Shown piece by piece: positions 1 through 64,000 of a stretch of 64,000 nucleotides of DNA; the first letter of the stretch is position 1, and every line of letters begins with the position of its first letter. Source of the stretch: Rhodococcoides corynebacterioides (GTDB lineage Bacteria; Actinomycetota; Actinomycetes; Mycobacteriales; Mycobacteriaceae); assembly GCF_019834675.1 (NCBI RefSeq), contig NZ_JABUBU010000006.1:1-64000 (forward strand), given 5' to 3'. A program made the translations under genes and the position numbers. The notes beneath the pieces were generated by a model. The model was not told the origin of the DNA. It worked only from the letters and a program-made list of their open reading frames with translations, and ran no database searches.

Positions 1-1
1 T

Positions 2-1003
2 CCCCCTCGCCGCCCCGCTCCGCCGGCCTCGGTCGGTCCCCCGCCCCGCGCGCGACGTCGCCCCCGCTGGGGACGACGCATCGGCCTGGCGCTGGGACTC
101 GTCGTGGTGCTGCTGCTCGGCGGCCTGATCTGGGCCGACACGTCGCTGAATCGGGTGCCCGCCCTCGCGAACTACGACGGCCGTCCGGCCGCGACGCCCG
201 GCACCACCTGGCTGCTGGTGGGTTCGGACAGCCGCACCGGCCTCACGCCGGAGCAGGAGGCGCAGCTGGCCACCGGCGGTGACATCGGGACCGGCCGCAC
301 CGACACGATCCTTCTGATCCACGTGCCGTCGTCGGGACCGACCACCATGGTCTCGCTGCCCCGCGACTGGTACGTGCCGATCCCCGGCTACGGCAGCGAC
401 AAGCTGAACGCGTCGTTCTCCCTCGGCGGCGCACCATTGCTGACGCGCACGGTCGAGGAGGTCACGGGCCTGCGCATCGACCACTACGCCGAGGTCGGCT
501 TCGGCGGGTTCGCCGACATGGTCGACGGCCTGGGCGGCGTCGACCTGTGCGTGCCGTACGACATCGACGATCCCCTGGCGGGGCTCACCGTCTCCGCGGG
601 CTGTCAGGAGCTGACCGGGTCGCAGGCCCTCGGCTTCGTGCGCACCCGCGCCACCCCGCTCGGCGACCTCGACCGGATGAACAACCAGCGACTGTTCCTG
701 TCGTCGCTGCTGTCGAAGGCGACGAGCCCGACGACGTTCCTCAACCCGTTCCGCCTGGTACCGCTGACGCGGGCGCTGGTCTCGTCGCTGCAGGTGGACG
801 AGGGCGACCACATCTGGAACCTCGCGTCGCTGGGCTGGGCGCTGCGCGGCGAGACGGTGACCACGACGATTCCCATCGCCGGGTTCGAGGACGTCGACGG
901 CTCGGGGAACGTGGTGCTCACCGACCGCGAGCGGGCGAGCCGGTTCTTCGACCTGGTCGCGCAGGATCAGCCGCTGCCCCCGGACCTGCTCAGCGGAGGG
1001 TGA
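2..1003 (+). CDS. LytR-CpsA-Psr (LCP) family cell-wall ligase, 5' end outside window
   Basis: LCP proteins transfer cell-wall polymers (arabinogalactan in mycolic-acid bacteria) from a lipid carrier to peptidoglycan on the outer face of the membrane. The frame is open from base 2. The 34 codons before the first GTG (104) encode a Pro/Arg-rich cytosolic tail and the beginning of a membrane helix (IGLALGLVVVLLLGGLIWA), so the true start lies before base 1. LCP core motifs follow in order: LLVGSDSR, GRTDTILLIHV, SLPRDWYVPIP, and the Arg/Asp-rich segment FVRTRATPLGDLDRMNNQR. The C-terminal LytR_C domain found in some members is absent. It converges on the next gene with a 14-bp overlap. Family assignment is strong; the exact substrate is not determined. 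Confidence 0.9.
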   Translation, partial: PPRRPAPPASVGPPPRARRRPRWGRRIGLALGLVVVLLLGGLIWADTSLNRVPALANYDGRPAATPGTTWLLVGSDSRTGLTPEQEAQLATGGDIGTGRTDTILLIHVPSSGPTTMVSLPRDWYVPIPGYGSDKLNASFSLGGAPLLTRTVEEVTGLRIDHYAEVGFGGFADMVDGLGGVDLCVPYDIDDPLAGLTVSAGCQELTGSQALGFVRTRATPLGDLDRMNNQRLFLSSLLSKATSPTTFLNPFRLVPLTRALVSSLQVDEGDHIWNLASLGWALRGETVTTTIPIAGFEDVDGSGNVVLTDRERASRFFDLVAQDQPLPPDLLSGG

Positions 1004-1895
1004 CCTGCCGGCTGCGCAGTCCGTCGCGGGCGCGTCGCTGATCGGGCGTGAGGTCGGAGGTGTCGGCAAGAGTCTCGTCGAGACGGCGGCCGAGCTCGGC
1101 AGTGGCCTCGGCCCACTCGTCGGGATGACGCTCCGGATCGAGGTCGAACACGGGCACCAGCAGGCCGTGGGTGCGGAACGATCCGGCGAACCGCGAGCCC
1201 TCACCGACGTGCAGGTCCCCGCGCGCCGACAACCGCGCGAGGGCGATCATCAGGGCGTCCTCGTCTTCTGGGCGGACCCAGCGGATGTGGGCCTTGTCGC
1301 CCGCGTCGACCCACCAGGCGGCGGACACGCCGTCGGCCGCCAGCCGCGCCGACGGCAGGATCGCGCCGTTCGCGCGCTCGATGGTGGCGGCCACCTCGGC
1401 GTCGGGCTCGACACCCTCGGGAACCCACCAGGAGAAATCCTTGTGGACGGTGATCTCGAGGGGCCGGTCGGCGACGAGGTCGCGCAGAGCCGGAGTCTCC
1501 TCGCTCGGCGACGACGCCTGCAGCGACGTGCCCGGCTCGGCCGTGCGGGTCCACTCCACAGACGCCGCGAGGTCCGCGGACAGATCGGCGGAGAACGTCT
1601 GCACCTGCATCGCGACGAACGCGTGGCGCGCCTCGTCGTCCCGGACGAGCGCACCGACGGCGCCCGGCAGGACGGTGGCGATCGTGGTGGGCCGGTCGCC
1701 GTCGGTCAGCGGCAGCGGCGCGGTGGCCGACGCGACGAACTCGCGCATCGCCACCAGATCGCACTCGAACGCCACGCCCTCGAACGGCCGCGTCGGCGTC
1801 GCCGCCAGCGCCTCCCGCTCGGCCTGGCGCTGCGCCGTCAGTTCCGCGCGGCGGCTGTTCGGCTTCGGTCCACTGTTCCTCTTGCTCTTGCCCAC
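990..1895 (-). CDS. DUF5926 family protein
   Basis: A 301-residue soluble protein that I recognise as the actinobacterial DUF5926 family. It starts MGKSKRNSGPKPNSRR, a basic lysine/arginine-rich N terminus, and has an acidic body with no signal peptide, membrane helix or known catalytic motif. Members are sometimes labelled as a preprotein translocase SecA subunit; nothing here resembles the SecA motor, so that name should not be used. The start at 1895 is the ATG giving this basic N terminus. Its 3' end overlaps the convergent LCP gene by 14 bp. Function unknown. Confidence 0.8.
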   Translation of the reverse strand: MGKSKRNSGPKPNSRRAELTAQRQAEREALAATPTRPFEGVAFECDLVAMREFVASATAPLPLTDGDRPTTIATVLPGAVGALVRDDEARHAFVAMQVQTFSADLSADLAASVEWTRTAEPGTSLQASSPSEETPALRDLVADRPLEITVHKDFSWWVPEGVEPDAEVAATIERANGAILPSARLAADGVSAAWWVDAGDKAHIRWVRPEDEDALMIALARLSARGDLHVGEGSRFAGSFRTHGLLVPVFDLDPERHPDEWAEATAELGRRLDETLADTSDLTPDQRRARDGLRSRQVTLR

Positions 1896-1922
1896 AGCCG
1901 CAGAACCTACCGTGTCTCCGGG

Positions 1923-2699
1923 TCACCGGAGGCCAGGCACCGGGCTCTCGTCGAGCCAGGCCAGCACCTGGCCGGGATGATCGGTCGCGATCCACCGCAC
2001 CCCCAGGTCCTGGCACAGGTGCGCGTCCTCGGCGGTGTTGACCGTCCAGCAGTACGTGGCCCGACCCGCCGCGGCCGCGCGGTCGACCATGGCGGGCCGC
2101 TCGCGGAGGGTGCGGATCGACGGGCCGATCGCCGTCGCCCCCACGGTGGTCGCCGCACCGCCGCCAATGTACCGAGAAGCGTTGCCCAACAACACCGTCG
2201 GCAGCATCGGCGCCGCTCGGCGAACCCGCCACACCGCCGTCGGCGCGAAGGACATGACCACCGCCCGCGACAGCGACGCCGACGGCGGCCGGCCGATGCC
2301 GAACCGGTGCAGTTCTGCCAACACCGCGTTCTCGATGAGTCCGCCGTAGCGCACCGGGTGCTTCGTCTCGACGAAGATCCGCGCCGGCTTGGCCTTCCAC
2401 TGCAGCACCAGATCCACCAGATCGGAGAACAGCAGGACGTTCGCCGGGTCGTCGGCCGTGCCGTAGTCGTGGCCCGCCATCGCCTCGTAGGTCAGGGTGC
2501 TGACGATCCCCGAGCCGCTCGACGTGCGATCGATGCGGCGGTCGTGCACGCACACCACCCGGCCGTCGCGCGTCAGGCGGACGTCGCATTCCACGCCGTC
2601 GGCACCCTCGCGCAGGGCCTGCTCGTAGGCGACGAGGGTATGTTCCGGCCGCATGCCCGACGCCCCCCGATGCGCCACCACCAGCGGTGCCAGGCTCAT
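1923..2699 (-). CDS. Glycerophosphodiester phosphodiesterase
   Basis: Hydrolyses glycerophosphodiesters to glycerol-3-phosphate and an alcohol (GDPD family). The 258-residue protein has the family signature at its N terminus: the catalytic HRG (VVAHRGASG), the metal-binding ExD (ADGVECDVRLT) and the second catalytic His in VVCVHDRRIDR. Later conserved pieces are RIFVETKHP and the C-terminal TVNTAEDAHLCQDLGVRWIATDHP. There is no signal peptide, so it is probably cytosolic. The frame is open further upstream, but the ATG at 2699 gives the canonical start and overlaps the stop of the upstream gene as ATGA, which implies translational coupling with the DUF4328 protein. Confidence 0.92.
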   Translation of the reverse strand: MSLAPLVVAHRGASGMRPEHTLVAYEQALREGADGVECDVRLTRDGRVVCVHDRRIDRTSSGSGIVSTLTYEAMAGHDYGTADDPANVLLFSDLVDLVLQWKAKPARIFVETKHPVRYGGLIENAVLAELHRFGIGRPPSASLSRAVVMSFAPTAVWRVRRAAPMLPTVLLGNASRYIGGGAATTVGATAIGPSIRTLRERPAMVDRAAAAGRATYCWTVNTAEDAHLCQDLGVRWIATDHPGQVLAWLDESPVPGLR

Positions 2700-3694
2700 C
2701 CCACCGCCTCCGCTTTCTCCGTCGTCTCGGTCGGGTCGGTCTGCTCGGCCCGGTCGGCCTGTTCGGTCGGGTCGGCCCTCTCGGACCGGGGCGGCGCGAC
2801 GACCCACCGGGTGGGGACGCGGTGCTCGCCGCCGGCGGTGCGGTCCTCCGCACGGCGCAGCAGGACCACGGTCGTCGCCGCCAGCGCGGCCCCGACGACG
2901 TCGGTCACCATCGCGGCGACGACGCCGTTGGCCTGCGCCTGGATCCCGTCGCCGAAGCGGAAAGCGGTGGCGATCGCCAGCATCGCCCAGTTGATCACCC
3001 ACAGCGCCCACCACCACGGGAGGACCGGACTCATCCGCGTGCCGTGCCGGGAGACGCGGGCCAGCTCGGTGAGGAACACCCCCGGCATCACGAGGTTCAC
3101 GATCGGCACGAGCGATCCCAGGTACAGGGTCCGGGACCGGCGGGGGTCGGTGGCCCCGACCGCGGCGTAGGCCTCGGACCGCGCCCGACACAGCCACGCG
3201 ACCGACGCGACGGCGGCCGCGACCCCGAAACCGACGGCGAGGGCCCCGAAACACCACACGGCGGCGTCGGACAGTGCGAGCACCACGGGCTCGACGAGGC
3301 GTTGGCGGTTGACGAGCAGCACGGCATAGCGCCCCAGCTCGGCCAGTGCGGCGGCGAGCAGAACGACGACGGCGAGGCCGAGCAGGCGTGGCGCGCGATC
3401 GGCCCAGCGGTCTGCGCGTCCGACCACCGGCGTCGGGGACGCGACGACCGTGGGCAGACCCCAGCGCGGCATCTCGGCGTAGGACGGAGTCGGTCCCGCG
3501 GCGACGCGGCGCGCCGGTCGACGGCCCCCCGGCGAGGTGGCGACCCAGCGGAAGTTCCGACGCACCGACCCGGGCTGCGCGCCCACGGGCACCGGGGACA
3601 GCAGGACGCCCCGGCACCGCGGGCACCACTGCAACGGTCGAGGTCCGACGTCGATGCGGTGCCGACAGCGCGCGCAGATCTGGGAGTAGATCAT
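2696..3694 (-). CDS. DUF4328 membrane protein with N-terminal zinc ribbon
   Basis: A 332-residue protein. Residues 1-35 carry two CxxC pairs (CARC and CPRC) that look like a zinc ribbon. After a Pro/Arg-rich linker there are about six hydrophobic helices, including LLGLAVVVLLAAALAELG, a second around residues 135-165, and the aromatic PWWWALWVINWAML typical of DUF4328. The C terminus is a Thr/Glu/Ala-rich tail (ADPTEQADRAEQTDPTETTE). It lies directly upstream of, and is coupled by ATGA to, the glycerophosphodiesterase. The molecular role of DUF4328 is unknown; the zinc ribbon suggests a protein or nucleic-acid contact at the inner face of the membrane. Confidence 0.82.
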   Translation of the reverse strand: MIYSQICARCRHRIDVGPRPLQWCPRCRGVLLSPVPVGAQPGSVRRNFRWVATSPGGRRPARRVAAGPTPSYAEMPRWGLPTVVASPTPVVGRADRWADRAPRLLGLAVVVLLAAALAELGRYAVLLVNRQRLVEPVVLALSDAAVWCFGALAVGFGVAAAVASVAWLCRARSEAYAAVGATDPRRSRTLYLGSLVPIVNLVMPGVFLTELARVSRHGTRMSPVLPWWWALWVINWAMLAIATAFRFGDGIQAQANGVVAAMVTDVVGAALAATTVVLLRRAEDRTAGGEHRVPTRWVVAPPRSERADPTEQADRAEQTDPTETTEKAEAVG

Positions 3695-3713
3695 CGGGAC
3701 GACCGGTCGCGGG

Positions 3714-4061
3714 TCAGTAGACGGTGGCGGGTCGGCCGGCGTCGTCGACCACCGGAAGCTTAGCCTGCTGCCAGGCCACCATGCCGCCGTCGACGTTCAC
3801 CGCGTCGATCCCCGCGCGCTGCAGGTACTCGACGACGCGCGCCGAACGCCCGCCCTGGCGGCACACGACGTACAACTCGCCGTCGACGCTGATCTCGGCG
3901 AGTCGCGACGGGACGTCACCCATCGGAACGTGGACGGCGCCGGGGGCGTGGCCCTGCTGCCACTCGTCGTCCTCACGGACGTCGAGCAACGTGGCCTCGG
4001 CACGCTCGGGCACCTCGGCGACCGACACGGACGGAATGGACGGACCGAACCCCTGGCTCAC
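3714..4061 (-). CDS. Rhodanese-like domain protein
   Basis: A single rhodanese domain of 115 residues, presumably a cytosolic sulfurtransferase. Visible motifs: LLDVREDDEWQQGHAPGA (the conserved DVRE and GHxPGA elements) and the active-site loop VVCRQGGRSA with the catalytic Cys. The C-terminal half contains the usual VDGGMVAW. The ATG at 4061 lies only 14 bp from the left direct repeat of the genomic island, so its promoter region is island-side DNA or the repeat itself. Confidence 0.92.
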   Translation of the reverse strand: MSQGFGPSIPSVSVAEVPERAEATLLDVREDDEWQQGHAPGAVHVPMGDVPSRLAEISVDGELYVVCRQGGRSARVVEYLQRAGIDAVNVDGGMVAWQQAKLPVVDDAGRPATVY

Positions 4062-4908
4062 ACCGTCGATCCTGTCACGCCGCGCTGGGCTGTGCCACGG
4101 TCCGTCGTAGGGCCGGCCGCTGCGGCGTACGCGGTGAGCTCAAGGGTGGTGATGATGTGGTCGATGCCGTGCAGCGTCTTCCGCCGGAAGCGGTCCCCGG
4201 CCGCCCGGTCACTGTCGGCGATGGTCTGCAAGTCGTAACGTTGCGCTCGGCCGACCCACCGCACGCCGCGGGCGAGGTCGTGGCCGTCGCGTTTGTTCGA
4301 GGTGAAGAGAGCAGGCCCGGGGGCCGAGACAGGGCGTTAGTCGCCAACGCCGCCGTCTTACCCAAGCTAGGGCCGGCGACGGCGAGCAGGACGTCCTCCC
4401 AGGACATGAACACGTCCTTGCGGCCGACGACCGTGCGCCCCACCACGACTCCGATGTCGCGAGTCTCGAAATTTCGGTCGGTGACCTCGGCCAGCTCGGG
4501 CCGCAGCCGCCGCGCCTTGTCGCGGGCCTGTTTGCCGGTCACCCCTGTCAACTGCGAGGGCGAGGCCATCAGCTTGGCTCGGGCGTCGATCGACGCGCTC
4601 GGCCCGCGCCGCTGCCGCCGCAGGTACCCGACGAGGAACACCAGAGCGAGGACGGCCAGAGCGCCGAGAACCAGCAGCACTGTGGACACGGTCGGCCACA
4701 CCAGTTTCCCGGTAGCGACCTCGATAAGCGCCTGGAACGGGTTGCCGGGGGTCGATGCACCGGTGCCGGTGAGGGCGTGACCGGCGCGCAATGCGCCGTA
4801 GGCGGCGGCGACCAGAGCGATGAAGCCGAGGACGAGGGCCAACTGGATCGCCGACGCACCGCCGGAGGTTCCGGCACCCTTCGAGGTGGGGGTGCGGGTG
4901 GCGCTCAC
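4058..4908 (-). pseudogene. Frameshifted, truncated TraG/VirD4-type conjugative coupling protein
   Basis: The N-terminal part reads as an actinobacterial conjugation coupling ATPase. There are two membrane helices (about residues 20-42 and 68-95), a cytosolic linker, and then a Walker A-like loop VAGPSLGKTAALA. Shortly afterwards the frame derails. The expected continuation, FTSNKRDGHDLARGVRWVGR, is found in another frame, so a small indel lies near 4304-4312 in a CTCTCTT stretch. The shifted frame runs only to 4058, ending inside the left direct repeat, so most of the motor domain is missing. Its GTG start at 4908 overlaps the preceding gene as GTGA, typical of a conjugation operon. I read it as a dead remnant of an integrative conjugative element or plasmid. 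Confidence 0.8.
4076..4109 (+). repeat. Left direct repeat of genomic island (putative attL)
   Basis: This 34-bp stretch matches 12250-12283 with a single mismatch (T at 4086, A at 12260). The last 23 bp (4087-4109, beginning GGGCTGTGCCACGG) are identical. Sequence outside the copies is unrelated. It sits 14 bp from the rhodanese start codon. It is not a tRNA 3' end. The simplest reading is a recombination core duplicated when the island integrated. Confidence 0.7.
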
Positions 4909-5621
4909 AGCGACACCTCCTGGTCGAGGGTGGTGGCCTGTGCGAGCGCCGGGGCAGGGCGGGACGGGCCGTAGTCCGCGTCCACCGCGGGTGCGGAGAG
5001 GGCGACCGGCCCGGGGGATGCGAGCTCGGCGGTGGTGACGTCGGTACCGGGACGCACTCCGGCGACGGTGTCGGCTTGGGCGTCGGCCATCACTGCCGCT
5101 TCCTGCTCGGCGTCGACGGCGGGGTCGGAGACGAATGCATCGACGCCGGGATCGTCGACGGTCTCGAGGTCGAGTTCCTCCTGCAGCTCGTCGAGGTCGA
5201 TGCCGGCGTCCTCAAGAACCGAGTTCCAGGCATCGGCGTGCGCGATCGCGGTGGTCCAGGCGTGCATGGCCTCGCCGGTGCCCTCCGCGTTGTAGTGGGC
5301 TGTGGCGGCGGCGGACACCTCGCTGGCGATGCCGGCCCGGATCGCGGCATGCAGCAGACGATCCGAATCAAGGTCGCTCTCGCGAGCCACGTCTCGACGA
5401 GCGCGTCGGTAGGCGGCAGCGGGACGTTCGGTGCGGTGTGCGGCATCGCGGTCGGTCTCGGCGGCGCGGGCCTGTGCGAGGCGGTCACCGATGTCGCGGC
5501 GTGTCAGTGCGTCGATCGCAGCCTGCACACCGATGCGGTAGCCGACCCGAGTCAGGGTGTGGCGCTGCGCCGCCGACAAGCGGGACGAGGACGAAGGACG
5601 GTCGAGAAAGGGGAGCTTCAT
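4905..5621 (-). CDS. Unrecognised protein of a conjugation-type operon
   Basis: A 238-residue protein from the ATG at 5621 (MKLPFLDRPSSSS); the frame is open further upstream. It is rich in Ala, Asp and Glu. The middle is predicted helical (DRLAQARAAETDRDAA and following), followed by an acidic stretch (DLDELQEELDLETVDD) and an Ala/Pro-rich tail. No catalytic motif or membrane segment is visible. It overlaps the start of the coupling-protein pseudogene as GTGA, so it probably belonged to the same transfer module. I cannot name it. Confidence 0.6.
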   Translation of the reverse strand: MKLPFLDRPSSSSRLSAAQRHTLTRVGYRIGVQAAIDALTRRDIGDRLAQARAAETDRDAAHRTERPAAAYRRARRDVARESDLDSDRLLHAAIRAGIASEVSAAATAHYNAEGTGEAMHAWTTAIAHADAWNSVLEDAGIDLDELQEELDLETVDDPGVDAFVSDPAVDAEQEAAVMADAQADTVAGVRPGTDVTTAELASPGPVALSAPAVDADYGPSRPAPALAQATTLDQEVSL

Positions 5622-6042
5622 GGGACGGAGGGCCTTGTCTGGGAGCGTCGGCCAGCCCGCGACACCACACTGCACGCGCAGCCCACGATGAACCCCGTGG
5701 GCGGCGACGGTGATCGCTGCTGGGTGGACGCTCGACCGTGACCCTCATCGACGGTCGAACGATCACATCGTAACGCCGTTCGTTCTTATGTCCACGGGAG
5801 CAGCAGCCGGTGACCCGAGTATGACCGAGGTCACAGTGATTTGGTTGTCGGTTCTGTCCTTACGGATGAGGGTGACGTCGGCGGTGTAGGTGGTGTCCCA
5901 TCGAGCTCGACTAGGCGCATGGACCCTAAGCACTGTGCTTCTTGGACCGTGAGTCTTCCCGGGCGCGCCCGGGACACTGCCTGCAGGCTCCGCCGTCCAC
6001 CTCGACAGGAGCACACACCGAACGTTTGAGAGGCAGCAGTCC
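5622..6042. other. Intergenic region inside the island, with an inverted repeat
   Basis: About 420 bp without a convincing gene. It contains the inverted repeat TCGACCGT (5732-5739) / ACGGTCGA (5751-5758) with an 11-nt loop, a possible operator between two divergently transcribed genes. A minus-strand frame at 5763-6182 ends in protein-like sequence (YTADVTLIRKDRTDNQITV) but lacks a credible start. I see nothing else here. Confidence 0.4.
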
Positions 6043-6684
6043 ATGCAGTCACGCGCGATCGACTTCGCCGCAGCAGTAATTCGTTGGTCCCCACAGAACG
6101 GCACCGCCTTCACGGGTGCGGACGGCGCCCTCCTGACTTTGCTACGGAAACGCAACGTCGGGGAGGGCCCTCTGTGGGTCATTCACGAGGACGACGCGAC
6201 CATCACCGGTGCTGTGGGCCTGCTCAAGTCCCTGTCGGCCGGCGGCCGCTCGGAGGTAATGAGGAAGGGGATGTCACTCGGCCATCGCGAAGGATGTGTC
6301 GTGTTGGCGTTCCCAAGAATTGCACGCCTCTCGGAAGTCTCCCGCGGCCTGCAACCAGGCGGAACAGTGGTGGTGTTCGAGTACGGTGCCCCACCCGCGA
6401 TCGACGGTCGGATGGCGGCGACGGGCGCCTACGACTTGCGGACCGGGGAGACTACACCATTGCTTGACGAGGAATTGCGGGAAACCTTCACGTCCATGCT
6501 GATGTGGAAAAGAGAGATCGGGGAGGGTGCGAGACGTGGACGGCAGAGGCACCTCGTGCAGAGACCTCTCGCGCGAATCAAGCAGGCTGGTCTCGACGAA
6601 GACTTCGTCGTCACCTACTGTGCCGCATTGGGCCTGTACGACCAATATTTCGATCGGCTTCGCGAGCACTACAGACAAGCGTGA
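6043..6684 (+). CDS. Hypothetical protein of the island
   Basis: A 213-residue protein with an ATG at 6043 preceded by a GAGAGG ribosome-binding site. It reads as a real protein, with mixed hydrophobic and charged segments such as LLTLLRKRNVGEGPLWVIHEDD, LQPGGTVVVFEYGAPP and AALGLYDQYFDRLREHYRQA. No signal peptide, membrane helix or recognisable active site was seen. It is the only sizeable plus-strand gene upstream of the AIPR gene, 367 bp away. I do not recognise the family. Confidence 0.6.
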   Translation: MQSRAIDFAAAVIRWSPQNGTAFTGADGALLTLLRKRNVGEGPLWVIHEDDATITGAVGLLKSLSAGGRSEVMRKGMSLGHREGCVVLAFPRIARLSEVSRGLQPGGTVVVFEYGAPPAIDGRMAATGAYDLRTGETTPLLDEELRETFTSMLMWKREIGEGARRGRQRHLVQRPLARIKQAGLDEDFVVTYCAALGLYDQYFDRLREHYRQA

Positions 6685-7051
6685 ACGCCCGTCGTTCAGC
6701 GGCGTGATCCACACGCCCGGCCGACTCGTTGCCACTCAGACGCTCCTGCTCAAGTGTCCTGAACTTCGAGTTTACCGTGTGCAACCATCCGCTGAGAGTG
6801 AGCATCCGACTCCTTGAGAGAAGCAGCACCAGCAATGGGGGGGCACTGGGTTGGTCGCATGAGAGCCCACGCCCGCCGCCGAGTCCTACACCTGACGGGA
6901 CGAGAAACTTACGACTACGGATGTCTGTCTCCCGAGGCGGAACGAATGCGGTTTGCCGTGCTGACGCATCCGCGCCGTGCCCGGCTAAGGTCGCTGGGCC
7001 TGTGCTGTCAGGCATAATGCGTTGACGGGCAGGTAACCAGGAGGGAACGCT
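6685..7051. other. Intergenic region upstream of the AIPR gene
   Basis: No supported gene. Just before the AIPR start there is a possible -10 element CATAAT (7013-7018) without a good -35, and a strong ribosome-binding site AGGAGGG (7039-7045) six bases before the ATG at 7052. Confidence 0.4.
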
Positions 7052-8836
7052 ATGGCGGCGCAGGGCGGCTCAACGCAAAGTACAGCTGGATACGCAGCCT
7101 TCGAAAGCCGCGACGACCTGCAGGCTTACGGCGACAACGCACTTCTGCTCTTCGTGGCTCAGATGCGACTCGGTTTCGACGACGTAGACACTTTTGCGTC
7201 GAATAGCTTGACGGACGGCAACAACGACAAGAAGTGTGACCTCGTCGCCGTCTCCGCCGACAAACAGCGCATTGTTCTTGCTCAGGGCTACATGACTTCT
7301 AAGGTCCCGCTAGGAGCGGCGCCTGCGAACAAAGCTAGCGACTTGAACACGGGAGTTAGTTGGCTGCTGGATGGCGACCTCGACAAGCTTCCGGAAACGT
7401 TGCGCGGTGCGGCGGAGGAAGTTCGAGACGCGCTGCACGGTGGAGAAATCCGCGAACTTCAGCTATGGTACGTGCACAACTGCGTCGAATCCAGCAACGT
7501 CGGTACAGAATTGGCGCAGGCGATAAAGACGGCCAACAGGGTTATCAAAGCGACGTTCCCGGACCTCGACATCGACGTATCGGCAACTGAAATCGGTCGA
7601 AGCGCATTAGAGGATGAGTACGCACGCATGCAGGCACCCATCCTCGTTTCCGAAGAATACACCTTCAAGGTCCCTGGCGGTTTTGAATTGTCCGCTCAGG
7701 ATTGGAGCGCATTTTCGACCGCAGTAGCAGTTGCTGACTTGCGAGCCCTCTGGGCCGACCACAAGGCTAGCCTCATGTCACCGAACCTTCGAGACTATTT
7801 GGGCGTGGTCCGGTCGAGTGGAAATATAAATTTTGGAATCAAAGAGACGGCAAAAGGGCAGCCAGACAACTTTGCGATTTATAACAACGGCATCACCGTG
7901 TTGGTGAATGATTACGTGCACGTCGTCGACGACGACGGCAAGCACACTCTTCGAGTAAAGGGTGTGGGGATTGTGAACGGGGGTCAAACCACTGGGGCTT
8001 TGGGAAGCCTAGATGCAACGGAAGCCGGAACAGCCCATGGGGCCAGGGTGATGGCCCGTTTTGTCAAATGCACGAATGAGTCCGTGCTGGGAGACATTGT
8101 CAAATACAACAACACGCAGAACAAAGTAGAAGCGACTGACTTTCGTAGCAAAGATGCCGTGCAGGATAGGCTGCGAAAGGAGTTCTCGCGGATACCTGAA
8201 GCCGACTACCGAGGTGGCCGTCGAGGAGGCACGACCGACGCTATCCTCCGCATGAAGACGCTCGTTCCGGACTCGTCCGTGGCCCAGTCTCTTGCGGCCT
8301 TCCACGGCGAGCCCAACCTTGCTTATAACGAAACGCGGAGTATCTGGGACAATGACGCCGTGTATTCGTCTGTCTTTCGCGATACAGTCACCGCGTCTCA
8401 CATCGTCTACGCTTACGGTCTACTAAAGGCGATCGAAAAGACAAAGAAAGACATGCTTGCCATCCCGGAAAATTCCCGAACGCGCGCTCAGAAACAGCAC
8501 GCTGCTTATTTTAGCGCCCGGGGTTCGAACTACTTGTTAATGGCGGCGCTTGGTTCGTGCATCGAAACGGTTCTCGGTGTGGCCATCGCAGATCGATACG
8601 CACTGAGTTTCAAGAAGAATCTGTCGCCGGCGGATGCGACTAAGGCCTGGCAGCCCGTCGTGGAGTTGGCAACAGCTTTATCGTCAATGTTGTCGCCGGC
8701 AACAGACCGTGGTTTAAAGTCCCAGGATCGGGTCAGAAAAGCGATTGAAGATTTTAGTGCGATGTTAGAGGTAGCCAGGTCTGCTAATCCTGGTCCCTTC
8801 GATGCGCTGGCGGATATGACCTATACGGGCGTTTGA
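7052..8836 (+). CDS. AIPR (abortive infection phage resistance) family protein
   Basis: A 594-residue protein. The central part carries the AIPR hallmark: FAIYNNGITVLVND followed by GVGIVNGGQTTGALGSL (about residues 275-320). The N-terminal region (about residues 50-85) resembles the nuclease-like PD-(D/E)xK segment of these proteins, with TDGNNDKKCDLVAV followed by IVLAQGYMTSK. The usual QxK is here Q78-G79-Y80, so the expected catalytic Lys is missing. AIPR proteins are found in phage-defence islands; their biochemistry is poorly defined. A strong AGGAGGG site precedes the ATG. Base composition is clearly lower than in the flanking chromosome, with many A/T third positions, which supports recent transfer. 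No partner gene is adjacent, so it may act alone. Family assignment good, mechanism unknown. Confidence 0.82.
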   Translation: MAAQGGSTQSTAGYAAFESRDDLQAYGDNALLLFVAQMRLGFDDVDTFASNSLTDGNNDKKCDLVAVSADKQRIVLAQGYMTSKVPLGAAPANKASDLNTGVSWLLDGDLDKLPETLRGAAEEVRDALHGGEIRELQLWYVHNCVESSNVGTELAQAIKTANRVIKATFPDLDIDVSATEIGRSALEDEYARMQAPILVSEEYTFKVPGGFELSAQDWSAFSTAVAVADLRALWADHKASLMSPNLRDYLGVVRSSGNINFGIKETAKGQPDNFAIYNNGITVLVNDYVHVVDDDGKHTLRVKGVGIVNGGQTTGALGSLDATEAGTAHGARVMARFVKCTNESVLGDIVKYNNTQNKVEATDFRSKDAVQDRLRKEFSRIPEADYRGGRRGGTTDAILRMKTLVPDSSVAQSLAAFHGEPNLAYNETRSIWDNDAVYSSVFRDTVTASHIVYAYGLLKAIEKTKKDMLAIPENSRTRAQKQHAAYFSARGSNYLLMAALGSCIETVLGVAIADRYALSFKKNLSPADATKAWQPVVELATALSSMLSPATDRGLKSQDRVRKAIEDFSAMLEVARSANPGPFDALADMTYTGV

Positions 8837-9149
8837 CCAACGCTTGCTGCACTAGTCCGTTGTCGGCCACGCCACGAACACCGCCAGTTCGCCCCGCCGA
8901 CGGTACGGGGGCACCGTATAGGCCACGGGCGCAGGTTGCGTAGACCAATCTTCGCAGCCAGAGAGAATATTCTTCATGTCTGCCCAAAATCTCGTACCAA
9001 AGCAAAATTGCAATCAAAATTGCTAAAAACCGACGAACCACGGACGTCGGCTGCTTTCTCCAGCGCGACTCAAAATCCGGCTTGTCTGGCTCGTGTACGT
9101 CGAAAAAGAGAACGTAATCACGTCGGTGCCATGCGCAGGGATGTTGGGC
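8837..9149. other. Gene-poor gap after the AIPR gene
   Basis: About 310 bp with no supported gene. On the minus strand a frame reads protein-like sequence (VLFFDVHEPDKPDFESRWRK, then the hydrophobic FLAILIAILLWYEILG), but it opens at a TAA near 9155 and has no start until a GTG at 9041. It is possibly a relic of a small membrane protein. Confidence 0.35.
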
Positions 9150-9626
9150 TTACCTTTGGCGTCCGGTTTCGCTGTTTCGGGTCATTAACTTTTCACGCTG
9201 TCGACTAATTAGGGGTCGAGCCTTCCGTTCCCACAACAGTCCGGCGTCGCGCATTGCCTCTGCGCGTTTACTCTCAAGGGCTTGTCGACCCTTTTCTTTC
9301 CACAGCCTCTCTGCATGAGGCCTCGCCTCCACCATCAAGTCCTTGGCTACGCCTTTCACTATTTCAGCTAGGAGCATGGTGGCTTCTGCTTGGATGCCGG
9401 TTCGCAGCTTCTGGGGGGCTTCCCACTGCTGGCGGTCCTTGCCGCTTGTTTCGGCTGGCTCATCGGCAGCAGAACGCTCGGGCTCATGCTCCGGGATGAA
9501 CCTGGCACTTCCCTTGAGCCTGCCGTCGCTGTCGTAGAGGTTGTTGTGATATCCACCCTCTTTCTTGTTGCCAGGGGTGAGATTTTCGTCGTCCCACTCG
9601 AGTCGACCTGTCATGCTAGTTGTCAC
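9150..9626 (-). CDS. Hypothetical charged protein of the island
   Basis: A 158-residue hydrophilic protein beginning MTTSMTGRLEWDDENLTPGN. The N-terminal third is acidic and Gly-rich (NKKEGGYHNNLYDSDGRLKG). The C-terminal half is a long basic, probably coiled-coil, helix running from about AEATMLLAEIVKGVAKDLMV to ARPLISRQREKL. There is no membrane segment or catalytic motif. The composition looks genuine rather than a shadow of the opposite strand. I do not recognise a named family; an internal ATG at residue 5 is an alternative start. Confidence 0.6.
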   Translation of the reverse strand: MTTSMTGRLEWDDENLTPGNKKEGGYHNNLYDSDGRLKGSARFIPEHEPERSAADEPAETSGKDRQQWEAPQKLRTGIQAEATMLLAEIVKGVAKDLMVEARPHAERLWKEKGRQALESKRAEAMRDAGLLWERKARPLISRQREKLMTRNSETGRQR

Positions 9627-9743
9627 GCGACACCTCGGGCGTCAAGGCGTGCGGCGTCGTGCGCCTTGGGGGATTCATGCATTCGATTCTACTGGCGGAA
9701 CACGTCACAGCGCAGCAGTTGGTTTAGCAAGGGAGGGGCGTCC

Positions 9744-9974
9744 ATGATCCGACGCGAGATCAAGATTGAGCTGGAGTTCGAAGACACCGATGCCCATGCT
9801 GATGATCGATATGCCGACACCGCGAATGCTATCTGGATGCTCGTGAAGGCGATCGCCGAGCCCGATCGGTTCAACTTCTTTGTCGATCACGATGGGTCGA
9901 GGGCGGGCCGAGAGGTAGGCAATAACCTCAACGCTCGTTGGGACGAGTACGGGAAGAAGGCACGGTGGGGCTAA
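9744..9974 (+). CDS. Small hypothetical protein of the island
   Basis: A 76-residue protein, MIRREIKIELEFEDTDAHAD and onward. The start is chosen at the ATG 9744 because a strong GGGAGGGG site (9731-9738) lies at the right spacing; the frame itself opens earlier. It is acidic, with a plausible beta strand then helix (ANAIWMLVKAIAEPDRFNFF). No motif recognised. Confidence 0.55.
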   Translation: MIRREIKIELEFEDTDAHADDRYADTANAIWMLVKAIAEPDRFNFFVDHDGSRAGREVGNNLNARWDEYGKKARWG

Positions 9975-10216
9975 GAGTAGTGCGTGTGCAGCCTTCCTGG
10001 GGACGAGGGAAGGTCGCATGCCTGCGGTCGGGGCCGTGCCCCAATTGTCGCGCGGTTCGAAACAAGCGCGTTGCTCAGCCGGAATAATTGGTCGTGTACC
10101 AGTGGATATGTCATAATCTCTAATATCGGCAACATTTTCGTTATCCACCTGTGGGTGTATCGGCCTCGAACGGCATGGCGCACCGTGGCCGGCGTCACCG
10201 GTTTAGTCCTCGTGAG
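9975..10216. other. A+T-rich gap with a DnaA-box-like sequence
   Basis: No gene seen. The stretch 10078-10160 is noticeably A+T-rich and ends with TTATCCACC (10141-10149), one base from the DnaA-box consensus TTATNCACA, followed by TGTGGGTGT in the opposite sense. Confidence 0.4.
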
Positions 10217-10501
10217 TCACGTGTCCGTCTTCGATGCGCGTTGAGCAGCTTTCCGGGCTCTCCCTGCTTCGGTGCGCCCCTGAGGAGGACGTAGAACTCC
10301 CGCCTCCAGAACGTACTTGCGCACAGATGCGAGCGAGGTCCGGCCGATCTTTGTCAACTCGTCCCAGGTCCAGCCTTCCAGGTAGCACGCAACAAGAACC
10401 TTCCCCCGCTCAACCCGGGCAACTCTCAGCCGTTCTTCGAGTTCGACGACCTGGTCGCCCAACTCGGCGAGAGCGTCGATATTCTTTCGCGTCAGACCCA
10501 C
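10217..10501 (-). CDS. Small helix-turn-helix protein
   Basis: A 94-residue protein. The first 30 residues look like a short coiled coil (LGDQVVELEERLRVARVERG). Next comes a segment resembling a sigma region 4-type helix-turn-helix (VACYLEGWTWDELTKIG then SLASVRKYVLEAG), and a basic Arg/Lys/Ala tail. It is probably a DNA-binding protein of the mobile element. The GTG start at 10501 has no clear ribosome-binding site. A TATACC hexamer lies about eight bases upstream, so the message could be leaderless. Target unknown. Confidence 0.6.
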   Translation of the reverse strand: MGLTRKNIDALAELGDQVVELEERLRVARVERGKVLVACYLEGWTWDELTKIGRTSLASVRKYVLEAGVLRPPQGRTEAGRARKAAQRASKTDT

Positions 10502-10648
10502 CCTCTAATGGTATATCAACGCTTTAGGTGCGTGCCGTCCTGGAACGGCATAGAAGTGCTGGTCAAGCTGGTTGGGTCGCGCGGCCACATCGGCTCTCGA
10601 CCATCTTGTACATGGCATTGATGCGTAGCGCATACCGTCGTCAACGTC

Positions 10649-11640
10649 CTACACGTTATTCTCCGGGTGGTCGGAGGCGGCTTTATCCGCCGTCCGCATC
10701 CTGCGCGACTGATAGAGGTACTGCCCAATCAGCCGGATGAAGTCGTCGGTCCGTTCGTTCTCGCCAGCCAGTGCTCCGGTGAGTTTGCCGAATGCGCCCT
10801 CATCCAGCACAGCGGCGTCGGTCAGGGTCTCTCGTAGTTCCCGCGATGCCAAGAACTGGTCGACGGCGTTGTGGTCGATCTGGTCGGCGATGCGTTGATC
10901 CTCTTCGGCCAAGCCTGCGGCCGCAATGACGAAGCCGGCGATCTGCGGGTGGCGAACTCTGCGCCGAACAGCGAGTTGATTCGCGCGACGACGTCCGACA
11001 GCAATGCCTGTTGCGGGCCGGACCCGACGCCGGAAATGCCGGACAACCCCGGCGTGTCCTGATCGCCGTGGAGGCCGATGTCGGAGCTGCCCTGGTCGAC
11101 CTGGCGAACGCGGCGCAGTTCGAGCCCCGAGATCTCGGTGTCCGCTCCCGTCTGGTCGGAAGGAAGGAGTCGCACGAGCTGACGGAGGAACTCCGCCAAC
11201 TTCTCCAAATCGCTGGTGGCGTAGTCGACGACGTCGGACATGAAGTCGTACAGGCGTACGTAGGTTCAACAGTCCTCGCGGAAGGCCCGCAGCTCATCAA
11301 GGGTCTGGCTGTCCTGCTGATCCTCGGCCTCGGCCCAGCGCTGGGCGAACTCGTCGCGGGCGGGGGTCACGGCAGCCGCCAGCGCCGCGTGCGACTGTGT
11401 CGGCGTCCACCAGGCCTTTGCGTAGTGCTCGACATCTCTGGGTGTGAAGAGCCGTGCGTGGGCCAGCTTGGTTGCGAGTTGGTGTACCAGGTTTGGGTCG
11501 GTGGTCGTCTCGACATGTGCTTCGAGGAAGTACGTCAAGAACGCCTTGCGTATCTCGGCGGGATCCTTGACGAAGTCGAGCACGAAGGTGCCGTCCTTCA
11601 GTTCCCCCGACGGAGCGCGGTAGGTGCGGTTAGCTATTGC
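10649..11640 (-). pseudogene. C-terminal remnant of type I restriction endonuclease subunit HsdR
   Basis: Read across frames, the minus strand gives the C-terminal region of HsdR: NRTYRAPSGELKDGTFVLDF, TTDPNLVHQLATKL, AALAAAVTPARDEFAQRW, ELRAFREDC, then TYVRLYDFMSDVVDY and GLELRRVRQVDQG. The final part, QFLASRELRETLTDAAV to IGQYLYQSRRM, is in another frame. Two lesions are visible: an in-frame TGA at about 11266-11268 (between REDC and TYVRLYDF) and a frameshift near 10950. The nuclease and helicase domains are absent, because homology begins abruptly near 11636. No hsdM or hsdS is present. It cannot encode a working restriction enzyme. Confidence 0.8.
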
Positions 11641-11748
11641 TTTATTTTTCAGAGGCCCGAATGTCCGGGGGGCAAGGGGGTGGCGCGGCAGACCTCGGAG
11701 GCCACTGGGCTGCTCCTGCGGTAGCGCACCTAATGCCCTTTACCTCAC

Positions 11749-11768
11749 CTATGGCATCTCTGCCATAG
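11749..11768. promoter_or_regulatory. Perfect inverted repeat upstream of the ATPase relic
   Basis: CTATGGCA and TGCCATAG form a perfect 8-bp dyad around TCTC. A GATAAT hexamer (11774-11779) that could serve as a -10 follows. The arrangement suggests an operator for the ATPase-type gene that starts about 40 bp downstream. Confidence 0.4.
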
Positions 11769-11807
11769 AGGCCGATAATCGCCTGAACTGACCATAAGGA
11801 CCCCGCC

Positions 11808-12240
11808 CTGAACCCGTTCAAGCCCCGCTCCGGTCTCCGCCCACCCGCCCTGGAGGGGCGCACACGGCAACGCGAGGAGTTCGATCTGCTCGTCGCGCGC
11901 AGCATGAACCGCATCCACGACCGAGGGATGGTGTTGTCCGGGCTACGCGGGGTCGGCAAGACCACTCTGCTCAACAGTCTGGGCGAGCACGCCGAGCGTC
12001 AGGGGTGGCTCGCGATCGGCATCGAAGCGCCACCGAACGAAGCAGGTTTCGCGTCGCCCCGAGAGCACCCTTCGACGACGAGGACGCCCACATCGCCGTC
12101 GACCGACGAAGGTCGGCGCGCGCTCGACGACGGCTTCTTCCCCCCGATGGGACCGCTCCAGCGAAGCGAACGCCGCTACCTGCGCACCGTCGCCGACACC
12201 GGCGGGGGCACCGCCCGTCGGTGCGCGGCCTGCTTCATTG
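11808..12240 (+). pseudogene. Internally deleted AAA ATPase relic
   Basis: The N terminus reads NPFKPRSGLRPPALEGRTRQ, followed by a P-loop GLRGVGKTTLLNSL and GEHAERQGWLAIGIEA, matching a family of actinobacterial AAA-type ATP-binding proteins often found on mobile elements. After about residue 85 homology stops. Near 12115 a C-terminal family segment appears (ALDDGFFPPMGP then SERRYLRTVADTG), so the middle of the ATPase is missing. An in-frame TGA lies at 11784-11786, and the only start-like codon after it is CTG at 11808, which has AAGGA (11796-11800) at correct spacing. The frame runs into the right direct repeat. Confidence 0.65.
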
Positions 12241-12249
12241 GCGCGCTCG

Positions 12250-12283
12250 CACGCCGCGCAGGGCTGTGCCACGGTCCGTCGTA
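12250..12283 (+). repeat. Right direct repeat of genomic island (putative attR)
   Basis: Second copy of the 34-bp repeat at 4076-4109, with one mismatch. It marks the right edge of the island. Core chromosome resumes with a DnaA-box cluster and the LLM oxidoreductase gene. Confidence 0.7.
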
Positions 12284-12315
12284 CCTCCGACCGCACGACC
12301 GACCCGGCCGACGAG

Positions 12316-12345
12316 TTATCCACATTGTCCACAGAAAAATCCACA
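12316..12345 (+). promoter_or_regulatory. Cluster of three DnaA-box-like sequences
   Basis: TTATCCACA (12316-12324) and TTGTCCACA (12325-12333) are directly adjacent, and AAATCCACA (12337-12345) follows after three bases. The first matches the general DnaA consensus TTATNCACA, and the second is the form preferred in actinobacteria. All three point the same way. They lie between the island edge and the LLM gene, about 100 bp upstream of its start. Confidence 0.55.
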
Positions 12346-12442
12346 GAAACCGGCCTCGAACCCGTTCCGGTCCGGGTTTCGGACCGGAGAACGCGCCCCG
12401 GCATCGTGCGCCGTCCAACCCCGACGTCTCTAGAGTCGAGTC

Positions 12443-13369
12443 ATGGACCTTCGCATCTTCACCGAACCGCAGCAGGGCGCGACGTACGACGACCTCCTCC
12501 GGGTCGCCCGTGCGTCGGAAGACCTGGGTTTCGACGCGTTCTTCCGCTCCGACCACTACCTCCCGATGAACGTGGACGGCCGGCCCGGGCCCACGGACGC
12601 GTGGGTCACCCTGGCCGGACTGGCCCGCGAGACGTCGACCATCCGCCTGGGAACGCTGGTCACCTCGGCGACCTTCCGCTACCCCGGCCCCCTCGCGGTC
12701 TCGGTGGCCCAGGTCGACGCGATGAGCGGTGGCCGCGTCGAACTCGGGCTCGGCGCCGGGTGGTACGCGGAGGAGCATGCGGCGGGCGCCATCCCGTTCC
12801 CGCCGGTCGGCGAGCGGTTCGACCGCTTCGAGGACACCCTCGCCATCGTGACCGGCATGTGGGCCACGCCCGAGGGCGAGACCTTCGATCACCAGGGACA
12901 CCACTTCTCGGTCACCGGGTCGCCCGGTCTGCCGAAGCCCGTGCAGGACTCGGTGCCCATCGTCATCGGCGGCGGCGGGAAGAAGCGGACGCCGGCGCTG
13001 GCCGCGCGGTACGCCACCGAGTTCAACCTGCCCTTCGCCGACGCCGAGACCACCGCGACGCAGTTCGACCGCGTCCGGGCGGCCTGCACCGAGGCCGGGC
13101 GCGACCCGTCGTCGATGACCTTCTCCAACGCCCTCGTCCTGTGCTGCGGGTCGTCCGATGCCGAGGTGGCCCGACGGGCCGGGGCGATCGGGCGCGAGGT
13201 CGACGAGGTGACACGGAACGGGGCGGCCGGATCGCCCAGCCAGGTCGTGGACACCCTCGGCCGGTTCGCCGAACTCGGCTCGACGCGTGTCTACCTGCAG
13301 GTGCTCGACCTGCACGACCTCGACCACCTGGCACTGGTGGCCGAGCAGGTCATGCCGCAGGTGGCGTGA
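12443..13369 (+). CDS. LLM-class (luciferase-like, F420-dependent type) oxidoreductase
   Basis: A 308-residue TIM-barrel flavin-dependent oxidoreductase of the luciferase-like family. In mycolata, close relatives use the deazaflavin F420. Visible features are the N-terminal strand MDLRIFTEPQ, FRSDHYLP, IRLGTLVTS, the diagnostic SGGRVELGLGAGWY (about residues 93-106) and VPIVIGGGGKKR. The ATG at 12443 is preceded by TAGAGT (12431-12436) at leaderless spacing. The substrate is not deducible. It overlaps the convergent acyltransferase by 20 bp. Confidence 0.9.
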   Translation: MDLRIFTEPQQGATYDDLLRVARASEDLGFDAFFRSDHYLPMNVDGRPGPTDAWVTLAGLARETSTIRLGTLVTSATFRYPGPLAVSVAQVDAMSGGRVELGLGAGWYAEEHAAGAIPFPPVGERFDRFEDTLAIVTGMWATPEGETFDHQGHHFSVTGSPGLPKPVQDSVPIVIGGGGKKRTPALAARYATEFNLPFADAETTATQFDRVRAACTEAGRDPSSMTFSNALVLCCGSSDAEVARRAGAIGREVDEVTRNGAAGSPSQVVDTLGRFAELGSTRVYLQVLDLHDLDHLALVAEQVMPQVA

Positions 13370-14507
13370 CCTTCGGGTCGGCGCCGGGAGACCCGCTGCC
13401 GGCGAATCGCTTGGCGATCCACGCCGACGCCGGCGTCTCGACGTAGCGGTACACCAGGTCGGACAGGATGCCGACGACGAGTGCGAAGACCGCGACGGCG
13501 ACGGTGGGGCCGAGGTGCGGCTCCACCCACTCGTAGATGCGGTAGAGCACCAGCGTGTGCACCAGATAGATGGTGTAGCTGCGCGTCGCCAACCAGTGCA
13601 CGACGCGACTGCGGCCGAACGCGGTGTCGGTGGGTGCGATCAGGACGACCGCGACGATGAGCACCAGCACCGTCCACAGGTGGCCGCGCTGGCCGACGTG
13701 GAACGCGTCGACCGTCATCGCGAACTGGATCACGGCGAACTGCGCCAACGCCGCCGCCACCAGGACCCGCCACGACGCGGCACGGGCGAACGCGAAGTAC
13801 GCGATCTGACCCAGGAACACCGTGGGCAACGTCGCGGCGATCTTGTCCAGCATCGGCACGGTCCAGTCGTACGGAACCAGATCGGTGTAGAGCAGGACCA
13901 GCCAGCAGAGAACCGCGCCGATCGTCGGGACCAGGACCGGACGCGTCGTCAGCACCCGCCGCAGCGCGACGGCGTAGCCGTAGAAGACGAACTGCACGAT
14001 CAGCGTCCACGTGACCCCGAGGACGACCACCTCGGGTCGCAGGAAGAACCCGCCGAGCACGAAGCTCATCGCGGCCTCGGCGTTGCTGATGCCGACGGTC
14101 TGGGAGAACATGCCGTTCACACCGAGTCGAACCAGCACGACGGCCGCGAAGATGGAGAGCCAGAAGACCGGCAGCAGCCGCGCCGCGCGACCGACCAGGA
14201 ACGAGCGAGGCGAGTGGCGCGCCACCGACGCCGTCGACACCAGCCCGGTCAGCATCATGAAGAACGCCACCCCGACGAACGAGAGGTGGTGGTTGAGCCC
14301 ACCGTGATCGACGAGTGTCGTGGTCACCAGGTCGATCACCCACCAGGTCCCGCCCACGTCGTCGACCAGGTAGTACGAGATGTGGGAGTACACGACGGCG
14401 AGGACCGCGACCGCGCGCAACACGTCCAGACCGGGGAAGCGAATGCTCCGTAGGCGCGGCGGCCGGGCGGGCGCCGTCACCTCGTCGGAGTCGCGGGCCG
14501 GGGACAT
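13350..14507 (-). CDS. Acyltransferase 3 family membrane protein
   Basis: A 385-residue integral membrane O-acyltransferase with about ten helices. Family landmarks are FPGLDVLRAVAVLAVVYSHI at the N terminus (Arg and His of the family), FVGVAFFMMLTGLV and SFLVGRAARLLPVFWLS; the C terminus has ATRSYTIYLVHTLVLY. Such enzymes acylate sugars, glycans or other exported molecules. The ATG at 14507 is chosen because it directly precedes the basic cytosolic tail before helix one. No glycan cluster surrounds it, so the acceptor is unknown. Confidence 0.88.
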   Translation of the reverse strand: MSPARDSDEVTAPARPPRLRSIRFPGLDVLRAVAVLAVVYSHISYYLVDDVGGTWWVIDLVTTTLVDHGGLNHHLSFVGVAFFMMLTGLVSTASVARHSPRSFLVGRAARLLPVFWLSIFAAVVLVRLGVNGMFSQTVGISNAEAAMSFVLGGFFLRPEVVVLGVTWTLIVQFVFYGYAVALRRVLTTRPVLVPTIGAVLCWLVLLYTDLVPYDWTVPMLDKIAATLPTVFLGQIAYFAFARAASWRVLVAAALAQFAVIQFAMTVDAFHVGQRGHLWTVLVLIVAVVLIAPTDTAFGRSRVVHWLATRSYTIYLVHTLVLYRIYEWVEPHLGPTVAVAVFALVVGILSDLVYRYVETPASAWIAKRFAGSGSPGADPKVTPPAA

Positions 14508-14726
14508 AGCACCCGATCGTAAGGTTCCGTTCACGTGCGGGTCGAATTCGCGGACGTGCCCCTCGGCCATCTGGTAACGGGCCCTTCGGCGCCCGAGCCG
14601 GGGCGAGGTGTACGAATGACGGGGTCCGGGTAGGCCAGACCCCGACGGGTCCGTCCGACCGACGGGCCGAAACCCATCGTCGGCTCCGACGTGCGAGTCG
14701 ACGGACAGCAGGAGAAGGGAACATTC

Positions 14727-15350
14727 GTGTCCGAGTACACATTGCCCGACCTCGACTACGACTACGCCGCTCTCGAGCCCCACATCTCGGGTGAGATCAA
14801 CGAGCTGCATCACTCGAAGCACCACGCCACCTACGTCGCCGGGGTGAACACCGCCCTCGAGAAGCTGGCCGACGCGCGGGACAAGGACGACCACGGCTCG
14901 ATCTTCCTGCTCGAGAAGAACCTGGCCTTCCACCTCGGCGGCCACGTGAACCACTCCATCTGGTGGAAGAACCTCTCCCCCAATGGTGGCGACAAGCCCG
15001 AGGGCGAGCTCGCCGCGGCCATCGACGACCAGTTCGGGTCGTTCGACAAGTTCCGCGCGCAGTTCACCGCGGCCGCCAACGGCCTGCAGGGCTCCGGCTG
15101 GGCCGTTCTCGGCTGGGACACCCTGGGCAAGAAGCTGCTCACCTTCCAGCTGTACGACCAGCAGGCCAACGTGCCGCTCGGCATCATCCCGCTGCTGCAG
15201 GTCGACATGTGGGAGCACGCCTTCTACCTGCAGTACAAGAACGTCAAGGCCGACTACGTGAAGGCGTTCTGGAACGTCGTCAACTGGGCCGATGTCCAGC
15301 AGCGCTTCGCCGCCGCCACCTCGCAGACCTCGGGCCTGATCTTCCCCTGA
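14727..15350 (+). CDS. sodA: Superoxide dismutase, Fe/Mn family
   Basis: Converts superoxide to oxygen and hydrogen peroxide. The 207-residue protein starts at a GTG ([20 protein letters not shown]) preceded by AGGAGAAGGGA. The metal ligands are all present: His in [17 protein letters not shown], His in [16 protein letters not shown], and Asp/His in [12 protein letters not shown]. The active-site helper region [12 protein letters not shown] is intact. There is no signal peptide. Metal preference (Mn or Fe) cannot be settled by eye; Mn is usual for relatives. A strong hairpin terminator follows. Confidence 0.95.
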
Positions 15351-15375
15351 TCGCCCCCCGTCGAGGGTCACTCGA

Positions 15376-15407
15376 AACGCCGTCTCCGCACTCGCGGAGG
15401 CGGCGTT
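15376..15407 (+). terminator. Hairpin terminator after sodA
   Basis: AACGCCGTCTCCGC and GCGGAGGCGGCGTT form a 14-bp stem with one mismatch around a 4-nt loop (ACTC), 26 bp after the sodA stop. Confidence 0.75.
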
Positions 15408-15525
15408 CTCGCGTCGTGGGGGGGTCGACGGTCCGAGGGTCGACCGCCGGGCCTGGCACTCGGTCCCTCTTGTGTGCCAGATGGGGCGCGTGGTGTTCTT
15501 CCCTCCCCGGACCGGAGGTGCAGTC

Positions 15526-16056
15526 ATGGACGTACATCGCGGGCCCATCGCCGTCGCGCCGTTCCAGGCGGGCGGCACGCTGCGCGGCTTCGTCGTCTCG
15601 GGCCGCTGGCCCGACACCACCAAGGAATGGGCGCAGCTGCTCGCGTTCACGGTGCGGGTGGCGTCCACGCCCGGACTGCTCGGTACCACCACGGTCTTCG
15701 GCGTGCGGGAGGAGCTGCCCGACGATCCCGCCGAGGGCACGGTGGGCCTGGTCGTCGCCGAGGGCCCGGTGGTCGGTGACGCCGCGGTCACCCCGGAACG
15801 CTTCGCCCACCATTCGCCGGCCGCGCTGATGATGCTGCACCCGCCGTCCGAAACCATGCCCACGCTGCCCGAATGCGCCGGCGCCGCCTCCGGGTGCGTG
15901 CTGCTGCCCGGTCTGCCGCACCTCGGCCTCGACCACCGCGCCGCGTGGGTCGAAGCGGAGGCCGACGGCACCGTGACGTCGTTGATCAGCCGAGTGGGCC
16001 TGGACCCGGGCAGCGATCCCGACACCGCCGTCCTGGCGATGTTGCTGGCCGCCTGA
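15526..16056 (+). CDS. Conserved-looking hypothetical protein
   Basis: A 176-residue soluble protein. The ATG at 15526 is chosen because a GGAGGTG site (15514-15520) lies just upstream; an earlier in-frame ATG at 15472 has none. Segments such as TKEWAQLLAFTVRVASTPGL and GCVLLPGLPHLGLDHRAAWV look well ordered, but no catalytic motif, membrane helix or signal peptide is visible. It is encoded between sodA and the acyl-CoA dehydrogenase, on the same strand. Family not recognised. Confidence 0.7.
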   Translation: MDVHRGPIAVAPFQAGGTLRGFVVSGRWPDTTKEWAQLLAFTVRVASTPGLLGTTTVFGVREELPDDPAEGTVGLVVAEGPVVGDAAVTPERFAHHSPAALMMLHPPSETMPTLPECAGAASGCVLLPGLPHLGLDHRAAWVEAEADGTVTSLISRVGLDPGSDPDTAVLAMLLAA

Positions 16057-16117
16057 GCCGGTCGGAGACGACGGATACAGTCGAGGTCACCCGCCTCCGC
16101 CGGAAGGATCCGTCTCG

Positions 16118-17293
16118 ATGACCGACAACCGCTCCGCCCTCGACCTCGCCGGGATCGACGACCTGCTCTCCGCCGACGAGAAGGCGGTGCGCGACTCGGT
16201 GCGCGCACTCTGCGAACGCCGGGTCGAGCCCTACGTCGGCGACTGGTTCGAGCGCGGAGAGATCGACGACATCCGCGGACTGGCGAAGGAACTCGGTGCG
16301 CTCGGCGTTCTCGGCATGCACCTCACCGGGTACGGCTGCGCCGGCATGAGCGCGACGGAGTACGGACTGGCGTGCCTCGAACTGGAAGCGACCGACTCGG
16401 GGCTGCGGTCGCTGGTCTCGGTCCAGGGCTCGCTCGCGATGTACTCGATCTGGAAGTACGGCTCCGAGGAGCAGAAGACCGAGTGGCTCCCGCGGATGGC
16501 CGCCGGCGAGGCCCTGGGCTGCTTCGGCCTCACCGAGCCCGACGCAGGATCGGACCCGTCGTCGATGCTGACCCGCGCGCGTCGGGACGGCGACGACTGG
16601 ATTCTCGACGGACGCAAGATGTGGATCACCAACGGCAGCGTCGCCGACGTGGCCGTGGTGTGGGCGAAGACCGAGGACGGGGTGAACGGCTTCGTCGTCC
16701 CGACGTCGACACCGGGCTTCTCCGCGCCGCGCATCGAACACAAGATGTCGCTACGCGCGTCGGTGACCAGCGAACTCGTGCTCGAGGGAGTGCGGTTGCC
16801 GGCGTCGGCCGTGCTGCCCGAGGCGCGCGGGCTCAAGGCTCCGCTGGGCGCGCTGAACGAAGCGCGGTACGGCATCGTCTGGGGTTCCCTGGGCGCCGCG
16901 CGGGCCTCCCTACAGGCCGCGCTGAGCTACGCCTCCGAGCGCACCCAGTTCGGTCGACCACTTTCCGGGTTCCAGCTGACCCAGCAGAAGTTGGTGGACA
17001 TGAACCTCGAGCTGACCAAGGGCCTGCTGCTCGCGCTGCACCTCGGCCGGCGCAAGGATGCGGGCACCCTGCGCACCGAGGAGATCAGCCTGGGCAAGCT
17101 CAACAACGTCCGTGAGGCGCTCGACATCTGCCGCACGTCCCGCACGATTCTGGGCGCCAACGGAATCTCGCTCGAGTATCCGGTGATCCGGCACATGAAC
17201 AACCTCGAGTCGGTGCTCACCTACGAGGGCACCGTGGAGATGCACACCCTCATCCTGGGACAGGCGATGACCGGGCAGAACGCCTTCCGCTGA
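16118..17293 (+). CDS. gcdH: Glutaryl-CoA dehydrogenase-like acyl-CoA dehydrogenase
   Basis: A 391-residue FAD enzyme of the acyl-CoA dehydrogenase family. The pattern matches glutaryl-CoA dehydrogenase, which oxidises and decarboxylates glutaryl-CoA to crotonyl-CoA in lysine and tryptophan breakdown. Evidence: YGCAGMSATEYGLACLELE, SVQGSLAMYSIWKYGSEEQK, GCFGLTEPDAGSDPSSM, RKMWITNGSVADV, ARYGIVWGSLGAA, and the catalytic base in VLTYEGTVEMHTLILG. A GGAAGGA site precedes the ATG at 16118. The lysine-catabolic pair at 31-34 kb supports such a role, though that pathway yields 2-aminoadipate. Subfamily call likely, not certain. Confidence 0.87.
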   Translation: MTDNRSALDLAGIDDLLSADEKAVRDSVRALCERRVEPYVGDWFERGEIDDIRGLAKELGALGVLGMHLTGYGCAGMSATEYGLACLELEATDSGLRSLVSVQGSLAMYSIWKYGSEEQKTEWLPRMAAGEALGCFGLTEPDAGSDPSSMLTRARRDGDDWILDGRKMWITNGSVADVAVVWAKTEDGVNGFVVPTSTPGFSAPRIEHKMSLRASVTSELVLEGVRLPASAVLPEARGLKAPLGALNEARYGIVWGSLGAARASLQAALSYASERTQFGRPLSGFQLTQQKLVDMNLELTKGLLLALHLGRRKDAGTLRTEEISLGKLNNVREALDICRTSRTILGANGISLEYPVIRHMNNLESVLTYEGTVEMHTLILGQAMTGQNAFR

Positions 17294-17399
17294 CGGGCCC
17301 CCGGAGCACTGCGGGGCGGGTTCCGACACGTGTTTCTTCGGCCTCCCGAACTGCGATTTCCGAAGTTGCACACTCCTGACCAGCACTTTAGCGTGGTGT

Positions 17400-17525
17400 G
17401 CAGCGAAGGGGAGTAGCCCCCAATCGTCGAGTCGACATACTGGCGCGGTGCCCGCACGGGCCGCTCCCGGCTCGGCGAACCGGCCGATCGGCGGGTGGGC
17501 GAGACCTTCGGTCCGATGACCGTAC
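17400..17525 (+). ncRNA. yybP-ykoY manganese riboswitch
   Basis: The untranslated leader of the following transporter contains the conserved landmarks of this class in order: GGGGAGTAGC (17408-17417), GTCGACATACTGG (17431-17443) and GGCGAGACCTTCGG (about 17498-17511). The class binds Mn2+ and controls Mn exporters and related genes. About 75 bp separate the aptamer from the ribosome-binding site, room for an expression platform (TCTCCCCTCGC may pair with the GGAGG region). Confidence 0.85.
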
Positions 17526-17602
17526 GGTGCCGCACCCCGGCACCGAGCGCCGGCCGATCTCTCCCCTCGCGGAGGCCGACGCGCCTGCCCACGGAGGTAT
17601 CA

Positions 17603-18298
17603 GTGCTCGCCGCCCTGCTGCTCAGCTTCGGCGTCATCTTCGTCGCCGAGCTCGGTGACAAGTCCCAGCTGATGGCGATGACGTTCGCCCTCAAGTACCG
17701 CTGGTGGGTCGTGGTCGGCGGCATCACCCTCGCCACCACGGTCGTGCACCTGGTGTCGGTGGCCGTCGGTCACTCGCTCGGCGTGGCGCTGCCCACCCAC
17801 CTCATCGGCATCGTCGGCGGTGTCGCGTTCCTCGTGTTCGGCCTGTGGACCCTGCGCGGGGACAGCCTCGACGAGGACGAGAAGGGCAAGGCCGACCGCG
17901 TCACCAAGTCCGCGTTCATCGCCGTCGCGTCGGCGTTCTTCCTGGCCGAGCTCGGCGACAAGACGATGCTCGCCACGGTCACGCTCGCGGCGGACAACGA
18001 CTGGGTGGGCGTCTGGATCGGCTCGACCCTCGGCATGGTCGCCGCCGACGCGCTGGCCATCGTCGTCGGCGCCACGCTCGGCAAGCGCCTCCCGGAGCGG
18101 CTCATCACGCTGGGCGCCGCCACCCTATTCTTCGTCTTCGGTGTCTGGCTGATCCTCGAGGGCGTCTTCCCGACGTCGTCCATCGGCATCGTCGCCGCCG
18201 TGGTGGTCCTGGCCCTGGGCAGCGCGTTCACCACCTGGCGGATGCGCACGCCGGTCGCGGCCGAGACGGCGGACTCAGCGGAGTCCCGTTCCCGCTGA
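17603..18298 (+). CDS. TMEM165/GDT1 family cation transporter, probable Mn2+ exporter
   Basis: A 231-residue membrane protein with two homologous halves of three helices each. Each half carries the family motif: FVAELGDKSQLMAM and FLAELGDKTMLATV, whose acidic residues bind the cation. An acidic loop (DSLDEDEKGKADR) joins the halves. Bacterial members export Mn2+. The GTG at 17603 is chosen because GGAGG (17593-17597) precedes it and because translation then starts at the first helix; the frame opens earlier, inside the riboswitch. The upstream yybP-ykoY riboswitch strongly supports manganese as substrate. Confidence 0.9.
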   Translation: MLAALLLSFGVIFVAELGDKSQLMAMTFALKYRWWVVVGGITLATTVVHLVSVAVGHSLGVALPTHLIGIVGGVAFLVFGLWTLRGDSLDEDEKGKADRVTKSAFIAVASAFFLAELGDKTMLATVTLAADNDWVGVWIGSTLGMVAADALAIVVGATLGKRLPERLITLGAATLFFVFGVWLILEGVFPTSSIGIVAAVVVLALGSAFTTWRMRTPVAAETADSAESRSR

Positions 18299-18346
18299 CG
18301 CTGCACGCGCTCACGGACAGTGCACCGTCGGCACACGCAGGAGCCG

Positions 18347-18826
18347 TCAGCGGGACCCGGTCCGGCGGTGCAGCTCCCGCATGACCGGGACCAGCTCGTC
18401 GGCCGGACCGTCCACCTCGAGGCCCGGGGCGACCTGCTGGATCGACAGCGGCGCCACCGGCCCGGCGGGCACACCCCACTCGCGCTGCCAGGCGCCGAGC
18501 TGCGCTCCCGACACGGCGTACACGATGCGCCCCAGACCCACCCAGGCGTGCGCGGCCGAACACATCGCGCAGTGCTCCCCCGAGGTGTAGACGGTCGAGG
18601 CGGCGCGCTCGGCCGGCGTCAGGTGCTCCGTCGCCCACTGCGTGATGGTGAACTCGGGATGCAGGGTGCGGTTGCCCCCGCTCACCCGGTTCCGGTCCTC
18701 GAACAGCACGGTGCCGTCGGCGCCGACCAGCACGGAGCCGAACGGCTCGTCGCCCGCCTCGAGCGCCTCCTCGGCCAGGGCGACGCAGCGGCGCAGGAGG
18801 ACCAGATCGTCGGCAGTCGGGGTCAT
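18347..18826 (-). CDS. Cytidine/deoxycytidylate deaminase family nucleoside deaminase
   Basis: A 159-residue zinc deaminase. Motifs are HPE (usually HAE), with the zinc His and catalytic Glu, and SGEHCAMCSAAH, with the CxxC zinc ligands; the residue before the first Cys is His rather than the common Pro. DEPFGSVLVGADG near the N terminus is typical of guanine/adenosine-type deaminases. The ATG at 18826 is preferred over an in-frame ATG 11 codons earlier. Substrate uncertain (guanine or another nucleobase). Confidence 0.85.
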   Translation of the reverse strand: MTPTADDLVLLRRCVALAEEALEAGDEPFGSVLVGADGTVLFEDRNRVSGGNRTLHPEFTITQWATEHLTPAERAASTVYTSGEHCAMCSAAHAWVGLGRIVYAVSGAQLGAWQREWGVPAGPVAPLSIQQVAPGLEVDGPADELVPVMRELHRRTGSR

Positions 18827-18913
18827 GACCCGAGTGTGCCCCAACCGACTAGGGTGCATTTCGGTAAGTCGTCACTAACTCGGGTGGCGGCTGCACGACG
18901 AGAGGATCGACTC

Positions 18914-19681
18914 ATGGAGATGGCAGGATCCGCAGCACTGGTCACCGGCGGCGCATCGGGACTGGGCGCCGCCACCGCGAAGCGCTTCGCCGAGAACGGG
19001 GTCACCGTCTTCGGTCTGGACCTGCAGTCCTCCATCGACAAGGCCGGCGACTCCGTGCCCGACGGCGTCACGCTGATCGCCGCCGACGTCACCAGCGACG
19101 AGGAGGTTCGCGCGGCCCTGAAGACCATCGGCGAGGCCGGGGTGCCGCTGCGCATCGTCGTCAACTGCGCCGGTGTGGGCTGGGCCGGTCGCATCCTGTC
19201 GAAGAAGGGTGCGCACGACCTCGAGCTGTTCCGCACCGTCATCACCATCAACCTGCTCGGCACGTTCAACGTCATGCGCCTGGCCGCCGAGCACATGCAG
19301 TCCCTCCCCACCGTCGACGACGCCGGTCAGCGCGGCGTGGTCATCAACACCGCGTCGGTTGCGGCGTTCGAGGGCCAGATCGGCCAGATCGCGTACTCGG
19401 CATCCAAGGGCGGCGTGCACGGCATGACCGTTCCCGCGGCGCGTGACCTCGCGCAGGTGGGCATCCGCGTGAACACCATCGCGCCCGGCATCGTCGACAC
19501 CCCGATGCTCGCCGGCGTCACCGAGGAGTACCGCCACGGCCTCGAGGCCGGCGTGCCCTTCCCGTCGCGCCTGGCCCAGCCGGCCGAATACGCACAGCTC
19601 GCGCAGATGATCGTCGAGCACGACTACCTCAACGGCGAGACCATCCGCATGGACGGTGCGCTCCGCATGGCCCCGCGCTGA
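18914..19681 (+). CDS. Short-chain dehydrogenase, HSD10 / type II 3-hydroxyacyl-CoA dehydrogenase-like
   Basis: A 255-residue Rossmann-fold dehydrogenase. The NAD motif is TGGASGLGAATA, followed by NCAGVGWAGR, the catalytic Ser in NTASVAAFEGQIGQ and Tyr/Lys in YSASKGG. The C-terminal pattern (GIRVNTIAPGIVDTPML, GVPFPSRLAQPAEYAQLAQ and LNGETIRMDGALRMAPR) matches HSD10-like enzymes that oxidise 3-hydroxyacyl-CoAs in fatty acid or isoleucine breakdown. A GAGAGGA site precedes the ATG. A long perfect hairpin follows. Confidence 0.9.
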   Translation: MEMAGSAALVTGGASGLGAATAKRFAENGVTVFGLDLQSSIDKAGDSVPDGVTLIAADVTSDEEVRAALKTIGEAGVPLRIVVNCAGVGWAGRILSKKGAHDLELFRTVITINLLGTFNVMRLAAEHMQSLPTVDDAGQRGVVINTASVAAFEGQIGQIAYSASKGGVHGMTVPAARDLAQVGIRVNTIAPGIVDTPMLAGVTEEYRHGLEAGVPFPSRLAQPAEYAQLAQMIVEHDYLNGETIRMDGALRMAPR

Positions 19682-19746
19682 CCCTCCCGAAAAGCTTTTT
19701 TCTCGCCGCCACCCATCCACGGGTGCAGTAGGCCCGAAGACACCCT

Positions 19747-19795
19747 GAGGCGTCCCCTCGCTGCCGACCCCCGACTCGCAGCGAGGGGACGCCTC
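19747..19795. terminator. Bidirectional terminator
   Basis: GAGGCGTCCCCTCGCTG (19747-19763) is perfectly complementary to 19779-19795 around a 15-nt loop. It lies between the convergent SDR gene and the TM0106 nuclease gene. Confidence 0.8.
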
Positions 19796-19811
19796 TCTCG
19801 TGTGCCGACAC

Positions 19812-21434
19812 TCAGCGATACGTGCGGGCCAGCTCCGCCGCCGTCGGGAGGCGGAGCACGTCCTCCCCGTCCATCCACACCCGCAGAGCGTGGGTGGCGC
19901 GGACGTCGTCCTCGTTGTACTCGAGCAGCCGCTCGCGCTGGGACAGGTCGGTCTCCGTGGGGGCGCCGCCCTCGGACCCGGGCGCGTCGTCGTACCCCAC
20001 GGCCGCGCGGTACCAGGCCATCGACGCCTCGCCGCCCGCCTCGTCGTCACGCCAGGTGAACCCGGCGACGGGCGCGACCTTCTTCAATCCCTTGCCATCC
20101 GGACACACGAAGTTCTGCGACACAGCGATGTACATGTCGACCCACTCGGGGCCGTCGATGAACTCCCGCACCTGCGCCTCGGTGGGCACGCCGTCCATCC
20201 CGGCGAACCGACGCGCGGACCCGATGAGCCACTTGTCCTCCGCGGCGCGGGAATAGCAGTAGGCGGCGAAGGTCCGGCCCGACTCGTGCGCCTCGGCCCG
20301 AACGCCCATGAGCCACGTCCAGAACTCGGCGAACGAGCGGGCCTCGTCCATGGTCGGCACCGGCTCCCACGTGGTGAACGCCCGGTACCGCGGGGCGGAC
20401 CCGTCCCGCCGATCGAGCAACGTGCCCCACATGTAGGCGCCGTGCTCCTGGAAGCTCTCCATGTCGACGTCCACCTCGACGTCGGCCCGCTGCACCGCGA
20501 CGGTCTCCGTGCGGCGCACCAGCGGGGCCTGCGCCACCCACGCCTGCGCGACGACGACGGCTTCCGCGAAGTCCCCGTGCGGCCACTCCTCGGGCGGTGC
20601 GTCGGACGTCCACGCGGCGAGTTCGTCGATGGTGTGAATCCCCGCGGCGTACAACGCCTCCGCGCGCGACCCCGCGGCGACGAGGCTGACGTCGCGGGTG
20701 CGGCGGAGGGTCTCCCCGCATTCCGACCACCAGGGACAGGACCGGCATTCCGACACCTTGACGGGGGCGGTGACGGCCTCGCCCCGGGCGACGGCGACGC
20801 GGTCGGCGAACCGCGCGTCGTACGTCGGGCCGACGGCGAGCAGATCGTGCACCAGGACGACGTCTCCCCCGAACCCTATGACGCCGCCGACCGCCGACCG
20901 CCCGTCCTGCCCGAGCGAGGCCAACATGCGGTGCACGTGGACCGCGCCGAGCTGGTCCCGCAGCTGCGGACGGACCTTGCGCGCCGCGTCGACGCCGGGC
21001 TCCCACCGGCCGAAAGGACTGGTCACGGCGCCGGACCCGGGGTCGGTCACCTTGTGGTTGACCACCAGCACGGGGATGTAGCCCCCGCTGGGGTCGGCGA
21101 GCAACAGATCGCACCGCCCGCGACGGCCGGCCGCGGCGTCGTCGGCGAACGTGGCGTTCCAGACGTACCGCGCACCGTCGGTGAGCGCCCGAGTGGTCCG
21201 CCGCACCCGCTCGGCGTGCGAGACGTCCGCCGGCACGACGGCCCAGCCCTCCGGATCGGCCGCCACGAGCATGTCCTTGACGACCAGCCGGTGCACCGCC
21301 GCGGCCTCCCGCCGCATCTGCACCCCCGTGTCCTCCGGAACGTCGGCGATCAACGGCCGGTACGCGGTGTCGAGATACACCCGGTGCCGACAACGCGTGA
21401 GCGTGGCGGCGTCGATCATCGCGGAAGTGGGCAC
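19812..21434 (-). CDS. TM0106 family RecB-like putative nuclease
   Basis: A 540-residue protein. The N-terminal half is a RecB-like nuclease fold (GRRGRCDLLLAD, VLVVNHKVTD with the nuclease Asp and Lys) and ends with a cysteine cluster (SECRSCPWWSECG). A central helix-hairpin-helix-like piece follows (LYAAGIHTIDELAAW). The C-terminal half is an RNase H-like exonuclease domain: VDVDMES at its start and LLEYNEDDVRATHALRVWM near its end provide the acidic residues. It is probably a DNA-processing enzyme, but no defined role is known. It stands alone, transcribed toward the terminator. Confidence 0.85.
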   Translation of the reverse strand: MPTSAMIDAATLTRCRHRVYLDTAYRPLIADVPEDTGVQMRREAAAVHRLVVKDMLVAADPEGWAVVPADVSHAERVRRTTRALTDGARYVWNATFADDAAAGRRGRCDLLLADPSGGYIPVLVVNHKVTDPGSGAVTSPFGRWEPGVDAARKVRPQLRDQLGAVHVHRMLASLGQDGRSAVGGVIGFGGDVVLVHDLLAVGPTYDARFADRVAVARGEAVTAPVKVSECRSCPWWSECGETLRRTRDVSLVAAGSRAEALYAAGIHTIDELAAWTSDAPPEEWPHGDFAEAVVVAQAWVAQAPLVRRTETVAVQRADVEVDVDMESFQEHGAYMWGTLLDRRDGSAPRYRAFTTWEPVPTMDEARSFAEFWTWLMGVRAEAHESGRTFAAYCYSRAAEDKWLIGSARRFAGMDGVPTEAQVREFIDGPEWVDMYIAVSQNFVCPDGKGLKKVAPVAGFTWRDDEAGGEASMAWYRAAVGYDDAPGSEGGAPTETDLSQRERLLEYNEDDVRATHALRVWMDGEDVLRLPTAAELARTYR

Positions 21435-21561
21435 TCACGCAGCGTAGATCCACCCGCCGACACGACCACCCCGACCGATAGGCTGGTGCGCACGAGGCGC
21501 CGTCGCGGCGCCGCAGGTGGGCGCCCGGCGCGCCGTCGGAGACGAAGGAGCAGGAACGACC

Positions 21562-22212
21562 ATGGGTCTGCTGACAGGAAAGTCACGACGCGCCACCCGG
21601 AAGGCCACCCGCAAAGCGGAGGCCAAGGCTCTCCGGCACAAGGCCGGGCTGGAGGCCAAGTACTCCGCCCGCAACGAGCGCAAGCATCTGAAGAAGCTCG
21701 CGAAGAACGACGCCAAGGCCCTCGCCAGCCAGCAGAAGACCGACGAGGCCTACCGCAAGGCCCTCGCCGCCCGCGAGCAGCGCGCCCGCGAGGGCAAGGT
21801 GAACGCGGCCAAGGTGCGCAAGTGGGTCGGTATCGGCCGCGTCCTCGCGCCCGTGCTGGTCCCCATCGCGTACCGGGCGGCGACGGCGATCCGCGGCCAG
21901 CTCGACCAGTCGCGGGCGTCACGCCTGGGTGTCGACGTCACCGAGCTCGGCCGGTACACCGGGCACGGCGCGAAGCTGAGCGCCCGCATCGTCGGCGCCG
22001 AGAAGTCGCTGAAGGAACTCGAGACCACCCACCGCGACACGGAGACCGGCCGCTTCGTCGAGGCGTCCCGCGCCCGGCTGGGCGACCTCACCACCGCCGT
22101 GCACGCCGCCGAGCAGATGCCGCCGAAGCGGCGCAGCCTCGCCCACGGCGCCATCTCCGACGAGATCGACGGCATCGAGGCCGACATCCTCGCGCGCCTC
22201 GGCGTCCGCTAG
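21562..22212 (+). CDS. DUF6474 family protein
   Basis: A 216-residue protein with a very basic N terminus (MGLLTGKSRRATRKATRKAE) and a long Lys/Ala/Arg helix up to about residue 95. A short hydrophobic stretch follows (GIGRVLAPVLVPIAYRAATA), then a helical tail. I recognise it as the DUF6474 family of mycobacteria and rhodococci; function unknown. AAGGAGCAGGA precedes the ATG. The next gene starts 8 bp after its stop, so the two are probably co-transcribed. Confidence 0.8.
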   Translation: MGLLTGKSRRATRKATRKAEAKALRHKAGLEAKYSARNERKHLKKLAKNDAKALASQQKTDEAYRKALAAREQRAREGKVNAAKVRKWVGIGRVLAPVLVPIAYRAATAIRGQLDQSRASRLGVDVTELGRYTGHGAKLSARIVGAEKSLKELETTHRDTETGRFVEASRARLGDLTTAVHAAEQMPPKRRSLAHGAISDEIDGIEADILARLGVR

Positions 22213-22220
22213 GACCTCTC

Positions 22221-22718
22221 GTGACCGAGCGACGACGCGCGTTCCGGGGGGCCGCCGTCGGCGCTCTCACCGGGGCGCTCGCCGTCGCCGCCCACGCCAC
22301 CGCGGACGGCGAAGACCCCGACTCGACGTCGCTGACGCTGGTGGCCCTGGTGTCCGTCGGGCTCGGGCTGACGGCGTCGACCGTCGGGACCCGGCGCGAC
22401 GGCCGGATGCCGGTCGCGGGCTGGCTCGCCGCCGGGCAGGTGATCGCCCACCTCGTCCTGGTCCTGGCCACGGGGCACGCCCACCCGGTGAGTGCCCCCA
22501 TGCTGACGGCGCACGCGGCCGCGGTCGCGGTCGGTGCCGTCCTCGTCGCAGCGGCGGATCGCCTGGCCGCCGTGGTGGGCTCGGTGCTGCGGTCCGTCCG
22601 CTTCGTCCCGCGGATTCCGGCTCCGGCCGCCGGCCCACCGCTCCCCGGTCACCTCTCCGCCGTGGTGCCGGTGCCCCTGCTGCCCGCTCTCTCGAGGCGA
22701 GGACCGCCGAGCGCCTGA
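22221..22718 (+). CDS. Small membrane protein
   Basis: A 165-residue protein from a GTG 8 bp after the DUF6474 stop. It has about four hydrophobic segments: AAVGALTGALAVAAHA, LTLVALVSVGLGLTA, GWLAAGQVIAHLVLVLATGH and AHAAAVAVGAVLVAAADRLA. His residues in helices three and four could bind metal. A Pro-rich C-terminal tail follows. It is immediately upstream of the copper operon, so a role in metal handling is possible but unproven. Confidence 0.75.
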   Translation: MTERRRAFRGAAVGALTGALAVAAHATADGEDPDSTSLTLVALVSVGLGLTASTVGTRRDGRMPVAGWLAAGQVIAHLVLVLATGHAHPVSAPMLTAHAAAVAVGAVLVAAADRLAAVVGSVLRSVRFVPRIPAPAAGPPLPGHLSAVVPVPLLPALSRRGPPSA

Positions 22719-22762
22719 CCGCTCCCGGCATCCCGTCACTCCTCGTCTCGAAAGACAACCTC

Positions 22763-23449
22763 ATGAATCGCACTGTCACGCGTGCCCTCGGCACGGGTGT
22801 TCTCTCCGCCGCCGCCCTGATCGCCGCCGCGGGGGTCGCGTCCGCCCACGTCACCGTGGTCGCCCCCGGCGCGGCGCAGGGTGGGTACACCGTTCTCACC
22901 GTCCGGGTCCCCACGGAGTCGGACACCGCCTCGACGACGTCGGTGTCCGTCGACCTCCCCGACCTCACCTCCGCCCGCACCGAGCCCATGCCCGGCTGGA
23001 CCGCCACCGTCGAGCGCTCCGCCGACGACAAGGCCACCGGCGTCACCTGGACGGCCGACCCCGGCAACCCCGGTGTGGGACCGGGCCAGTTCCAGCAGTT
23101 CGTCCTGTCGGCCGGCCCGCTGCCCGAGGAGGACACCGTCTCCTTCCCGGCACGGCAGACCTACAGCGACGGGAAGGTCGTCGCGTGGGATCAACCCACC
23201 ACCGACGGCGCCGAGCCCGAGTACCCCGCGCCCACACTGGAACTCGCCGCGGCGAGTGCCGACGAGCACGCCGGTCACGGCGGGCATGCGGCCGGTGCGT
23301 CCGACACCACGACGACGGCGACGACCACCGCGGCCGCGTCGGAGTCCTCCGACGACACCGCGCTGTGGGTCGCCGGCGTGGCGCTGGTCCTCGGGGCGCT
23401 CGGTGCGGCCCTGGGACTCGGCAGCGTGCTGCGGGGTCGACGCTCGTGA
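22763..23449 (+). CDS. YcnI-like copper-associated protein (DUF1775)
   Basis: A secreted, membrane-anchored 228-residue protein. A signal peptide (about residues 1-28) ends in ASAHVTV, so the mature protein begins with the His that binds Cu(II) in this family. The DUF1775 domain follows (QGGYTVLTVRVPTESDTAST, MPGWTATVE), then a His-rich linker (DEHAGHGGHAAGAS) and a C-terminal membrane helix. It is the first gene of a YcnI-CopC-CopD set, overlapping copC as GTGA. Confidence 0.9.
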   Translation: MNRTVTRALGTGVLSAAALIAAAGVASAHVTVVAPGAAQGGYTVLTVRVPTESDTASTTSVSVDLPDLTSARTEPMPGWTATVERSADDKATGVTWTADPGNPGVGPGQFQQFVLSAGPLPEEDTVSFPARQTYSDGKVVAWDQPTTDGAEPEYPAPTLELAAASADEHAGHGGHAAGASDTTTTATTTAAASESSDDTALWVAGVALVLGALGAALGLGSVLRGRRS

Positions 23450-23949
23450 GCCGGCTCCGCACGGTGCTCCTGCTCCTCGCCGCGATCGCTCTGGTCGGAA
23501 TGCCCACGGCCTCGGCACATTCCGTGGTGATCGGCAGTTCCCCGGAGGACGGCAGCACCGTCGACACCGCCCCGACGACGGCGTCGGTGACGTTCAACGA
23601 GGCCGTGCAGGAGCAGTTCGCCTCGCTGACGGTGGTGGGCCCGGACGGCAACCTGTGGTCCGAGGGCGATCCCCGCGTCGAGGGGCCGACGGTGACCGTC
23701 GACCTGCGCGAGCTCGGTCCGGCCGGGACGTACACCATCGCGTACCGCGTCACCTCGGCCGACGGCCACCCGGTGAGCGGCACCCGCACGTTCGAGACGA
23801 CGACGGCGGGGTCCGGCACCCCCGGACCGGCCGCGAACGCGTCGGCGTCGTCGGAGTCCGGCGGCGGAATCCCGTTGTGGCCGTTCCTCGTCGCGGCGGG
23901 CGTGGTGTTCGTCGGCGCGCTCGGGTTCTCGCTCCGCTCGCGGCGGTGA
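23446..23949 (+). CDS. CopC domain copper-binding protein
   Basis: A 167-residue exported protein. The signal peptide ends in SAHSVV, leaving His as the mature N terminus for copper binding. The CopC beta-sandwich shows SSPEDGSTVDTAPTTASVTF and VTSADGHPVSGTRTF, including the conserved Asp-Gly-His. A Ser/Gly linker and one C-terminal helix anchor it. The GTG start overlaps the ycnI stop. Acts outside the membrane, delivering copper to CopD. Confidence 0.92.
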   Translation: MSRLRTVLLLLAAIALVGMPTASAHSVVIGSSPEDGSTVDTAPTTASVTFNEAVQEQFASLTVVGPDGNLWSEGDPRVEGPTVTVDLRELGPAGTYTIAYRVTSADGHPVSGTRTFETTTAGSGTPGPAANASASSESGGGIPLWPFLVAAGVVFVGALGFSLRSRR

Positions 23950-23956
23950 CCCGAGC

Positions 23957-24910
23957 ATGACCGGAGCCGGGACGACGGAGGGCGTCCGCGAGCGGTGGTC
24001 GCCCCTCGCCGTCGTTCCGGCTGCGGCACTCGGGGTCCTGGTCGCCGTGCTGCTCGCCGGCGGGGACACCGATTCCGTGGACAGCGCGGTGCGCGCGGTG
24101 GCCGACCTGGCCGCCGCGACCACCCTGGGCCTCGGCGTGGTGCTGCTCGCCGGCGCCACCTCCCGGCACGTCGACGACGCCCGCGCGTGGCGCGCCGTGG
24201 CGGTCACGGCGGGAACGTGGTTCCTCGCCGAGATCGCGTTGCTGCTGTTCGGCGCGGCGCGGTCGCGGAACGTCGCCGCCGACGACCTCACGACGACGGT
24301 GTTCGCCGACTACCTCGGCGGCGTCGTCGGGGGCCGGCTCGGCGTCGCCGTCGTCCTGATCGCGGGTCTGCTCGCCGTGGGGGCGGTGGTCGTGGTGCGG
24401 ACCGGTGCCGACGTCTCGGGCGTCCTGGTGGTGGTGCCGGTGGGGGTCGCCGTGGTGATGCGCCCGATCACGGGCCACCTCGGGCAGCAGGCGTTCGGGG
24501 CGCCGACGATCGCCCTGCACGTCCTGGCCGCATCGGTCTGGCTGGGCGTCCTGCTCGCCCTCGCCCTGACCCTGCGGAGCCGCGGCGGGTGGGCGGAGAT
24601 GCTGCCGCGCTACTCACGGGCCGCCGGATGGTGCGTGGGCGTCGTCGTCATCACCGGGGTGGTGGCCGCCACCGGCCGACTCGGCTCGGTCTCCGCGCTG
24701 ATCGACGACGGCTACGGGCGGCTGGTGCTGGCCAAGGCTGCGCTGGCGATCCTGCTGGTCGCGGGCGGGTGGTGGCGTCGTCGCACGTGGGTGTCCACCA
24801 TCGGCGATCACCGGACGGCGGCGTCGGTCTCCGTGGGCCGCGCGGTCGTCGAATGCGCGCTCATGGCCGTCGCGTTCGGGGTCGCCTCGACCCTGGCGAC
24901 CACGGGCTGA
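23957..24910 (+). CDS. CopD family copper transport membrane protein
   Basis: A 317-residue protein with about eight membrane helices. Family features are GHLGQQAFGAPTIALHVLAA (membrane His residues) and VWLGVLLALAL, then the C-terminal LAKAALAILLVAGGWWRRR. It probably takes up copper handed over by CopC, perhaps for cytochrome oxidase or other cuproenzymes. It follows copC by 7 bp in the same operon, which ends at a hairpin terminator. Confidence 0.87.
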   Translation: MTGAGTTEGVRERWSPLAVVPAAALGVLVAVLLAGGDTDSVDSAVRAVADLAAATTLGLGVVLLAGATSRHVDDARAWRAVAVTAGTWFLAEIALLLFGAARSRNVAADDLTTTVFADYLGGVVGGRLGVAVVLIAGLLAVGAVVVVRTGADVSGVLVVVPVGVAVVMRPITGHLGQQAFGAPTIALHVLAASVWLGVLLALALTLRSRGGWAEMLPRYSRAAGWCVGVVVITGVVAATGRLGSVSALIDDGYGRLVLAKAALAILLVAGGWWRRRTWVSTIGDHRTAASVSVGRAVVECALMAVAFGVASTLATTG

Positions 24911-24931
24911 CCGAAGACCCGGCTCACCGAA

Positions 24932-24993
24932 CGGCACCCCGGTTCCGCGACGGCACCCCCGATCGGGGGCGCAGGAACGGATCCGGGGTGCCG
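24932..24993. terminator. Inverted repeat between convergent genes
   Basis: CGGCACCCCGG (24932-24942) pairs exactly with CCGGGGTGCCG (24983-24993). The 40-nt loop is long, but the site lies between convergent copD and the CNNM-type gene, where a bidirectional terminator is expected. Confidence 0.5.
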
Positions 24994-25000
24994 GTGGGCG

Positions 25001-26029
25001 TCAGGCGCGGGCGGGTTCCACAGACGGCTCCGCGCTGGGCAGCAGTCGCACGAGCACGTCGGACAGCGTGATCACGCCGAGCACCGCCCCGGCCGACCCG
25101 CGCACCACCGCGAGGTGGTTGCGCGTCGACCGCATCTCCGCGAGCGCCGTGTAGACGGTGCGATCGGCCGCGAGCTCGAATGCCGGGCGCACGAACTCGT
25201 CGATCGGCCGAGTGTCCTCCGCCTGCAACGTGTCTCGCACGTGCACCACGCCCACGACGTCGTCCTGCGCGCGCACCAGTATCCGTAGGTGACCCGTTCG
25301 GAGCGACGCGGCACGGACGTCCGCGACCGTGGCACCGACGGACACCGCGGTGGGGTCACCGCCGCGCAGCAGGTCCGCGACCGTCAGGCTCTCGAGCTCG
25401 AGGGCGCTGGTGATCTGATCCGAGTACTCCCGGTTCAGCGACCCCACGCTCACGGAGTGCGCCACCAGCTGCGCCAGATCGTCGGGGTTCTGACCCGACA
25501 CCACCTGGTTGGCCGGCTCCACGCCCGCCTTGACCAGCAGCCAGTTCGCCATGTTGTTCAGCGACACCAGAATCGGGCGGGTGAACCACATGAAGACGCG
25601 CATCGGCACCGCCAACAGCGTGGCCGACCGCTCGGGGTGCGCGATGGCCCAGGACTTCGGGGCCATCTCACCCACCACGAGGTGCAGGAACGTGATGATC
25701 ACCAGCGCGAACACGAACCCCAGCACGTCCGCCGCCCAGTAGGGCAGGCCGGTCGAGGTGAAAAGCGGCCGCAGCCAGTAGTGCACCGTCGGCTTGGAGA
25801 ACGCACCGAGAGCCAACGCGCACAGCGTGATACCGAGCTGCGAACCCGCCAGCAGCACCGTCAGTTCCGCCGAGCTGCGCAGCGCGGCGCGGGCCGAGCG
25901 GCTGGTGGCGGCCGCGTCCTCGAGCCGGTGACGCTTGGCCGCCAACAGCGCGAACTCGACGGCCACGAAGAACGCGCTGAGCGCGACGAGCGCCGTGGTG
26001 ACCACGAGGAAGACCAAGGGATTGCTCAT
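25001..26029 (-). CDS. CNNM/CorC-like DUF21-CBS membrane protein (short form)
   Basis: A 342-residue protein. Residues 1-190 form a DUF21 membrane domain (FLVVTTALVALSAFFVAVEF, AGSQLGITLCALALG, FLHLVVGEMAPKSWA). Residues 200-330 form a CBS pair that may bind adenosine nucleotides. The CorC/HlyC C-terminal domain is absent, unlike in its neighbour. The CNNM/CorC family is linked to Mg2+ or Co2+ efflux. The start overlaps the stop of the upstream paralogue as ATGA, so the two are made together and may form a heteromer. Confidence 0.88.
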   Translation of the reverse strand: MSNPLVFLVVTTALVALSAFFVAVEFALLAAKRHRLEDAAATSRSARAALRSSAELTVLLAGSQLGITLCALALGAFSKPTVHYWLRPLFTSTGLPYWAADVLGFVFALVIITFLHLVVGEMAPKSWAIAHPERSATLLAVPMRVFMWFTRPILVSLNNMANWLLVKAGVEPANQVVSGQNPDDLAQLVAHSVSVGSLNREYSDQITSALELESLTVADLLRGGDPTAVSVGATVADVRAASLRTGHLRILVRAQDDVVGVVHVRDTLQAEDTRPIDEFVRPAFELAADRTVYTALAEMRSTRNHLAVVRGSAGAVLGVITLSDVLVRLLPSAEPSVEPARA

Positions 26030-27426
26030 CGGTTGTGCTCCGTTCCGGCGGCCTCGATCGCGACCTCGTCGGCGCTGCGCTCGCCGAGTTCGAGCGTCAC
26101 CTGCGAGGGCACGTGGTTGTCGATGTCGCGCACCGTGGCCACGAGGTAGCGGCTGGGCGGCTCGTCGTCGCCCGCCAGCTCGCCGTGGTCCATGGGCAGG
26201 TCGATCTCGACGGTGTCGCCCACCTCGGGCAGGGACCCGAACTCGGCGATGACCAGGCCCGCGACCGTCTCGTAGTCACCGGACGGCAGATCCCGGCCCA
26301 GGGAGCGCTCCACCTCGTCGAGGTGGACGTCGCCCGCCACCGTCCACACGCCGTCGGCGTCCTGGACGGGGTCGATCGTCAGCTCGTCGTCGTGCTCGTC
26401 GGTGATCTCGCCGACGAGTTCCTCGGCGAGGTCCTCGATGGTGACGACGCCGGTGAACGAGCCGTACTCGTCCACCACGCAGGCCATCTGGTTCTTCGAC
26501 GTCCGCAGCTCACCCATCGCGTCGGGCAGGAGCTGCGATTCCGGCAGCACCAGCGCGGGACGCACCAGGTCGGTCACCGGGGTGTGTCCCGGCAGGTCGG
26601 TCTGCATCACGTCGCGCAGGTGGACGATGCCGAGAATCGAATCGTCCGCGGCCATGACCGGGTACCGCGAGTGCTCGACGCTCATCAGCGCCCGCACCTC
26701 GGCGATCGTCGCGTCGTCCCGCACGGTGGCGACGCGGGACCGCGGGATCATCGCGTGACCCGCTGTGCGCGTGGGGAAGTCGAGAATGCGGTCGAGCAGG
26801 GTGGAGAGCTCCTCGGGGAGGTCGCCGGTGTCGCGGCTCTCGGCCACGATGTGCTCGAGGTCGCGCGCCGTGGCGGAGTGCTCGACGTCGTGGACCGGCT
26901 CGATCTTCAGCGCGCGCAGGAGAGCGTTCGACGACGCGTCGAAGATGCGGATGAGCCAACCGAACAGCTTGAGGTAGATCGTGGTCGACAGCGAGAGCCG
27001 GCGCGCGACCGGTTCCGGACGGGCGATGGAGTAGTTCTTGGGGAACAGCTCGCCGAAGAGCATCTGCACGAACGTCGAGACCACCAGGGCCGTGATCGCG
27101 CCGACGGCGATGCCGATTCCGCCGGGGACACCGACGCCGCCGAGCAGCGTGCCCAGGGACTGTCCGATCAGCGGCTCGGCGAAGTTACCGACCAGCAGGG
27201 CGGTGACGGTGATGCCGAGCTGCGCGCCCGAGAGCATGAACGACGTCCGCCGGGTCACCCCGAGCGTGCGTTCCGCGGTGGCGTCACCGGCCTTGGCGCG
27301 CGCCTCGAGCCGTGACCGGTCCACGGTCATGTACGAGAATTCCTGCGCCACGAAATAGCCGGTGGCGGCAGTGATGCCGACGACCACGACGATGCCCAGC
27401 AGCAGAGTCAGGAACGCTTCGATCAT
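26026..27426 (-). CDS. CNNM/CorC-like hemolysin-family protein (long form)
   Basis: A 466-residue protein with DUF21 membrane domain (FLTLLLGIVVVVGITAATGY, SGAQLGITVTALLVG, VQMLFGELFPKNYSIARPE), then a CBS pair (RSRVATVRDDATIAEV and VVDEYGSFTGVVTIEDLAEE) and a C-terminal CorC_HlyC domain from about residue 355. Family role: divalent cation (Mg/Co) extrusion or homeostasis. First gene of a two-gene operon with a shorter paralogue. Confidence 0.9.
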   Translation of the reverse strand: MIEAFLTLLLGIVVVVGITAATGYFVAQEFSYMTVDRSRLEARAKAGDATAERTLGVTRRTSFMLSGAQLGITVTALLVGNFAEPLIGQSLGTLLGGVGVPGGIGIAVGAITALVVSTFVQMLFGELFPKNYSIARPEPVARRLSLSTTIYLKLFGWLIRIFDASSNALLRALKIEPVHDVEHSATARDLEHIVAESRDTGDLPEELSTLLDRILDFPTRTAGHAMIPRSRVATVRDDATIAEVRALMSVEHSRYPVMAADDSILGIVHLRDVMQTDLPGHTPVTDLVRPALVLPESQLLPDAMGELRTSKNQMACVVDEYGSFTGVVTIEDLAEELVGEITDEHDDELTIDPVQDADGVWTVAGDVHLDEVERSLGRDLPSGDYETVAGLVIAEFGSLPEVGDTVEIDLPMDHGELAGDDEPPSRYLVATVRDIDNHVPSQVTLELGERSADEVAIEAAGTEHNR

Positions 27427-27588
27427 GTGCCGGTCACCTCCCTGGTCGCATCCGTCGATACGCGGGGAGCCGTGACCGGCCCGGGTCTGTCGCTGTCCAT
27501 TCGTCCTCTGTCGGTTCGGGTGTTTCGCCCGAATCTACCGGACACCACGGCAGGACTGCATGGCGCGGATCGACTCCGCGCCGTGCGG

Positions 27589-29133
27589 TCACCGTCCGGG
27601 GTAGTACTTCATGGCGCGGATGAACACCGGCAGGGCCTTCGCCCACAGCTTCGGCGGCAGCCGTCGACCACCGAGGTTGATCAGCCGGGTGGTGGACACG
27701 GTCTGCGATTCGGTGAACTTGAGGATGCCGTCGACACCGTGGCGTCGGCCCACGCCGGAGACGCCCATGCCGCCCATCGGGGCGCCCGTGCTGCCCCAGG
27801 TCGGGGCGTAGCCCTCGTCGACGTTGACCGTGCCGGCGCGCAGGCGGGCCGCGATGGCCTCGCCCTCGGCCTTGGTACGGGCCCACACGCTGGCGTTCAG
27901 GCCGTATTCGGTGGCGTTCGCGCGCTCGACGGCCTCGTCCACGGAGTCCACCGGGTAGATCGACACCAGCGGGCCGAAGGTCTCGGCGGCGCAGCAGTCC
28001 ATGTCCTCGGTGACGCCGGTGAGCACGGTGGGCTCGTAGAACATCGGGCCGATGTCGGGCCGCGCCCGGCCACCCGCGAGCACGGTCGCGCCCTTGACCT
28101 TGGCGTCGTCGACGTGGCGGGAGATGGCCTTGACCTGGTCCTCGGAGATGAGGCTGCCCATCTCGACGCCGAACTCGTAGGAGGCGGCCAGCGTCATCTT
28201 CTTCACGCGCTCGGCGAACGCCGCGGAGAACTTCTCGGCGATGGCCTTCTCGACGTAGATGCGCTCGATCGAGATGCACAGCTGACCCGAGTTGGAGAAG
28301 CACGCGCGCACGGCGGCGTCGACCACCTCGGGGATCTTGACGCCCTTAGTCACCACCATCGCGTTCTTGCCGCCCAGCTCGGCGGAGAACCCGATGAGCC
28401 GGCGGCCGGTCTGCTCGGCGAGCAGCTGGCCCGTGGCCGTGGAGCCCGTGAACATGAGGTAGTCGGTGGTGTCGACGATCGCGGTGCCGACGACGGACCC
28501 GGGGCCGGGCACGACGGCGAAAAGGTCGCGCGGCAGGCCGGCCTCGAACAGCAACTCCACGCAGGCCAGGGCACAGTACGGCGTCTGGCTGTCGGGCTTG
28601 AGCACCACGCCGTTGCCGGCGAGCAGGGCGGGAATGGCGTCCGACACGGCGAGCGTCATCGGGTAGTTCCACGGGGAGATGATGCCGATGACGCCCTTGG
28701 GCTGATAGTTGATGCGCGTCTTGGTCAGCACCGGCAGCATGCCGGGAACCCGCTTGCTCTTCAGCAGGTCACCCGCCGTGCGGGCGTAGTGCCGCGACGT
28801 CATCGCGATGTCGAGCACTTCCTCCTGGGCCGCGGACCGGGACTTGCCCGTCTCGGCCTGCGCCATGTCGATGAGCGACGCGCGATGCTTCAGCACCAGG
28901 TCGCGGTACTTGTGGAAGATCTTGGCCCGCTCGGCGACGGGCGTCGCGGCCCACGACTTCTGCGCGGCGCGCACGGTCTCGACGGCCGACAGCACGTCGT
29001 CCCGCGTCCCGACGGGCACGGTGGCCATCTCACGGCCGGTGAAGACCTCGACGACGGGCCGGGTCTCACGCCCGGGGGCGACGGAGGCGAGGGCGACCAG
29101 ACGGTCGAAGGTGGCAGCGGTCGGCGCAGACAT
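27589..29133 (-). CDS. gabD2: Succinic semialdehyde dehydrogenase
   Basis: A 514-residue NAD(P)-dependent aldehyde dehydrogenase. Landmarks: GIISPWNYPMTLAVSD, the cofactor Lys in NGVVLKPDSQTP, FTGSTATGQLLAEQ, the general base in ELGGKNAMVV and the catalytic Cys in FSNSGQLCISIERIY. The overall pattern matches actinobacterial GabD2, which oxidises succinic semialdehyde to succinate. The ATG at 29133 is preferred (MSAPTAATF); the frame is open 29 codons further, but that part looks non-coding. It is divergent from the MerR gene. Confidence 0.88.
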   Translation of the reverse strand: MSAPTAATFDRLVALASVAPGRETRPVVEVFTGREMATVPVGTRDDVLSAVETVRAAQKSWAATPVAERAKIFHKYRDLVLKHRASLIDMAQAETGKSRSAAQEEVLDIAMTSRHYARTAGDLLKSKRVPGMLPVLTKTRINYQPKGVIGIISPWNYPMTLAVSDAIPALLAGNGVVLKPDSQTPYCALACVELLFEAGLPRDLFAVVPGPGSVVGTAIVDTTDYLMFTGSTATGQLLAEQTGRRLIGFSAELGGKNAMVVTKGVKIPEVVDAAVRACFSNSGQLCISIERIYVEKAIAEKFSAAFAERVKKMTLAASYEFGVEMGSLISEDQVKAISRHVDDAKVKGATVLAGGRARPDIGPMFYEPTVLTGVTEDMDCCAAETFGPLVSIYPVDSVDEAVERANATEYGLNASVWARTKAEGEAIAARLRAGTVNVDEGYAPTWGSTGAPMGGMGVSGVGRRHGVDGILKFTESQTVSTTRLINLGGRRLPPKLWAKALPVFIRAMKYYPGR

Positions 29134-29191
29134 CGAACTCCCCGGGAGACTGGGTGCACGGCTCCGAGACCGGAGCTGTGTGTGACGGGCG

Positions 29192-29216
29192 TTGACAAGT
29201 ACCCGACCACGGTACT
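29192..29216 (+). promoter_or_regulatory. MerR-type promoter/operator
   Basis: A perfect -35 hexamer TTGACA (29192-29197) is followed directly by a 19-bp dyad, AGTACC - 7 nt - GGTACT (29198-29216). MerR-family operators sit in the spacer of an over-long promoter, which fits this geometry. The -10 that would follow is poor. It lies between gabD2 and the MerR gene and points toward the MerR gene, suggesting autoregulation. Confidence 0.6.
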
Positions 29217-29288
29217 CCACCAGTGCGTCACGTCACAGCCCCCGCGTACGCGCTCGGGCTTGACCCTCACGCGACGGGAGGAATCACA

Positions 29289-30104
29289 GTGAACAGCGTG
29301 AACGATGCACACGGATTCCGTTCCGTCGGTGCGGACGCCCGAGAGTTCCGTACCGTCGGCGCGGTCGCCCGACTCGCCGACGTCAGTGTCCGCACGCTCC
29401 ACCATTACGACGCGGTGGGGCTGGTGGTGCCGTCCGGTCGCACCGGCGCGGGGTACCGGACCTACTCCGACGACGACGTCGAGCGGCTGTTCGCGGTGCT
29501 CGCCTACCGCGAACTCGGCTTTCCGCTGGACGAGATCCGGACGCTTCTCGACGATCCGGCCGCCGACGCCCTGACGCACCTGCGGCGGCAACGGGACGCG
29601 CTCGCCGACCGCATCGATCACCTGCAGGCGATGGCGACCGCCGTCGACACTCTGATCGAGGAGAGAACCATGGGACAGCAGCCCACACCCGAACAGCTAC
29701 GCGAGATCTGGGGCGACGACTGGACGGGCGAGAAGTACGAGGACGAGGCCCGCGAGCGGTGGGGTGAGACGGAGGCGTGGGCGCAGAGCCGCGAGCGCAC
29801 CGCGCGATTCACCACCGACGACTGGACGACGATCAAGGCCGAGACCGAGGCGCTGGAGGCGGACTGCGCCGCGGCAATGGCGGCCGGGGTGCGACCCGGC
29901 GAGCCCGCCGCGAACGCACTTGCCGAACGGCACCGTCTGTCCATCGACCGGTTCTACGACTGCGATCACGCGATGCAGGTGTGCGTGTCGGGCATGTACG
30001 TCGCCGACGAGCGGTTCCGCGCACACTACGACGCGCGGGCCGAGGGCCTGGCGCAGTGGTTGGTGGAGGTCATCGCGGCGAACGCGGCCGAGCACGGCGG
30101 GTGA
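29289..30104 (+). CDS. MerR family regulator with TipAS ligand domain
   Basis: A 271-residue regulator. Residues 20-90 form the MerR winged helix (TVGAVARLADVSVRTLHHYD, GAGYRTYSDDDVERL, ELGFPLDEIRTLLDD), followed by a dimerisation coiled coil. From about residue 150 there is a TipAS domain (GDDWTGEKYEDEARERWGET, FYDCDHAMQVCVSGMYVADE), which binds multidrug-like ligands such as thiopeptides in its relatives. The GTG at 29289 is chosen for the GGGAGGA site (29276-29282); the frame is open earlier. A dyad with TTGACA lies upstream. Confidence 0.88.
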   Translation: MNSVNDAHGFRSVGADAREFRTVGAVARLADVSVRTLHHYDAVGLVVPSGRTGAGYRTYSDDDVERLFAVLAYRELGFPLDEIRTLLDDPAADALTHLRRQRDALADRIDHLQAMATAVDTLIEERTMGQQPTPEQLREIWGDDWTGEKYEDEARERWGETEAWAQSRERTARFTTDDWTTIKAETEALEADCAAAMAAGVRPGEPAANALAERHRLSIDRFYDCDHAMQVCVSGMYVADERFRAHYDARAEGLAQWLVEVIAANAAEHGG

Positions 30105-30110
30105 ACGGCT

Positions 30111-30184
30111 GGGATTTCTGCTCCTGTCGCGTTCTCGGTGGGCGGGATCCTGCTCCTCGACGGCGCGAGGGGAGCAGGAATCCC
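30111..30184. terminator. Inverted repeat between convergent genes
   Basis: GGGATTTCTGCTCC (30111-30124) pairs with GGAGCAGGAATCCC (30171-30184) with one mismatch. A third similar piece, GGGATCCTGCTCC, lies between them. It separates the MerR gene from the convergent DUF6480 gene; a terminator role is inferred. Confidence 0.45.
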
Positions 30185-30192
30185 GCGCCGCA

Positions 30193-30417
30193 CTACCCGA
30201 AGAATCCGGCGATCCGGCCGATCAGGCCGAGGGCCACGAGCACGACGATGATGCCGACGACGGCCAGGAAGATCACGGCCGGTGTGCGGGTGCGTTGCGG
30301 CGGTTCGTGATTCGGCCCGCCTGCCGACGTGGAGACGGGTGGGGTGTCGCCGGGAGCGACTCCTCCGCCCTTCTCGAGTCCTGCGACTTCGGTGGGATCG
30401 GGGTTCTGGCCGGACAT
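30193..30417 (-). CDS. DUF6480-like small membrane protein
   Basis: A 74-residue protein, [20 protein letters not shown] followed by a Pro-rich stretch and one C-terminal membrane helix ([20 protein letters not shown]). It matches the layout I know for DUF6480. The ATG at 30417 is chosen because GGAGGAGA lies just upstream; a longer frame starts at 30483. Function unknown. Confidence 0.75.
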
Positions 30418-30572
30418 CGGTGATTCTCCTCCGGGCTGCCGGCGCGTTCCGTCGTCGCCGCTGCTTTCCTGACTCGTTGTCATCGGTCACGTATTCCCCC
30501 GCTGCGGCAGGTCCAACCGAGCGACACGTCTCACACCCGAGCCCACACCCGGCCGCCCTATCCTGTGCAGCC

Positions 30573-31067
30573 ATGAGCACCTTCATCGCCACGGCCGATC
30601 TGGCCGACGCCATCGGTCCGGACATCCGCAGCTGCGACACCCAATTCCGCCAGCTCGGCGCCGTCACCGAGTTCTGCGGTCCGATCACCACGATCCGGTG
30701 CTTCCAGGACAACCTGCTGGTCAAGCAGACCCTGTCGGAACCGGGTCACGGCGGCGTCCTCGTGGTCGACGGCGATGCGTCGATCCACACGGCCCTGGTC
30801 GGCGACATCATCGCCGGCCGCGGCGTCGAGAACGGGTGGGCCGGCGTGATCGTCCACGGCGCGGTCCGCGACTCCGCCATCCTGCGCACGCTGTCCATCG
30901 GGGTGAAGGCCCTCGGCACCAACCCCCGGAAGAGCACGCAGACGGGATCGGGCGAGAAGAACGTGCCCGTCGAGATCGGCGGGGTCACCTTCACGCCCGG
31001 CGAGTTCGTCTACAGCGACGACGACGGCGTGGTCGTCACCGCGGAGCCGTTGCCGGCGCAGGACTGA
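30573..31067 (+). CDS. rraA: RraA family protein
   Basis: A 164-residue protein of the RraA / HMG aldolase fold. Recognisable segments are [30 protein letters not shown] (the conserved Arg-Asp) and [20 protein letters not shown]. In enterobacteria RraA inhibits RNase E; many relatives are instead 4-hydroxy-4-methyl-2-oxoglutarate aldolases, and the substrate-binding Arg-Asp is kept here. TATCCT (30559-30564) lies eight bases before the ATG, suggesting a leaderless message. Enzyme versus regulator cannot be decided. Confidence 0.88.
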
Positions 31068-31097
31068 CGAACACCGCGGGTGACGCGCGGCGGGTGA

Positions 31098-31310
31098 CTA
31101 CGCCTCCGCGGTGACGCGCGCCGACTGCCCGCCGACGGTCACGACGTCGTCGGCGCGCAGTTGGCGTCCGCGTCGGGTCTCCACCTCGCCGTTGACCTGC
31201 ACCAGCCCGTCGGCGATCACCGCCTTGGCCTCCGAGCCGGAGTCGATGAGGTTCGCGAGCTTGAGGAACTGACCGAGGCGGATGACGTCGTCGCGGATCG
31301 GGACGACCAT
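31098..31310 (-). CDS. S4 domain RNA-binding protein
   Basis: A 70-residue single S4 domain (VIRLGQFLKLANLIDSGSEA, then VQVNGEVETRRGRQLRADD), similar to the YbcJ/RlbA type. Such proteins bind structured RNA, often ribosomal. The ATG at 31310 shares its A with the TGA stop of the upstream dehydrogenase (TGATG), so it is probably translated by coupling. A GTG one codon earlier is an alternative start. Confidence 0.87.
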   Translation of the reverse strand: MVVPIRDDVIRLGQFLKLANLIDSGSEAKAVIADGLVQVNGEVETRRGRQLRADDVVTVGGQSARVTAEA

Positions 31311-32827
31311 CACCCGAACGTCACCCCCTGCGCGAGGGGGAGTTCGGAGCTGTAGTTGACGGTGTTGGTGGTGCGGCGCATGTAGGCCTTCCAGGCGTCC
31401 GAGCCGGATTCGCGGCCGCCGCCGGTCTCCTTCTCGCCGCCGAACGCCCCGCCGATCTCGGCGCCGGACGGTCCGATGTTGACGTTGGCGATGCCGCAGT
31501 CCGATCCGGACGGCGAGAGGAAGCGTTCCGCTTCGCGCAGGTTGGTGGTGAAGATCGACGACGACAGGCCCTGCGGGACGTCGTTGTGGACGGCGATGGC
31601 GTCGCCGAGGTCGGTGTAGGTCACGACGTACAGGATGGGCCCGAACGTTTCCCGACGCATCACCGCGGTCTGCGACGGCATGCGGACGACGGCCGGGCGC
31701 ACGTAGACGCCGCCGGCGCTGCCGCCGGGACCGTCGACGCGCTCGCCTCCCGTGACGACGACGCCGCCGTCCGCGCGGGCCTCGTCGAGGGCGGCGGCGA
31801 ACGCGGTGTAGGCGTCCTCGTCGATCAGGGGTCCGACGAGGGTGTCGGGGTCGAGCGGGGAGCCGATGGGCAGCGTCGCGTAGGCGGCGGCGAGGCGGTC
31901 GACGAGCTCGTCGGCCACGGACTCGTGCACGATCGCGCGTCGCAGCGAGGTGCAGCGCTGGCCCGCGGTGCCGACCGCGGAGAACACGATGCCGCGGACC
32001 GTCAGGTCGAGATCCGCACTGGGACAGACGATGGCGGCGTTGTTGCCGCCGAGCTCGAGCAGGACGCGGCCGAATCGCGCGGCGACGCGGGGCGCGACCT
32101 CGCGGCCCATGCGGGTGGAGCCGGTGGCCGAGACGAGCGCAACTCGCGGATCGTCGACCAGCGCCTCGCCCGCCTCGCGTTCACCGAGGACGAGCTGGGT
32201 GACGGGGAGGTCGACGCCGGCGCGTCGGGCGGCCTCGTCGGCCAGGGCCTGGACGGCGATGGCCGTGACCGGTGTCTTCTCCGACGGCTTCCACACCACC
32301 GTGTCCCCCGCGACCAGGGCCAGCACGGTGTTCCAGGACCACACGGCCACCGGGAAGTTGAAGGCCGTGATCACGGCGACCACGCCCAGCGGGTGCCACT
32401 GCTCCATCATTCGGTGGCCGGGTCGCTCGGTGGCGATGGTCGCTCCGTGCAGTTGACGGGACAGTCCGACGCCGAAGTCGCAGATGTCGATCATCTCCTG
32501 GACCTCGCCGAGACCCTCGCTGACGATCTTGCCGGCCTCGATGCTGACGAGCTCGCCGAGGGCGGACTTGTGCTCGCGCAACAGTTCTCCGAGTTCCCGC
32601 ACCACGGCGCCGCGCACCGGGGCCGGGACCGACGACCACTCGGTGAACGCGGCGGCGGCGGCCGTCACGGCGTCGGCTGCGGAGACGGTGGTGGGGAGGT
32701 GGCCCAGCGTCTCGCCCGTCACGGGACTCCGCGTGGCCGGCCCGTCACCGTCCGCCTCGAGCGGCGCGGCTCCGAGACTGCGCAGCAGGTCGGCGGTGCG
32801 GCTGGCCAGGGTGGCGGTGGCGGTCAT
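31310..32827 (-). CDS. L-piperideine-6-carboxylate (aminoadipate semialdehyde) dehydrogenase
   Basis: A 505-residue aldehyde dehydrogenase. Landmarks: VITAFNFPVAVWSWNTVLAL, TVVWKPSEKTP, ATGSTRMGREVAPRVAARFG, ELGGNNAAIV and the catalytic Cys in GTAGQRCTSLRRAIVHE. This pattern is the antiquitin-like group that oxidises aminoadipate semialdehyde/P6C to 2-aminoadipate. It is divergent from lat, whose product is exactly this semialdehyde, which supports the substrate. The ATG at 32827 is chosen over 32845. Coupled at its 3' end to the S4 gene. Confidence 0.88.
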   Translation of the reverse strand: MTATATLASRTADLLRSLGAAPLEADGDGPATRSPVTGETLGHLPTTVSAADAVTAAAAAFTEWSSVPAPVRGAVVRELGELLREHKSALGELVSIEAGKIVSEGLGEVQEMIDICDFGVGLSRQLHGATIATERPGHRMMEQWHPLGVVAVITAFNFPVAVWSWNTVLALVAGDTVVWKPSEKTPVTAIAVQALADEAARRAGVDLPVTQLVLGEREAGEALVDDPRVALVSATGSTRMGREVAPRVAARFGRVLLELGGNNAAIVCPSADLDLTVRGIVFSAVGTAGQRCTSLRRAIVHESVADELVDRLAAAYATLPIGSPLDPDTLVGPLIDEDAYTAFAAALDEARADGGVVVTGGERVDGPGGSAGGVYVRPAVVRMPSQTAVMRRETFGPILYVVTYTDLGDAIAVHNDVPQGLSSSIFTTNLREAERFLSPSGSDCGIANVNIGPSGAEIGGAFGGEKETGGGRESGSDAWKAYMRRTTNTVNYSSELPLAQGVTFG

Positions 32828-32877
32828 ACGTCGAGTCTCCCTCACGGCACGGACAGGATATTTTCCGTCTCAAGCGG

Positions 32878-32905
32878 TTGTTTACGGGATTTTATCGCAT
32901 AGACT
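32878..32905 (+). promoter_or_regulatory. Probable leaderless promoter of lat
   Basis: TTGTTT (32878-32883) and TAGACT (32900-32905) are separated by 16 bp. The lat ATG begins seven bases after the -10, so transcription would start at or next to it. The 85-bp divergent gap is unusually A+T-rich and is the likely site for an Lrp-type regulator (inference from mycobacterial lat). Confidence 0.55.
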
Positions 32906-32912
32906 CGCGTTC

Positions 32913-34256
32913 ATGACCCAGGTGCTGCCGATCTCTTCACCACCCGGTGACCCGTCGACCGTGCACGAGTCCCTGTCCCGCCATCTCCTCGTCGACGGGT
33001 TCGACCTCGTGCTCGATCTCCACCGCTCGTCCGGCGCGACGATCGTCGACGCCCGCACCGGCACCGCGTATCTCGACATGTTCACGTTCTTCGCCTCCAA
33101 CGCCCTGGGCATGAACCACCCCGCCCTGGTCGAGGACGCCGAGTTCCGCGACGATCTCCTCACCGCGGCCCTGCACAAGCCGAGCAACTCCGACGTCTAC
33201 ACCGAACCGATGGCGCGCTTCGTCGACACCTTCGCCCGCGTGCTCGGCGTCCCGGAACTGCCGCACCTGTTCTTCGTGGAGGGCGGCGCACTCGCCGTCG
33301 AGAACGCGCTCAAGGTGGCGTTCGACTGGAAGAGCCGGCGCAACGAGGACGCCGGTCGCGATCCCCGGCTCGGCACCCGAATCATGCACCTGGAGCACGC
33401 TTTCCACGGTCGATCCGGCTACACGATGTCGCTGACCAACACCGACCCGATCAAGGTGGCGCGCTACCCCGCGTTCGACTGGCCGCGCATCCCGTCGGCG
33501 TACGTCCGGGAGGGCGCGGACATGGACGCCCTCGAGCGACGCTCGCTCGCCGCCGCGCGCGAGCACTTCGACCGTCACCCCCACGACATCGCCGCCCTCG
33601 TCCTCGAGCCGATCCAGGGCGAGGGCGGCGATCACCACTTCCGGCCGGCGTACCTCCGTGCCCTGCAGGATCTCTGTCACGAGTACGACGCCCTGTTCGT
33701 CGTCGACGAGGTCCAGACGGGCGTCGGCATCACCGGAACCGCCTGGGCGCACACCCAACTCGGCCTCGAGCCGGACGTCGTGGCGTTCGGCAAGAAGACC
33801 CAGGTCTGCGGCATCATGGCCGGACGTCGAGTCGACCTGGTGCGCGACAACGTCTTTCGGGTCGGATCGCGCATCAACTCGACGTGGGGCGGCGGGTTGG
33901 CCGACATGGTGCGCGCGCGGCGCATCCTCGAGGTGATCGAGCGGGACGGCCTCGTCGAGCGTGCCGCGCAGCTGGGCGAGGTCCTGGGCGATGCGCTCAC
34001 GGAACTGGCCGTGCATCATCCCGGGGTGTCCGAGGTGCGCGGTCGCGGCCTCATGCGGGCGATCTCGTTGCCCGACAGCGAGACCAGGGACGCCGTGCTC
34101 ACCGACCTGCGCGAGCGCGAGCACGTCCTCATGCTCGGATGCGGCTCGCGGAGCATTCGATTCCGCCCGGCCCTCACCGTCACCGAGGGCGAACTCCGCG
34201 GCGCCGTCGACGCCCTGGACCGCGTTCTCTCGGGGCAGCACACCCGGCACCCCTGA
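32913..34256 (+). CDS. lat: L-lysine 6-aminotransferase
   Basis: Transfers the epsilon-amino group of lysine to 2-oxoglutarate, giving aminoadipate semialdehyde. The 447-residue class III PLP enzyme shows [81 protein letters not shown], and the PLP lysine in [11 protein letters not shown] (about residues 294-295). The sequence follows mycobacterial Lat closely. Divergent partner: the P6C dehydrogenase. Confidence 0.95.
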
Positions 34257-34294
34257 CCGTGCGGGACGCGCGTCGGTGTGTGACCGTGGGTCCG

Positions 34295-35635
34295 GTGACG
34301 CCCACTGCGCCTCCCACCACGACGACGCCGCCCACCCTCGCCGACGACCACGTCTCCGACATCGACGCCCGGCACGTCTGGCACCCGTACAGCGGGTTCG
34401 ACGTGCCCGGCCGCCCCGTCGCCCGTCCGTGGGTCGTGCGGGAAGCGTCCGGCGTCCGCCTCCATCTCGCCGACGGCCGCTCCCTGATCGACGGCATGAG
34501 TTCCTGGTGGGCGGCGGTGCACGGCTACCGCCACCCGGTGCTGGATGCGGCGGTCACGGACCAGCTCGGCCGCATGAGCCACGTGATGTTCGGCGGTCTG
34601 ACACACGAGCCCGCAGCACGGTTGGCCGAGCTCCTCGTGACCGTCACCCCCGACGGCCTGGACCGCGTGTTCTTCTGCGACTCCGGTTCCGTCTCCGTCG
34701 AGGTGGCCGTCAAGATGTGCCTGCAGTACTGGCGTGCCCGCGGTCGGCCGGAGAAACGGCGGCTGTTGACGTGGCGGGGTGGGTACCACGGCGACACGTT
34801 CACCCCGATGAGCGTGTGCGATCCCGAGGGTGGGATGCACGCGGCGTGGTCGGGCGTGCTGACCGAGCAGATCTTCGTCGACGCTCCACCACCCCACCGC
34901 GACGACACCTACGCCGACCTTCTCACTCGCGCCGTCCACGACCACCGTGACGAGATCGCCGCGGTGATCGTCGAACCCGTGGTGCAGGGCGCGGGCGGCA
35001 TGAGGTTCCACGACCCGTCGTACCTCGCCACGCTCCGACGGGCCTGCGACGACGCCGGCGTCCTGCTGATCTTCGACGAGATCGCCACCGGATTCGGCCG
35101 GACGGGGACACTGTTCGCGGCCGACGCGGCCGGCGTGACTCCCGACGTCCTGTGCGTCGGCAAGGCTCTCACCGGCGGGTACCTGTCCCTGGCCGCGACG
35201 CTGTGCACCGCCGAGGTGGCGACGACGATCAGCGCGGGCCCGGCCGGCGGCCTGATGCACGGGCCGACGTTCATGGCCAACCCGCTCGCGTGCGCGGTGG
35301 CGGTCGCATCCACCGAGCTGCTGCTGAGCCGTGACTGGCGGTCGGAGGTGGCGCTCGTCGAGTCCGAGCTGCGGACCGGGCTCGAACCCGCGCGCGCCCT
35401 CGCCGGGGTGCGCGACGTCCGGGTACAGGGTGCCATCGCGGTCGTCGAGATGGAGACGGCCGTCGACGTCGGGCGGGCTGCCGCGGCCGCTGCCGCGGAC
35501 GGGGTGTGGCTGCGGCCGTTCCGCAACCTGGTGTACGCGATGCCGCCGTACGTCTGCACACGCCCCGAGGTCCGGGCGATCGCCGGCGCCATGGTGCGGG
35601 CAGCGGCGGTGGAATCGGAGGCTGCGGAGAGCTGA
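34295..35635 (+). CDS. bioA: Adenosylmethionine-8-amino-7-oxononanoate aminotransferase
   Basis: Third step from the end in biotin synthesis: amination of KAPA to DAPA using S-adenosylmethionine. The 446-residue class III aminotransferase shows [83 protein letters not shown] and the PLP Lys in VGKALTGGY (about residue 290). The start is uncertain: GTG codons at 34280, 34286 and 34295 are in frame and none has a good ribosome-binding site. It follows lat by 38 bp. The BioQ-type operator lies after it, so bioA may be read from the lat promoter. Confidence 0.94.
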
Positions 35636-35646
35636 CCCGGACGCGC

Positions 35647-35678
35647 ACTTGAACACTGTTCAAGTCGGTGCGTAAGCT
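35647..35678 (+). promoter_or_regulatory. bioF promoter with BioQ-type operator
   Basis: A perfect 19-bp palindrome, ACTTGAACACTGTTCAAGT (9-1-9, 35647-35665), contains the TGAAC-N3-GTT core of actinobacterial BioQ boxes. It covers the -35 TTGAAC (35649-35654). A -10 TAAGCT (35673-35678) lies 18 bp downstream. The bioF GTG at 35687 begins eight bases after the -10, so the message may be leaderless. Repressor binding here would block bioFDB transcription. Confidence 0.75.
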
Positions 35679-35686
35679 GCGTCGAC

Positions 35687-36835
35687 GTGGCCGCTTCCGT
35701 ACACACCTCCTCGGCGCTGTCGTGGTTGGACGACGACGCGCAGCGCCGACGCGATGTCGGTCTGCACCGCGTGATCCGGCCGCGGACGGACACCACGGCG
35801 CTCCTCGACGTCGCGTCGAACGACTATCTGGGGCTTGCCCACCACCCGGCGGTGCGCGCCGGCGCCCATGCCGCGATCGACGGGTGGGGGTGCGGAAGCA
35901 CGGGCTCACGGTTGGTGACGGGAACGACCACCGATCACGAGGCCCTCGAGGACGAGCTCGCCGAGTTCGTCGGCGCCCGGTCCGGGTTGGTGTTCTCCAG
36001 CGGTTACACGGCCAATCTCGGCGCGGTGATCGCGCTGGCCGGCGCCGGGTCGCTGATCGTCTCGGACGCCCTCGTCCACGCCTCGATCGTCGACGCCGCC
36101 CGGCTGTCCCGCGCGCGGGTCAGCGTGGCTCCGCACCGGGACGTCGCCGCGGTGGTCGACGCGCTCGCGAGCAGGAGCGAAGCCAGGGCACTCGTGGTCG
36201 TCGATTCGGTGTTCAGCGCCGACGGCGACCTCGCCCCCCTGCGGGAGTTGTACGCCGCCGCTCGACGGTTCGGCGCCGTCCTCCTCGTCGACGAGGCGCA
36301 CGGCCTCGGGGTTCGCGGCCGAGGCGGCCGCGGCCTCGTCGAGGAATGCGGCCTGGCCGGCGCCTCCGACCTGGTGGTGACCGCGACGCTCTCGAAGGCC
36401 CTGGGCTCCCAGGGCGGCGTGGTCCTCGCCGAACCTGCTGTGCGCGAGCACCTTCTGCACGCCGCGCGGACCTTCGTCTTCGACACCGCACTGGCACCCG
36501 CCGCCGTCGGCGCCGCGCGCGCCGCCCTCCGCGTCCTGCGTGCGGAACCCGACCGGGCGCACGCCGTGCTGCGCCACGCCGACCGTCTGGCCCGCGCCCT
36601 CGGTCGGAGCGAGGTGCCCGAGTCCGCCGTCGTTCCCGTCGTGCTCGGTGATCCCGATGCCGCCGTGCGCGCGGCCGAGCGCTGCCGGGCGAACGGAGTG
36701 CTGGTCGGCTGCTTCCGCCCGCCGTCCGTTCCGCGGGGTGAGTCGCGATTGCGCCTGACCGCACGCGCCGACCTCACGGACGACGACATCGCCACGGTGG
36801 GGGACGTCGTCACGTCGGCGATCGCGGCCGCATGA
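35687..36835 (+). CDS. bioF: 8-amino-7-oxononanoate synthase
   Basis: Condenses pimeloyl-ACP/CoA with alanine to KAPA. The 382-residue PLP enzyme shows [84 protein letters not shown] and the PLP Lys in [12 protein letters not shown] (about residue 237). The ATG of bioD overlaps its stop as ATGA. First gene behind the BioQ-type operator. Confidence 0.95.
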
Positions 36836-37551
36836 CCGTCATCGTGGTGACCGGCACCTCGACCGACGTGGGGAAGACCGTGGTGACCGCCGCCCTCGCC
36901 GTCGGATACGAGCGAGCGGGCGCGAGCGTCGCGGTGTGCAAGCCGGCCCAGACGGGGGTGGCCGCCGACGAGGACGGCGATCTCGCCGTCGTCGCCCGAC
37001 TGTCGGACCCGCAGCGCCGCAGAGAGTATCGAGAATGCGCCCGCTACCCCGACCCCCTGGCACCGTCGGTCGCCGCCCGTCGCTCCGGACGGGCGTCCGT
37101 CACCGTCGCGGAGGTCGTGGACGCGGTCGACGATCTCCGGTCGCGCTCCGACGTCGTGCTGGTGGAAGGCGCGGGCGGAGTGGCGGTCCCGTTCGACGAC
37201 GTCGGCACCACCCTGCTGGACGTCGTGACCGCGCTGACGGCGTCGGTCGTCGTCGTCACCCACCCCGGCCTGGGTGCGCTGAACCACGCCGCGCTCACCA
37301 TCAACGCTCTGCAGCAACGGAATTCGCGTGTTCTCGGTCTCGTCCTCGGATCGTGGCCCGACGCGCCGGATCTCGCGGCCGCCACCAATCGAACGGAGCT
37401 ACCGGCGGTCACGGGCGTGCCGATCATCGGCGCGGTGCCGTGCGGTGCCGGCACCCTCGACGCCGCGATGTTCGTCGACCGTGCGCCCGACTGGATCGAC
37501 CACTCGTTCCTGCCCCTCGATCCCACCCCCGACCTCAGGAGTGCCTCGTGA
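36832..37551 (+). CDS. bioD: Dethiobiotin synthetase
   Basis: ATP-dependent closure of the ureido ring of dethiobiotin from DAPA and CO2. The 239-residue protein has a P-loop at residues 7-17 ([11 protein letters not shown]), the substrate Lys in VCKPAQTGV, and the conserved [10 protein letters not shown]. Overlaps bioF (ATGA) and bioB (GTGA), so all three are translationally coupled. Confidence 0.95.
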
Positions 37552-38540
37552 CCATCCTCGACGACGTCGACCGCATCGTGCTGCAGAACGGTGACCCACT
37601 CACCGCTGAGCAGGTTCTGGCCGTGCTCGAACTCCCCGACGAGGCCGTGGCCGACGCGCTCGACCTCGCGCATCGCGTCCGATTGCGTTGGTGTGGCGAG
37701 GAAGTCGAGGTCGAGAGCATCATCAGCGTCAAGACCGGTGGCTGCCCGGAGGACTGTCACTTCTGCTCGCAGTCCGGGTTGTTCGCCTCCCCGGTACGCG
37801 CGGCGCGCCTCGACATTCCCCAGCTCGTGGCAGCGGCCAAGGACACCGCCCGCTCCGGCGCGAGCGAGTTCTGCATCGTCGCCGCGGTCCGCGGACCCGA
37901 CGCGCGCCTGATGGAGCAGATCCGACTCGGCATCGACGCGATCCGCGCCGAGGTCGACATCGACATCGCCTGTTCCCTCGGCATGCTCACTCGCGACCAG
38001 GCGGCGACGTTGGCGGGCTGGGGCGTGCACCGCTACAACCACAATCTCGAGACGGCGCGGTCCTACTTTCCGCAGGTGGTCACCACGCACACCTGGGAGG
38101 AGCGGGTGCAGACTCTGCGGCTGGTCTCCGAGTTCGGCATGGAGGTGTGCTGCGGAGGCATTCTGGGGATGGGCGAAAGTCTGCGCCAGCGAGCGGAATT
38201 CGCGGTGGAACTGGCCGCCGTGGCGCCGCACGAGGTGCCGCTGAACTTCTTCGACCCCCGTCCGGGCACCCCGTTCGCCCATCTCGACGTCCTGCCCGCG
38301 GTGGACGCCCTGCGCGCGATCGCCGCCTTCCGCTTCGCCCTGCCGCGCACGGTCCTCCGCTACGCCGGCGGTCGGGAGATCACCCTGGGCGATCTCGGTG
38401 CACGACAGGGCATTCTGGGTGGAATCAACGCGATCATCGTCGGCAACTACCTGACCACGCTGGGTCGACCGGTTGCGTCGGACCTCGACATGCTGAAGGA
38501 CCTGTCGATGCCGATGAAGGCGCTCGATGCCGCGATCTGA
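37548..38540 (+). CDS. bioB: Biotin synthase
   Basis: Radical SAM enzyme inserting sulfur into dethiobiotin. The 330-residue protein has the 4Fe-4S motif CPEDCHFC within [18 protein letters not shown], the SAM region [10 protein letters not shown] and [13 protein letters not shown], and [20 protein letters not shown]. The GTG at 37548 has an AGGAG site and overlaps the bioD stop. The last 14 bp overlap the start of bsaP. Confidence 0.96.
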
Positions 38541-38715
38541 GACCGCTTGCTTCGATCACCGGACCGGCGCACCCGTCGGTGCAGAGACGGTGAGGGCGCC
38601 GCTCGGGTACGAGCCACCGCGGTTCTGCGCGCTGTGCGGTCGGCGCATGGTGGTGCAGGTCTTCCCGACGGGGTGGACGGCGGCGTGCTCGCGACACCCG
38701 CTGCTCCGAGGGTGA
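38527..38715 (+). CDS. bsaP: Biotin synthase auxiliary protein BsaP
   Basis: A 62-residue protein starting inside the end of bioB (14-bp overlap, other frame). It contains [19 protein letters not shown] and AACSRHP, giving three Cys and a His in a compact zinc-ribbon or iron-sulfur-like arrangement, plus a Cys near the N terminus. The same small gene follows bioB in mycobacteria, where BsaP is reported as needed for biotin synthase activity in air. Identity rests on size, position and Cys pattern. Confidence 0.8.
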
Positions 38716-38776
38716 CCCCGACATCCTGTGACCACCCGTCACAGGAATTGTTCGCGTCCGTCTACCATCACCAGCC

Positions 38777-39568
38777 ATGACGCTGAAGTACGACGTGGCC
38801 GGCCGCGGCCCCACCTTGGTTCTGGTCCACGGAGTGGTCCACCGGCGCCAGGCGTGGGACGCGGTTCTCGACCGCCTGACTCCGCACCGACGCGTCATCA
38901 CCGTCGACCTGCCCGGTCACGGCGAGTCGGATCCCCTGCCGGAGGACGGCGGGGACGCGATCGAGGTCATGGTGTCCGAGCTCGTCGCCTTCGTCCGCGA
39001 GGTCGAGGAGCCCGGGCAGCAGGTGCACATCGCGGGCAACTCGCTGGGCGGCTACCTGTCGTTGGTGCTGGCGGCGCTAGGCGAGGTGGCGTCCGCCACG
39101 GCGCTCTCCCCGGCCGGGTTCTTCCTGAACCGCACCGACCAGGCGCGCACCATCAACACCTTCAAGGCGGTCCGGCGGGTCGCGCGCACTTTCGGTGATC
39201 GCGCCCCGGCCGCGATGCGCTACCGCGCCGTGCGCTACCCGTCACTGCTGCCGTTCTTCGCCCACCCCTCGCACGTGGCGTACGAGTCGGCGGTGCACGA
39301 CGTGCACTCGCTCACCACGAACCCCATGATCGACGCGGGCATCGAAGCCGACTTCACCTTCCCGCCGGCCACCGAGCCGCGGGTGCCGGTGACCGTTGCC
39401 TGGGGAACGCGGGACCTGATCCTCCCCTACTACCAGTCCCGACGCGTCCACTCGGTGTTCCCGGACGCCACGCTGATCCCCGTGCCCGGCGTGGGCCACG
39501 TCCCGATGACCGACAACCCCGCGTTGATCGCGTCGATCCTGCTCGCGGGCAGCGAACTGCCGAGCTGA
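38777..39568 (+). CDS. Alpha/beta-hydrolase
   Basis: A 263-residue alpha/beta-hydrolase. LVLVHGVVHRRQAWDAVL gives the oxyanion HG, HIAGNSLGGYLSLVLAAL carries the nucleophile in GNSLG, and late Asp and His (WGTRDLILPYYQ, VPGVGHVPMTDNP) complete the triad. TACCAT (38763-38768) lies eight bases before the ATG. No signal peptide. Substrate unknown. Confidence 0.88.
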   Translation: MTLKYDVAGRGPTLVLVHGVVHRRQAWDAVLDRLTPHRRVITVDLPGHGESDPLPEDGGDAIEVMVSELVAFVREVEEPGQQVHIAGNSLGGYLSLVLAALGEVASATALSPAGFFLNRTDQARTINTFKAVRRVARTFGDRAPAAMRYRAVRYPSLLPFFAHPSHVAYESAVHDVHSLTTNPMIDAGIEADFTFPPATEPRVPVTVAWGTRDLILPYYQSRRVHSVFPDATLIPVPGVGHVPMTDNPALIASILLAGSELPS

Positions 39569-39584
39569 GCGAGCGGTCGGGCCG

Positions 39585-40622
39585 TCAGGCCGTCTCCATC
39601 TCCGCCACCACGCGGCGCACGATGTCCCCGGCGGGGGCGGCGGTGACGGCCCGCCAGCCGGTTCCGGCCCACAGGTTGGGGACGTCGGCGCGGCCGGCTC
39701 TCGTGGCGGCGGCCCGCAGCGGCCCGGTCAGCGCGTTGACCTCCGGATACCCCGCCGGTGCGCTCGCCGTGTGCTGCGCGGCGAACTCGTTCTCCAGGCC
39801 GCGCGCGGGACGGCCGGAGAAGGACCGCGTGACGACGGTTCGCGTGTAGGTCCGGTCGAGCAGCGCGCGTCGGTGCACGTCGGACGTGCCGGCCTCGTCG
39901 GCGCAGAGGAACGCGGTCCCCATCTGCGCGGCGACGGCGCCGAGCCCCAGCGCGGCGACCACCCCGGAGCCATCCATGATGCCGCCGGCGGCGATGAGCG
40001 GGACGTCGACGGAGAGCCCGACGGCCACGAGCAGCGACGGCAGGGACATCGCCTCGCCGCCGCGGGGCGACGCCGGATCGTCGGCGAAGACGCCGCGGTG
40101 ACCGCCGGCTTCGCTGCCCTGGACCACCAGCAGGTCGGCCCCGTCCTCCGCTGCCATCTCGGCCTCGGCCACCGAGGTGACGGTGCCGATCATCAGGGCC
40201 CCGATGTCGTGGACGCGGTCGGTCAGCTCCCGCCCCGGCCGGCCGAAGGTCACCGACACGGCAGCAGGACGGTGTCGCAGGACGATCTCGACCTTCTGCT
40301 CGATCGCGTCGTCGCCGTGGACGGGATCGCCGAGGTCCACACCGAGCTCCGCTGCGAGCGGCGCCAGGTCGCGGGCGTAGTCGGCGAGGACCGACTCCGA
40401 CGCGATCCGCGCCGACGGCAGGAACAGGTTCACGCCCCACGGCCGGTCGGTGCGGCGCTCGACCTCGATGAGGTTCGCCTCCAGCGCGTCGCGAGTGGAG
40501 ACGGCACCGGCGAGCATGCCCAGCCCGCCGGCCTCGCTGACCGCGGCGGTCAGGGCGGGGGTCGACGGGCCGCCCGCCATCGGGGCGCAGACGACGGGGA
40601 GCGAGGCGGGGAAGACGGCCAT
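39585..40622 (-). CDS. Nitronate monooxygenase-like FMN protein
   Basis: A 345-residue TIM-barrel flavoprotein of the nitronate monooxygenase (2-nitropropane dioxygenase) family. Landmarks: VVCAPMAGGPSTPALTAAVS, GGLGMLAGAVST, VSVTFGRPG, LLVVQGSEAGGHRG (FMN and catalytic His) and VPLIAAGGIMDGSGVVAAL. The ATG at 40622 (MAVFPASLPVVCAPMAGG) is the usual family start. The frame is open further, but that region is the repeat array. Physiological substrate unknown. Confidence 0.9.
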   Translation of the reverse strand: MAVFPASLPVVCAPMAGGPSTPALTAAVSEAGGLGMLAGAVSTRDALEANLIEVERRTDRPWGVNLFLPSARIASESVLADYARDLAPLAAELGVDLGDPVHGDDAIEQKVEIVLRHRPAAVSVTFGRPGRELTDRVHDIGALMIGTVTSVAEAEMAAEDGADLLVVQGSEAGGHRGVFADDPASPRGGEAMSLPSLLVAVGLSVDVPLIAAGGIMDGSGVVAALGLGAVAAQMGTAFLCADEAGTSDVHRRALLDRTYTRTVVTRSFSGRPARGLENEFAAQHTASAPAGYPEVNALTGPLRAAATRAGRADVPNLWAGTGWRAVTAAPAGDIVRRVVAEMETA

Positions 40623-40671
40623 GACCCGAGCGTATCGACCGGTCGTGCAAGTGGGTCCGGTTGTCACAGGA

Positions 40672-41140
40672 GCAGGTTCACAGTTGCGCAGGTTCCGGTC
40701 ACCCTCACCGGTTGCAACCCGTGCGGGTGGCGGGAACCCGTGCACCTGGCGGGAACGCGCGCAGGTGGCGGAAACCTGCGCAGATCGAGGCGCGCTGCGC
40801 AGCCGGAAGTTGCTCTCGTTTCCGCAACCTGCTCCGGCTGTAACAGGAGCACCTTGCTGGAGGGGGAGCAGGTTCGCAGTTGCGCAGGTTCCGGTCACCC
40901 TCACCGGTTGCAACCCGCGCGGGTGGCGGAAACCTGCGCAGGGCGCGGCGCAGCCCGAAGTTGCTTCGGTTCCCGCAACCTGCTCCGGCTGTAACAGGAG
41001 CAACTTGCTGGAAGGGGAGCAGGTTCGCAGTTGCGCAGGTTCCGGTCACCCTCACCGGTTGCAACCCGCGCGGGTGGCGGGAAGCAGAGCAGATCGAGGC
41101 GCGCTGCGCAGCCGGACGCAGCTCCCGCGCACGTTCCACC
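40672..41140. repeat. Array of three large intergenic repeats
   Basis: Copies start at 40672, 40868 and 41019 (spacing 196 and 151 bp). Each begins with GCAGGTTC(A/G)CAG and runs about 60 bp nearly unchanged through TTGCGCAGGTTCCGGTCACC and the Gly-rich GGGTGGCGG. Copies one and three then share the AGATCGAGGCGCGCTGCGCA part; copies one and two share CGCAACCTGCTCCGGCTGT ending in CTTGCTGGA. Within each unit TGCGCAGGTT and its complement AACCTGCGCA recur, so long hairpins are possible. It fills much of the 760-bp gap between the monooxygenase-like gene and the diguanylate cyclase. Confidence 0.75.
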
Positions 41141-41385
41141 CCGACCTGCGCAGATCACCGGCCGCAGCCGACACCGGCCCCGCCCACTGGGACGGGAACC
41201 GACGACAGGTCCGGTTACTCGGGACGAAACACCACGAGAGCCGGTTATCATGGGCGCACACGAGTACACGACGGCGTCGGGGCCGTACGGGACGACGGCG
41301 TACGCCGAATCCCGGAGCACACCGAGTCCTGGAGCGCACCCATGCACGTCGATCACCCCGAAGTCTCGCGTCGGGCTCTCCGCGC

Positions 41386-42652
41386 GTGAGCCCATCCGAC
41401 CATCGGCAGCGGTCCTCCACACCGTTCCACGACGGCCGGAGCCATCGTGATCGGCGGGCGGACGGGCCGGGGCGCCATTCGTCGCCGGAACAGCGCATCG
41501 CGACCGCTCGCCGCGGCCGCCGGGTACCGGCGTTCGGTGGCCGCATCGCGACGGGACCCGTCGCCGTCTTCCGGCGGTGGCTGACCACTCCGCACGACTT
41601 CGACTGGATCTTCGTCCACCGCTCCACCCGGCCGCTGCACGGTCTGATCAAGGGCGTGGTGGTGTTCGGGGTCGGACTGAACGCGCTCGTGTCGATGCTC
41701 ATGCTCGGCTCGCCCTACGGGCCGTCGGGAACCGCCGAGGTCACCTGGGTGATGATTGTGCTCGCCGCGCAGATCGCGGTGATCGCGTGGGTCACCTTCG
41801 CGCCCACCCCCACCAGGAAGGCGCAGTTCCTGGGGCTGCTGCTCTTCGGCGATCTGGGCATCACGTCGGTGATCCTGCTGGACACCCCGACCAGCGCCCT
41901 GATCGGCACGTTCCTGTTCGCGCTCAACGGCGCCCTCTGCACGTTCTTCCTCAGTGCGCGCATCCTGCTCGCGCACCTCGCCTTCGTGAACGTCGTCATC
42001 GCCTGGATCGGCCTGCAGGCGTACCTGCAGGGGCTCTGGGGGATCAACGACGCGGTGGCCGCCGTGCTGGTCGCGAGCGGATCGGTCAGCGGCGTCCCCG
42101 TCTTCGCCCACATCGCCTGGTCCCTGGTCTCAGCGGACGCCCGGGCGTCGGAGTTCGACGAACTCACCGGCGTCGCGAACCGCCGGGGCCTGCAGAACGC
42201 GGTCGACGAGCTGTGGGACGTCGCCCGCTCGCGCGGCGTGTCCGTCGCGGTCCTCCTGGTCGACATCGACCGGTTCAAGGCGGTCAACGATCGGTTCGGC
42301 CACGACCGCGGCGACGCCGTGATCCGGACCGTCGCCTCCCGGCTTCACGCGCTGCTCGGTGCTCGGTGCTCGCGGGATCCTGGCCCGCACCGGCGGCGAG
42401 GAGTTCGTCGGTGTCGTCGTCGACACGGACGGCGACCTGCCCGACCTCGTGAGTCGCGTCACCGCGACGGTTCACGACCCGGCCGACGACGTGCCCGTCA
42501 CGGCCAGTGTCGGCGTCGCCGTCATGACGCCCGATTCCCCGTCGTGGCAGGTCGGACCGGCCGCGGTCACCCGCGCGACCCGCGCGGCCGACTCCATGAT
42601 GTATCGAGCGAAGGCCGCCGGCGGCGACCGCGTGCTCACGACGAGGGTCTGA
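41386..42652 (+). pseudogene. Membrane diguanylate cyclase (GGDEF), frameshifted by a 7-bp duplication
   Basis: Six or so membrane helices (for example LIKGVVVFGVGLNALVSMLM) are followed by a GGDEF domain: FDELTGVANRRGLQNAVDEL, VAVLLVDIDRFKAVNDRFGH, RGDAVIRTVASRLHALLG. The frame is then lost. GCTCGGT is present twice in tandem (42354-42360 and 42361-42367). Removing one copy restores HALLGARGILARTGGEEFVG and an open frame to 42652. As given, the active-site GGEEF is out of frame. The start is uncertain: the GTG at 41386 is the only plausible one seen. Repaired length about 419 residues. The intact protein would make cyclic di-GMP. Confidence 0.82.
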
Positions 42653-42705
42653 CGGAGGCACGGGCCGCCGCCCCCCGGACGGGACACCGGGCACACTCGA
42701 TTCCC

Positions 42706-42987
42706 ATGACCTCCGTGTTCCATGGCCTCGTCGCGATGAATTCGCTCTTCGCGGCGTCGGCGTGGTGCCTCGCGCGCCCCACGCGCCTGTCCGCAGCCGC
42801 CACCGCCGTCGCGTCGGTGGGTTGGCTGTTCTTCAACGGCCCGATCGAGGGGCGCGTCCTGGTCGTGTTCTCCCCCCAGCACGGCATCACCGAGTCGGAT
42901 CTGCTGTCCGTGGTCGGCGTCGCGATCGCCGTGACCGGGTGGTGGCGGTGGCGGCGTGCGCGGGACCGCGCCCTCCCCGTCCGCTGA
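42706..42987 (+). CDS. Small membrane protein
   Basis: A 93-residue protein with two or three hydrophobic segments ([54 protein letters not shown]) and a basic C terminus. The ATG at 42706 lies 53 bp after the cyclase frame, which is on the same strand. Family not recognised. Confidence 0.7.
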
Positions 42988-43045
42988 TCCCCCGGGCGCG
43001 CGCACAATCCGCGCGCGAACTGCGTGGACGGCGCATAGTGTTCCC

Positions 43046-46000
43046 ATGTCGATCCAGGAACACCGGCGCCCGACGACGTCGTCGGTGACGCGAGAGGTGC
43101 CGTCCGACACGTCGTCGCCCGGGGGCCGATCAGGGGGCCGATCCGCGGCCTCGACGGGATTCCGCCACGAGGTTCCGCACTATCTCGGCCTCGCGGTCGG
43201 CATCTACTCGGCGCTGGCCTTCCTGTGGTCGCTCTCCCCCGCCGTGCGTGCGCTCACGCACCATCCGCGGGAATGGATCGACGACTACGTCCTCGACGCG
43301 CCCGACACCAGCCTGTCCTTCGCGCTCGTCGTCGCGTTGCTGGCGGCGGCGCTGTCGACCCGCAAACGGGTGGCGTGGTGGATCGCGACGCTGTACGTCG
43401 CGGCGTCGATCGTCGTCAACGCCGCGATCCTCGTCGACGATCCCGGCACGGTCGGGTCGTGGATCGGCGGTGCCCTGCAGGTCGCGGTGCTGGTCCTGCT
43501 GCTGTGGTCGCGTCGGGAATTCGACACGCGTGTCCGGCCCGGCGCGGTGTGGAAGGCCCTCGGCGTGCTGCTCCTCGGCCTCACCGTCGGCGTCGTCGCG
43601 GGGTGGGGTCTGCTCGAGGCCTTCCCCGGCACGTTGGACCGCAGCGAGACGGTCTTCTGGTCGCTCAACCGCGTCGCCGGCCTCGCCGTCGTCGACAACG
43701 AGCAGTTCGACGGCCGCCCCCACGGCTTCGTCAATTTCCTGCTGGGCCTGTTCGCCTTCCTCGCACTCGCCGCGGCGGTGTTCACGCTGTTCCGGTCCCA
43801 GCGCGCCGTCAACGCCCTGACCGGCACCGACGAGTCCGCCCTCCGCGGCCTGGTGGCGGCGTCGCCCGACGATTCGCTGGCCTACTTCGCCACGCGACGC
43901 GACAAGGCCGTCGTCTTCGCCCCGTCGGGCAAGGCCGCGGTGACGTACCGCGTCGAGATCGGGGTGTGCCTGGCCAGCGGCGATCCCGTCGGGGTGCGGT
44001 CGGCGTGGCCGCAGGCCATCGAGGCGTGGCTCGACATGGCGTCGCGCTACGGCTGGGCGCCGGCGGTCATGGGGGCGAGCGAGGCCGGGGCCGCCGCCTA
44101 CCGCGCGGCGGGGCTCGGGGTGCTCGAACTCGGCGACGAGGCCGTGCTGCCGACGCGGTCCTTCGGACTCGGCGGGCCGGACATGCGTCCGGTTCGGCAG
44201 GCGGTCAACCGGGCGAAGGCCAAGGGGCTGTCCGTCCGGATCCGTCGGCACCGCGACATCGGCGCCGACGAGTGGCCCGCCGTGGAGAAGCGCGCCGACG
44301 ACTGGCGGGACACCGAGACCGAACGCGGTTTCTCGATGGCCCTGGGCCGACTCGGCGACCCGTTGGACGGCGACTGCCTGCTGGTCGAGGCGGTTCACGA
44401 CGAGACCGGAACCGTGGTCGGGATGCTCTCGCTGGTGCCGTGGGGACCGGCGGCGGCGTCGCTGGACCTGATGCGCCGCGCACGGACCGCGCCGAACGGC
44501 ACCGTCGAACTGATGGTCTCCGAACTGGCCGCCCGGTCCGACACGGTGGGCATCACCAAGATCTCGCTGAACTTCGCGGTGTTCCGATCCGTCTTCGAGG
44601 AGGGCGGCCGGATCGGCGCCGGGCCGGTGCTGCGACTGTGGCGGGCCCTGCTGGTGTTCTTCTCCCGGTGGTGGCAGCTCGAGGCGCTGTATCGGTCGAA
44701 CCTCAAGTACCAGCCCGAGTGGGTGCCGCGGTACCTGTGCTTCGGCGACGGACGGGAGCTGCCGAAGGTGGGTGCCGCCTCGGCCATCGCGGAGGGCTTC
44801 CTGACCCTGCCCGGCCGACGGGCCGTCACCGGTCACACCGGCACGCACACCGCGGTGCCGGCGTCCGTCGCCGCCCACGGTCTGCTGCACGACGACGGGA
44901 GCGAGCCCGACGACCTCGTCGCCTCGACGGCGCCGTCGGTGCGTCGACCGGAGCAGGTGCGCGTTCGCCTGGCCAAGCTCGACCGGCTGGCCGCCGAGGG
45001 CGTGGACCCCTACCCCGTCGCCCACCCGCCGACGCACACGGTGGCCGAGGCGGCGGCGTCGCCCGACGGGACGACGGTTCGCGTGTCCGGCCGCGTCCTG
45101 CGGATACGCGACTACGGCGGCGTCGTGTTCTGCCTGCTCCGCGACTGGAGCGGGGACCTGCAGATCCTGCTCGAGCGGGATCGGGTGGGCCGGGACCCGC
45201 TGTCCCGCTTCGGAACCGACGTCGATCTCGGTGACCTGGTGTCGTGCAGCGGTCCGATGGGGCGATCCCGTGCCGGGGTGCAGGCGCTGCTGGTGGCGGA
45301 CTGGCGGCTGAACGCGAAGTCGCTGCACCCCCTGCCGGACAAGTACCGGGGCCTCACCGATCCCGAGGCGCGGGTGCGCCAGCGTTACGTCGACATGGAG
45401 ATCAACCCGCAGGCGCGGGCGCTCATGCGGGCCCGCAGCGCGGTGGTGAAGTCCCTGCGCGACACCCTCGGCGAGCGCGGGTACCTCGAGGTGGAGACGC
45501 CGATCCTGCAGCAGGTGCACGGCGGCGCCAACGCGGCGCCGTTCCTCACCCACATCAACGCGTACGACCTCGACCTGTATCTGCGCATCGCACCGGAGCT
45601 CTACCTCAAACGTCTGTGCGTCGGCGGTATGGAGAAGGTGTTCGAGATCGGCCGGGTGTTCCGCAACGAGGGGGCGGACTTCAAGCACAATCCGGAGTTC
45701 ACGATTCTCGAGGCCTACGAGGCGCACAGCGACTACGAGCGCTGCATGGTGCTGTGCCGCGAGCTGATCCAGAAGGCCGCGGTGGCCGCGCACGGCCGCG
45801 AGATCATTCACCGGCCGGACGAGAACGGCACCCTCGTCGAGATCGACATCTCCGGCGAGTGGCCGGTCAAGACCATGCACGCCGCCGTCGCCGAGAAGAT
45901 CGGCGCGGACGTCTCCCCCGCGACGCCCCTGGCGGAACTGCAGCGGCTCTGCGACCTGCACGACGTGCCGTACCAGTCCACCTGGGACGCCGGCGCCGTC

Positions 46001-46405
46001 GCGCAGGAGATGTACGAGCACCTGGTCGAGGACTTCACCGAGTTCCCGACGTTCTACACCGACTTCCCGACGTCGATGTCGCCGCTGACAAGGCCGCACC
46101 GGTCGATCCCCGGCGTGGCCGAGAAGTGGGACCTGGTGGCGTGGGGCGTGGAGCTGGGGACCGCGTACAGCGAACTGACCGACCCCGTGGACCAGCGTCG
46201 GCGCCTCACCGAGCAGTCGATGCTGGCGGCCGGCGGCGACCCCGAGGCCATGGAACTCGACGAGGACTTCCTCCAGGCCCTCGAGCACGGCATGCCCCCG
46301 ACGGGTGGTCTCGGCATGGGTGTGGACCGCGTGGTCATGCTCATCACCGGCGGCAGCATCCGCGAGACCTTGGCGTTTCCGCTGGCGAAGCCGCGCGGAG
46401 AATGA
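43046..46405 (+). CDS. lysX: Bifunctional lysylphosphatidylglycerol synthetase / lysine-tRNA ligase
   Basis: A 1119-residue fusion. Residues about 35-265 are membrane helices. Residues about 270-600 form the MprF-like lysyl transfer domain ([59 protein letters not shown]). From about residue 640 there is a class II lysyl-tRNA synthetase: OB fold ([20 protein letters not shown]), motif 2 ([20 protein letters not shown]) and motif 3 ([18 protein letters not shown]). It makes Lys-tRNA and attaches lysine to phosphatidylglycerol, giving resistance to cationic peptides. CATAGT (43034-43039) lies six bases before the ATG, suggesting a leaderless message. Confidence 0.96.
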
Positions 46406-47289
46406 GCGAGAGCACTGTTTCACATGAAACCGTGACGGTGCTCGGCAGCGCGGTGCACGTCGCGCGGGTCCACGGTCGGTCCGCGCCGGTGGTCCTGTGC
46501 GGCGGACTGGGCAGCTCCTGGCACGACTGGGTGGACGTCCTGACCCTGCTCGGCGAGGCCGGCCGCACCGCGTTCGCGCTGGACCGGCCCGGTTTCGGTG
46601 ACAGCGAACCACGGCGGGGCGAGGTGCCGACCGTCGCCGGGGAGGCCCGCCGCATCGTCGCGGTGCTCGACGCCCTGGGTCTGCAGGAGCCGGCCGTCCT
46701 GGTCGGTCATTCGATGGCCGGCTTCTACGTGGAGGGTGCCGCGCGGCTCGACCCCGAGCGCGTCGGCGGCCTGATCCTGCTCGACTCCAGCGTGGAGAAG
46801 TCCCCCGGCGCCCTGATCCCCCGCCGTCTCCGCATGCCGGCCGCGCGCATCCTTGCCCGCGCGTCCTCGGCGGTGGGACTTCAGACGATCGGCGCCGACG
46901 CCGTACGCCACCTGGTGGTCCGCGCGGTCCCCCCCGACGGCTACCCGCCCGAACGCATCGACGAGCTCCGGCGCCTCTACCGCGAACCCGACTACCTCGA
47001 GGCGGCGACGGTCGAGTACTTCGTCTACGCCGACCTCGCCGTCGAGCTGAACCGGCTCCGGCGACGGACGCCGACCCCCGACGTTCCCGTCGTCGTCGCG
47101 GCCGCCCACACCTCCCACCCGACCCCGTGGGGTGCCCGGTGGATTCGCAAACAGCAGCGGCTCGCGTCGTACCTCGGGGGGCGGTTCACGGTGATCGCCC
47201 CCTCGCACCACCACGTGATGATCGATCAGCCGGTCGTGGTCGCGCAGGCGATCGACGAGGTCCTCGAGGAGGCCCGGCGGCGAAAATAG
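46402..47289 (+). CDS. Alpha/beta-hydrolase coupled to lysX
   Basis: A 295-residue alpha/beta-hydrolase: [18 protein letters not shown] (oxyanion region), [20 protein letters not shown] with the Ser nucleophile in GHSMAG, and a C-terminal His in [10 protein letters not shown]. No signal peptide is visible. Its ATG overlaps the lysX stop (ATGA). In Staphylococcus-type and actinobacterial aminoacyl-lipid systems a hydrolase can remove the amino acid; coupling makes that attractive here but it is inference. Confidence 0.87.
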
Positions 47290-47312
47290 TCCGGCAACCG
47301 GGAAAACCGGAC
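47289..47312 (+). terminator. Short hairpin after the hydrolase gene
   Basis: GTCCGG (47289-47294) pairs with CCGGAC (47307-47312) and is followed by ATTTTCG. A modest factor-independent terminator at the end of the lysX operon. Confidence 0.5.
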
Positions 47313-47408
47313 ATTTTCGTGCGCCGTCCAGGACGGGGGCCCCTCGGGTGGGGTCGACAACGACGCCGCCACGACAATGCGGGTGAAACGTCGATCCCGA
47401 ATGAACAA

Positions 47409-47445
47409 CACGCAAACATATTGTGAACCTGCCGGCATTTGCGTG
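47409..47445. promoter_or_regulatory. Inverted repeat upstream of the DUF1275 gene
   Basis: CACGCAAA (47409-47416) and TTTGCGTG (47438-47445) are perfect complements 21 bp apart in an A+T-rich gap. TTGTGA (47421-47426) and CATTCT (47446-47451) could act as a promoter with 19-bp spacing. A regulator site is inferred. Confidence 0.35.
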
Positions 47446-47532
47446 CATTCTGTTCGCGCCGACCGAACCGTCCGTATGTGATCGATTTCTCCAAATATTG
47501 CGCAACCGGTGGTTCTCCGGAAGATCGAATGC

Positions 47533-48258
47533 ATGACGTCCCCGCTGTCGATCAGCCGAGAAACCGCCGTCGGATCCGAGGCCCGGTTGTCCTGGATTCT
47601 CTCCGGACTCGCCGGCATGGTCGGCGCGGTCGCCTTCCTGCATTCGGCGGGATACTTCGTCACCTTCATGACCGGCAACACCGAGCGCGCGGTCGTCGGC
47701 TGGTTCGGCCATCCCGAGGGCAAGGAAGTCGCCCCTGGCGCAACACCTTTGGTGGCCGTCACCCTCATCGCGTCCTTCGTCGCGGGCGTCGTGCTGGCGT
47801 CGTACTGCCGTCGCCACTACTGGGACAATCACCCGCACGGCGCCACCGTCGTCACCACGATCGCGCTCGGCCTGGCCGGATTCATCGATATCGGTGTGTC
47901 CGGATGGTCGTCGGCCGACGTCAATTTCTATCCGATTCTTCTGGTCGCGTTCGCCCTCGGCGCGCTGAACACCGCATTCACCAAGAACGAGGAGACGTAC
48001 ATTCCGCTCAGTTACGTCACCGGCACCATCGTGAAACTCGGGCAGGGAATCGAACGGCACCTGACCGGCGGCGGGACCAAGTACGACTGGCTCTGCTATC
48101 TCCTCCTGCTCGGCTCTTTCTCGCTGGGCGGCGCCGTGGGTGCGGCCATGGGCGTGCTCATCACGGGCCCGCAGGTTCTCCTGCTCGCCGCCCTGGTCAG
48201 CCTGGGCGCCACCGTCTTCACCTTCACCCACACCGAACGGCGGTCCGTCTTCGGCTGA
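47533..48258 (+). CDS. YoaK family (DUF1275) membrane protein
   Basis: A 241-residue protein with about six helices. Family landmarks: GMVGAVAFLHSAGYFVTFMT leading to the conserved TGNTERA, ALGALNTAFTKN, and SYVTGTIVKLGQGIERHL. The family is widespread but of unknown function. The ATG at 47533 is preferred to a GTG eight codons earlier because it gives the compact N terminus. Upstream dyad noted separately. Confidence 0.87.
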   Translation: MTSPLSISRETAVGSEARLSWILSGLAGMVGAVAFLHSAGYFVTFMTGNTERAVVGWFGHPEGKEVAPGATPLVAVTLIASFVAGVVLASYCRRHYWDNHPHGATVVTTIALGLAGFIDIGVSGWSSADVNFYPILLVAFALGALNTAFTKNEETYIPLSYVTGTIVKLGQGIERHLTGGGTKYDWLCYLLLLGSFSLGGAVGAAMGVLITGPQVLLLAALVSLGATVFTFTHTERRSVFG

Positions 48259-48297
48259 CCCGCGTCCCCGCGCGCCCCGCCGCGTCCCCCTGGCACG

Positions 48298-49110
48298 ATG
48301 GCGTCGGTGAAGCGCATCGTCTCGGCCGACCTCGACGTCACCGTCAGCGACCCGAGCACCCTCGAGTTCCAGATCGCCGCCGCCCGCATGCCGGGCCTGG
48401 TGATCGACGAGCGCCTCACCGTCGAGCTCGACGGACGCGCACTCGCCCCGGCCGAGATCACCGCCGAGCACGGCAGCCGCATCCACACCTTCGACTGCGA
48501 TCGCGGCCGACTCGTCGTCCGCTACCGCGCGACCGTCGACGGGCACGCCGAGCCCCCGGACGTCGTCGATCGGGATCTGTCGGTGTACCTGCGCCCGTCG
48601 CGCTACGCGGAGTCCGACACGCTGACCGGTTTCGCCGCCACCGAATTCGGCCACCTGGACTCCGACGCCGAGGTGCTCGCCGCCGTGACCGGGTGGGTCG
48701 CGCGACGGTTGAAGTACGTTCCCGGCAGCAGCGACCCCATCGACGGCGCGTCGGACACCCTTCTCGCGGGCGCCGGGGTCTGCCGGGACTACACGCACCT
48801 GGTGGTCGCCCTCCTCCGCGCCCGACAGATTCCCGCCCGACTCGTCGCCGTCTACGCCCCCGGCTGCGACCCGATGGACTTCCACGCCGTCGCCGAGGCC
48901 TGCGTCGACGGGGTGTGGCGCGTCGTCGACGCGACCCGCCTGGCACCGCGCGGGTCGCTGGTCCGCATCGCCACCGGTCGCGACGCCGCGGACACCGCCT
49001 TCCTCGACAACCACGACGGCTACCTCACCCTGGACCGGTTGCAGGTCGGCGCGATCGTCGACGGCGACCTCCCCGTCGACGACATCACCCGTGAAGTCTC
49101 GATTTCCTGA
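48298..49110 (+). CDS. Transglutaminase-like cysteine protease fold protein
   Basis: A 270-residue protein. An N-terminal beta domain is followed by the transglutaminase core with a complete Cys-His-Asp triad: GAGVCRDYTHLVVALLRA, MDFHAVAEACVDGVW and RVVDATRLAPRG. Bacterial members are usually peptidases or amidases rather than cross-linking enzymes. No signal peptide. The start could be the ATG at 48298 or the GTG at 48307. The target is unknown. Confidence 0.88.
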   Translation: MASVKRIVSADLDVTVSDPSTLEFQIAAARMPGLVIDERLTVELDGRALAPAEITAEHGSRIHTFDCDRGRLVVRYRATVDGHAEPPDVVDRDLSVYLRPSRYAESDTLTGFAATEFGHLDSDAEVLAAVTGWVARRLKYVPGSSDPIDGASDTLLAGAGVCRDYTHLVVALLRARQIPARLVAVYAPGCDPMDFHAVAEACVDGVWRVVDATRLAPRGSLVRIATGRDAADTAFLDNHDGYLTLDRLQVGAIVDGDLPVDDITREVSIS

Positions 49111-49135
49111 CGCGGCGGGGCTACCTTCTGCCGGT

Positions 49136-49534
49136 ATGACCCACCCCGTGCGGTTCGACGACGACGACCCGATGCTGCGGCAGGTGCGGGAGCTGGCGCT
49201 GGCGTTCCCGGGCGCCGCGGAGAAGGTGAGCCACGGCCGACCGCAGTTCGTCACCACCAAGGTGTTCGCCGTGTACGGCGCGACGGTGAAGGGCGACCAC
49301 CACTCGACGCGATGGGCCCGGTCGCTGCAGTTCCTGCCCGACGCGGACGAACACGAGGCACTGCTCGGCGACGCGCGGTTCTTCGTTCCCGCCTACTGGG
49401 GTCCCGCCGGGTGGCTCGGCCTCGACCTCACGGCCGGCGACCCCGACTGGGACGAGGCGCGCGAACTGCTCGACATGTCGTACCGACGCACGGCCACGGC
49501 GCGCCTGGTCGCGGAGCTCGACGCCCGCTCGTGA
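49136..49534 (+). CDS. MmcQ/YjbR family protein
   Basis: A 132-residue protein with the YjbR fold pattern: LALAFPGAAEKVSHGRPQFV, KVFAVYGATVKG, and FFVPAYWGPAGWLGLDLTAG near the end. Members are predicted DNA-binding or nucleic-acid-associated proteins (double-wing fold) without a settled role. The ATG at 49136 is preceded by TACCTT (49122-49127) at leaderless spacing. Confidence 0.85.
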   Translation: MTHPVRFDDDDPMLRQVRELALAFPGAAEKVSHGRPQFVTTKVFAVYGATVKGDHHSTRWARSLQFLPDADEHEALLGDARFFVPAYWGPAGWLGLDLTAGDPDWDEARELLDMSYRRTATARLVAELDARS

Positions 49535-49547
49535 CAGCATCGATCCC

Positions 49548-50168
49548 GTGCAGCTGCTCCTGATCCGTCACGCGCTTCCGCTCGCGTCCACCGACGGCGC
49601 CGACCCCCACCTGGCCGACCTCGGCCGCGAACAGGCCGCACGTCTTCCCGACGCCCTCGCGCCGCACGGCGTGGTCCGGATCGTCTCGAGTCCGCAGCGG
49701 CGTGCCGTGGAGACCGCCGGCCCGCTCGCGGACGCGCGCGCACTCGGCGTCGACATCCTGGACGGACTGGCGGAGTACGACCGCGATCACGCCGGCTACC
49801 TGCCCATCGAGCAGGCGCGCGAGCAGTTCCCCGAGCAGTACGCCCGCATCAAGGCCGGTCACCTGCCCGACGACGTCGACCTCGACGCGTTCGTCGGTCG
49901 CGTCGAGGCCGCCCTCGCGCAGGTGATCGCGGAGACCGACGCCGACGCGTCCGTCGCCGTCGTCGCGCACGGCGGCGTCGTCAACGCGGTGCTGCACCGC
50001 CTGCTGAACACGGTTGCGCCCCTGACGTTTCCGATCGACTACTGTTCGATCACGCGGGTGCTCGTCTCCCGCAGCGGCCATCGCACCGTGGCGTCGGTCA
50101 ACGAGACGCAGCACGTGCTCGATCTGCTCCCCCGCTACCGGATGCGATCCTCATCGACTTCTCAATGA
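49548..50168 (+). CDS. Histidine phosphatase family protein
   Basis: A 206-residue phosphoglycerate mutase-like phosphatase. The catalytic motif is LIRHALPL (RHA rather than the common RHG), with the phosphate-binding Arg in VSSPQRRAVETA, the acid Glu in LAEYDRDHAGY and the second His in [15 protein letters not shown]. The substrate is not predictable. Confidence 0.9.
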   Translation: MQLLLIRHALPLASTDGADPHLADLGREQAARLPDALAPHGVVRIVSSPQRRAVETAGPLADARALGVDILDGLAEYDRDHAGYLPIEQAREQFPEQYARIKAGHLPDDVDLDAFVGRVEAALAQVIAETDADASVAVVAHGGVVNAVLHRLLNTVAPLTFPIDYCSITRVLVSRSGHRTVASVNETQHVLDLLPRYRMRSSSTSQ

Positions 50169-50252
50169 GCCTGCTCAGGGCCCGTTTTCGGCCGGTTACG
50201 GACCGCGGCGCGTCCGGCGGGGTCCGTCGGGGCCGTTAGCCTGAGCCCTACT

Positions 50253-51833
50253 ATGTCTGCTCCCTCCGCGCCGGCGTCCTCCGGCCCGCTCGCCGTGCTC
50301 TCCCGGCCGCTCGTGGCGCTTCTCGCGATCGCACTCCCGCTGCTCGTCGTCGGCGGGTACGCCGTGGCCACCGGGCACGACGTCGACCCCGTTGCCTCCA
50401 CTGCCTCCACCAGCACCTCCACGACGGACGCGGGAGCGGGCGGCGAGACCGAGCCCGGGCAGCCGACCGCCGATCCGCTGGCCAAGACGCGCTCGGCCCT
50501 CACGCAGACCCAGCTGCCGCTCAGCCTTCTCTCGGGTGGACTGACCCAGCTGACCGACGGCGCCCCGCTGCTCTCCGGCGGCGTGAACCAACTCTCGGAC
50601 GGGCTGGGGCAGGCCCGCGACGGCGCGCAGCAGCTCGCCGACGGCAACGGTCAGCTCGCCGGCGGCCTGGGACAGCTGCAGGGCGGTGTCACCCAGCTCG
50701 GCGACGGCGCCACGCAGATCAGCGGCGGCGTGAAGCAGCTGACGACGCCGCTGCTCGCGCTCGGCGAGAAGCAGGCCTCCGCCACCTCGGCCATCGCCGA
50801 CGTCGCGAATCGCATCGAGACCCTGAACAACCCGATCACCACCGACGCGGCCCGTCAGCTCCGCGAGCTGATCGACACCCTGAACGCCCAGGGCCTCGGC
50901 CCGGACACGGTCTCGCAGATCAACCAGCTGCGCGACGGCGCCGACCTGCTCGCCTACCAGCTCAGCGACCCGTCCAGCGAGTTCGTCACCGGCGTCGCCA
51001 CCGCGGTCGACGGCTCGAACCAGCTGGCCACCGGCTCGGCGCAGCTGCGCGACGGCCTGGTGCAGCTCGACGACGGCGGCAAGCAGCTTCGCGCGGGAAC
51101 CGACCAGCTCTCGTCGGGCATCGAGCCCATCGAGGGCGTCGTCACCAGCCTGCAGAACGGTGTCCGCAACGCCTCGTCGTCGCTGCCCGGCGCCACCAAC
51201 GTCACGGCCACGACCACGACGTCCGACGACGGCACCGTCTCCACCACCGTCGTCGCCTCGAGTCGCGACACCGCCACCTACTACGCGATCGCCGCCCTGG
51301 TCGGCGTCGCCGCGGTCGCCGCGGTGAGCCTGCTCCGTCGTCTCCGCCCGGGTGCGCGGGTGGTCCCCGTCGTGGCCGTCGTCGGCATCGCCGCGGCCGC
51401 CTCGCTCGTCTACTGGGTGGTCGGTGACGGCCGCACCGTGGGCACTCTCGTCGGCGGAGTCGCGTTCCTTCTGCTGTCCTCGGCGGCGTTCGTCGCGGCC
51501 GCCGGTGCGGTGCAGATGGCATTCGGGCGCGTGGTCGGCCAGTCGGTCAACCTGGTGCTCCTGCTGGTGCAGCTCGCCGTCGCCGGCGCTGCACTCGTCG
51601 CGGCACCCGACAGCCCGGTCTTCGGCCGGTTGGCGTCCTTCACGCCCGTCGGGTGGCTGGCGACCGGACTCGACCGCATCGGGGCCGACGCGATGGATTC
51701 CACCGGGTGGCTGGCCGTCGTCGTGACGGTGGCGCTGCTCGGGGTCGCCGGCGTCGTCTACTCGGTGGTCGCCCGGTCGCATCCCGGAGATACCACCGAC
51801 ACCGCCGGCCACCGGGCGTACGCCGGGGCCTGA
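50253..51833 (+). CDS. Membrane protein with YhgE-like X-D-G heptad repeats
   Basis: A 526-residue protein. An N-terminal helix (LVALLAIALPLLVVGGYAVA) is followed by an extracellular region of heptad-like repeats of the type QLxDG/LxxG (GGVNQLSDGLGQARDGAQQL, SAQLRDGLVQLDDGGKQLRA) up to about residue 310, and then five C-terminal helices. This is the layout of YhgE/Pip-like proteins, phage-infection or ESAT-6-secretion-linked in firmicutes. Here it stands alone without an ESX cluster. Role unknown. Confidence 0.75.
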   Translation: MSAPSAPASSGPLAVLSRPLVALLAIALPLLVVGGYAVATGHDVDPVASTASTSTSTTDAGAGGETEPGQPTADPLAKTRSALTQTQLPLSLLSGGLTQLTDGAPLLSGGVNQLSDGLGQARDGAQQLADGNGQLAGGLGQLQGGVTQLGDGATQISGGVKQLTTPLLALGEKQASATSAIADVANRIETLNNPITTDAARQLRELIDTLNAQGLGPDTVSQINQLRDGADLLAYQLSDPSSEFVTGVATAVDGSNQLATGSAQLRDGLVQLDDGGKQLRAGTDQLSSGIEPIEGVVTSLQNGVRNASSSLPGATNVTATTTTSDDGTVSTTVVASSRDTATYYAIAALVGVAAVAAVSLLRRLRPGARVVPVVAVVGIAAAASLVYWVVGDGRTVGTLVGGVAFLLLSSAAFVAAAGAVQMAFGRVVGQSVNLVLLLVQLAVAGAALVAAPDSPVFGRLASFTPVGWLATGLDRIGADAMDSTGWLAVVVTVALLGVAGVVYSVVARSHPGDTTDTAGHRAYAGA

Positions 51834-51853
51834 CCGGGCTCGCTCCGTCCGGG

Positions 51854-52720
51854 TTACCCGGTGGGCGGTGCGAACGCGTCGATCACGGACGCCATGTCGT
51901 CCGCGCCGTGACCGCGGGTGCTCGCGTCGGCGAACGCCGACCGCACCGCGGTGAGCAGGCGCCCGGCGGTGTCCGCGGTGTCGGCGGTCGCGTCGATCAT
52001 GAGATCGAGGTCCTTGACCACACCGTCCACGCCGAACGACGGCGTGAACTCGCGGTCGATCATCGCGGTCCCCTTCAGCTGGGTGTACGGGGCGCCGATG
52101 GGACCGCCGTCGAGTGCCTGCAGGAACAGCGACGGGTCGACGCCGAGGTGACGTGCGATGGCCACCGACTGCGCGGTGGCCGCCGTCAGCGTGGCGACCA
52201 TGGCGTTGCAGGCGAGCTTGAGCGCACTGGCGGCGCCCGGTTCCGTGCCCGCCACCACCGTCTTCACCGCGATCGCCTCGAGGACGGGCCGGACCGTCTC
52301 GTGCAGCGAGTCCGGACCGGAGATCAGCGCGGTGAGCGTGCCCTGCTCGGCCGGCGCCTTGGTCCCGAGGACGGGTGCGTCGAGCGTGGCGACGTCGTGC
52401 TGCGCGGCGAGCTGCGCCAGCCGCCCCGCCCCGGCCGGACCCACCGTCGCGCTCTGCATCCACACCGCGCCGTCCCGCACGGCCGGGAGGAAGGTCGTCG
52501 CGGCCTCGGTCGTGGCGGTCTCGTCGTAGAGCATGGTGACGACCACGTCGGCGTCCCGCACGCAGTCCGCCGGGTCGGTCGCGGCCCGCGCTCCGGACTC
52601 CACGAGAGCGGCCGTGCGGTCCGCGGTACGGTTCCAGACGGACAGGTCGTGGCCCGCCCGCAGGATCGATGCGGCCATGCCTGCGCCCATGGTGCCGGTT
52701 CCGATCACTGCCACTCGCAC
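51854..52720 (-). CDS. NAD(P)-dependent beta-hydroxyacid dehydrogenase
   Basis: A 288-residue enzyme of the 3-hydroxyisobutyrate / 6-phosphogluconate dehydrogenase superfamily. The N-terminal dinucleotide site is VAVIGTGTMGAGMAASIL, and Asn-Arg-Thr in VWNRTADRTAALV suggests NADP preference. The catalytic Lys is in AASALKLACNAMVATL, and LGTKAPAEQGTLTALISGP is the substrate loop. The substrate could be 3-hydroxyisobutyrate or succinic semialdehyde/glyoxylate. Confidence 0.88.
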   Translation of the reverse strand: MRVAVIGTGTMGAGMAASILRAGHDLSVWNRTADRTAALVESGARAATDPADCVRDADVVVTMLYDETATTEAATTFLPAVRDGAVWMQSATVGPAGAGRLAQLAAQHDVATLDAPVLGTKAPAEQGTLTALISGPDSLHETVRPVLEAIAVKTVVAGTEPGAASALKLACNAMVATLTAATAQSVAIARHLGVDPSLFLQALDGGPIGAPYTQLKGTAMIDREFTPSFGVDGVVKDLDLMIDATADTADTAGRLLTAVRSAFADASTRGHGADDMASVIDAFAPPTG

Positions 52721-52823
52721 GTGCGACCTCCCTCACGATGACGGCGACGCATTTCGTCCCGTCCGGGTGACTGTGTTCCCATCGAGGGTCGGAACCAATC
52801 GTTACGTCGAGTAAGGACCTGTC

Positions 52824-54353
52824 ATGACCAGCCCCCACGCCGTCGCATCACCCCGAGCCGGGCTCCGGGAGTGGGTGGGACTGGCCGTGCTGGTGATGCC
52901 CATCCTCGTGGTGTCGATGGACATGTCGGTCCTCTACCTCGCTCTGCCGTCCCTCACGCTGGACCTGCAACCCAGCAGCGCCGAACAGCTGTGGATTCTC
53001 GACATCTACGGCTTCATGCTCGCCGGATTGCTGGTCACCATGGGCTCGCTGGGCGACCGCATCGGGACCCGCCGCCTGCTGATGATCGGCTCGGTGGTCT
53101 TCGGCGCCGCGTCCGTCCTGGCGGCGTTCTCGCAGACCCCGGAGACCCTCATCGCCTCGCGCGTCCTGCTCGGCATCGGTGGAGCGACCCTCGCCCCCTC
53201 CACCCTGTCGCTCCTGCGCAAGTTGTTCGCCGACCCCGTCCAGCGCGGGTTGGCGGTGGGCGTGTGGACCGCGGGCTTCGCCGGCGGCGGCTCGTTCGGA
53301 CCCGTCGTGGCGGGCTTCCTGCTCGAGCACTTCTGGTGGGGCTCGGTCTTCCTGATCAACCTCCCCATCATGGCCGTCCTGCTCGTCGCGGCGCCCCTGC
53401 TGCTGCCCGAGGCGAAGAACCCCGACCCGGGCCGCTTCGATCTCCTCGCCGTCGCGGCATCGATCGTCACGATGCTCTCCCTCGTCTTCGCCCTCAAGCA
53501 CACCGCCCAGGACGGCGCCGACTGGCAGGCCGGTGTCGCGCTGCTGATCGCCGTCGCCGTCGGAACCTGGTTCGTCCGTCGCCAGCGCGCCAGCAGCCAC
53601 CCCATCATCGACTTCCCGCTGTTCCGGAACCCGGCCTTCTCGGTGGCCGTCGTCGTCATCATGGTGTCGGTCTTCGTCATCGCCGGCTTCAACCTGCTGC
53701 TCTCGCAGTTCCTGCAGCTGGTCATGGGGTACAGCACCCTCGAGGCCGGACTGTGGTCGCTGATCCCGGCCGTGGCCACCGCCGCGGCGTCCCTCACCGC
53801 GCCGTTCGTGATGAAGCGCCGCGCGCCGTCGGTGTTCCTGCTCGGGTCGATCTGCGTCGCCGCGATCGGCGCCGCCGTGGTCGGGCTGGTCGGCCTCCCC
53901 GGATCCGTCACCACCGGCACCACCCTCGCGATCCTGTTGTGCGGCATGGTGATCGCGTCCCTCGGCGTCGGCACCGGAACGACGCTCGGCTCCGATCGGG
54001 TGCTCGCCACCGCGGCACCCGAGAAGGCCGGTGCGGCCGGCGCCGTCTCGGAGACCGGGGCGGAACTCGGCGGCGCCCTGGGCATCGCCGTCCTCGGCTC
54101 GATCAACCTCGCGACCTACCGCCTGGCACTCGGCGGGGACGTCGCGCCCGACAGCACCCTCGCCGGCGTGCTCGGTGATCCCGCGACCGGGTCCGACGTG
54201 GCCGACCGCGCTCGCGACGCCTACGTGGACGGCATGGTCGCCGCCGCCGGCGCCACGGTGGGCATGCTCGTGGTGGCGGGGCTGGCGTCGGCCTTCCTGT
54301 TCCGTCGGGCCCGGACCGCTGCTCCCGACCCGGAGCGCGTGAGCGCCGCCTGA
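52824..54353 (+). CDS. MFS transporter, DHA2 (SmvA-like) family
   Basis: A 509-residue, 14-helix exporter. Signature pieces are MDMSVLYLALPSLTLDLQPS and EQLWILDIYGFMLAG in helices 1-2, the loop GSLGDRIGTRRLLMIGSVVF, and the motif C-type GIGGATLAPSTLSLLRKLF. DHA2 members export quaternary ammonium compounds, dyes or antibiotics by proton antiport. AAGGA precedes the ATG. No adjacent TetR regulator. Confidence 0.92.
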   Translation: MTSPHAVASPRAGLREWVGLAVLVMPILVVSMDMSVLYLALPSLTLDLQPSSAEQLWILDIYGFMLAGLLVTMGSLGDRIGTRRLLMIGSVVFGAASVLAAFSQTPETLIASRVLLGIGGATLAPSTLSLLRKLFADPVQRGLAVGVWTAGFAGGGSFGPVVAGFLLEHFWWGSVFLINLPIMAVLLVAAPLLLPEAKNPDPGRFDLLAVAASIVTMLSLVFALKHTAQDGADWQAGVALLIAVAVGTWFVRRQRASSHPIIDFPLFRNPAFSVAVVVIMVSVFVIAGFNLLLSQFLQLVMGYSTLEAGLWSLIPAVATAAASLTAPFVMKRRAPSVFLLGSICVAAIGAAVVGLVGLPGSVTTGTTLAILLCGMVIASLGVGTGTTLGSDRVLATAAPEKAGAAGAVSETGAELGGALGIAVLGSINLATYRLALGGDVAPDSTLAGVLGDPATGSDVADRARDAYVDGMVAAAGATVGMLVVAGLASAFLFRRARTAAPDPERVSAA

Positions 54354-54391
54354 CCCCGCGCGACTTCCTCCACCGAAGACCCCCGAATACA

Positions 54392-54430
54392 CGTCAGCAC
54401 CCCCTCCCATGACGGGAGGGGGTGCTGACG
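54392..54430. terminator. Bidirectional terminator between MFS gene and gltD
   Basis: A perfect 17-bp stem (CGTCAGCACCCCCTCCC at 54392-54408 with its complement at 54414-54430) around ATGAC, between convergent genes. Confidence 0.85.
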
Positions 54431-54443
54431 GGGGTGATTCCTG

Positions 54444-55910
54444 TTAGCGCTGCGCCATCTGCGTCGGCGTGATCGGTGCCGGCAGGGCGGTCTTGCCCAT
54501 GAGGAAGCTGTCCACGGCCGAGGCGGCGGAGCGGCCCTCGGCGATGGCCCACACGATCAGGGACTGGCCGCGGCCCATGTCTCCGGCCACGAACACGCCC
54601 TCGACGTTGGTGTTCCACTTGTCCGTGCGCGCGACGTTGCCGCGCTCGTTGAGGTTCACACCGAGGTCGGTGAGCAGGCCGGGCTTCTCCGGGCCGGTGA
54701 AGCCCATGGCGAGCAGCACGAGGTCGGCCTCGAGGTGGAAGTCGGAGCCCTCCACCTTGTGGAAGCGGCCGTCCTTGAACTCGACCTCGTGCGCGTCGAG
54801 TCCGGTGACGATGCCGTTCTCGCCGGTGAACTTCTCGGTGTTGACCGAGAACACCCGCTCGCCGCCCTCCTCGTGTGCGGACGACACGCGGTACACCAGC
54901 GGGTACGTCGGCCACGGCGTGGAGTCGGCGCGCTCCTCGGGCGGGCGCGGCATGATCTCGAACTGGTGGACGCTCGCCGCACCCTGACGGTGCGACGTGC
55001 CCAGGCAGTCCGCGCCGGTGTCGCCGCCGCCGATGATGACGACCTTCTTGCCCCGCGCGGTGATCGGCGGCTGGCCGTTGGCGTCGGTGACGTCGTCGCC
55101 GAGCTGCACCCGGTTGGCCCACGGCAGGAACTCCATGGCCTGATGGATGCCGCCGTACTCGCGGCCCGGCACCTCGAGATCGCGGGCCTTCGTGGCACCG
55201 CCGGAGAGAACGACGGCGTCGAACTGCGCCCGCAGGTCCGCGGCCGTGATGTCGACACCGACGTTCACGCCGGTGCGGAAGATGGTGCCCTCGGCCTCCA
55301 TCTGCGCGATGCGGCGATCGATGTGCCGCTTCTCCATCTTGAACTCGGGGATGCCGTAGCGGAGCAGACCGCCGATGCGGTCGGCGCGCTCGAAGACCGT
55401 GACCGTGTGGCCGGCCCGCGTGAGCTGCTGCGCCGCTGCGAGTCCCGCCGGACCCGAGCCGACCACCGCCACCGTCTTGCCGGTGAGGTACGTCGGGTAG
55501 ACGGGCTGGACCCACCCCTCGTCGAAGGCGCGGTCGATGATCTCGACCTCGACCTGCTTGATGGTCACCGGATCCTGGTTGATGCCCAGGACGCACGACG
55601 CCTCGCACGGCGCCGGGCACAGCCGCCCGGTGAACTCCGGGAAGTTGTTGGTGGCGTGCAGCCGGTCGATGGACTCGCGCCACCGGTCCTTGTACACCAG
55701 GTCGTTCCACTCGGGAATGAGATTCCCCAACGGACATCCGTTATGGCAGAACGGGATACCACAGTCCATGCAGCGGCTGGCCTGCGTCCGCAGCGTGTCC
55801 GTCGAGAAGTCCTCGTAGACCTCTTTCCAGTCCATCAGACGCAGGTCGACGGGACGGCGCTTCGGCAGTTCCCTGGACGTGTTCTTCAGAAATCCCTGCG
55901 GGTCACCCAC
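54444..55910 (-). CDS. gltD: Glutamate synthase small subunit
   Basis: Supplies electrons from NADPH to the large subunit. The 488-residue protein has the N-terminal cysteine clusters for 4Fe-4S centres ([17 protein letters not shown] and CPAPCEASC), the FAD site [17 protein letters not shown], and the NADPH site [19 protein letters not shown]. The C-terminal [20 protein letters not shown] completes the FAD fold. Its start overlaps the gltB stop by 8 bp. Confidence 0.96.
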
Positions 55911-58900
55911 GAGCTGCCTCCATGATCGCCTCGTCCACGTCGGCGCCGTTCTTCTCGGCTTCGGAAATGGCGAGCAGTACCTTCTTGTAATCCCGCGGCA
56001 TCACCTTCACGAAGTGATTCACCTGCTGCGACCAGTCCGCGAGGATGCGCTCGGCGACCTCGGATCCGGTCTGGTCGCGGTGGCGGGTGACCGCGTCCTT
56101 GAGCCACGCGAACTCGTCGCCCTCGAGGGCTTCGATGTCCACCAGCTCGGTGTTGAGATTGGCCTCGAACGTCGAGTTCGGATCGAACACGAACGCCACG
56201 CCGCCGGACATGCCGGCACCGAAGTTGCGTCCGGTCTCGCCGAGAATGACCACCTTGCCACCGGTCATGTACTCGCAGCCGTGGTCGCCCACACCCTCGA
56301 CGACGGCGGTGGCGCCGGAGTTGCGCACCGCGAACCGCTCGCCGACGACACCGCGGATCAGCGCCTCTCCTTCGGTGGCACCGAAGAGGATGACGTTGCC
56401 GGCGATGATGTTGTTCTCGGCGACGAAGTCCGGGTTGGCGTCGCGCGACGGGCGCACGACGATCCGACCGCCGGACAGTCCCTTGCCGACGAAGTCGTTG
56501 GCGTCACCCTCGAGCCGCAGCGTCATGCCCTTGGGCACGAACGCGCCGAAGCTGTTGCCGGCGGACCCGGTGAAGGTGATGTCGATGGTGTCGTCGGGAA
56601 GGCCGTCGGCACCGTACTTCTTGGTCAGCTCGTGGCCGAGCATGGTGCCCACCGTGCGGTTCACGTTGGTGATGCGGGTGGTGAACTGCACCTTCTCGCC
56701 CGAGTCCAGCGCCTCACGGCTCTGGGTGATGAGCTGCTGATCCAGCGCCTTGTCCAGCGAATGATCCTGGGTGCCCGTGCAGTACAGGTCCTGGTTCATG
56801 AACGCCGACTCGGGCTGGTCCAGGATCGGCGACAGGTCGAGCTTCGACGCCTTCCAGTGCTCCTTGGCCGCGGTGGTGTCGAGCAGGCCGACCTGGCCGA
56901 CGGCCTCGTCGAGCGTGCGGAAACCGAACTCGGCCAGGTACTCCCGGACCTCCTCGGCGATGTAGAGGAAGAAGTTCTCCACGAACTCCGGCTGACCCGC
57001 GAACCGCTTGCGCAGCACCGGGTTCTGCGTCGCGACGCCCACCGGGCAGGTGTCCAGGTGGCAGACGCGCATCATGATGCAGCCGGAGACCACCAGCGGT
57101 GCGGTGGCGAAGCCGAACTCCTCGCCGCCGAGCAGGGCGGCGACCATGACGTCGCGGCCGGTCTTGAGCTGACCGTCGACCTGCACCACGATGCGATCGC
57201 GAAGTCCGTTGAGCAGCAACGTCTGCTGGGTCTCGGCCAGGCCGAGCTCCCACGGCGCACCCGCGTGCTTGACGGAAGTGAGCGGCGTCGCGCCCGTGCC
57301 GCCGTCGTGACCCGAGATGAGGACGACGTCCGCGTGCGCCTTCGAGACGCCGGCGGCGACCGTGCCCACACCGATCTCACTGACCAGCTTGACGTGGATG
57401 CGGGCCGACGGGTTCGCGTTCTTCAGGTCGTGGATCAGCTGCGCGAGATCCTCGATCGAGTAGATGTCGTGGTGCGGGGGCGGCGAGATCAGACCCACGC
57501 CCGGCGTGGAGTGCCGAACCTCGGCCACCCACGGGTACACCTTGTGCGCCGGAAGCTGGCCGCCCTCACCGGGCTTGGCTCCCTGCGCCATCTTGATCTG
57601 GATGTCGGTGCAGTTGGTCAGGTAGTTCGACGTGACGCCGAAGCGGCCCGACGCGACCTGCTTGATGGCCGACCGACGCGAATCGCCGTTCTCGTCCGGC
57701 GTGAAGCGCGCGACGTCCTCGCCGCCCTCACCGGAGTTCGAGCGACCGCCGAGGCGGTTCATCGCGATGGCGAGCGTCTCGTGCGCCTCGGCGGAGATGG
57801 AGCCGTAGCTCATCGCGCCGGTGGAGAAGCGCTTGACGATCTCGCGCGCCGACTCGACCTCCTCGATCGGGATCGGGCTCCGGCCCTCGGTGCGGAAGCG
57901 GAACAACCCGCGCAGCGACGCCAGCCGCTCCGACTGGTCGTCCACCATCTGCGTGTACTCCTTGAACACCCGGTACTGGCCGGTGCGCGTGGCGTGCTGC
58001 AGCTTGAAGACCGTGTCCGGGTTGAACAGGTGGTACTCGCCCTCGCGGCGCCACTGGTACTCGCCACCGGTCTCGAGCTCCCGGTGTGCGCGCTCGAACT
58101 TGTTGTCCAGGTAGGCGACTCCGTGGCGCGCGGCCACGTCGGCAGCGATCTGGTCGAGGTCGATACCGCCCAGCGGCGAGGTGACGCCGTGGAAGTACTC
58201 GTCGATCAGGTCCTGCGAGAGACCGATGACCTGGAACAGCTGGGCACCGGTGTACGACGCCAGCGTGGAGATGCCCATCTTGGACATCACCTTGAGCACG
58301 CCCTTGCCGGCGGCCTTGATGTAGTTGCGCACGGCGGTGTCGTACTCGACGCCCTGCAGGTTGCCGCGCTCGATCATGTCCTCGATGGACTCGAAGGCCA
58401 TGTACGGATTGACCGCGGCCGCACCGAATCCCACGAGCGTGGCCATGTGGTGCACCTCGCGGGCGTCACCGGCCTCCACGATCAGACCCACCTTGGTGCG
58501 CGTCTTCTCCCGCACCAGGTGATGGTGGACCGCCGAGGTGAGCAGCAGCGACGGGATCGGCGCCAGCTTCTCGTTGGACTCCCGGTCCGACAGGATGACG
58601 ATGCGGGCGCCGCCGGCGATGGCCGCGGACACCTGCTTGCGGATGATCTCCAGCGAACGACGCAGTCCCTCACCGCTTTTCGCCACCGGGTACAGGCCGC
58701 GGACGACCACCGAGCGCAGCTCGTCGAGGTTGCCGTCGTCGTTGATGTGGACGAGCTTGGCCAGCTCGTCGTTGTGCAGAATCGGCGAGTGCAGCACGAT
58801 CTGGCGGCACGCCTCGGCGGTGGGCTGCAACAGATCCCGCTCCGGGCCGATGGTGCCGCCGAGGCTGGTCACCACTTCCTCGCGGATGGCGTCGAGCGGC

Positions 58901-60504
58901 GGGTTGGTCACCTGCGCGAAGAGCTGCGAGAAGTAGTCGAAGAGCATCCGCGGACGGGCCGAGAGCACCGCGACGGGCGTGTCCGTGCCCATCGAGCCGA
59001 TGGCCTCGGCGCCGGTCTTCGCCATGGGGGCGAGCAGGACGTTCAGTTCCTCGGTGGTGTACCCGAAGATCTGCTGGCGGATGAGCACGCGGTCGTGCGA
59101 CATGTGCACGTGCGGCCGCTCCGGCAGCTGGTCGACGCTGAGCAGGCCCTGATCCAGCCATTCCTGGTAGGGGTGCTCGGCCGCGAGCTCGTCCTTGATC
59201 TCGTCGTCGCTGACGATGCGGCCCTGCGCGGTGTCCACGAGGAACATGCGGCCCGGCTGCAGGCGGACCTTCTTGACGATGCGCGACGGCTCGATGTCGA
59301 GAACGCCGACCTCGGACGCCATGACGACCAGACCGTCGTCGGTGACCCACAGACGCGAGGGACGCAGACCGTTGCGGTCGAGCACCGCACCGATGACGGT
59401 GCCGTCGGTGAAGCACACCGACGCGGGGCCGTCCCACGGCTCCATCAGCGTCGAGTGGTACTGGTAGAACGCCCGGCGCGCGGGGTCCATGGTCTCGTGG
59501 TGCTCCCAGGCCTCCGGGATCATCATGAGGACCGCGTGCGGCAGGCTGCGGCCGCCGAGGTGCAGGAACTCGAGCACCTCGTCGAAGCGTGCCGTGTCCG
59601 AGGCGCCGCGCGTGCACACGGGGAAGATCGCGTCGAGCTTCTCGCGGCCGCCGAAGGCGTCGGAGTCGATCAGCGCTTCCCGCGCGCGCATCCAGTTCTC
59701 GTTGCCGGTGACGGTGTTGATCTCCCCGTTGTGGGCGACCCGCCGGAACGGGTGGGCCAGCGGCCACGACGGGAACGTGTTGGTGGAGAAGCGGGAGTGC
59801 ACCAGACCGAGAGCGCTCTCGACGCGCTCGTCCTGCAGGTCGAGGTAGAAGCCCTTCAGCTGCGGCGTCGTCAGCATGCCCTTGTAGACGATGGTCGACG
59901 GCGACAGCGACGGGAAGTACACGGACTCGCGGCCGGGGCCGTCCTTGCCCGGACCCTCGGTGCCCAGCTCGTGCTCGACGCGCTTGCGCGCGACGAAGGC
60001 CCGACGCTCGAGGTCCAGCCCGGTGAGCGACCGGTCCGGAGCGGCGACGAACAGCTGGCGGAACGTCGGCATCGCGTCGCGCGCCAACGCGCCCAGGGAC
60101 GCGTCGTCGGTCTCGACGGTGCGCCAGCCCAGAACCTCGAGGCCCTCCTCGACGACGATGCGCTCGACCCCGGCGACGGCTTCCTGCACCGCGGCGCGAG
60201 CCTGCGGGAGGAAGGCGATGCCGGTGGCGTAGGCACCCTCGGCCGGAAGCTCGAAGTCCACGACGGCGCGGTAGAACGCGTCCGGCACCTGGATGAGGAT
60301 GCCCGCACCGTCACCGGTGTTGGGTTCGGCGCCGGCGGCGCCGCGGTGTTCGAGATTGACCAGCGCGGTGATCGCCTTGTCGACGATGTCGCGGCTGCGA
60401 CGGCCGTACATGTCGACGACGAACGCGACACCACAGGAATCGTGTTCGTGGGCGGGGTCGTAGAGGCCCTGTGCTGCTGGGTACCGGTGACCGGGAATCT
60501 GCAT
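55903..60504 (-). CDS. gltB: Glutamate synthase large subunit
   Basis: Makes two glutamates from glutamine and 2-oxoglutarate. The 1533-residue protein begins [20 protein letters not shown], with the glutaminase catalytic Cys in HDSCGVAF at residue 24; the mature enzyme normally starts at this Cys. An FMN-binding synthase barrel follows ([40 protein letters not shown]). The 3Fe-4S cluster motif is [19 protein letters not shown]. The C-terminal alpha-beta-like GXGXG repeat domain contains [20 protein letters not shown]. The frame is open 47 codons further, but the ATG at 60504 gives the canonical N terminus. First gene of gltBD. Confidence 0.97.
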
Positions 60505-61128
60505 GGTGTCTTGCCTCACTGCGAGTCGAGCCAGAATCCGCGTCGGCCGATTCCTCGGGCACGCTCGCCGAGACGAGATCGAGCGCGCGAGGCGATCAGG
60601 AGCCGCCGCGGGGCGGTTCGAGAGCGGGTTCGCCGTTGAACACACACTCAGGTCGGGCTACCGGTCGGACCCATGGCCGCGCCGCTCGATGATGGTGCTC
60701 GAGCGGTGCGCCGGGCGGCCGAACCGGGTGTTGTCCGGGCAGGGGGGAGTGCTTGTGGGTCCACCCCGCGAGGAAAACGATAGGTCAGCACCCCGACAAC
60801 ATCACAAACAAGGGTAACCTTCTCGGCCCCTACCTGCGACGACGTCGGTGACGACGACGGAAAGCGGGCCGCCGGGCGACGCTGCCCGGCGTCGTGAGGG
60901 CCCGTCCGCGGGCGGGCGGTCGACGGAACCGATCGGGAGAACCCGGGGCGGTCGACGCGCCGCATCGGTGAGGACACGATCACGCAACGCCGACGATACC
61001 GGGCCGACACGAACCGCAACAGAGACGTGCACGACACAGGCGGTACAGGGACACAGGCAGTACAAGGAAACGGAGAAGGTCCCGAAACGACTACTGGCCG
61101 TAGCGATGAGAATCAGCTACGGCCAGCG
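60505..61128. other. Long leader/intergenic region upstream of gltB
   Basis: About 620 bp without a supported gene between gltB and tRNA-Leu. It contains short A+T-rich pockets (around 60775-60830), a likely site for the gltB promoter and for nitrogen regulators, but I see no clear -35/-10 pair or convincing GlnR/AmtR site. The tRNA terminator lies at its right end. Confidence 0.45.
61094..61126 (-). terminator. Hairpin terminator after tRNA-Leu
   Basis: CTGGCCGTAGC (61094-61104) pairs exactly with GCTACGGCCAG (61116-61126) around 11 nt, starting three bases beyond the tRNA CCA end. Confidence 0.7.
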
Positions 61129-61214
61129 TGGTGGGCGAAGGGGGACTTGAACCCCCACGTCCCGAAGGACACTGGCACCTGAAGCCAGCGCGTCTGCCAT
61201 TCCGCCACTCGCCC
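61129..61214 (-). tRNA. tRNA-Leu (anticodon CAG)
   Basis: On the minus strand the 86-nt sequence starts GGGCGAGTGGCGGAATGGCA, with a 5-bp anticodon stem CTGGC/GCCAG around the loop TTCAGGT. It has a long leucine-type variable arm (TGTCCTTCGGGACG), the T arm GGGGGTTCAAGTCCCCC, and an encoded CCA. The G-rich acceptor arm pairs fully. It decodes CUG. The same tRNA sits next to fhaA in related actinobacteria. Confidence 0.96.
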
Positions 61215-61411
61215 GAGCGACCCGAGAACGGTAGCACGACGGTTCCGCCGAGCCGAAATCGTCGGCGCCTCGACGACCCGTCCGGACCGTTCGCCGGTTT
61301 TCGCGGGCCGCGGCCGAGCCGAGCGACGGATTCGGCCGTATAGCATGAATGAGCGTTCCCGGACCGCCGGGACACGCAGTCGTGTCCGAAGCGCAGTCGA
61401 GGGAGGGTGAC

Positions 61412-63118
61412 GTGGGAGTCGTTCAACGGTTCGAGCGCAAGCTGCAGAGTGCCGTCGGCGACGCTTTCGCGCGGGTGTTCGGCGGCGGAGTGGTGCCGGC
61501 GGAGGTCGAGGCAGCCCTGCGCCAGGAAGCCCTCGGCGGGATCCGCACGCTCGACGGCGGACACGTCCTCGCGCCCAACGACTACGTCATCACCATCAGC
61601 CCCGCCGACCACGAGCGGCTGGCCTCCGACCAGGATCTGACCACCCGCGCGTTCTCCCGTCACCTGCAGGACTACATCGCCGAGCAGGGATGGCAGACCT
61701 ACGGCGGCGTCGTCGTCCGGTTCGAGGCCGCGCAGTCGCTGCACACCGGTCAGTTCCGCACGGCCGGCCGCGTGGACCCCGACGCGGGGACCGACCGCGA
61801 CCGCGTCCCCGCCGCCGGTCAGACTCGAGACCGTCCGCACCGTCCCACCCCGTCGACATCAGGAGCCGTCTCCATGACTCAGAATCCCGGGAATCGCACC
61901 GAGGGCGACGAGCCCGATCGCGACGCCGGATCCGTCACCCACGGCCCACGCAACGGCAGCGCCTACCCGGGCGAGACCGCGTCGGGCCCGGAGTCGGGCA
62001 ACCGCGTTCGGCCGCCCGCCGGGTACCCGGGGCGTCCCGCGGCGGACGCACGGTCGCGCGGCCCGGTCGCGCCCTACGGCGCGCCGAACGCCGACCAGGG
62101 TGACCGTGCCGACGGCCCCGGCGGCGACCGCGGCCAGGACGATCGCGGCGCGGGCCGGGGCGGCTACGACTCCCCGTACGACCCCCAGTACGACGCGCAG
62201 TACGGCCAGGGCGGCTACGGCCGTGGCGGGTACCAGCCGGGCTACGAGCAGGCGGGCCACGACCAGCGCGGCTACGGCCAGGGCGGCTACGGCCAGGGCG
62301 GGTACCAGGGTGGGTACGGTCAGGGCGGATACCCGCCGGGTCGCTACCCGCAGGACGATCCGCGCGGCTACGGCCAGGGTGGCCAGGGCGGATATCAGCC
62401 GGGCTACGAGCAGGCGGGTCAGGACCAGCGCGGCTACCCGCAGGGCGGGTACGGCCAGAGCGGATACGACGACCGCGGCTACGGCCAGGGCGGGTACGAC
62501 GACCGCGGCTACGGCCGTGGCGGCTACGACCAGGGCGCGTACGACCAGGGCGGGTACGGGCGGCCGGGTCCGGATCCGCGTGCGTACGGTCGTCCCGACC
62601 AGCCGGGTCACGACGCACGACCGGCGTACGACCAGCCGGCGTACGACCAGCCGGGTCACGAGCAGCAGGCCTACGGCCGGGCGCCCTACGACCCGTCGGC
62701 CGCGGACTCCCGCGCGTACGGCGGCGGTGCCGGGTACGACGGCGGCGCGGGCTACGACAGCGGCGCGGGCTACGACGGCCCGTCCACCCAGGGCTACCGC
62801 GCTCCCGACCTGCACGACGCTCCGGTGGGGACGACCACCGCGACGTTGTCGCTCGAGGACGGCAGCGGACGCCAGTTCCAGCTGCGCGACGGCGCCAACA
62901 TCGTCGGCCGCGGCCAGGACGCCCACTTCCGGCTCCCCGACACCGGCGTCTCGCGTCGTCACTTCGAGGTGCGGTGGGACGGCCGCGTGGCGACGTTGTC
63001 CGATCTCGGCTCGACCAACGGCACCACGGTCAACGGGTCACCGGTGCAGGACTGGCAGCTGGCCGACGGGGACGTGGTGCGGGCCGGGCATTCCGAGATC
63101 CTGGTGCGCATCGTCTGA
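61412..63118 (+). CDS. fhaA: FHA domain protein FhaA with DUF3662
   Basis: A 568-residue signalling adaptor. Residues 1-115 are the DUF3662 domain (VVQRFERKLQSAVGDAFARV). The centre, about 160-460, is a disordered Gly/Tyr/Gln/Asp-rich stretch with many GYGQGGY and YDDRGYG repeats. The C-terminal FHA domain (NIVGRGQDAHFRLPDTGVSR, RRHFEV and LGSTNGTTVNG) binds phosphothreonine. In mycobacteria FhaA binds the kinase PknB and the lipid-II flippase MviN to control peptidoglycan synthesis. The GTG at 61412 is chosen for the GGGAGGG site; longer frames start at 61349. Confidence 0.93.
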   Translation: MGVVQRFERKLQSAVGDAFARVFGGGVVPAEVEAALRQEALGGIRTLDGGHVLAPNDYVITISPADHERLASDQDLTTRAFSRHLQDYIAEQGWQTYGGVVVRFEAAQSLHTGQFRTAGRVDPDAGTDRDRVPAAGQTRDRPHRPTPSTSGAVSMTQNPGNRTEGDEPDRDAGSVTHGPRNGSAYPGETASGPESGNRVRPPAGYPGRPAADARSRGPVAPYGAPNADQGDRADGPGGDRGQDDRGAGRGGYDSPYDPQYDAQYGQGGYGRGGYQPGYEQAGHDQRGYGQGGYGQGGYQGGYGQGGYPPGRYPQDDPRGYGQGGQGGYQPGYEQAGQDQRGYPQGGYGQSGYDDRGYGQGGYDDRGYGRGGYDQGAYDQGGYGRPGPDPRAYGRPDQPGHDARPAYDQPAYDQPGHEQQAYGRAPYDPSAADSRAYGGGAGYDGGAGYDSGAGYDGPSTQGYRAPDLHDAPVGTTTATLSLEDGSGRQFQLRDGANIVGRGQDAHFRLPDTGVSRRHFEVRWDGRVATLSDLGSTNGTTVNGSPVQDWQLADGDVVRAGHSEILVRIV

Positions 63119-63230
63119 TCCGCAGACGGCGGGCGGTCGCACCGACGTGGCGTCGGTGTACCGCCGCTGTCACCCCCTGCCCCTATGATGCTGCGAGGCG
63201 GCACACGTGACCCGTGTGCCGGCTCGATCC

Positions 63231-63290
63231 TGTCCACCCCGTCAACGCTGTCCACCCCGTCGACCACCCCGTCGACGCTGTCGAACCCCG
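63231..63290 (+). repeat. Short degenerate tandem repeats upstream of fhaB
   Basis: GTCCACCCCGTC and variants (GTCGACCACCCC, GTCGACGCT) recur three to four times between fhaA and fhaB. A TATGAT hexamer (63184-63189), a possible -10, lies about 45 bp before. Meaning unknown; they may affect the leader. Confidence 0.4.
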
Positions 63291-63339
63291 GTCGAGATCC
63301 CCGTCGACGACCCACCGGTGCCACGAGGAGGTGATCGCT

Positions 63340-63801
63340 GTGCAAGGACTCGTGCTGCAGCTCACGCGCGCGGGCTTTCTGGTGGTGCTGTGGCTGTTCG
63401 TGTGGGCCGTCCTGCGCACTCTGCGCTCGGACATCTACGCCGCCTCCGGACTCCGCGTGCCACCCCGCTCCCGCAAGACACCGGTGTCGCTGCCGGGCCG
63501 CAAGCAGAAGGTGGCCAAGTACCTCGTCGTCACCCAGGGCTCGTTGGCCGGCACCCGCATCACCCTCGGGACGCAACCGGTCCTCATGGGGCGAGCCGAC
63601 GATTCCACCCTGGTGCTCACCGACGACTACGCGTCCACCCGTCACGCGCGGTTGTCGCCGCGGGGCAGTGACTGGTACGTCGAGGACCTCGGGTCCACCA
63701 ACGGCACCTACCTCGACCGCGTGAAGGTGACCACGGCCGTGCGCGTTCCGCTCGGCACCCCCGTCCGCGTCGGCAAGACCGTGATCGAGTTGCGCCCGTG
63801 A
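63340..63801 (+). CDS. fhaB: FHA domain membrane protein FhaB (FipA)
   Basis: A 153-residue protein with one N-terminal helix (AGFLVVLWLFVWAVLRTL), a basic linker and an FHA domain (PVLMGRADDSTLVLTDDYAS, TRHARLSPRG and LGSTNGTYLD). In mycobacteria it links the kinases PknA/PknB to FtsZ and FtsQ during division. The GTG at 63340 follows GAGGAGG (63325-63331); earlier in-frame starts lie in the tandem repeats. Its stop overlaps pstP as GTGA. Confidence 0.93.
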   Translation: MQGLVLQLTRAGFLVVLWLFVWAVLRTLRSDIYAASGLRVPPRSRKTPVSLPGRKQKVAKYLVVTQGSLAGTRITLGTQPVLMGRADDSTLVLTDDYASTRHARLSPRGSDWYVEDLGSTNGTYLDRVKVTTAVRVPLGTPVRVGKTVIELRP

Positions 63802-64000
63802 CCCTCGTTCTCCGCTACGCCGCTCGCAGCGACCGGGGCCTCGTGCGCTCGAACAACGAGGACTCCGTCTACGCGGGCGCCCGTCTGCTCGCCCTCGCCG
63901 ACGGCATGGGTGGCCACGCGGCGGGCGAGGTCGCCTCCCAGTTGATGATCGCCGCGCTCGCGCATCTCGACGACGACGAGCCGGGCGACGATCTCCTCGG
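63798..64000 (+). CDS. pstP: PP2C-type Ser/Thr phosphatase PstP, 3' end outside window
   Basis: The first 67 residues of a PP2C phosphatase. Metal-binding motifs RSNNEDSVY and ALADGMGGHAAGE are present. PstP reverses phosphorylation by PknA and PknB. The GTG start overlaps the fhaB stop. The window ends inside the gene. Confidence 0.95.
   Translation, partial: MTLVLRYAARSDRGLVRSNNEDSVYAGARLLALADGMGGHAAGEVASQLMIAALAHLDDDEPGDDLL

Follow-up and report, generated by a model that had tools for sequence, protein, structure and literature searches.

Direct repeats that flank foreign DNA are commonly taken for the attachment sites of a lost integrase, and the locus described here, an 8-kb segment between a rhodanese gene and an LLM-type gene (so named by the first, sequence-only reading) in the 64-kb stretch of DNA that we analysed (the window), raises the question of whether its 34-bp repeats belong to the element or to the host. 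The sequence-only reading had taken them to mark where a mobile element begins and ends, its recombination system being unknown.

The segment is an inserted island of foreign conjugation and phage-defence DNA, mostly decayed (Table 1). Its GC content is 54-60% in 1-kb windows between ~6.5 and 11 kb against 72-74% in the left flank and 66-72% in the right flank, followed as far as 20 kb, in line with the unlike composition noted earlier. Only two conjugation genes are recognised, the 5' piece of the coupling-protein gene and its upstream neighbour, and neither a relaxase nor a full set of transfer genes was found in the island. The description of the cargo as debris suits these genes and the AAA-ATPase remnant but not the AIPR-family gene, whose frame is uninterrupted. 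No integrase family was found by Pfam among 10 island frames, and the entire genome, searched in all six frames, yielded four Phage_integrase genes (on contigs C12, C43 and C39 and at C40:119698) and one Recombinase gene (on C8), with no integrase or serine recombinase inside the island, so that the integrase is indeed lacking, as had been claimed. A limited search on Rhodococcus corynebacterioides genomic islands found no published account of the island.

Table 1. Features of the island and its host flanks (window coordinates; C39, another contig of the same genome; G004, R. kroppenstedtii DSM 44908)
Feature	Coordinates	Strand	Remarks
Rhodanese gene, left host flank	3714..4061	-	DNA match in 33/37 genus genomes, own included
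Host element TGTCACG-N13-TGCCAC upstream of rhodanese, covering most of left repeat copy	4073..4097	.	
Left 34-bp repeat copy	4076..4109	+	
5' part of conjugative coupling-protein (VirD4/TraG-type) gene	4110..4908	-	90.4% DNA identity over 802 columns to intact C39 gene
Gene upstream of coupling-protein gene, open 256-aa frame	4905..5675	-	Matches C39 and G004
36-bp element with inverted repeat, inner edge of left arm	5725..5760	.	
Open frame, 213 aa	6043..6684	+	No match in Pfam, NCBIfam or PADLOC
AIPR-family (abortive-infection type) gene, 594 aa, uninterrupted	7052..8836	+	Pfam AIPR 2e-29; PADLOC AbiU 3e-23
Type I restriction R-subunit gene remnant (probable)	11269..11739, may reach down to 10649	-	33% identity to a G004 frame carrying Pfam T1R_D3-like; no family match of its own in Pfam or PADLOC
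AAA-ATPase gene, internal deletion, 3' end missing	11788..12214	+	
Right arm, common to G004 island	12205..12249	.	
Right 34-bp repeat copy	12250..12283	+	
LLM-type gene, right host flank	12443..13369	+	Flank 12284-13369 matches in 37/37 genus genomes, own included

The two repeat copies are identical at 33 of 34 positions, such pairs being expected ~3e-10 times by chance in 11 kb of the same base composition, and no third place in the 4.02-Mb genome resembles them within three mismatches, which confirms the matching ends and rules out a sequence scattered through the genome. The 18-bp right part of the repeat, searched at up to two mismatches, has one extra genome place, on C3 (two mismatches). 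At up to three mismatches the full repeat is absent from the other 36 genus genomes; an exact 23-mer of it is absent from genome_contigs and viral_contigs, from which records very near the window's genome were possibly excluded; and searches against plasmids and phages returned, respectively, three weak matches (E 0.3-0.9) and none. The 13-bp core (13-mer) is absent from C39:40000-139999, which rules out the integrative and conjugative element (ICE) on that contig as its source. A tRNA is likewise ruled out as the insertion target: none lies near the island, the window's single tRNA being at 61129-61214, and the repeat is, as first read, not a tRNA end.

The repeat core is native host sequence from upstream of the rhodanese gene. 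TGTCACG-N13/14-TGCCAC stands upstream of that gene in all 30 genus loci read, and patterns of this type occur in 0.3% of shuffled loci. The rhodanese-LLM gap is wider in two genomes, G010 (~1.8 kb) and G030 (~3.0 kb), where neither a match to the island interior nor a repeat copy within three mismatches was found; the extra DNA was taken by eye for ordinary genes, and both were set aside as occupied sites.

The sister species in the tree (97% support), Rhodococcoides corynebacterioides (G001), carries the empty site with one repeat copy, a rhodanese/LLM pair without the segment, so that removal would recreate the pair, as the first reading had anticipated. Ancestral order with both repeats was not seen in any relative; R. 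kroppenstedtii DSM 44908 (G004) instead has an island at the same site with the same left join, the same right arm and repeat copies at both ends, around an interior with no DNA-level match to that of the window's genome (G000). Its cargo comprises ApeA-domain, Schlafen AlbA_2 and DUF6338 genes and a restriction-subunit remnant, and it spans contigs C13 and C9, which we assume to form one island with an unassembled middle. By eye, the single repeat mismatch is T in the left copy and A in the right in both genomes, and two further positions are the same within each genome and different between them; the latter agreement suggests conversion or separate insertions.

The left end of the insert is an arbitrary point inside a gene and not a natural element end. 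The coupling-protein gene breaks off near codon 267 of its 638, immediately at the left repeat in G004 as in G000, and homology to the intact C39 gene begins at window position 4111. A habitual cut point in this gene is ruled out, since other truncated coupling-protein genes stop elsewhere, at residues 192 (G015) and 208 (G024). The left arm has 89-90% DNA identity to C39 and 86.5% to G004; because it is about as close to the one as to the other, a single origin of the two islands is not forced. The 256-aa frame next to it has no match in Pfam or NCBIfam, and the 36-bp element at the inner edge of the arm recurs identically at C39:104681-104716, lies also within the C39 match at 83149, and is identical over 35 bp on plasmid NZ_CP140265.1. 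In-register microhomology at the left join, noticed first and then tested, amounts to 7/8 in G000 (chance 0.004) and 10/10 in G004 (chance 2.5e-5), figures that cover an 8-10-bp stretch of the left join only. The right end is likely also inside a gene, the 36 bp before the repeat excepted: the AAA-ATPase gene breaks off 36 bp before the right copy, its remnant matches the G018 gene at the DNA level in two pieces, the last one ending at 12214, and its N-terminal part has 81-83% amino acid identity to G002, G007, G017, G018 and G026.

We propose, with a probability of about one half, an illegitimate insertion of conjugative-element DNA with target duplication in the common ancestor with R. kroppenstedtii, followed by decay and by clean loss in R. 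corynebacterioides. Upstream of the rhodanese gene, DNA of a conjugative plasmid or ICE would have been joined to the chromosome with no dedicated integrase, through end-joining or microhomology-guided repair of a chromosome break, and overlapping joins would have left ~34 bp (up to ~45) of rhodanese-upstream sequence on both sides. The interior would later have degenerated, its turnover taking a different course in the lines leading to the window's species and to R. kroppenstedtii, and in the line of R. corynebacterioides the insert would have gone cleanly, probably through recombination between the short repeats or slippage across them. Duplication of the target where DNA was joined illegitimately fits better than an attL/attR pair because the core is the host's own and the insert ends inside a gene at the left copy; the view of the repeats as mobile-element ends, as first stated, is not supported by these observations. 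A Ku gene is present in the genome, and decay across codon positions is near-even in the coupling-protein arm (31/29/43). Several observations count against the proposal, among them the two repeat positions that agree within each genome and the similar distances of the left arm from C39 and G004, both described above: the repeat copies also differ at 1/34 positions where ~5.4 differences are predicted from the inferred age (P ~0.03); the consistent T/A mismatch is one that site-specific recombination would also leave; and the gene upstream of the coupling-protein gene has a less even codon pattern (15/27/31) and a frame that is still open.

The main rival reading, which we consider unlikely though far from negligible, is an integrase-borne island, a relative of ICEs or IMEs, that used a non-tRNA attB on the upstream side of the rhodanese gene; its integrase would since have disappeared or would have worked in trans, and the 34-bp repeats would be attL and attR. 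In its favour are the direct repeats around foreign DNA, the clean empty site, a pair of islands alike at their ends and unlike inside, and the T/A difference seen by eye between left and right copies, and the same genome carries a true integrase-borne ICE at tRNA-Thr. The left end, where the repeat abuts an internal point of the coupling-protein gene, weighs against this reading, under which a later deletion must have stopped exactly there; the plasmid and phage searches, with no more than weak matches, and the absence of the repeat, its 23-mer and its core from the sequences searched above also speak against it.

Two separate insertions, one in G000 and one in G004, each duplicating local host sequence at a weak hotspot and drawing on related conjugative DNA, would accommodate the unmatched interiors and the repeat positions that agree by eye within each genome, and would require no loss, since G001, never occupied in this account, is the sister of G000. 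We regard this as improbable: the identical coupling-protein cut point and the right arm would need to arise twice. Less probable still is a still-mobile island that leaves by short-repeat recombination with host functions and may reinsert, as for Escherichia coli H47 (PMC5426353). That precedent, together with the repeats, the missing recombinase and the empty site, favours the idea, but the ends here are decayed gene fragments, and there is no copy at a second locus or other sign of reinsertion.

Taken together, the empty site, the other occupied site and the uncut relative of the coupling-protein gene elsewhere in this genome point to a repeat of host origin and to an insert that stops within a gene; illegitimate joining can therefore leave a signature resembling attachment sites. 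The locus is a caution for island calling, as well as a small case of conjugative debris still bearing an open defence gene. A broader notion, which we offer as speculation with low odds, is that the genus has a defence-island site where a short, duplicated, promoter-like element of the host would let inserts come in, be swapped and leave cleanly, host end-joining and recombination between repeats taking the place of any site-specific recombinase.

Among systems available for comparison, the R. kroppenstedtii island shares place, left join, right arm and repeat copies at both ends and differs in its cargo. The ICE at tRNA-Thr on C39 (~76 kb, with an intact coupling-protein gene) resembles the left arm at 89-90% DNA identity in the coupling-protein region, whereas the island has no counterpart to the tyrosine integrase of that ICE, to its TrwC-type relaxase or to its 45-bp repeats, of which one lies in a tRNA gene. 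In H47 (PMC5426353), a foreign segment without its own recombinase likewise lies between short imperfect direct repeats, and deletion between them leaves an empty site; the H47 repeats, however, contain four short homologous blocks within 144-148 bp, and excision was detected by PCR, whereas our island has a 34-bp repeat, cut genes as ends, and an excision deduced from the sister species alone. Illegitimate integration has also been reported in Rhodococcus (PMC12169178); the events there involved laboratory plasmid fragments, and the passages considered contain neither "duplication" nor "microhomology" (0 occurrences each), but, as proposed here, foreign DNA was joined into the chromosome, and no specificity for site or sequence was described.

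The foreign segment of ~8 kb between the rhodanese gene and the LLM-type gene is real, mostly decayed and ordinary in kind. As the sequence-only reading had claimed, one 34-bp sequence, with a single mismatch between its copies, bounds DNA of unlike composition, the GC content dropping to 54-60% between ~6.5 and 11 kb versus 72-74% in the left flank and 66-72% in the right; the chance expectation for such a pair in 11 kb is ~3e-10. Rather than being scattered, the repeat has, at ≤3 mismatches, no copies beyond these two in the 4.02-Mb genome and none in the other 36 genomes of the genus, and no tRNA lies near the island, which upholds the claim that the repeat is not a tRNA end. Relatives of the island's AIPR-family gene, whose match to NCBIfam MzaE falls far under its cut-off, are encoded by 5 of the 36 other genus genomes, at 41% in G036 and at 23-30% in the remaining four, and an Arthrobacter plasmid has one at 58%; judged by its family, the gene may still be active against phages. 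A putative restriction-subunit remnant is suggested by a 33% match to a frame of R. kroppenstedtii DSM 44908.

Coordinates of the island's features and of related loci (window positions unless a contig is named)
Feature	Position	Remarks
TGTCACG-N13/14-TGCCAC	4073-4097	before rhodanese gene; loci L033-L062
Left repeat copy	4076-4109	34 bp; one mismatch to right copy
Start of coupling-protein homology	4111	codon 267 of intact gene
Inverted-repeat element	5725-5760	36 bp; identical at C39:104681-104716
213-aa frame	6043-6684	no match in Pfam, NCBIfam, PADLOC
AIPR-family gene	7052-8836	open 594-aa frame; Pfam 2e-29; PADLOC AbiU 3e-23
End of AAA-ATPase homology	12214	36 bp short of right repeat
Right repeat copy	12250-12283	34 bp; one mismatch to left copy
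TTATCCACA + TTGTCCACA	12316-12333	adjacent, between right repeat and LLM gene
C39 element, 45-bp direct repeat	C39:56590-56634 and 132581-132625	L098-L102
Partial coupling-protein copy	C39:84013-84480	diverged; 5' end
Phage-type tyrosine integrase	C40:119698-120177	388 aa; L105
Coupling-protein gene fragments	G012 C1:2286710-2287077	same family; L226
R. kroppenstedtii defence-like cargo	C13:1-4500 and C9:1-4735	L065, L064
R. kroppenstedtii cargo frame		ApeA N-terminal domain, 5e-16
R. kroppenstedtii cargo frame		Schlafen AlbA_2 domain, 1e-10
R. kroppenstedtii cargo frame		DUF6338, 2e-28
R. kroppenstedtii cargo frame		type I restriction R-subunit domain, 2e-11
R. kroppenstedtii cargo frame		double-GTPase match, below its cut-off

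All 37 genus genomes, the window's own among them, have a match to the LLM-side flank, and 33 of them, again with the window's own, to the rhodanese region; among these 33, the two matches lie 8 kb apart in the window's genome, on two contigs in R. kroppenstedtii and on one contig in the other 31. The empty site with one repeat copy, which the sequence-only reading had proposed to seek in relatives, is found in R. corynebacterioides NBRC 14404, where the left flank runs to 19661 and the right flank resumes at 19696, the intervening 34 bp being a single diverged repeat copy keeping GTGCCACGGTCCGTCG; the window's joined flanks align through this site without a break (177/201 columns identical). 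In G010 and G030 the rhodanese-LLM distance is ~1.8 and 3.0 kb, with unrelated intervening DNA. In three further genomes (G011, G012, G016; loci L066, L067, L068) the stretch from the rhodanese-upstream element to the LLM gene holds ~0.5 kb of additional DNA, judged by eye to be a small gene, that NBRC 14404 lacks.

Two genes make up the left arm: a conjugative coupling-protein gene, of which the 5' part is present, and the gene preceding it. Contig C39 of the same genome carries an intact relative of the former (638 aa, TraG-D_C and T4SS-DNA_transf domains), which is 90.4% identical to the island part in DNA over 802 columns, the homology beginning directly at the repeat's inner edge; truncated copies in G015 and G024 end at residues 192 and 208. 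The intact gene is part of a conjugative element of ~76 kb, which has a 45-bp direct repeat at its ends (one copy within a tRNA-Thr gene), a 430-aa tyrosine integrase beside the repeat and a TrwC-type relaxase; a partial coupling-protein copy precedes the intact gene in tandem. The 36-bp inverted-repeat element, placed before transfer-type operons, could serve as an operator or as an origin of transfer; 35 bp of it are identical on the Rhodococcus fascians plasmid NZ_CP140265.1. The G012 coupling-protein fragments are chromosomal, ~30 kb from the rhodanese-LLM site. The integrase on the window's own contig, ~107 kb from the island, is preceded by a small frame that by eye is helix-turn-helix-like, and its att sites were not found.

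Near the right end, the AAA-ATPase gene carries an internal deletion, and the 36 bp between its homology and the repeat are common to R. kroppenstedtii. Five genomes have frames matching its N-terminal part at 81-83% amino-acid identity; in G018 and G026 the frame lies ~4-6 kb from a same-family coupling-protein gene, and in G002, G007 and G017 it does not. Beyond the right repeat, TTATCCACA and TTGTCCACA are the only TT[AG]TCCACA matches in the 64-kb window, both strands included, and resemble DnaA boxes; TTATCCACA recurs at the same place in NBRC 14404, and short matches to the stretch recur in many genus genomes.

Duplicated host sequence is a better reading of the repeats than mobile-element ends. 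All 30 loci read, from 30 of the 33 rhodanese-matched genomes, have the pattern TGTCACG-N13/14-TGCCAC, probably a promoter or operator, at a fixed spacing ahead of the rhodanese gene (28 of these loci are without the island), and 0.3% of shuffled loci contain such a pattern; the left copy is host sequence, and the right copy repeats it. With the repeat core host-derived and the coupling-protein gene cut directly at the left copy, the earlier interpretation as mobile-element ends is not borne out. Just inside the left copy, CCGRCCGC is common to the coupling-protein gene and, in register, to the chromosome beyond the right copy, a microhomology of 7/8 in the window's genome (chance 0.004) and, matched by eye, of 10/10 in R. 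kroppenstedtii (chance 2.5e-5), both tested after being seen. A Ku gene is present in the window's genome. Joining of one end at the microhomology and of the other 34-45 bp upstream would yield a direct repeat of host sequence.

The R. kroppenstedtii site is likewise occupied. Its rhodanese side (C13) runs on into a match to window 4110-5760 (86.5% over 1653 columns), with a left join equal to the window's to within a few bases, and on its LLM side (C9) the match begins at window 12205 and extends outward; the contigs are unjoined in the assembly and are assumed to form one island. Repeat copies stand at both ends and by eye diverge from each other more than the window's pair, and the two islands' interiors have no DNA-level match. 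In a tree of nine segments near the site (6293 columns), the window's genome groups with NBRC 14404 (support 97%), and summed shared derived sites number 47 for this pair, 15 for the window's genome with R. kroppenstedtii and 19 for NBRC 14404 with R. kroppenstedtii; the island is therefore present in the window's genome and R. kroppenstedtii and absent from the former's sister. Differences between the two occupied genomes by codon position are 31/29/43 (on 264/260/263 sites) in the coupling-protein part and 15/27/31 (246 sites each) in the upstream gene; in host genes they are 4/5/49 (LLM) and 8/0/53 (frame at 104-1003). The arms differ by 13% and 10%; among host genes, third positions differ by 14-18% in four and by 9% in a fifth, and the single intergenic stretch measured shows 17%. 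This pattern fits a single insertion in the common ancestor of both lineages, which would have been followed by mostly neutral decay and, in R. corynebacterioides and its lineage, by clean loss; divergence of the arms is slightly below that of the host, however, which leaves room for a later transfer.

Two rivals have to be weighed against this single insertion with duplicated host sequence. The window's repeat copies differ at 1/34 positions, compared with ~5.4 differences expected at the inferred age (P ~0.03), and by eye two positions of the repeat are alike within each genome and unlike between the two, a pattern suggestive of conversion between the copies or of separate insertions at a later time; we regard separate insertions, which would account for this agreement, as improbable. 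In both genomes the single mismatch sets a left-hand T against a right-hand A, which site-specific recombination would leave too. An integrase explanation of island and repeats appears rather unlikely, if the stronger of the two rivals. The window's arm is no farther from C39 than from R. kroppenstedtii. Exchange of an interior while the ends stay in place is more readily imagined at an active hotspot, although the differing interiors could also be distinct remnants of a single, larger ancestral island. For these reasons both rivals are kept beside the single ancestral insertion. As for its final step, clean loss, the E. coli H47 island is a studied case in which DNA is deleted between short direct repeats and no recombinase is known (PMC5426353).
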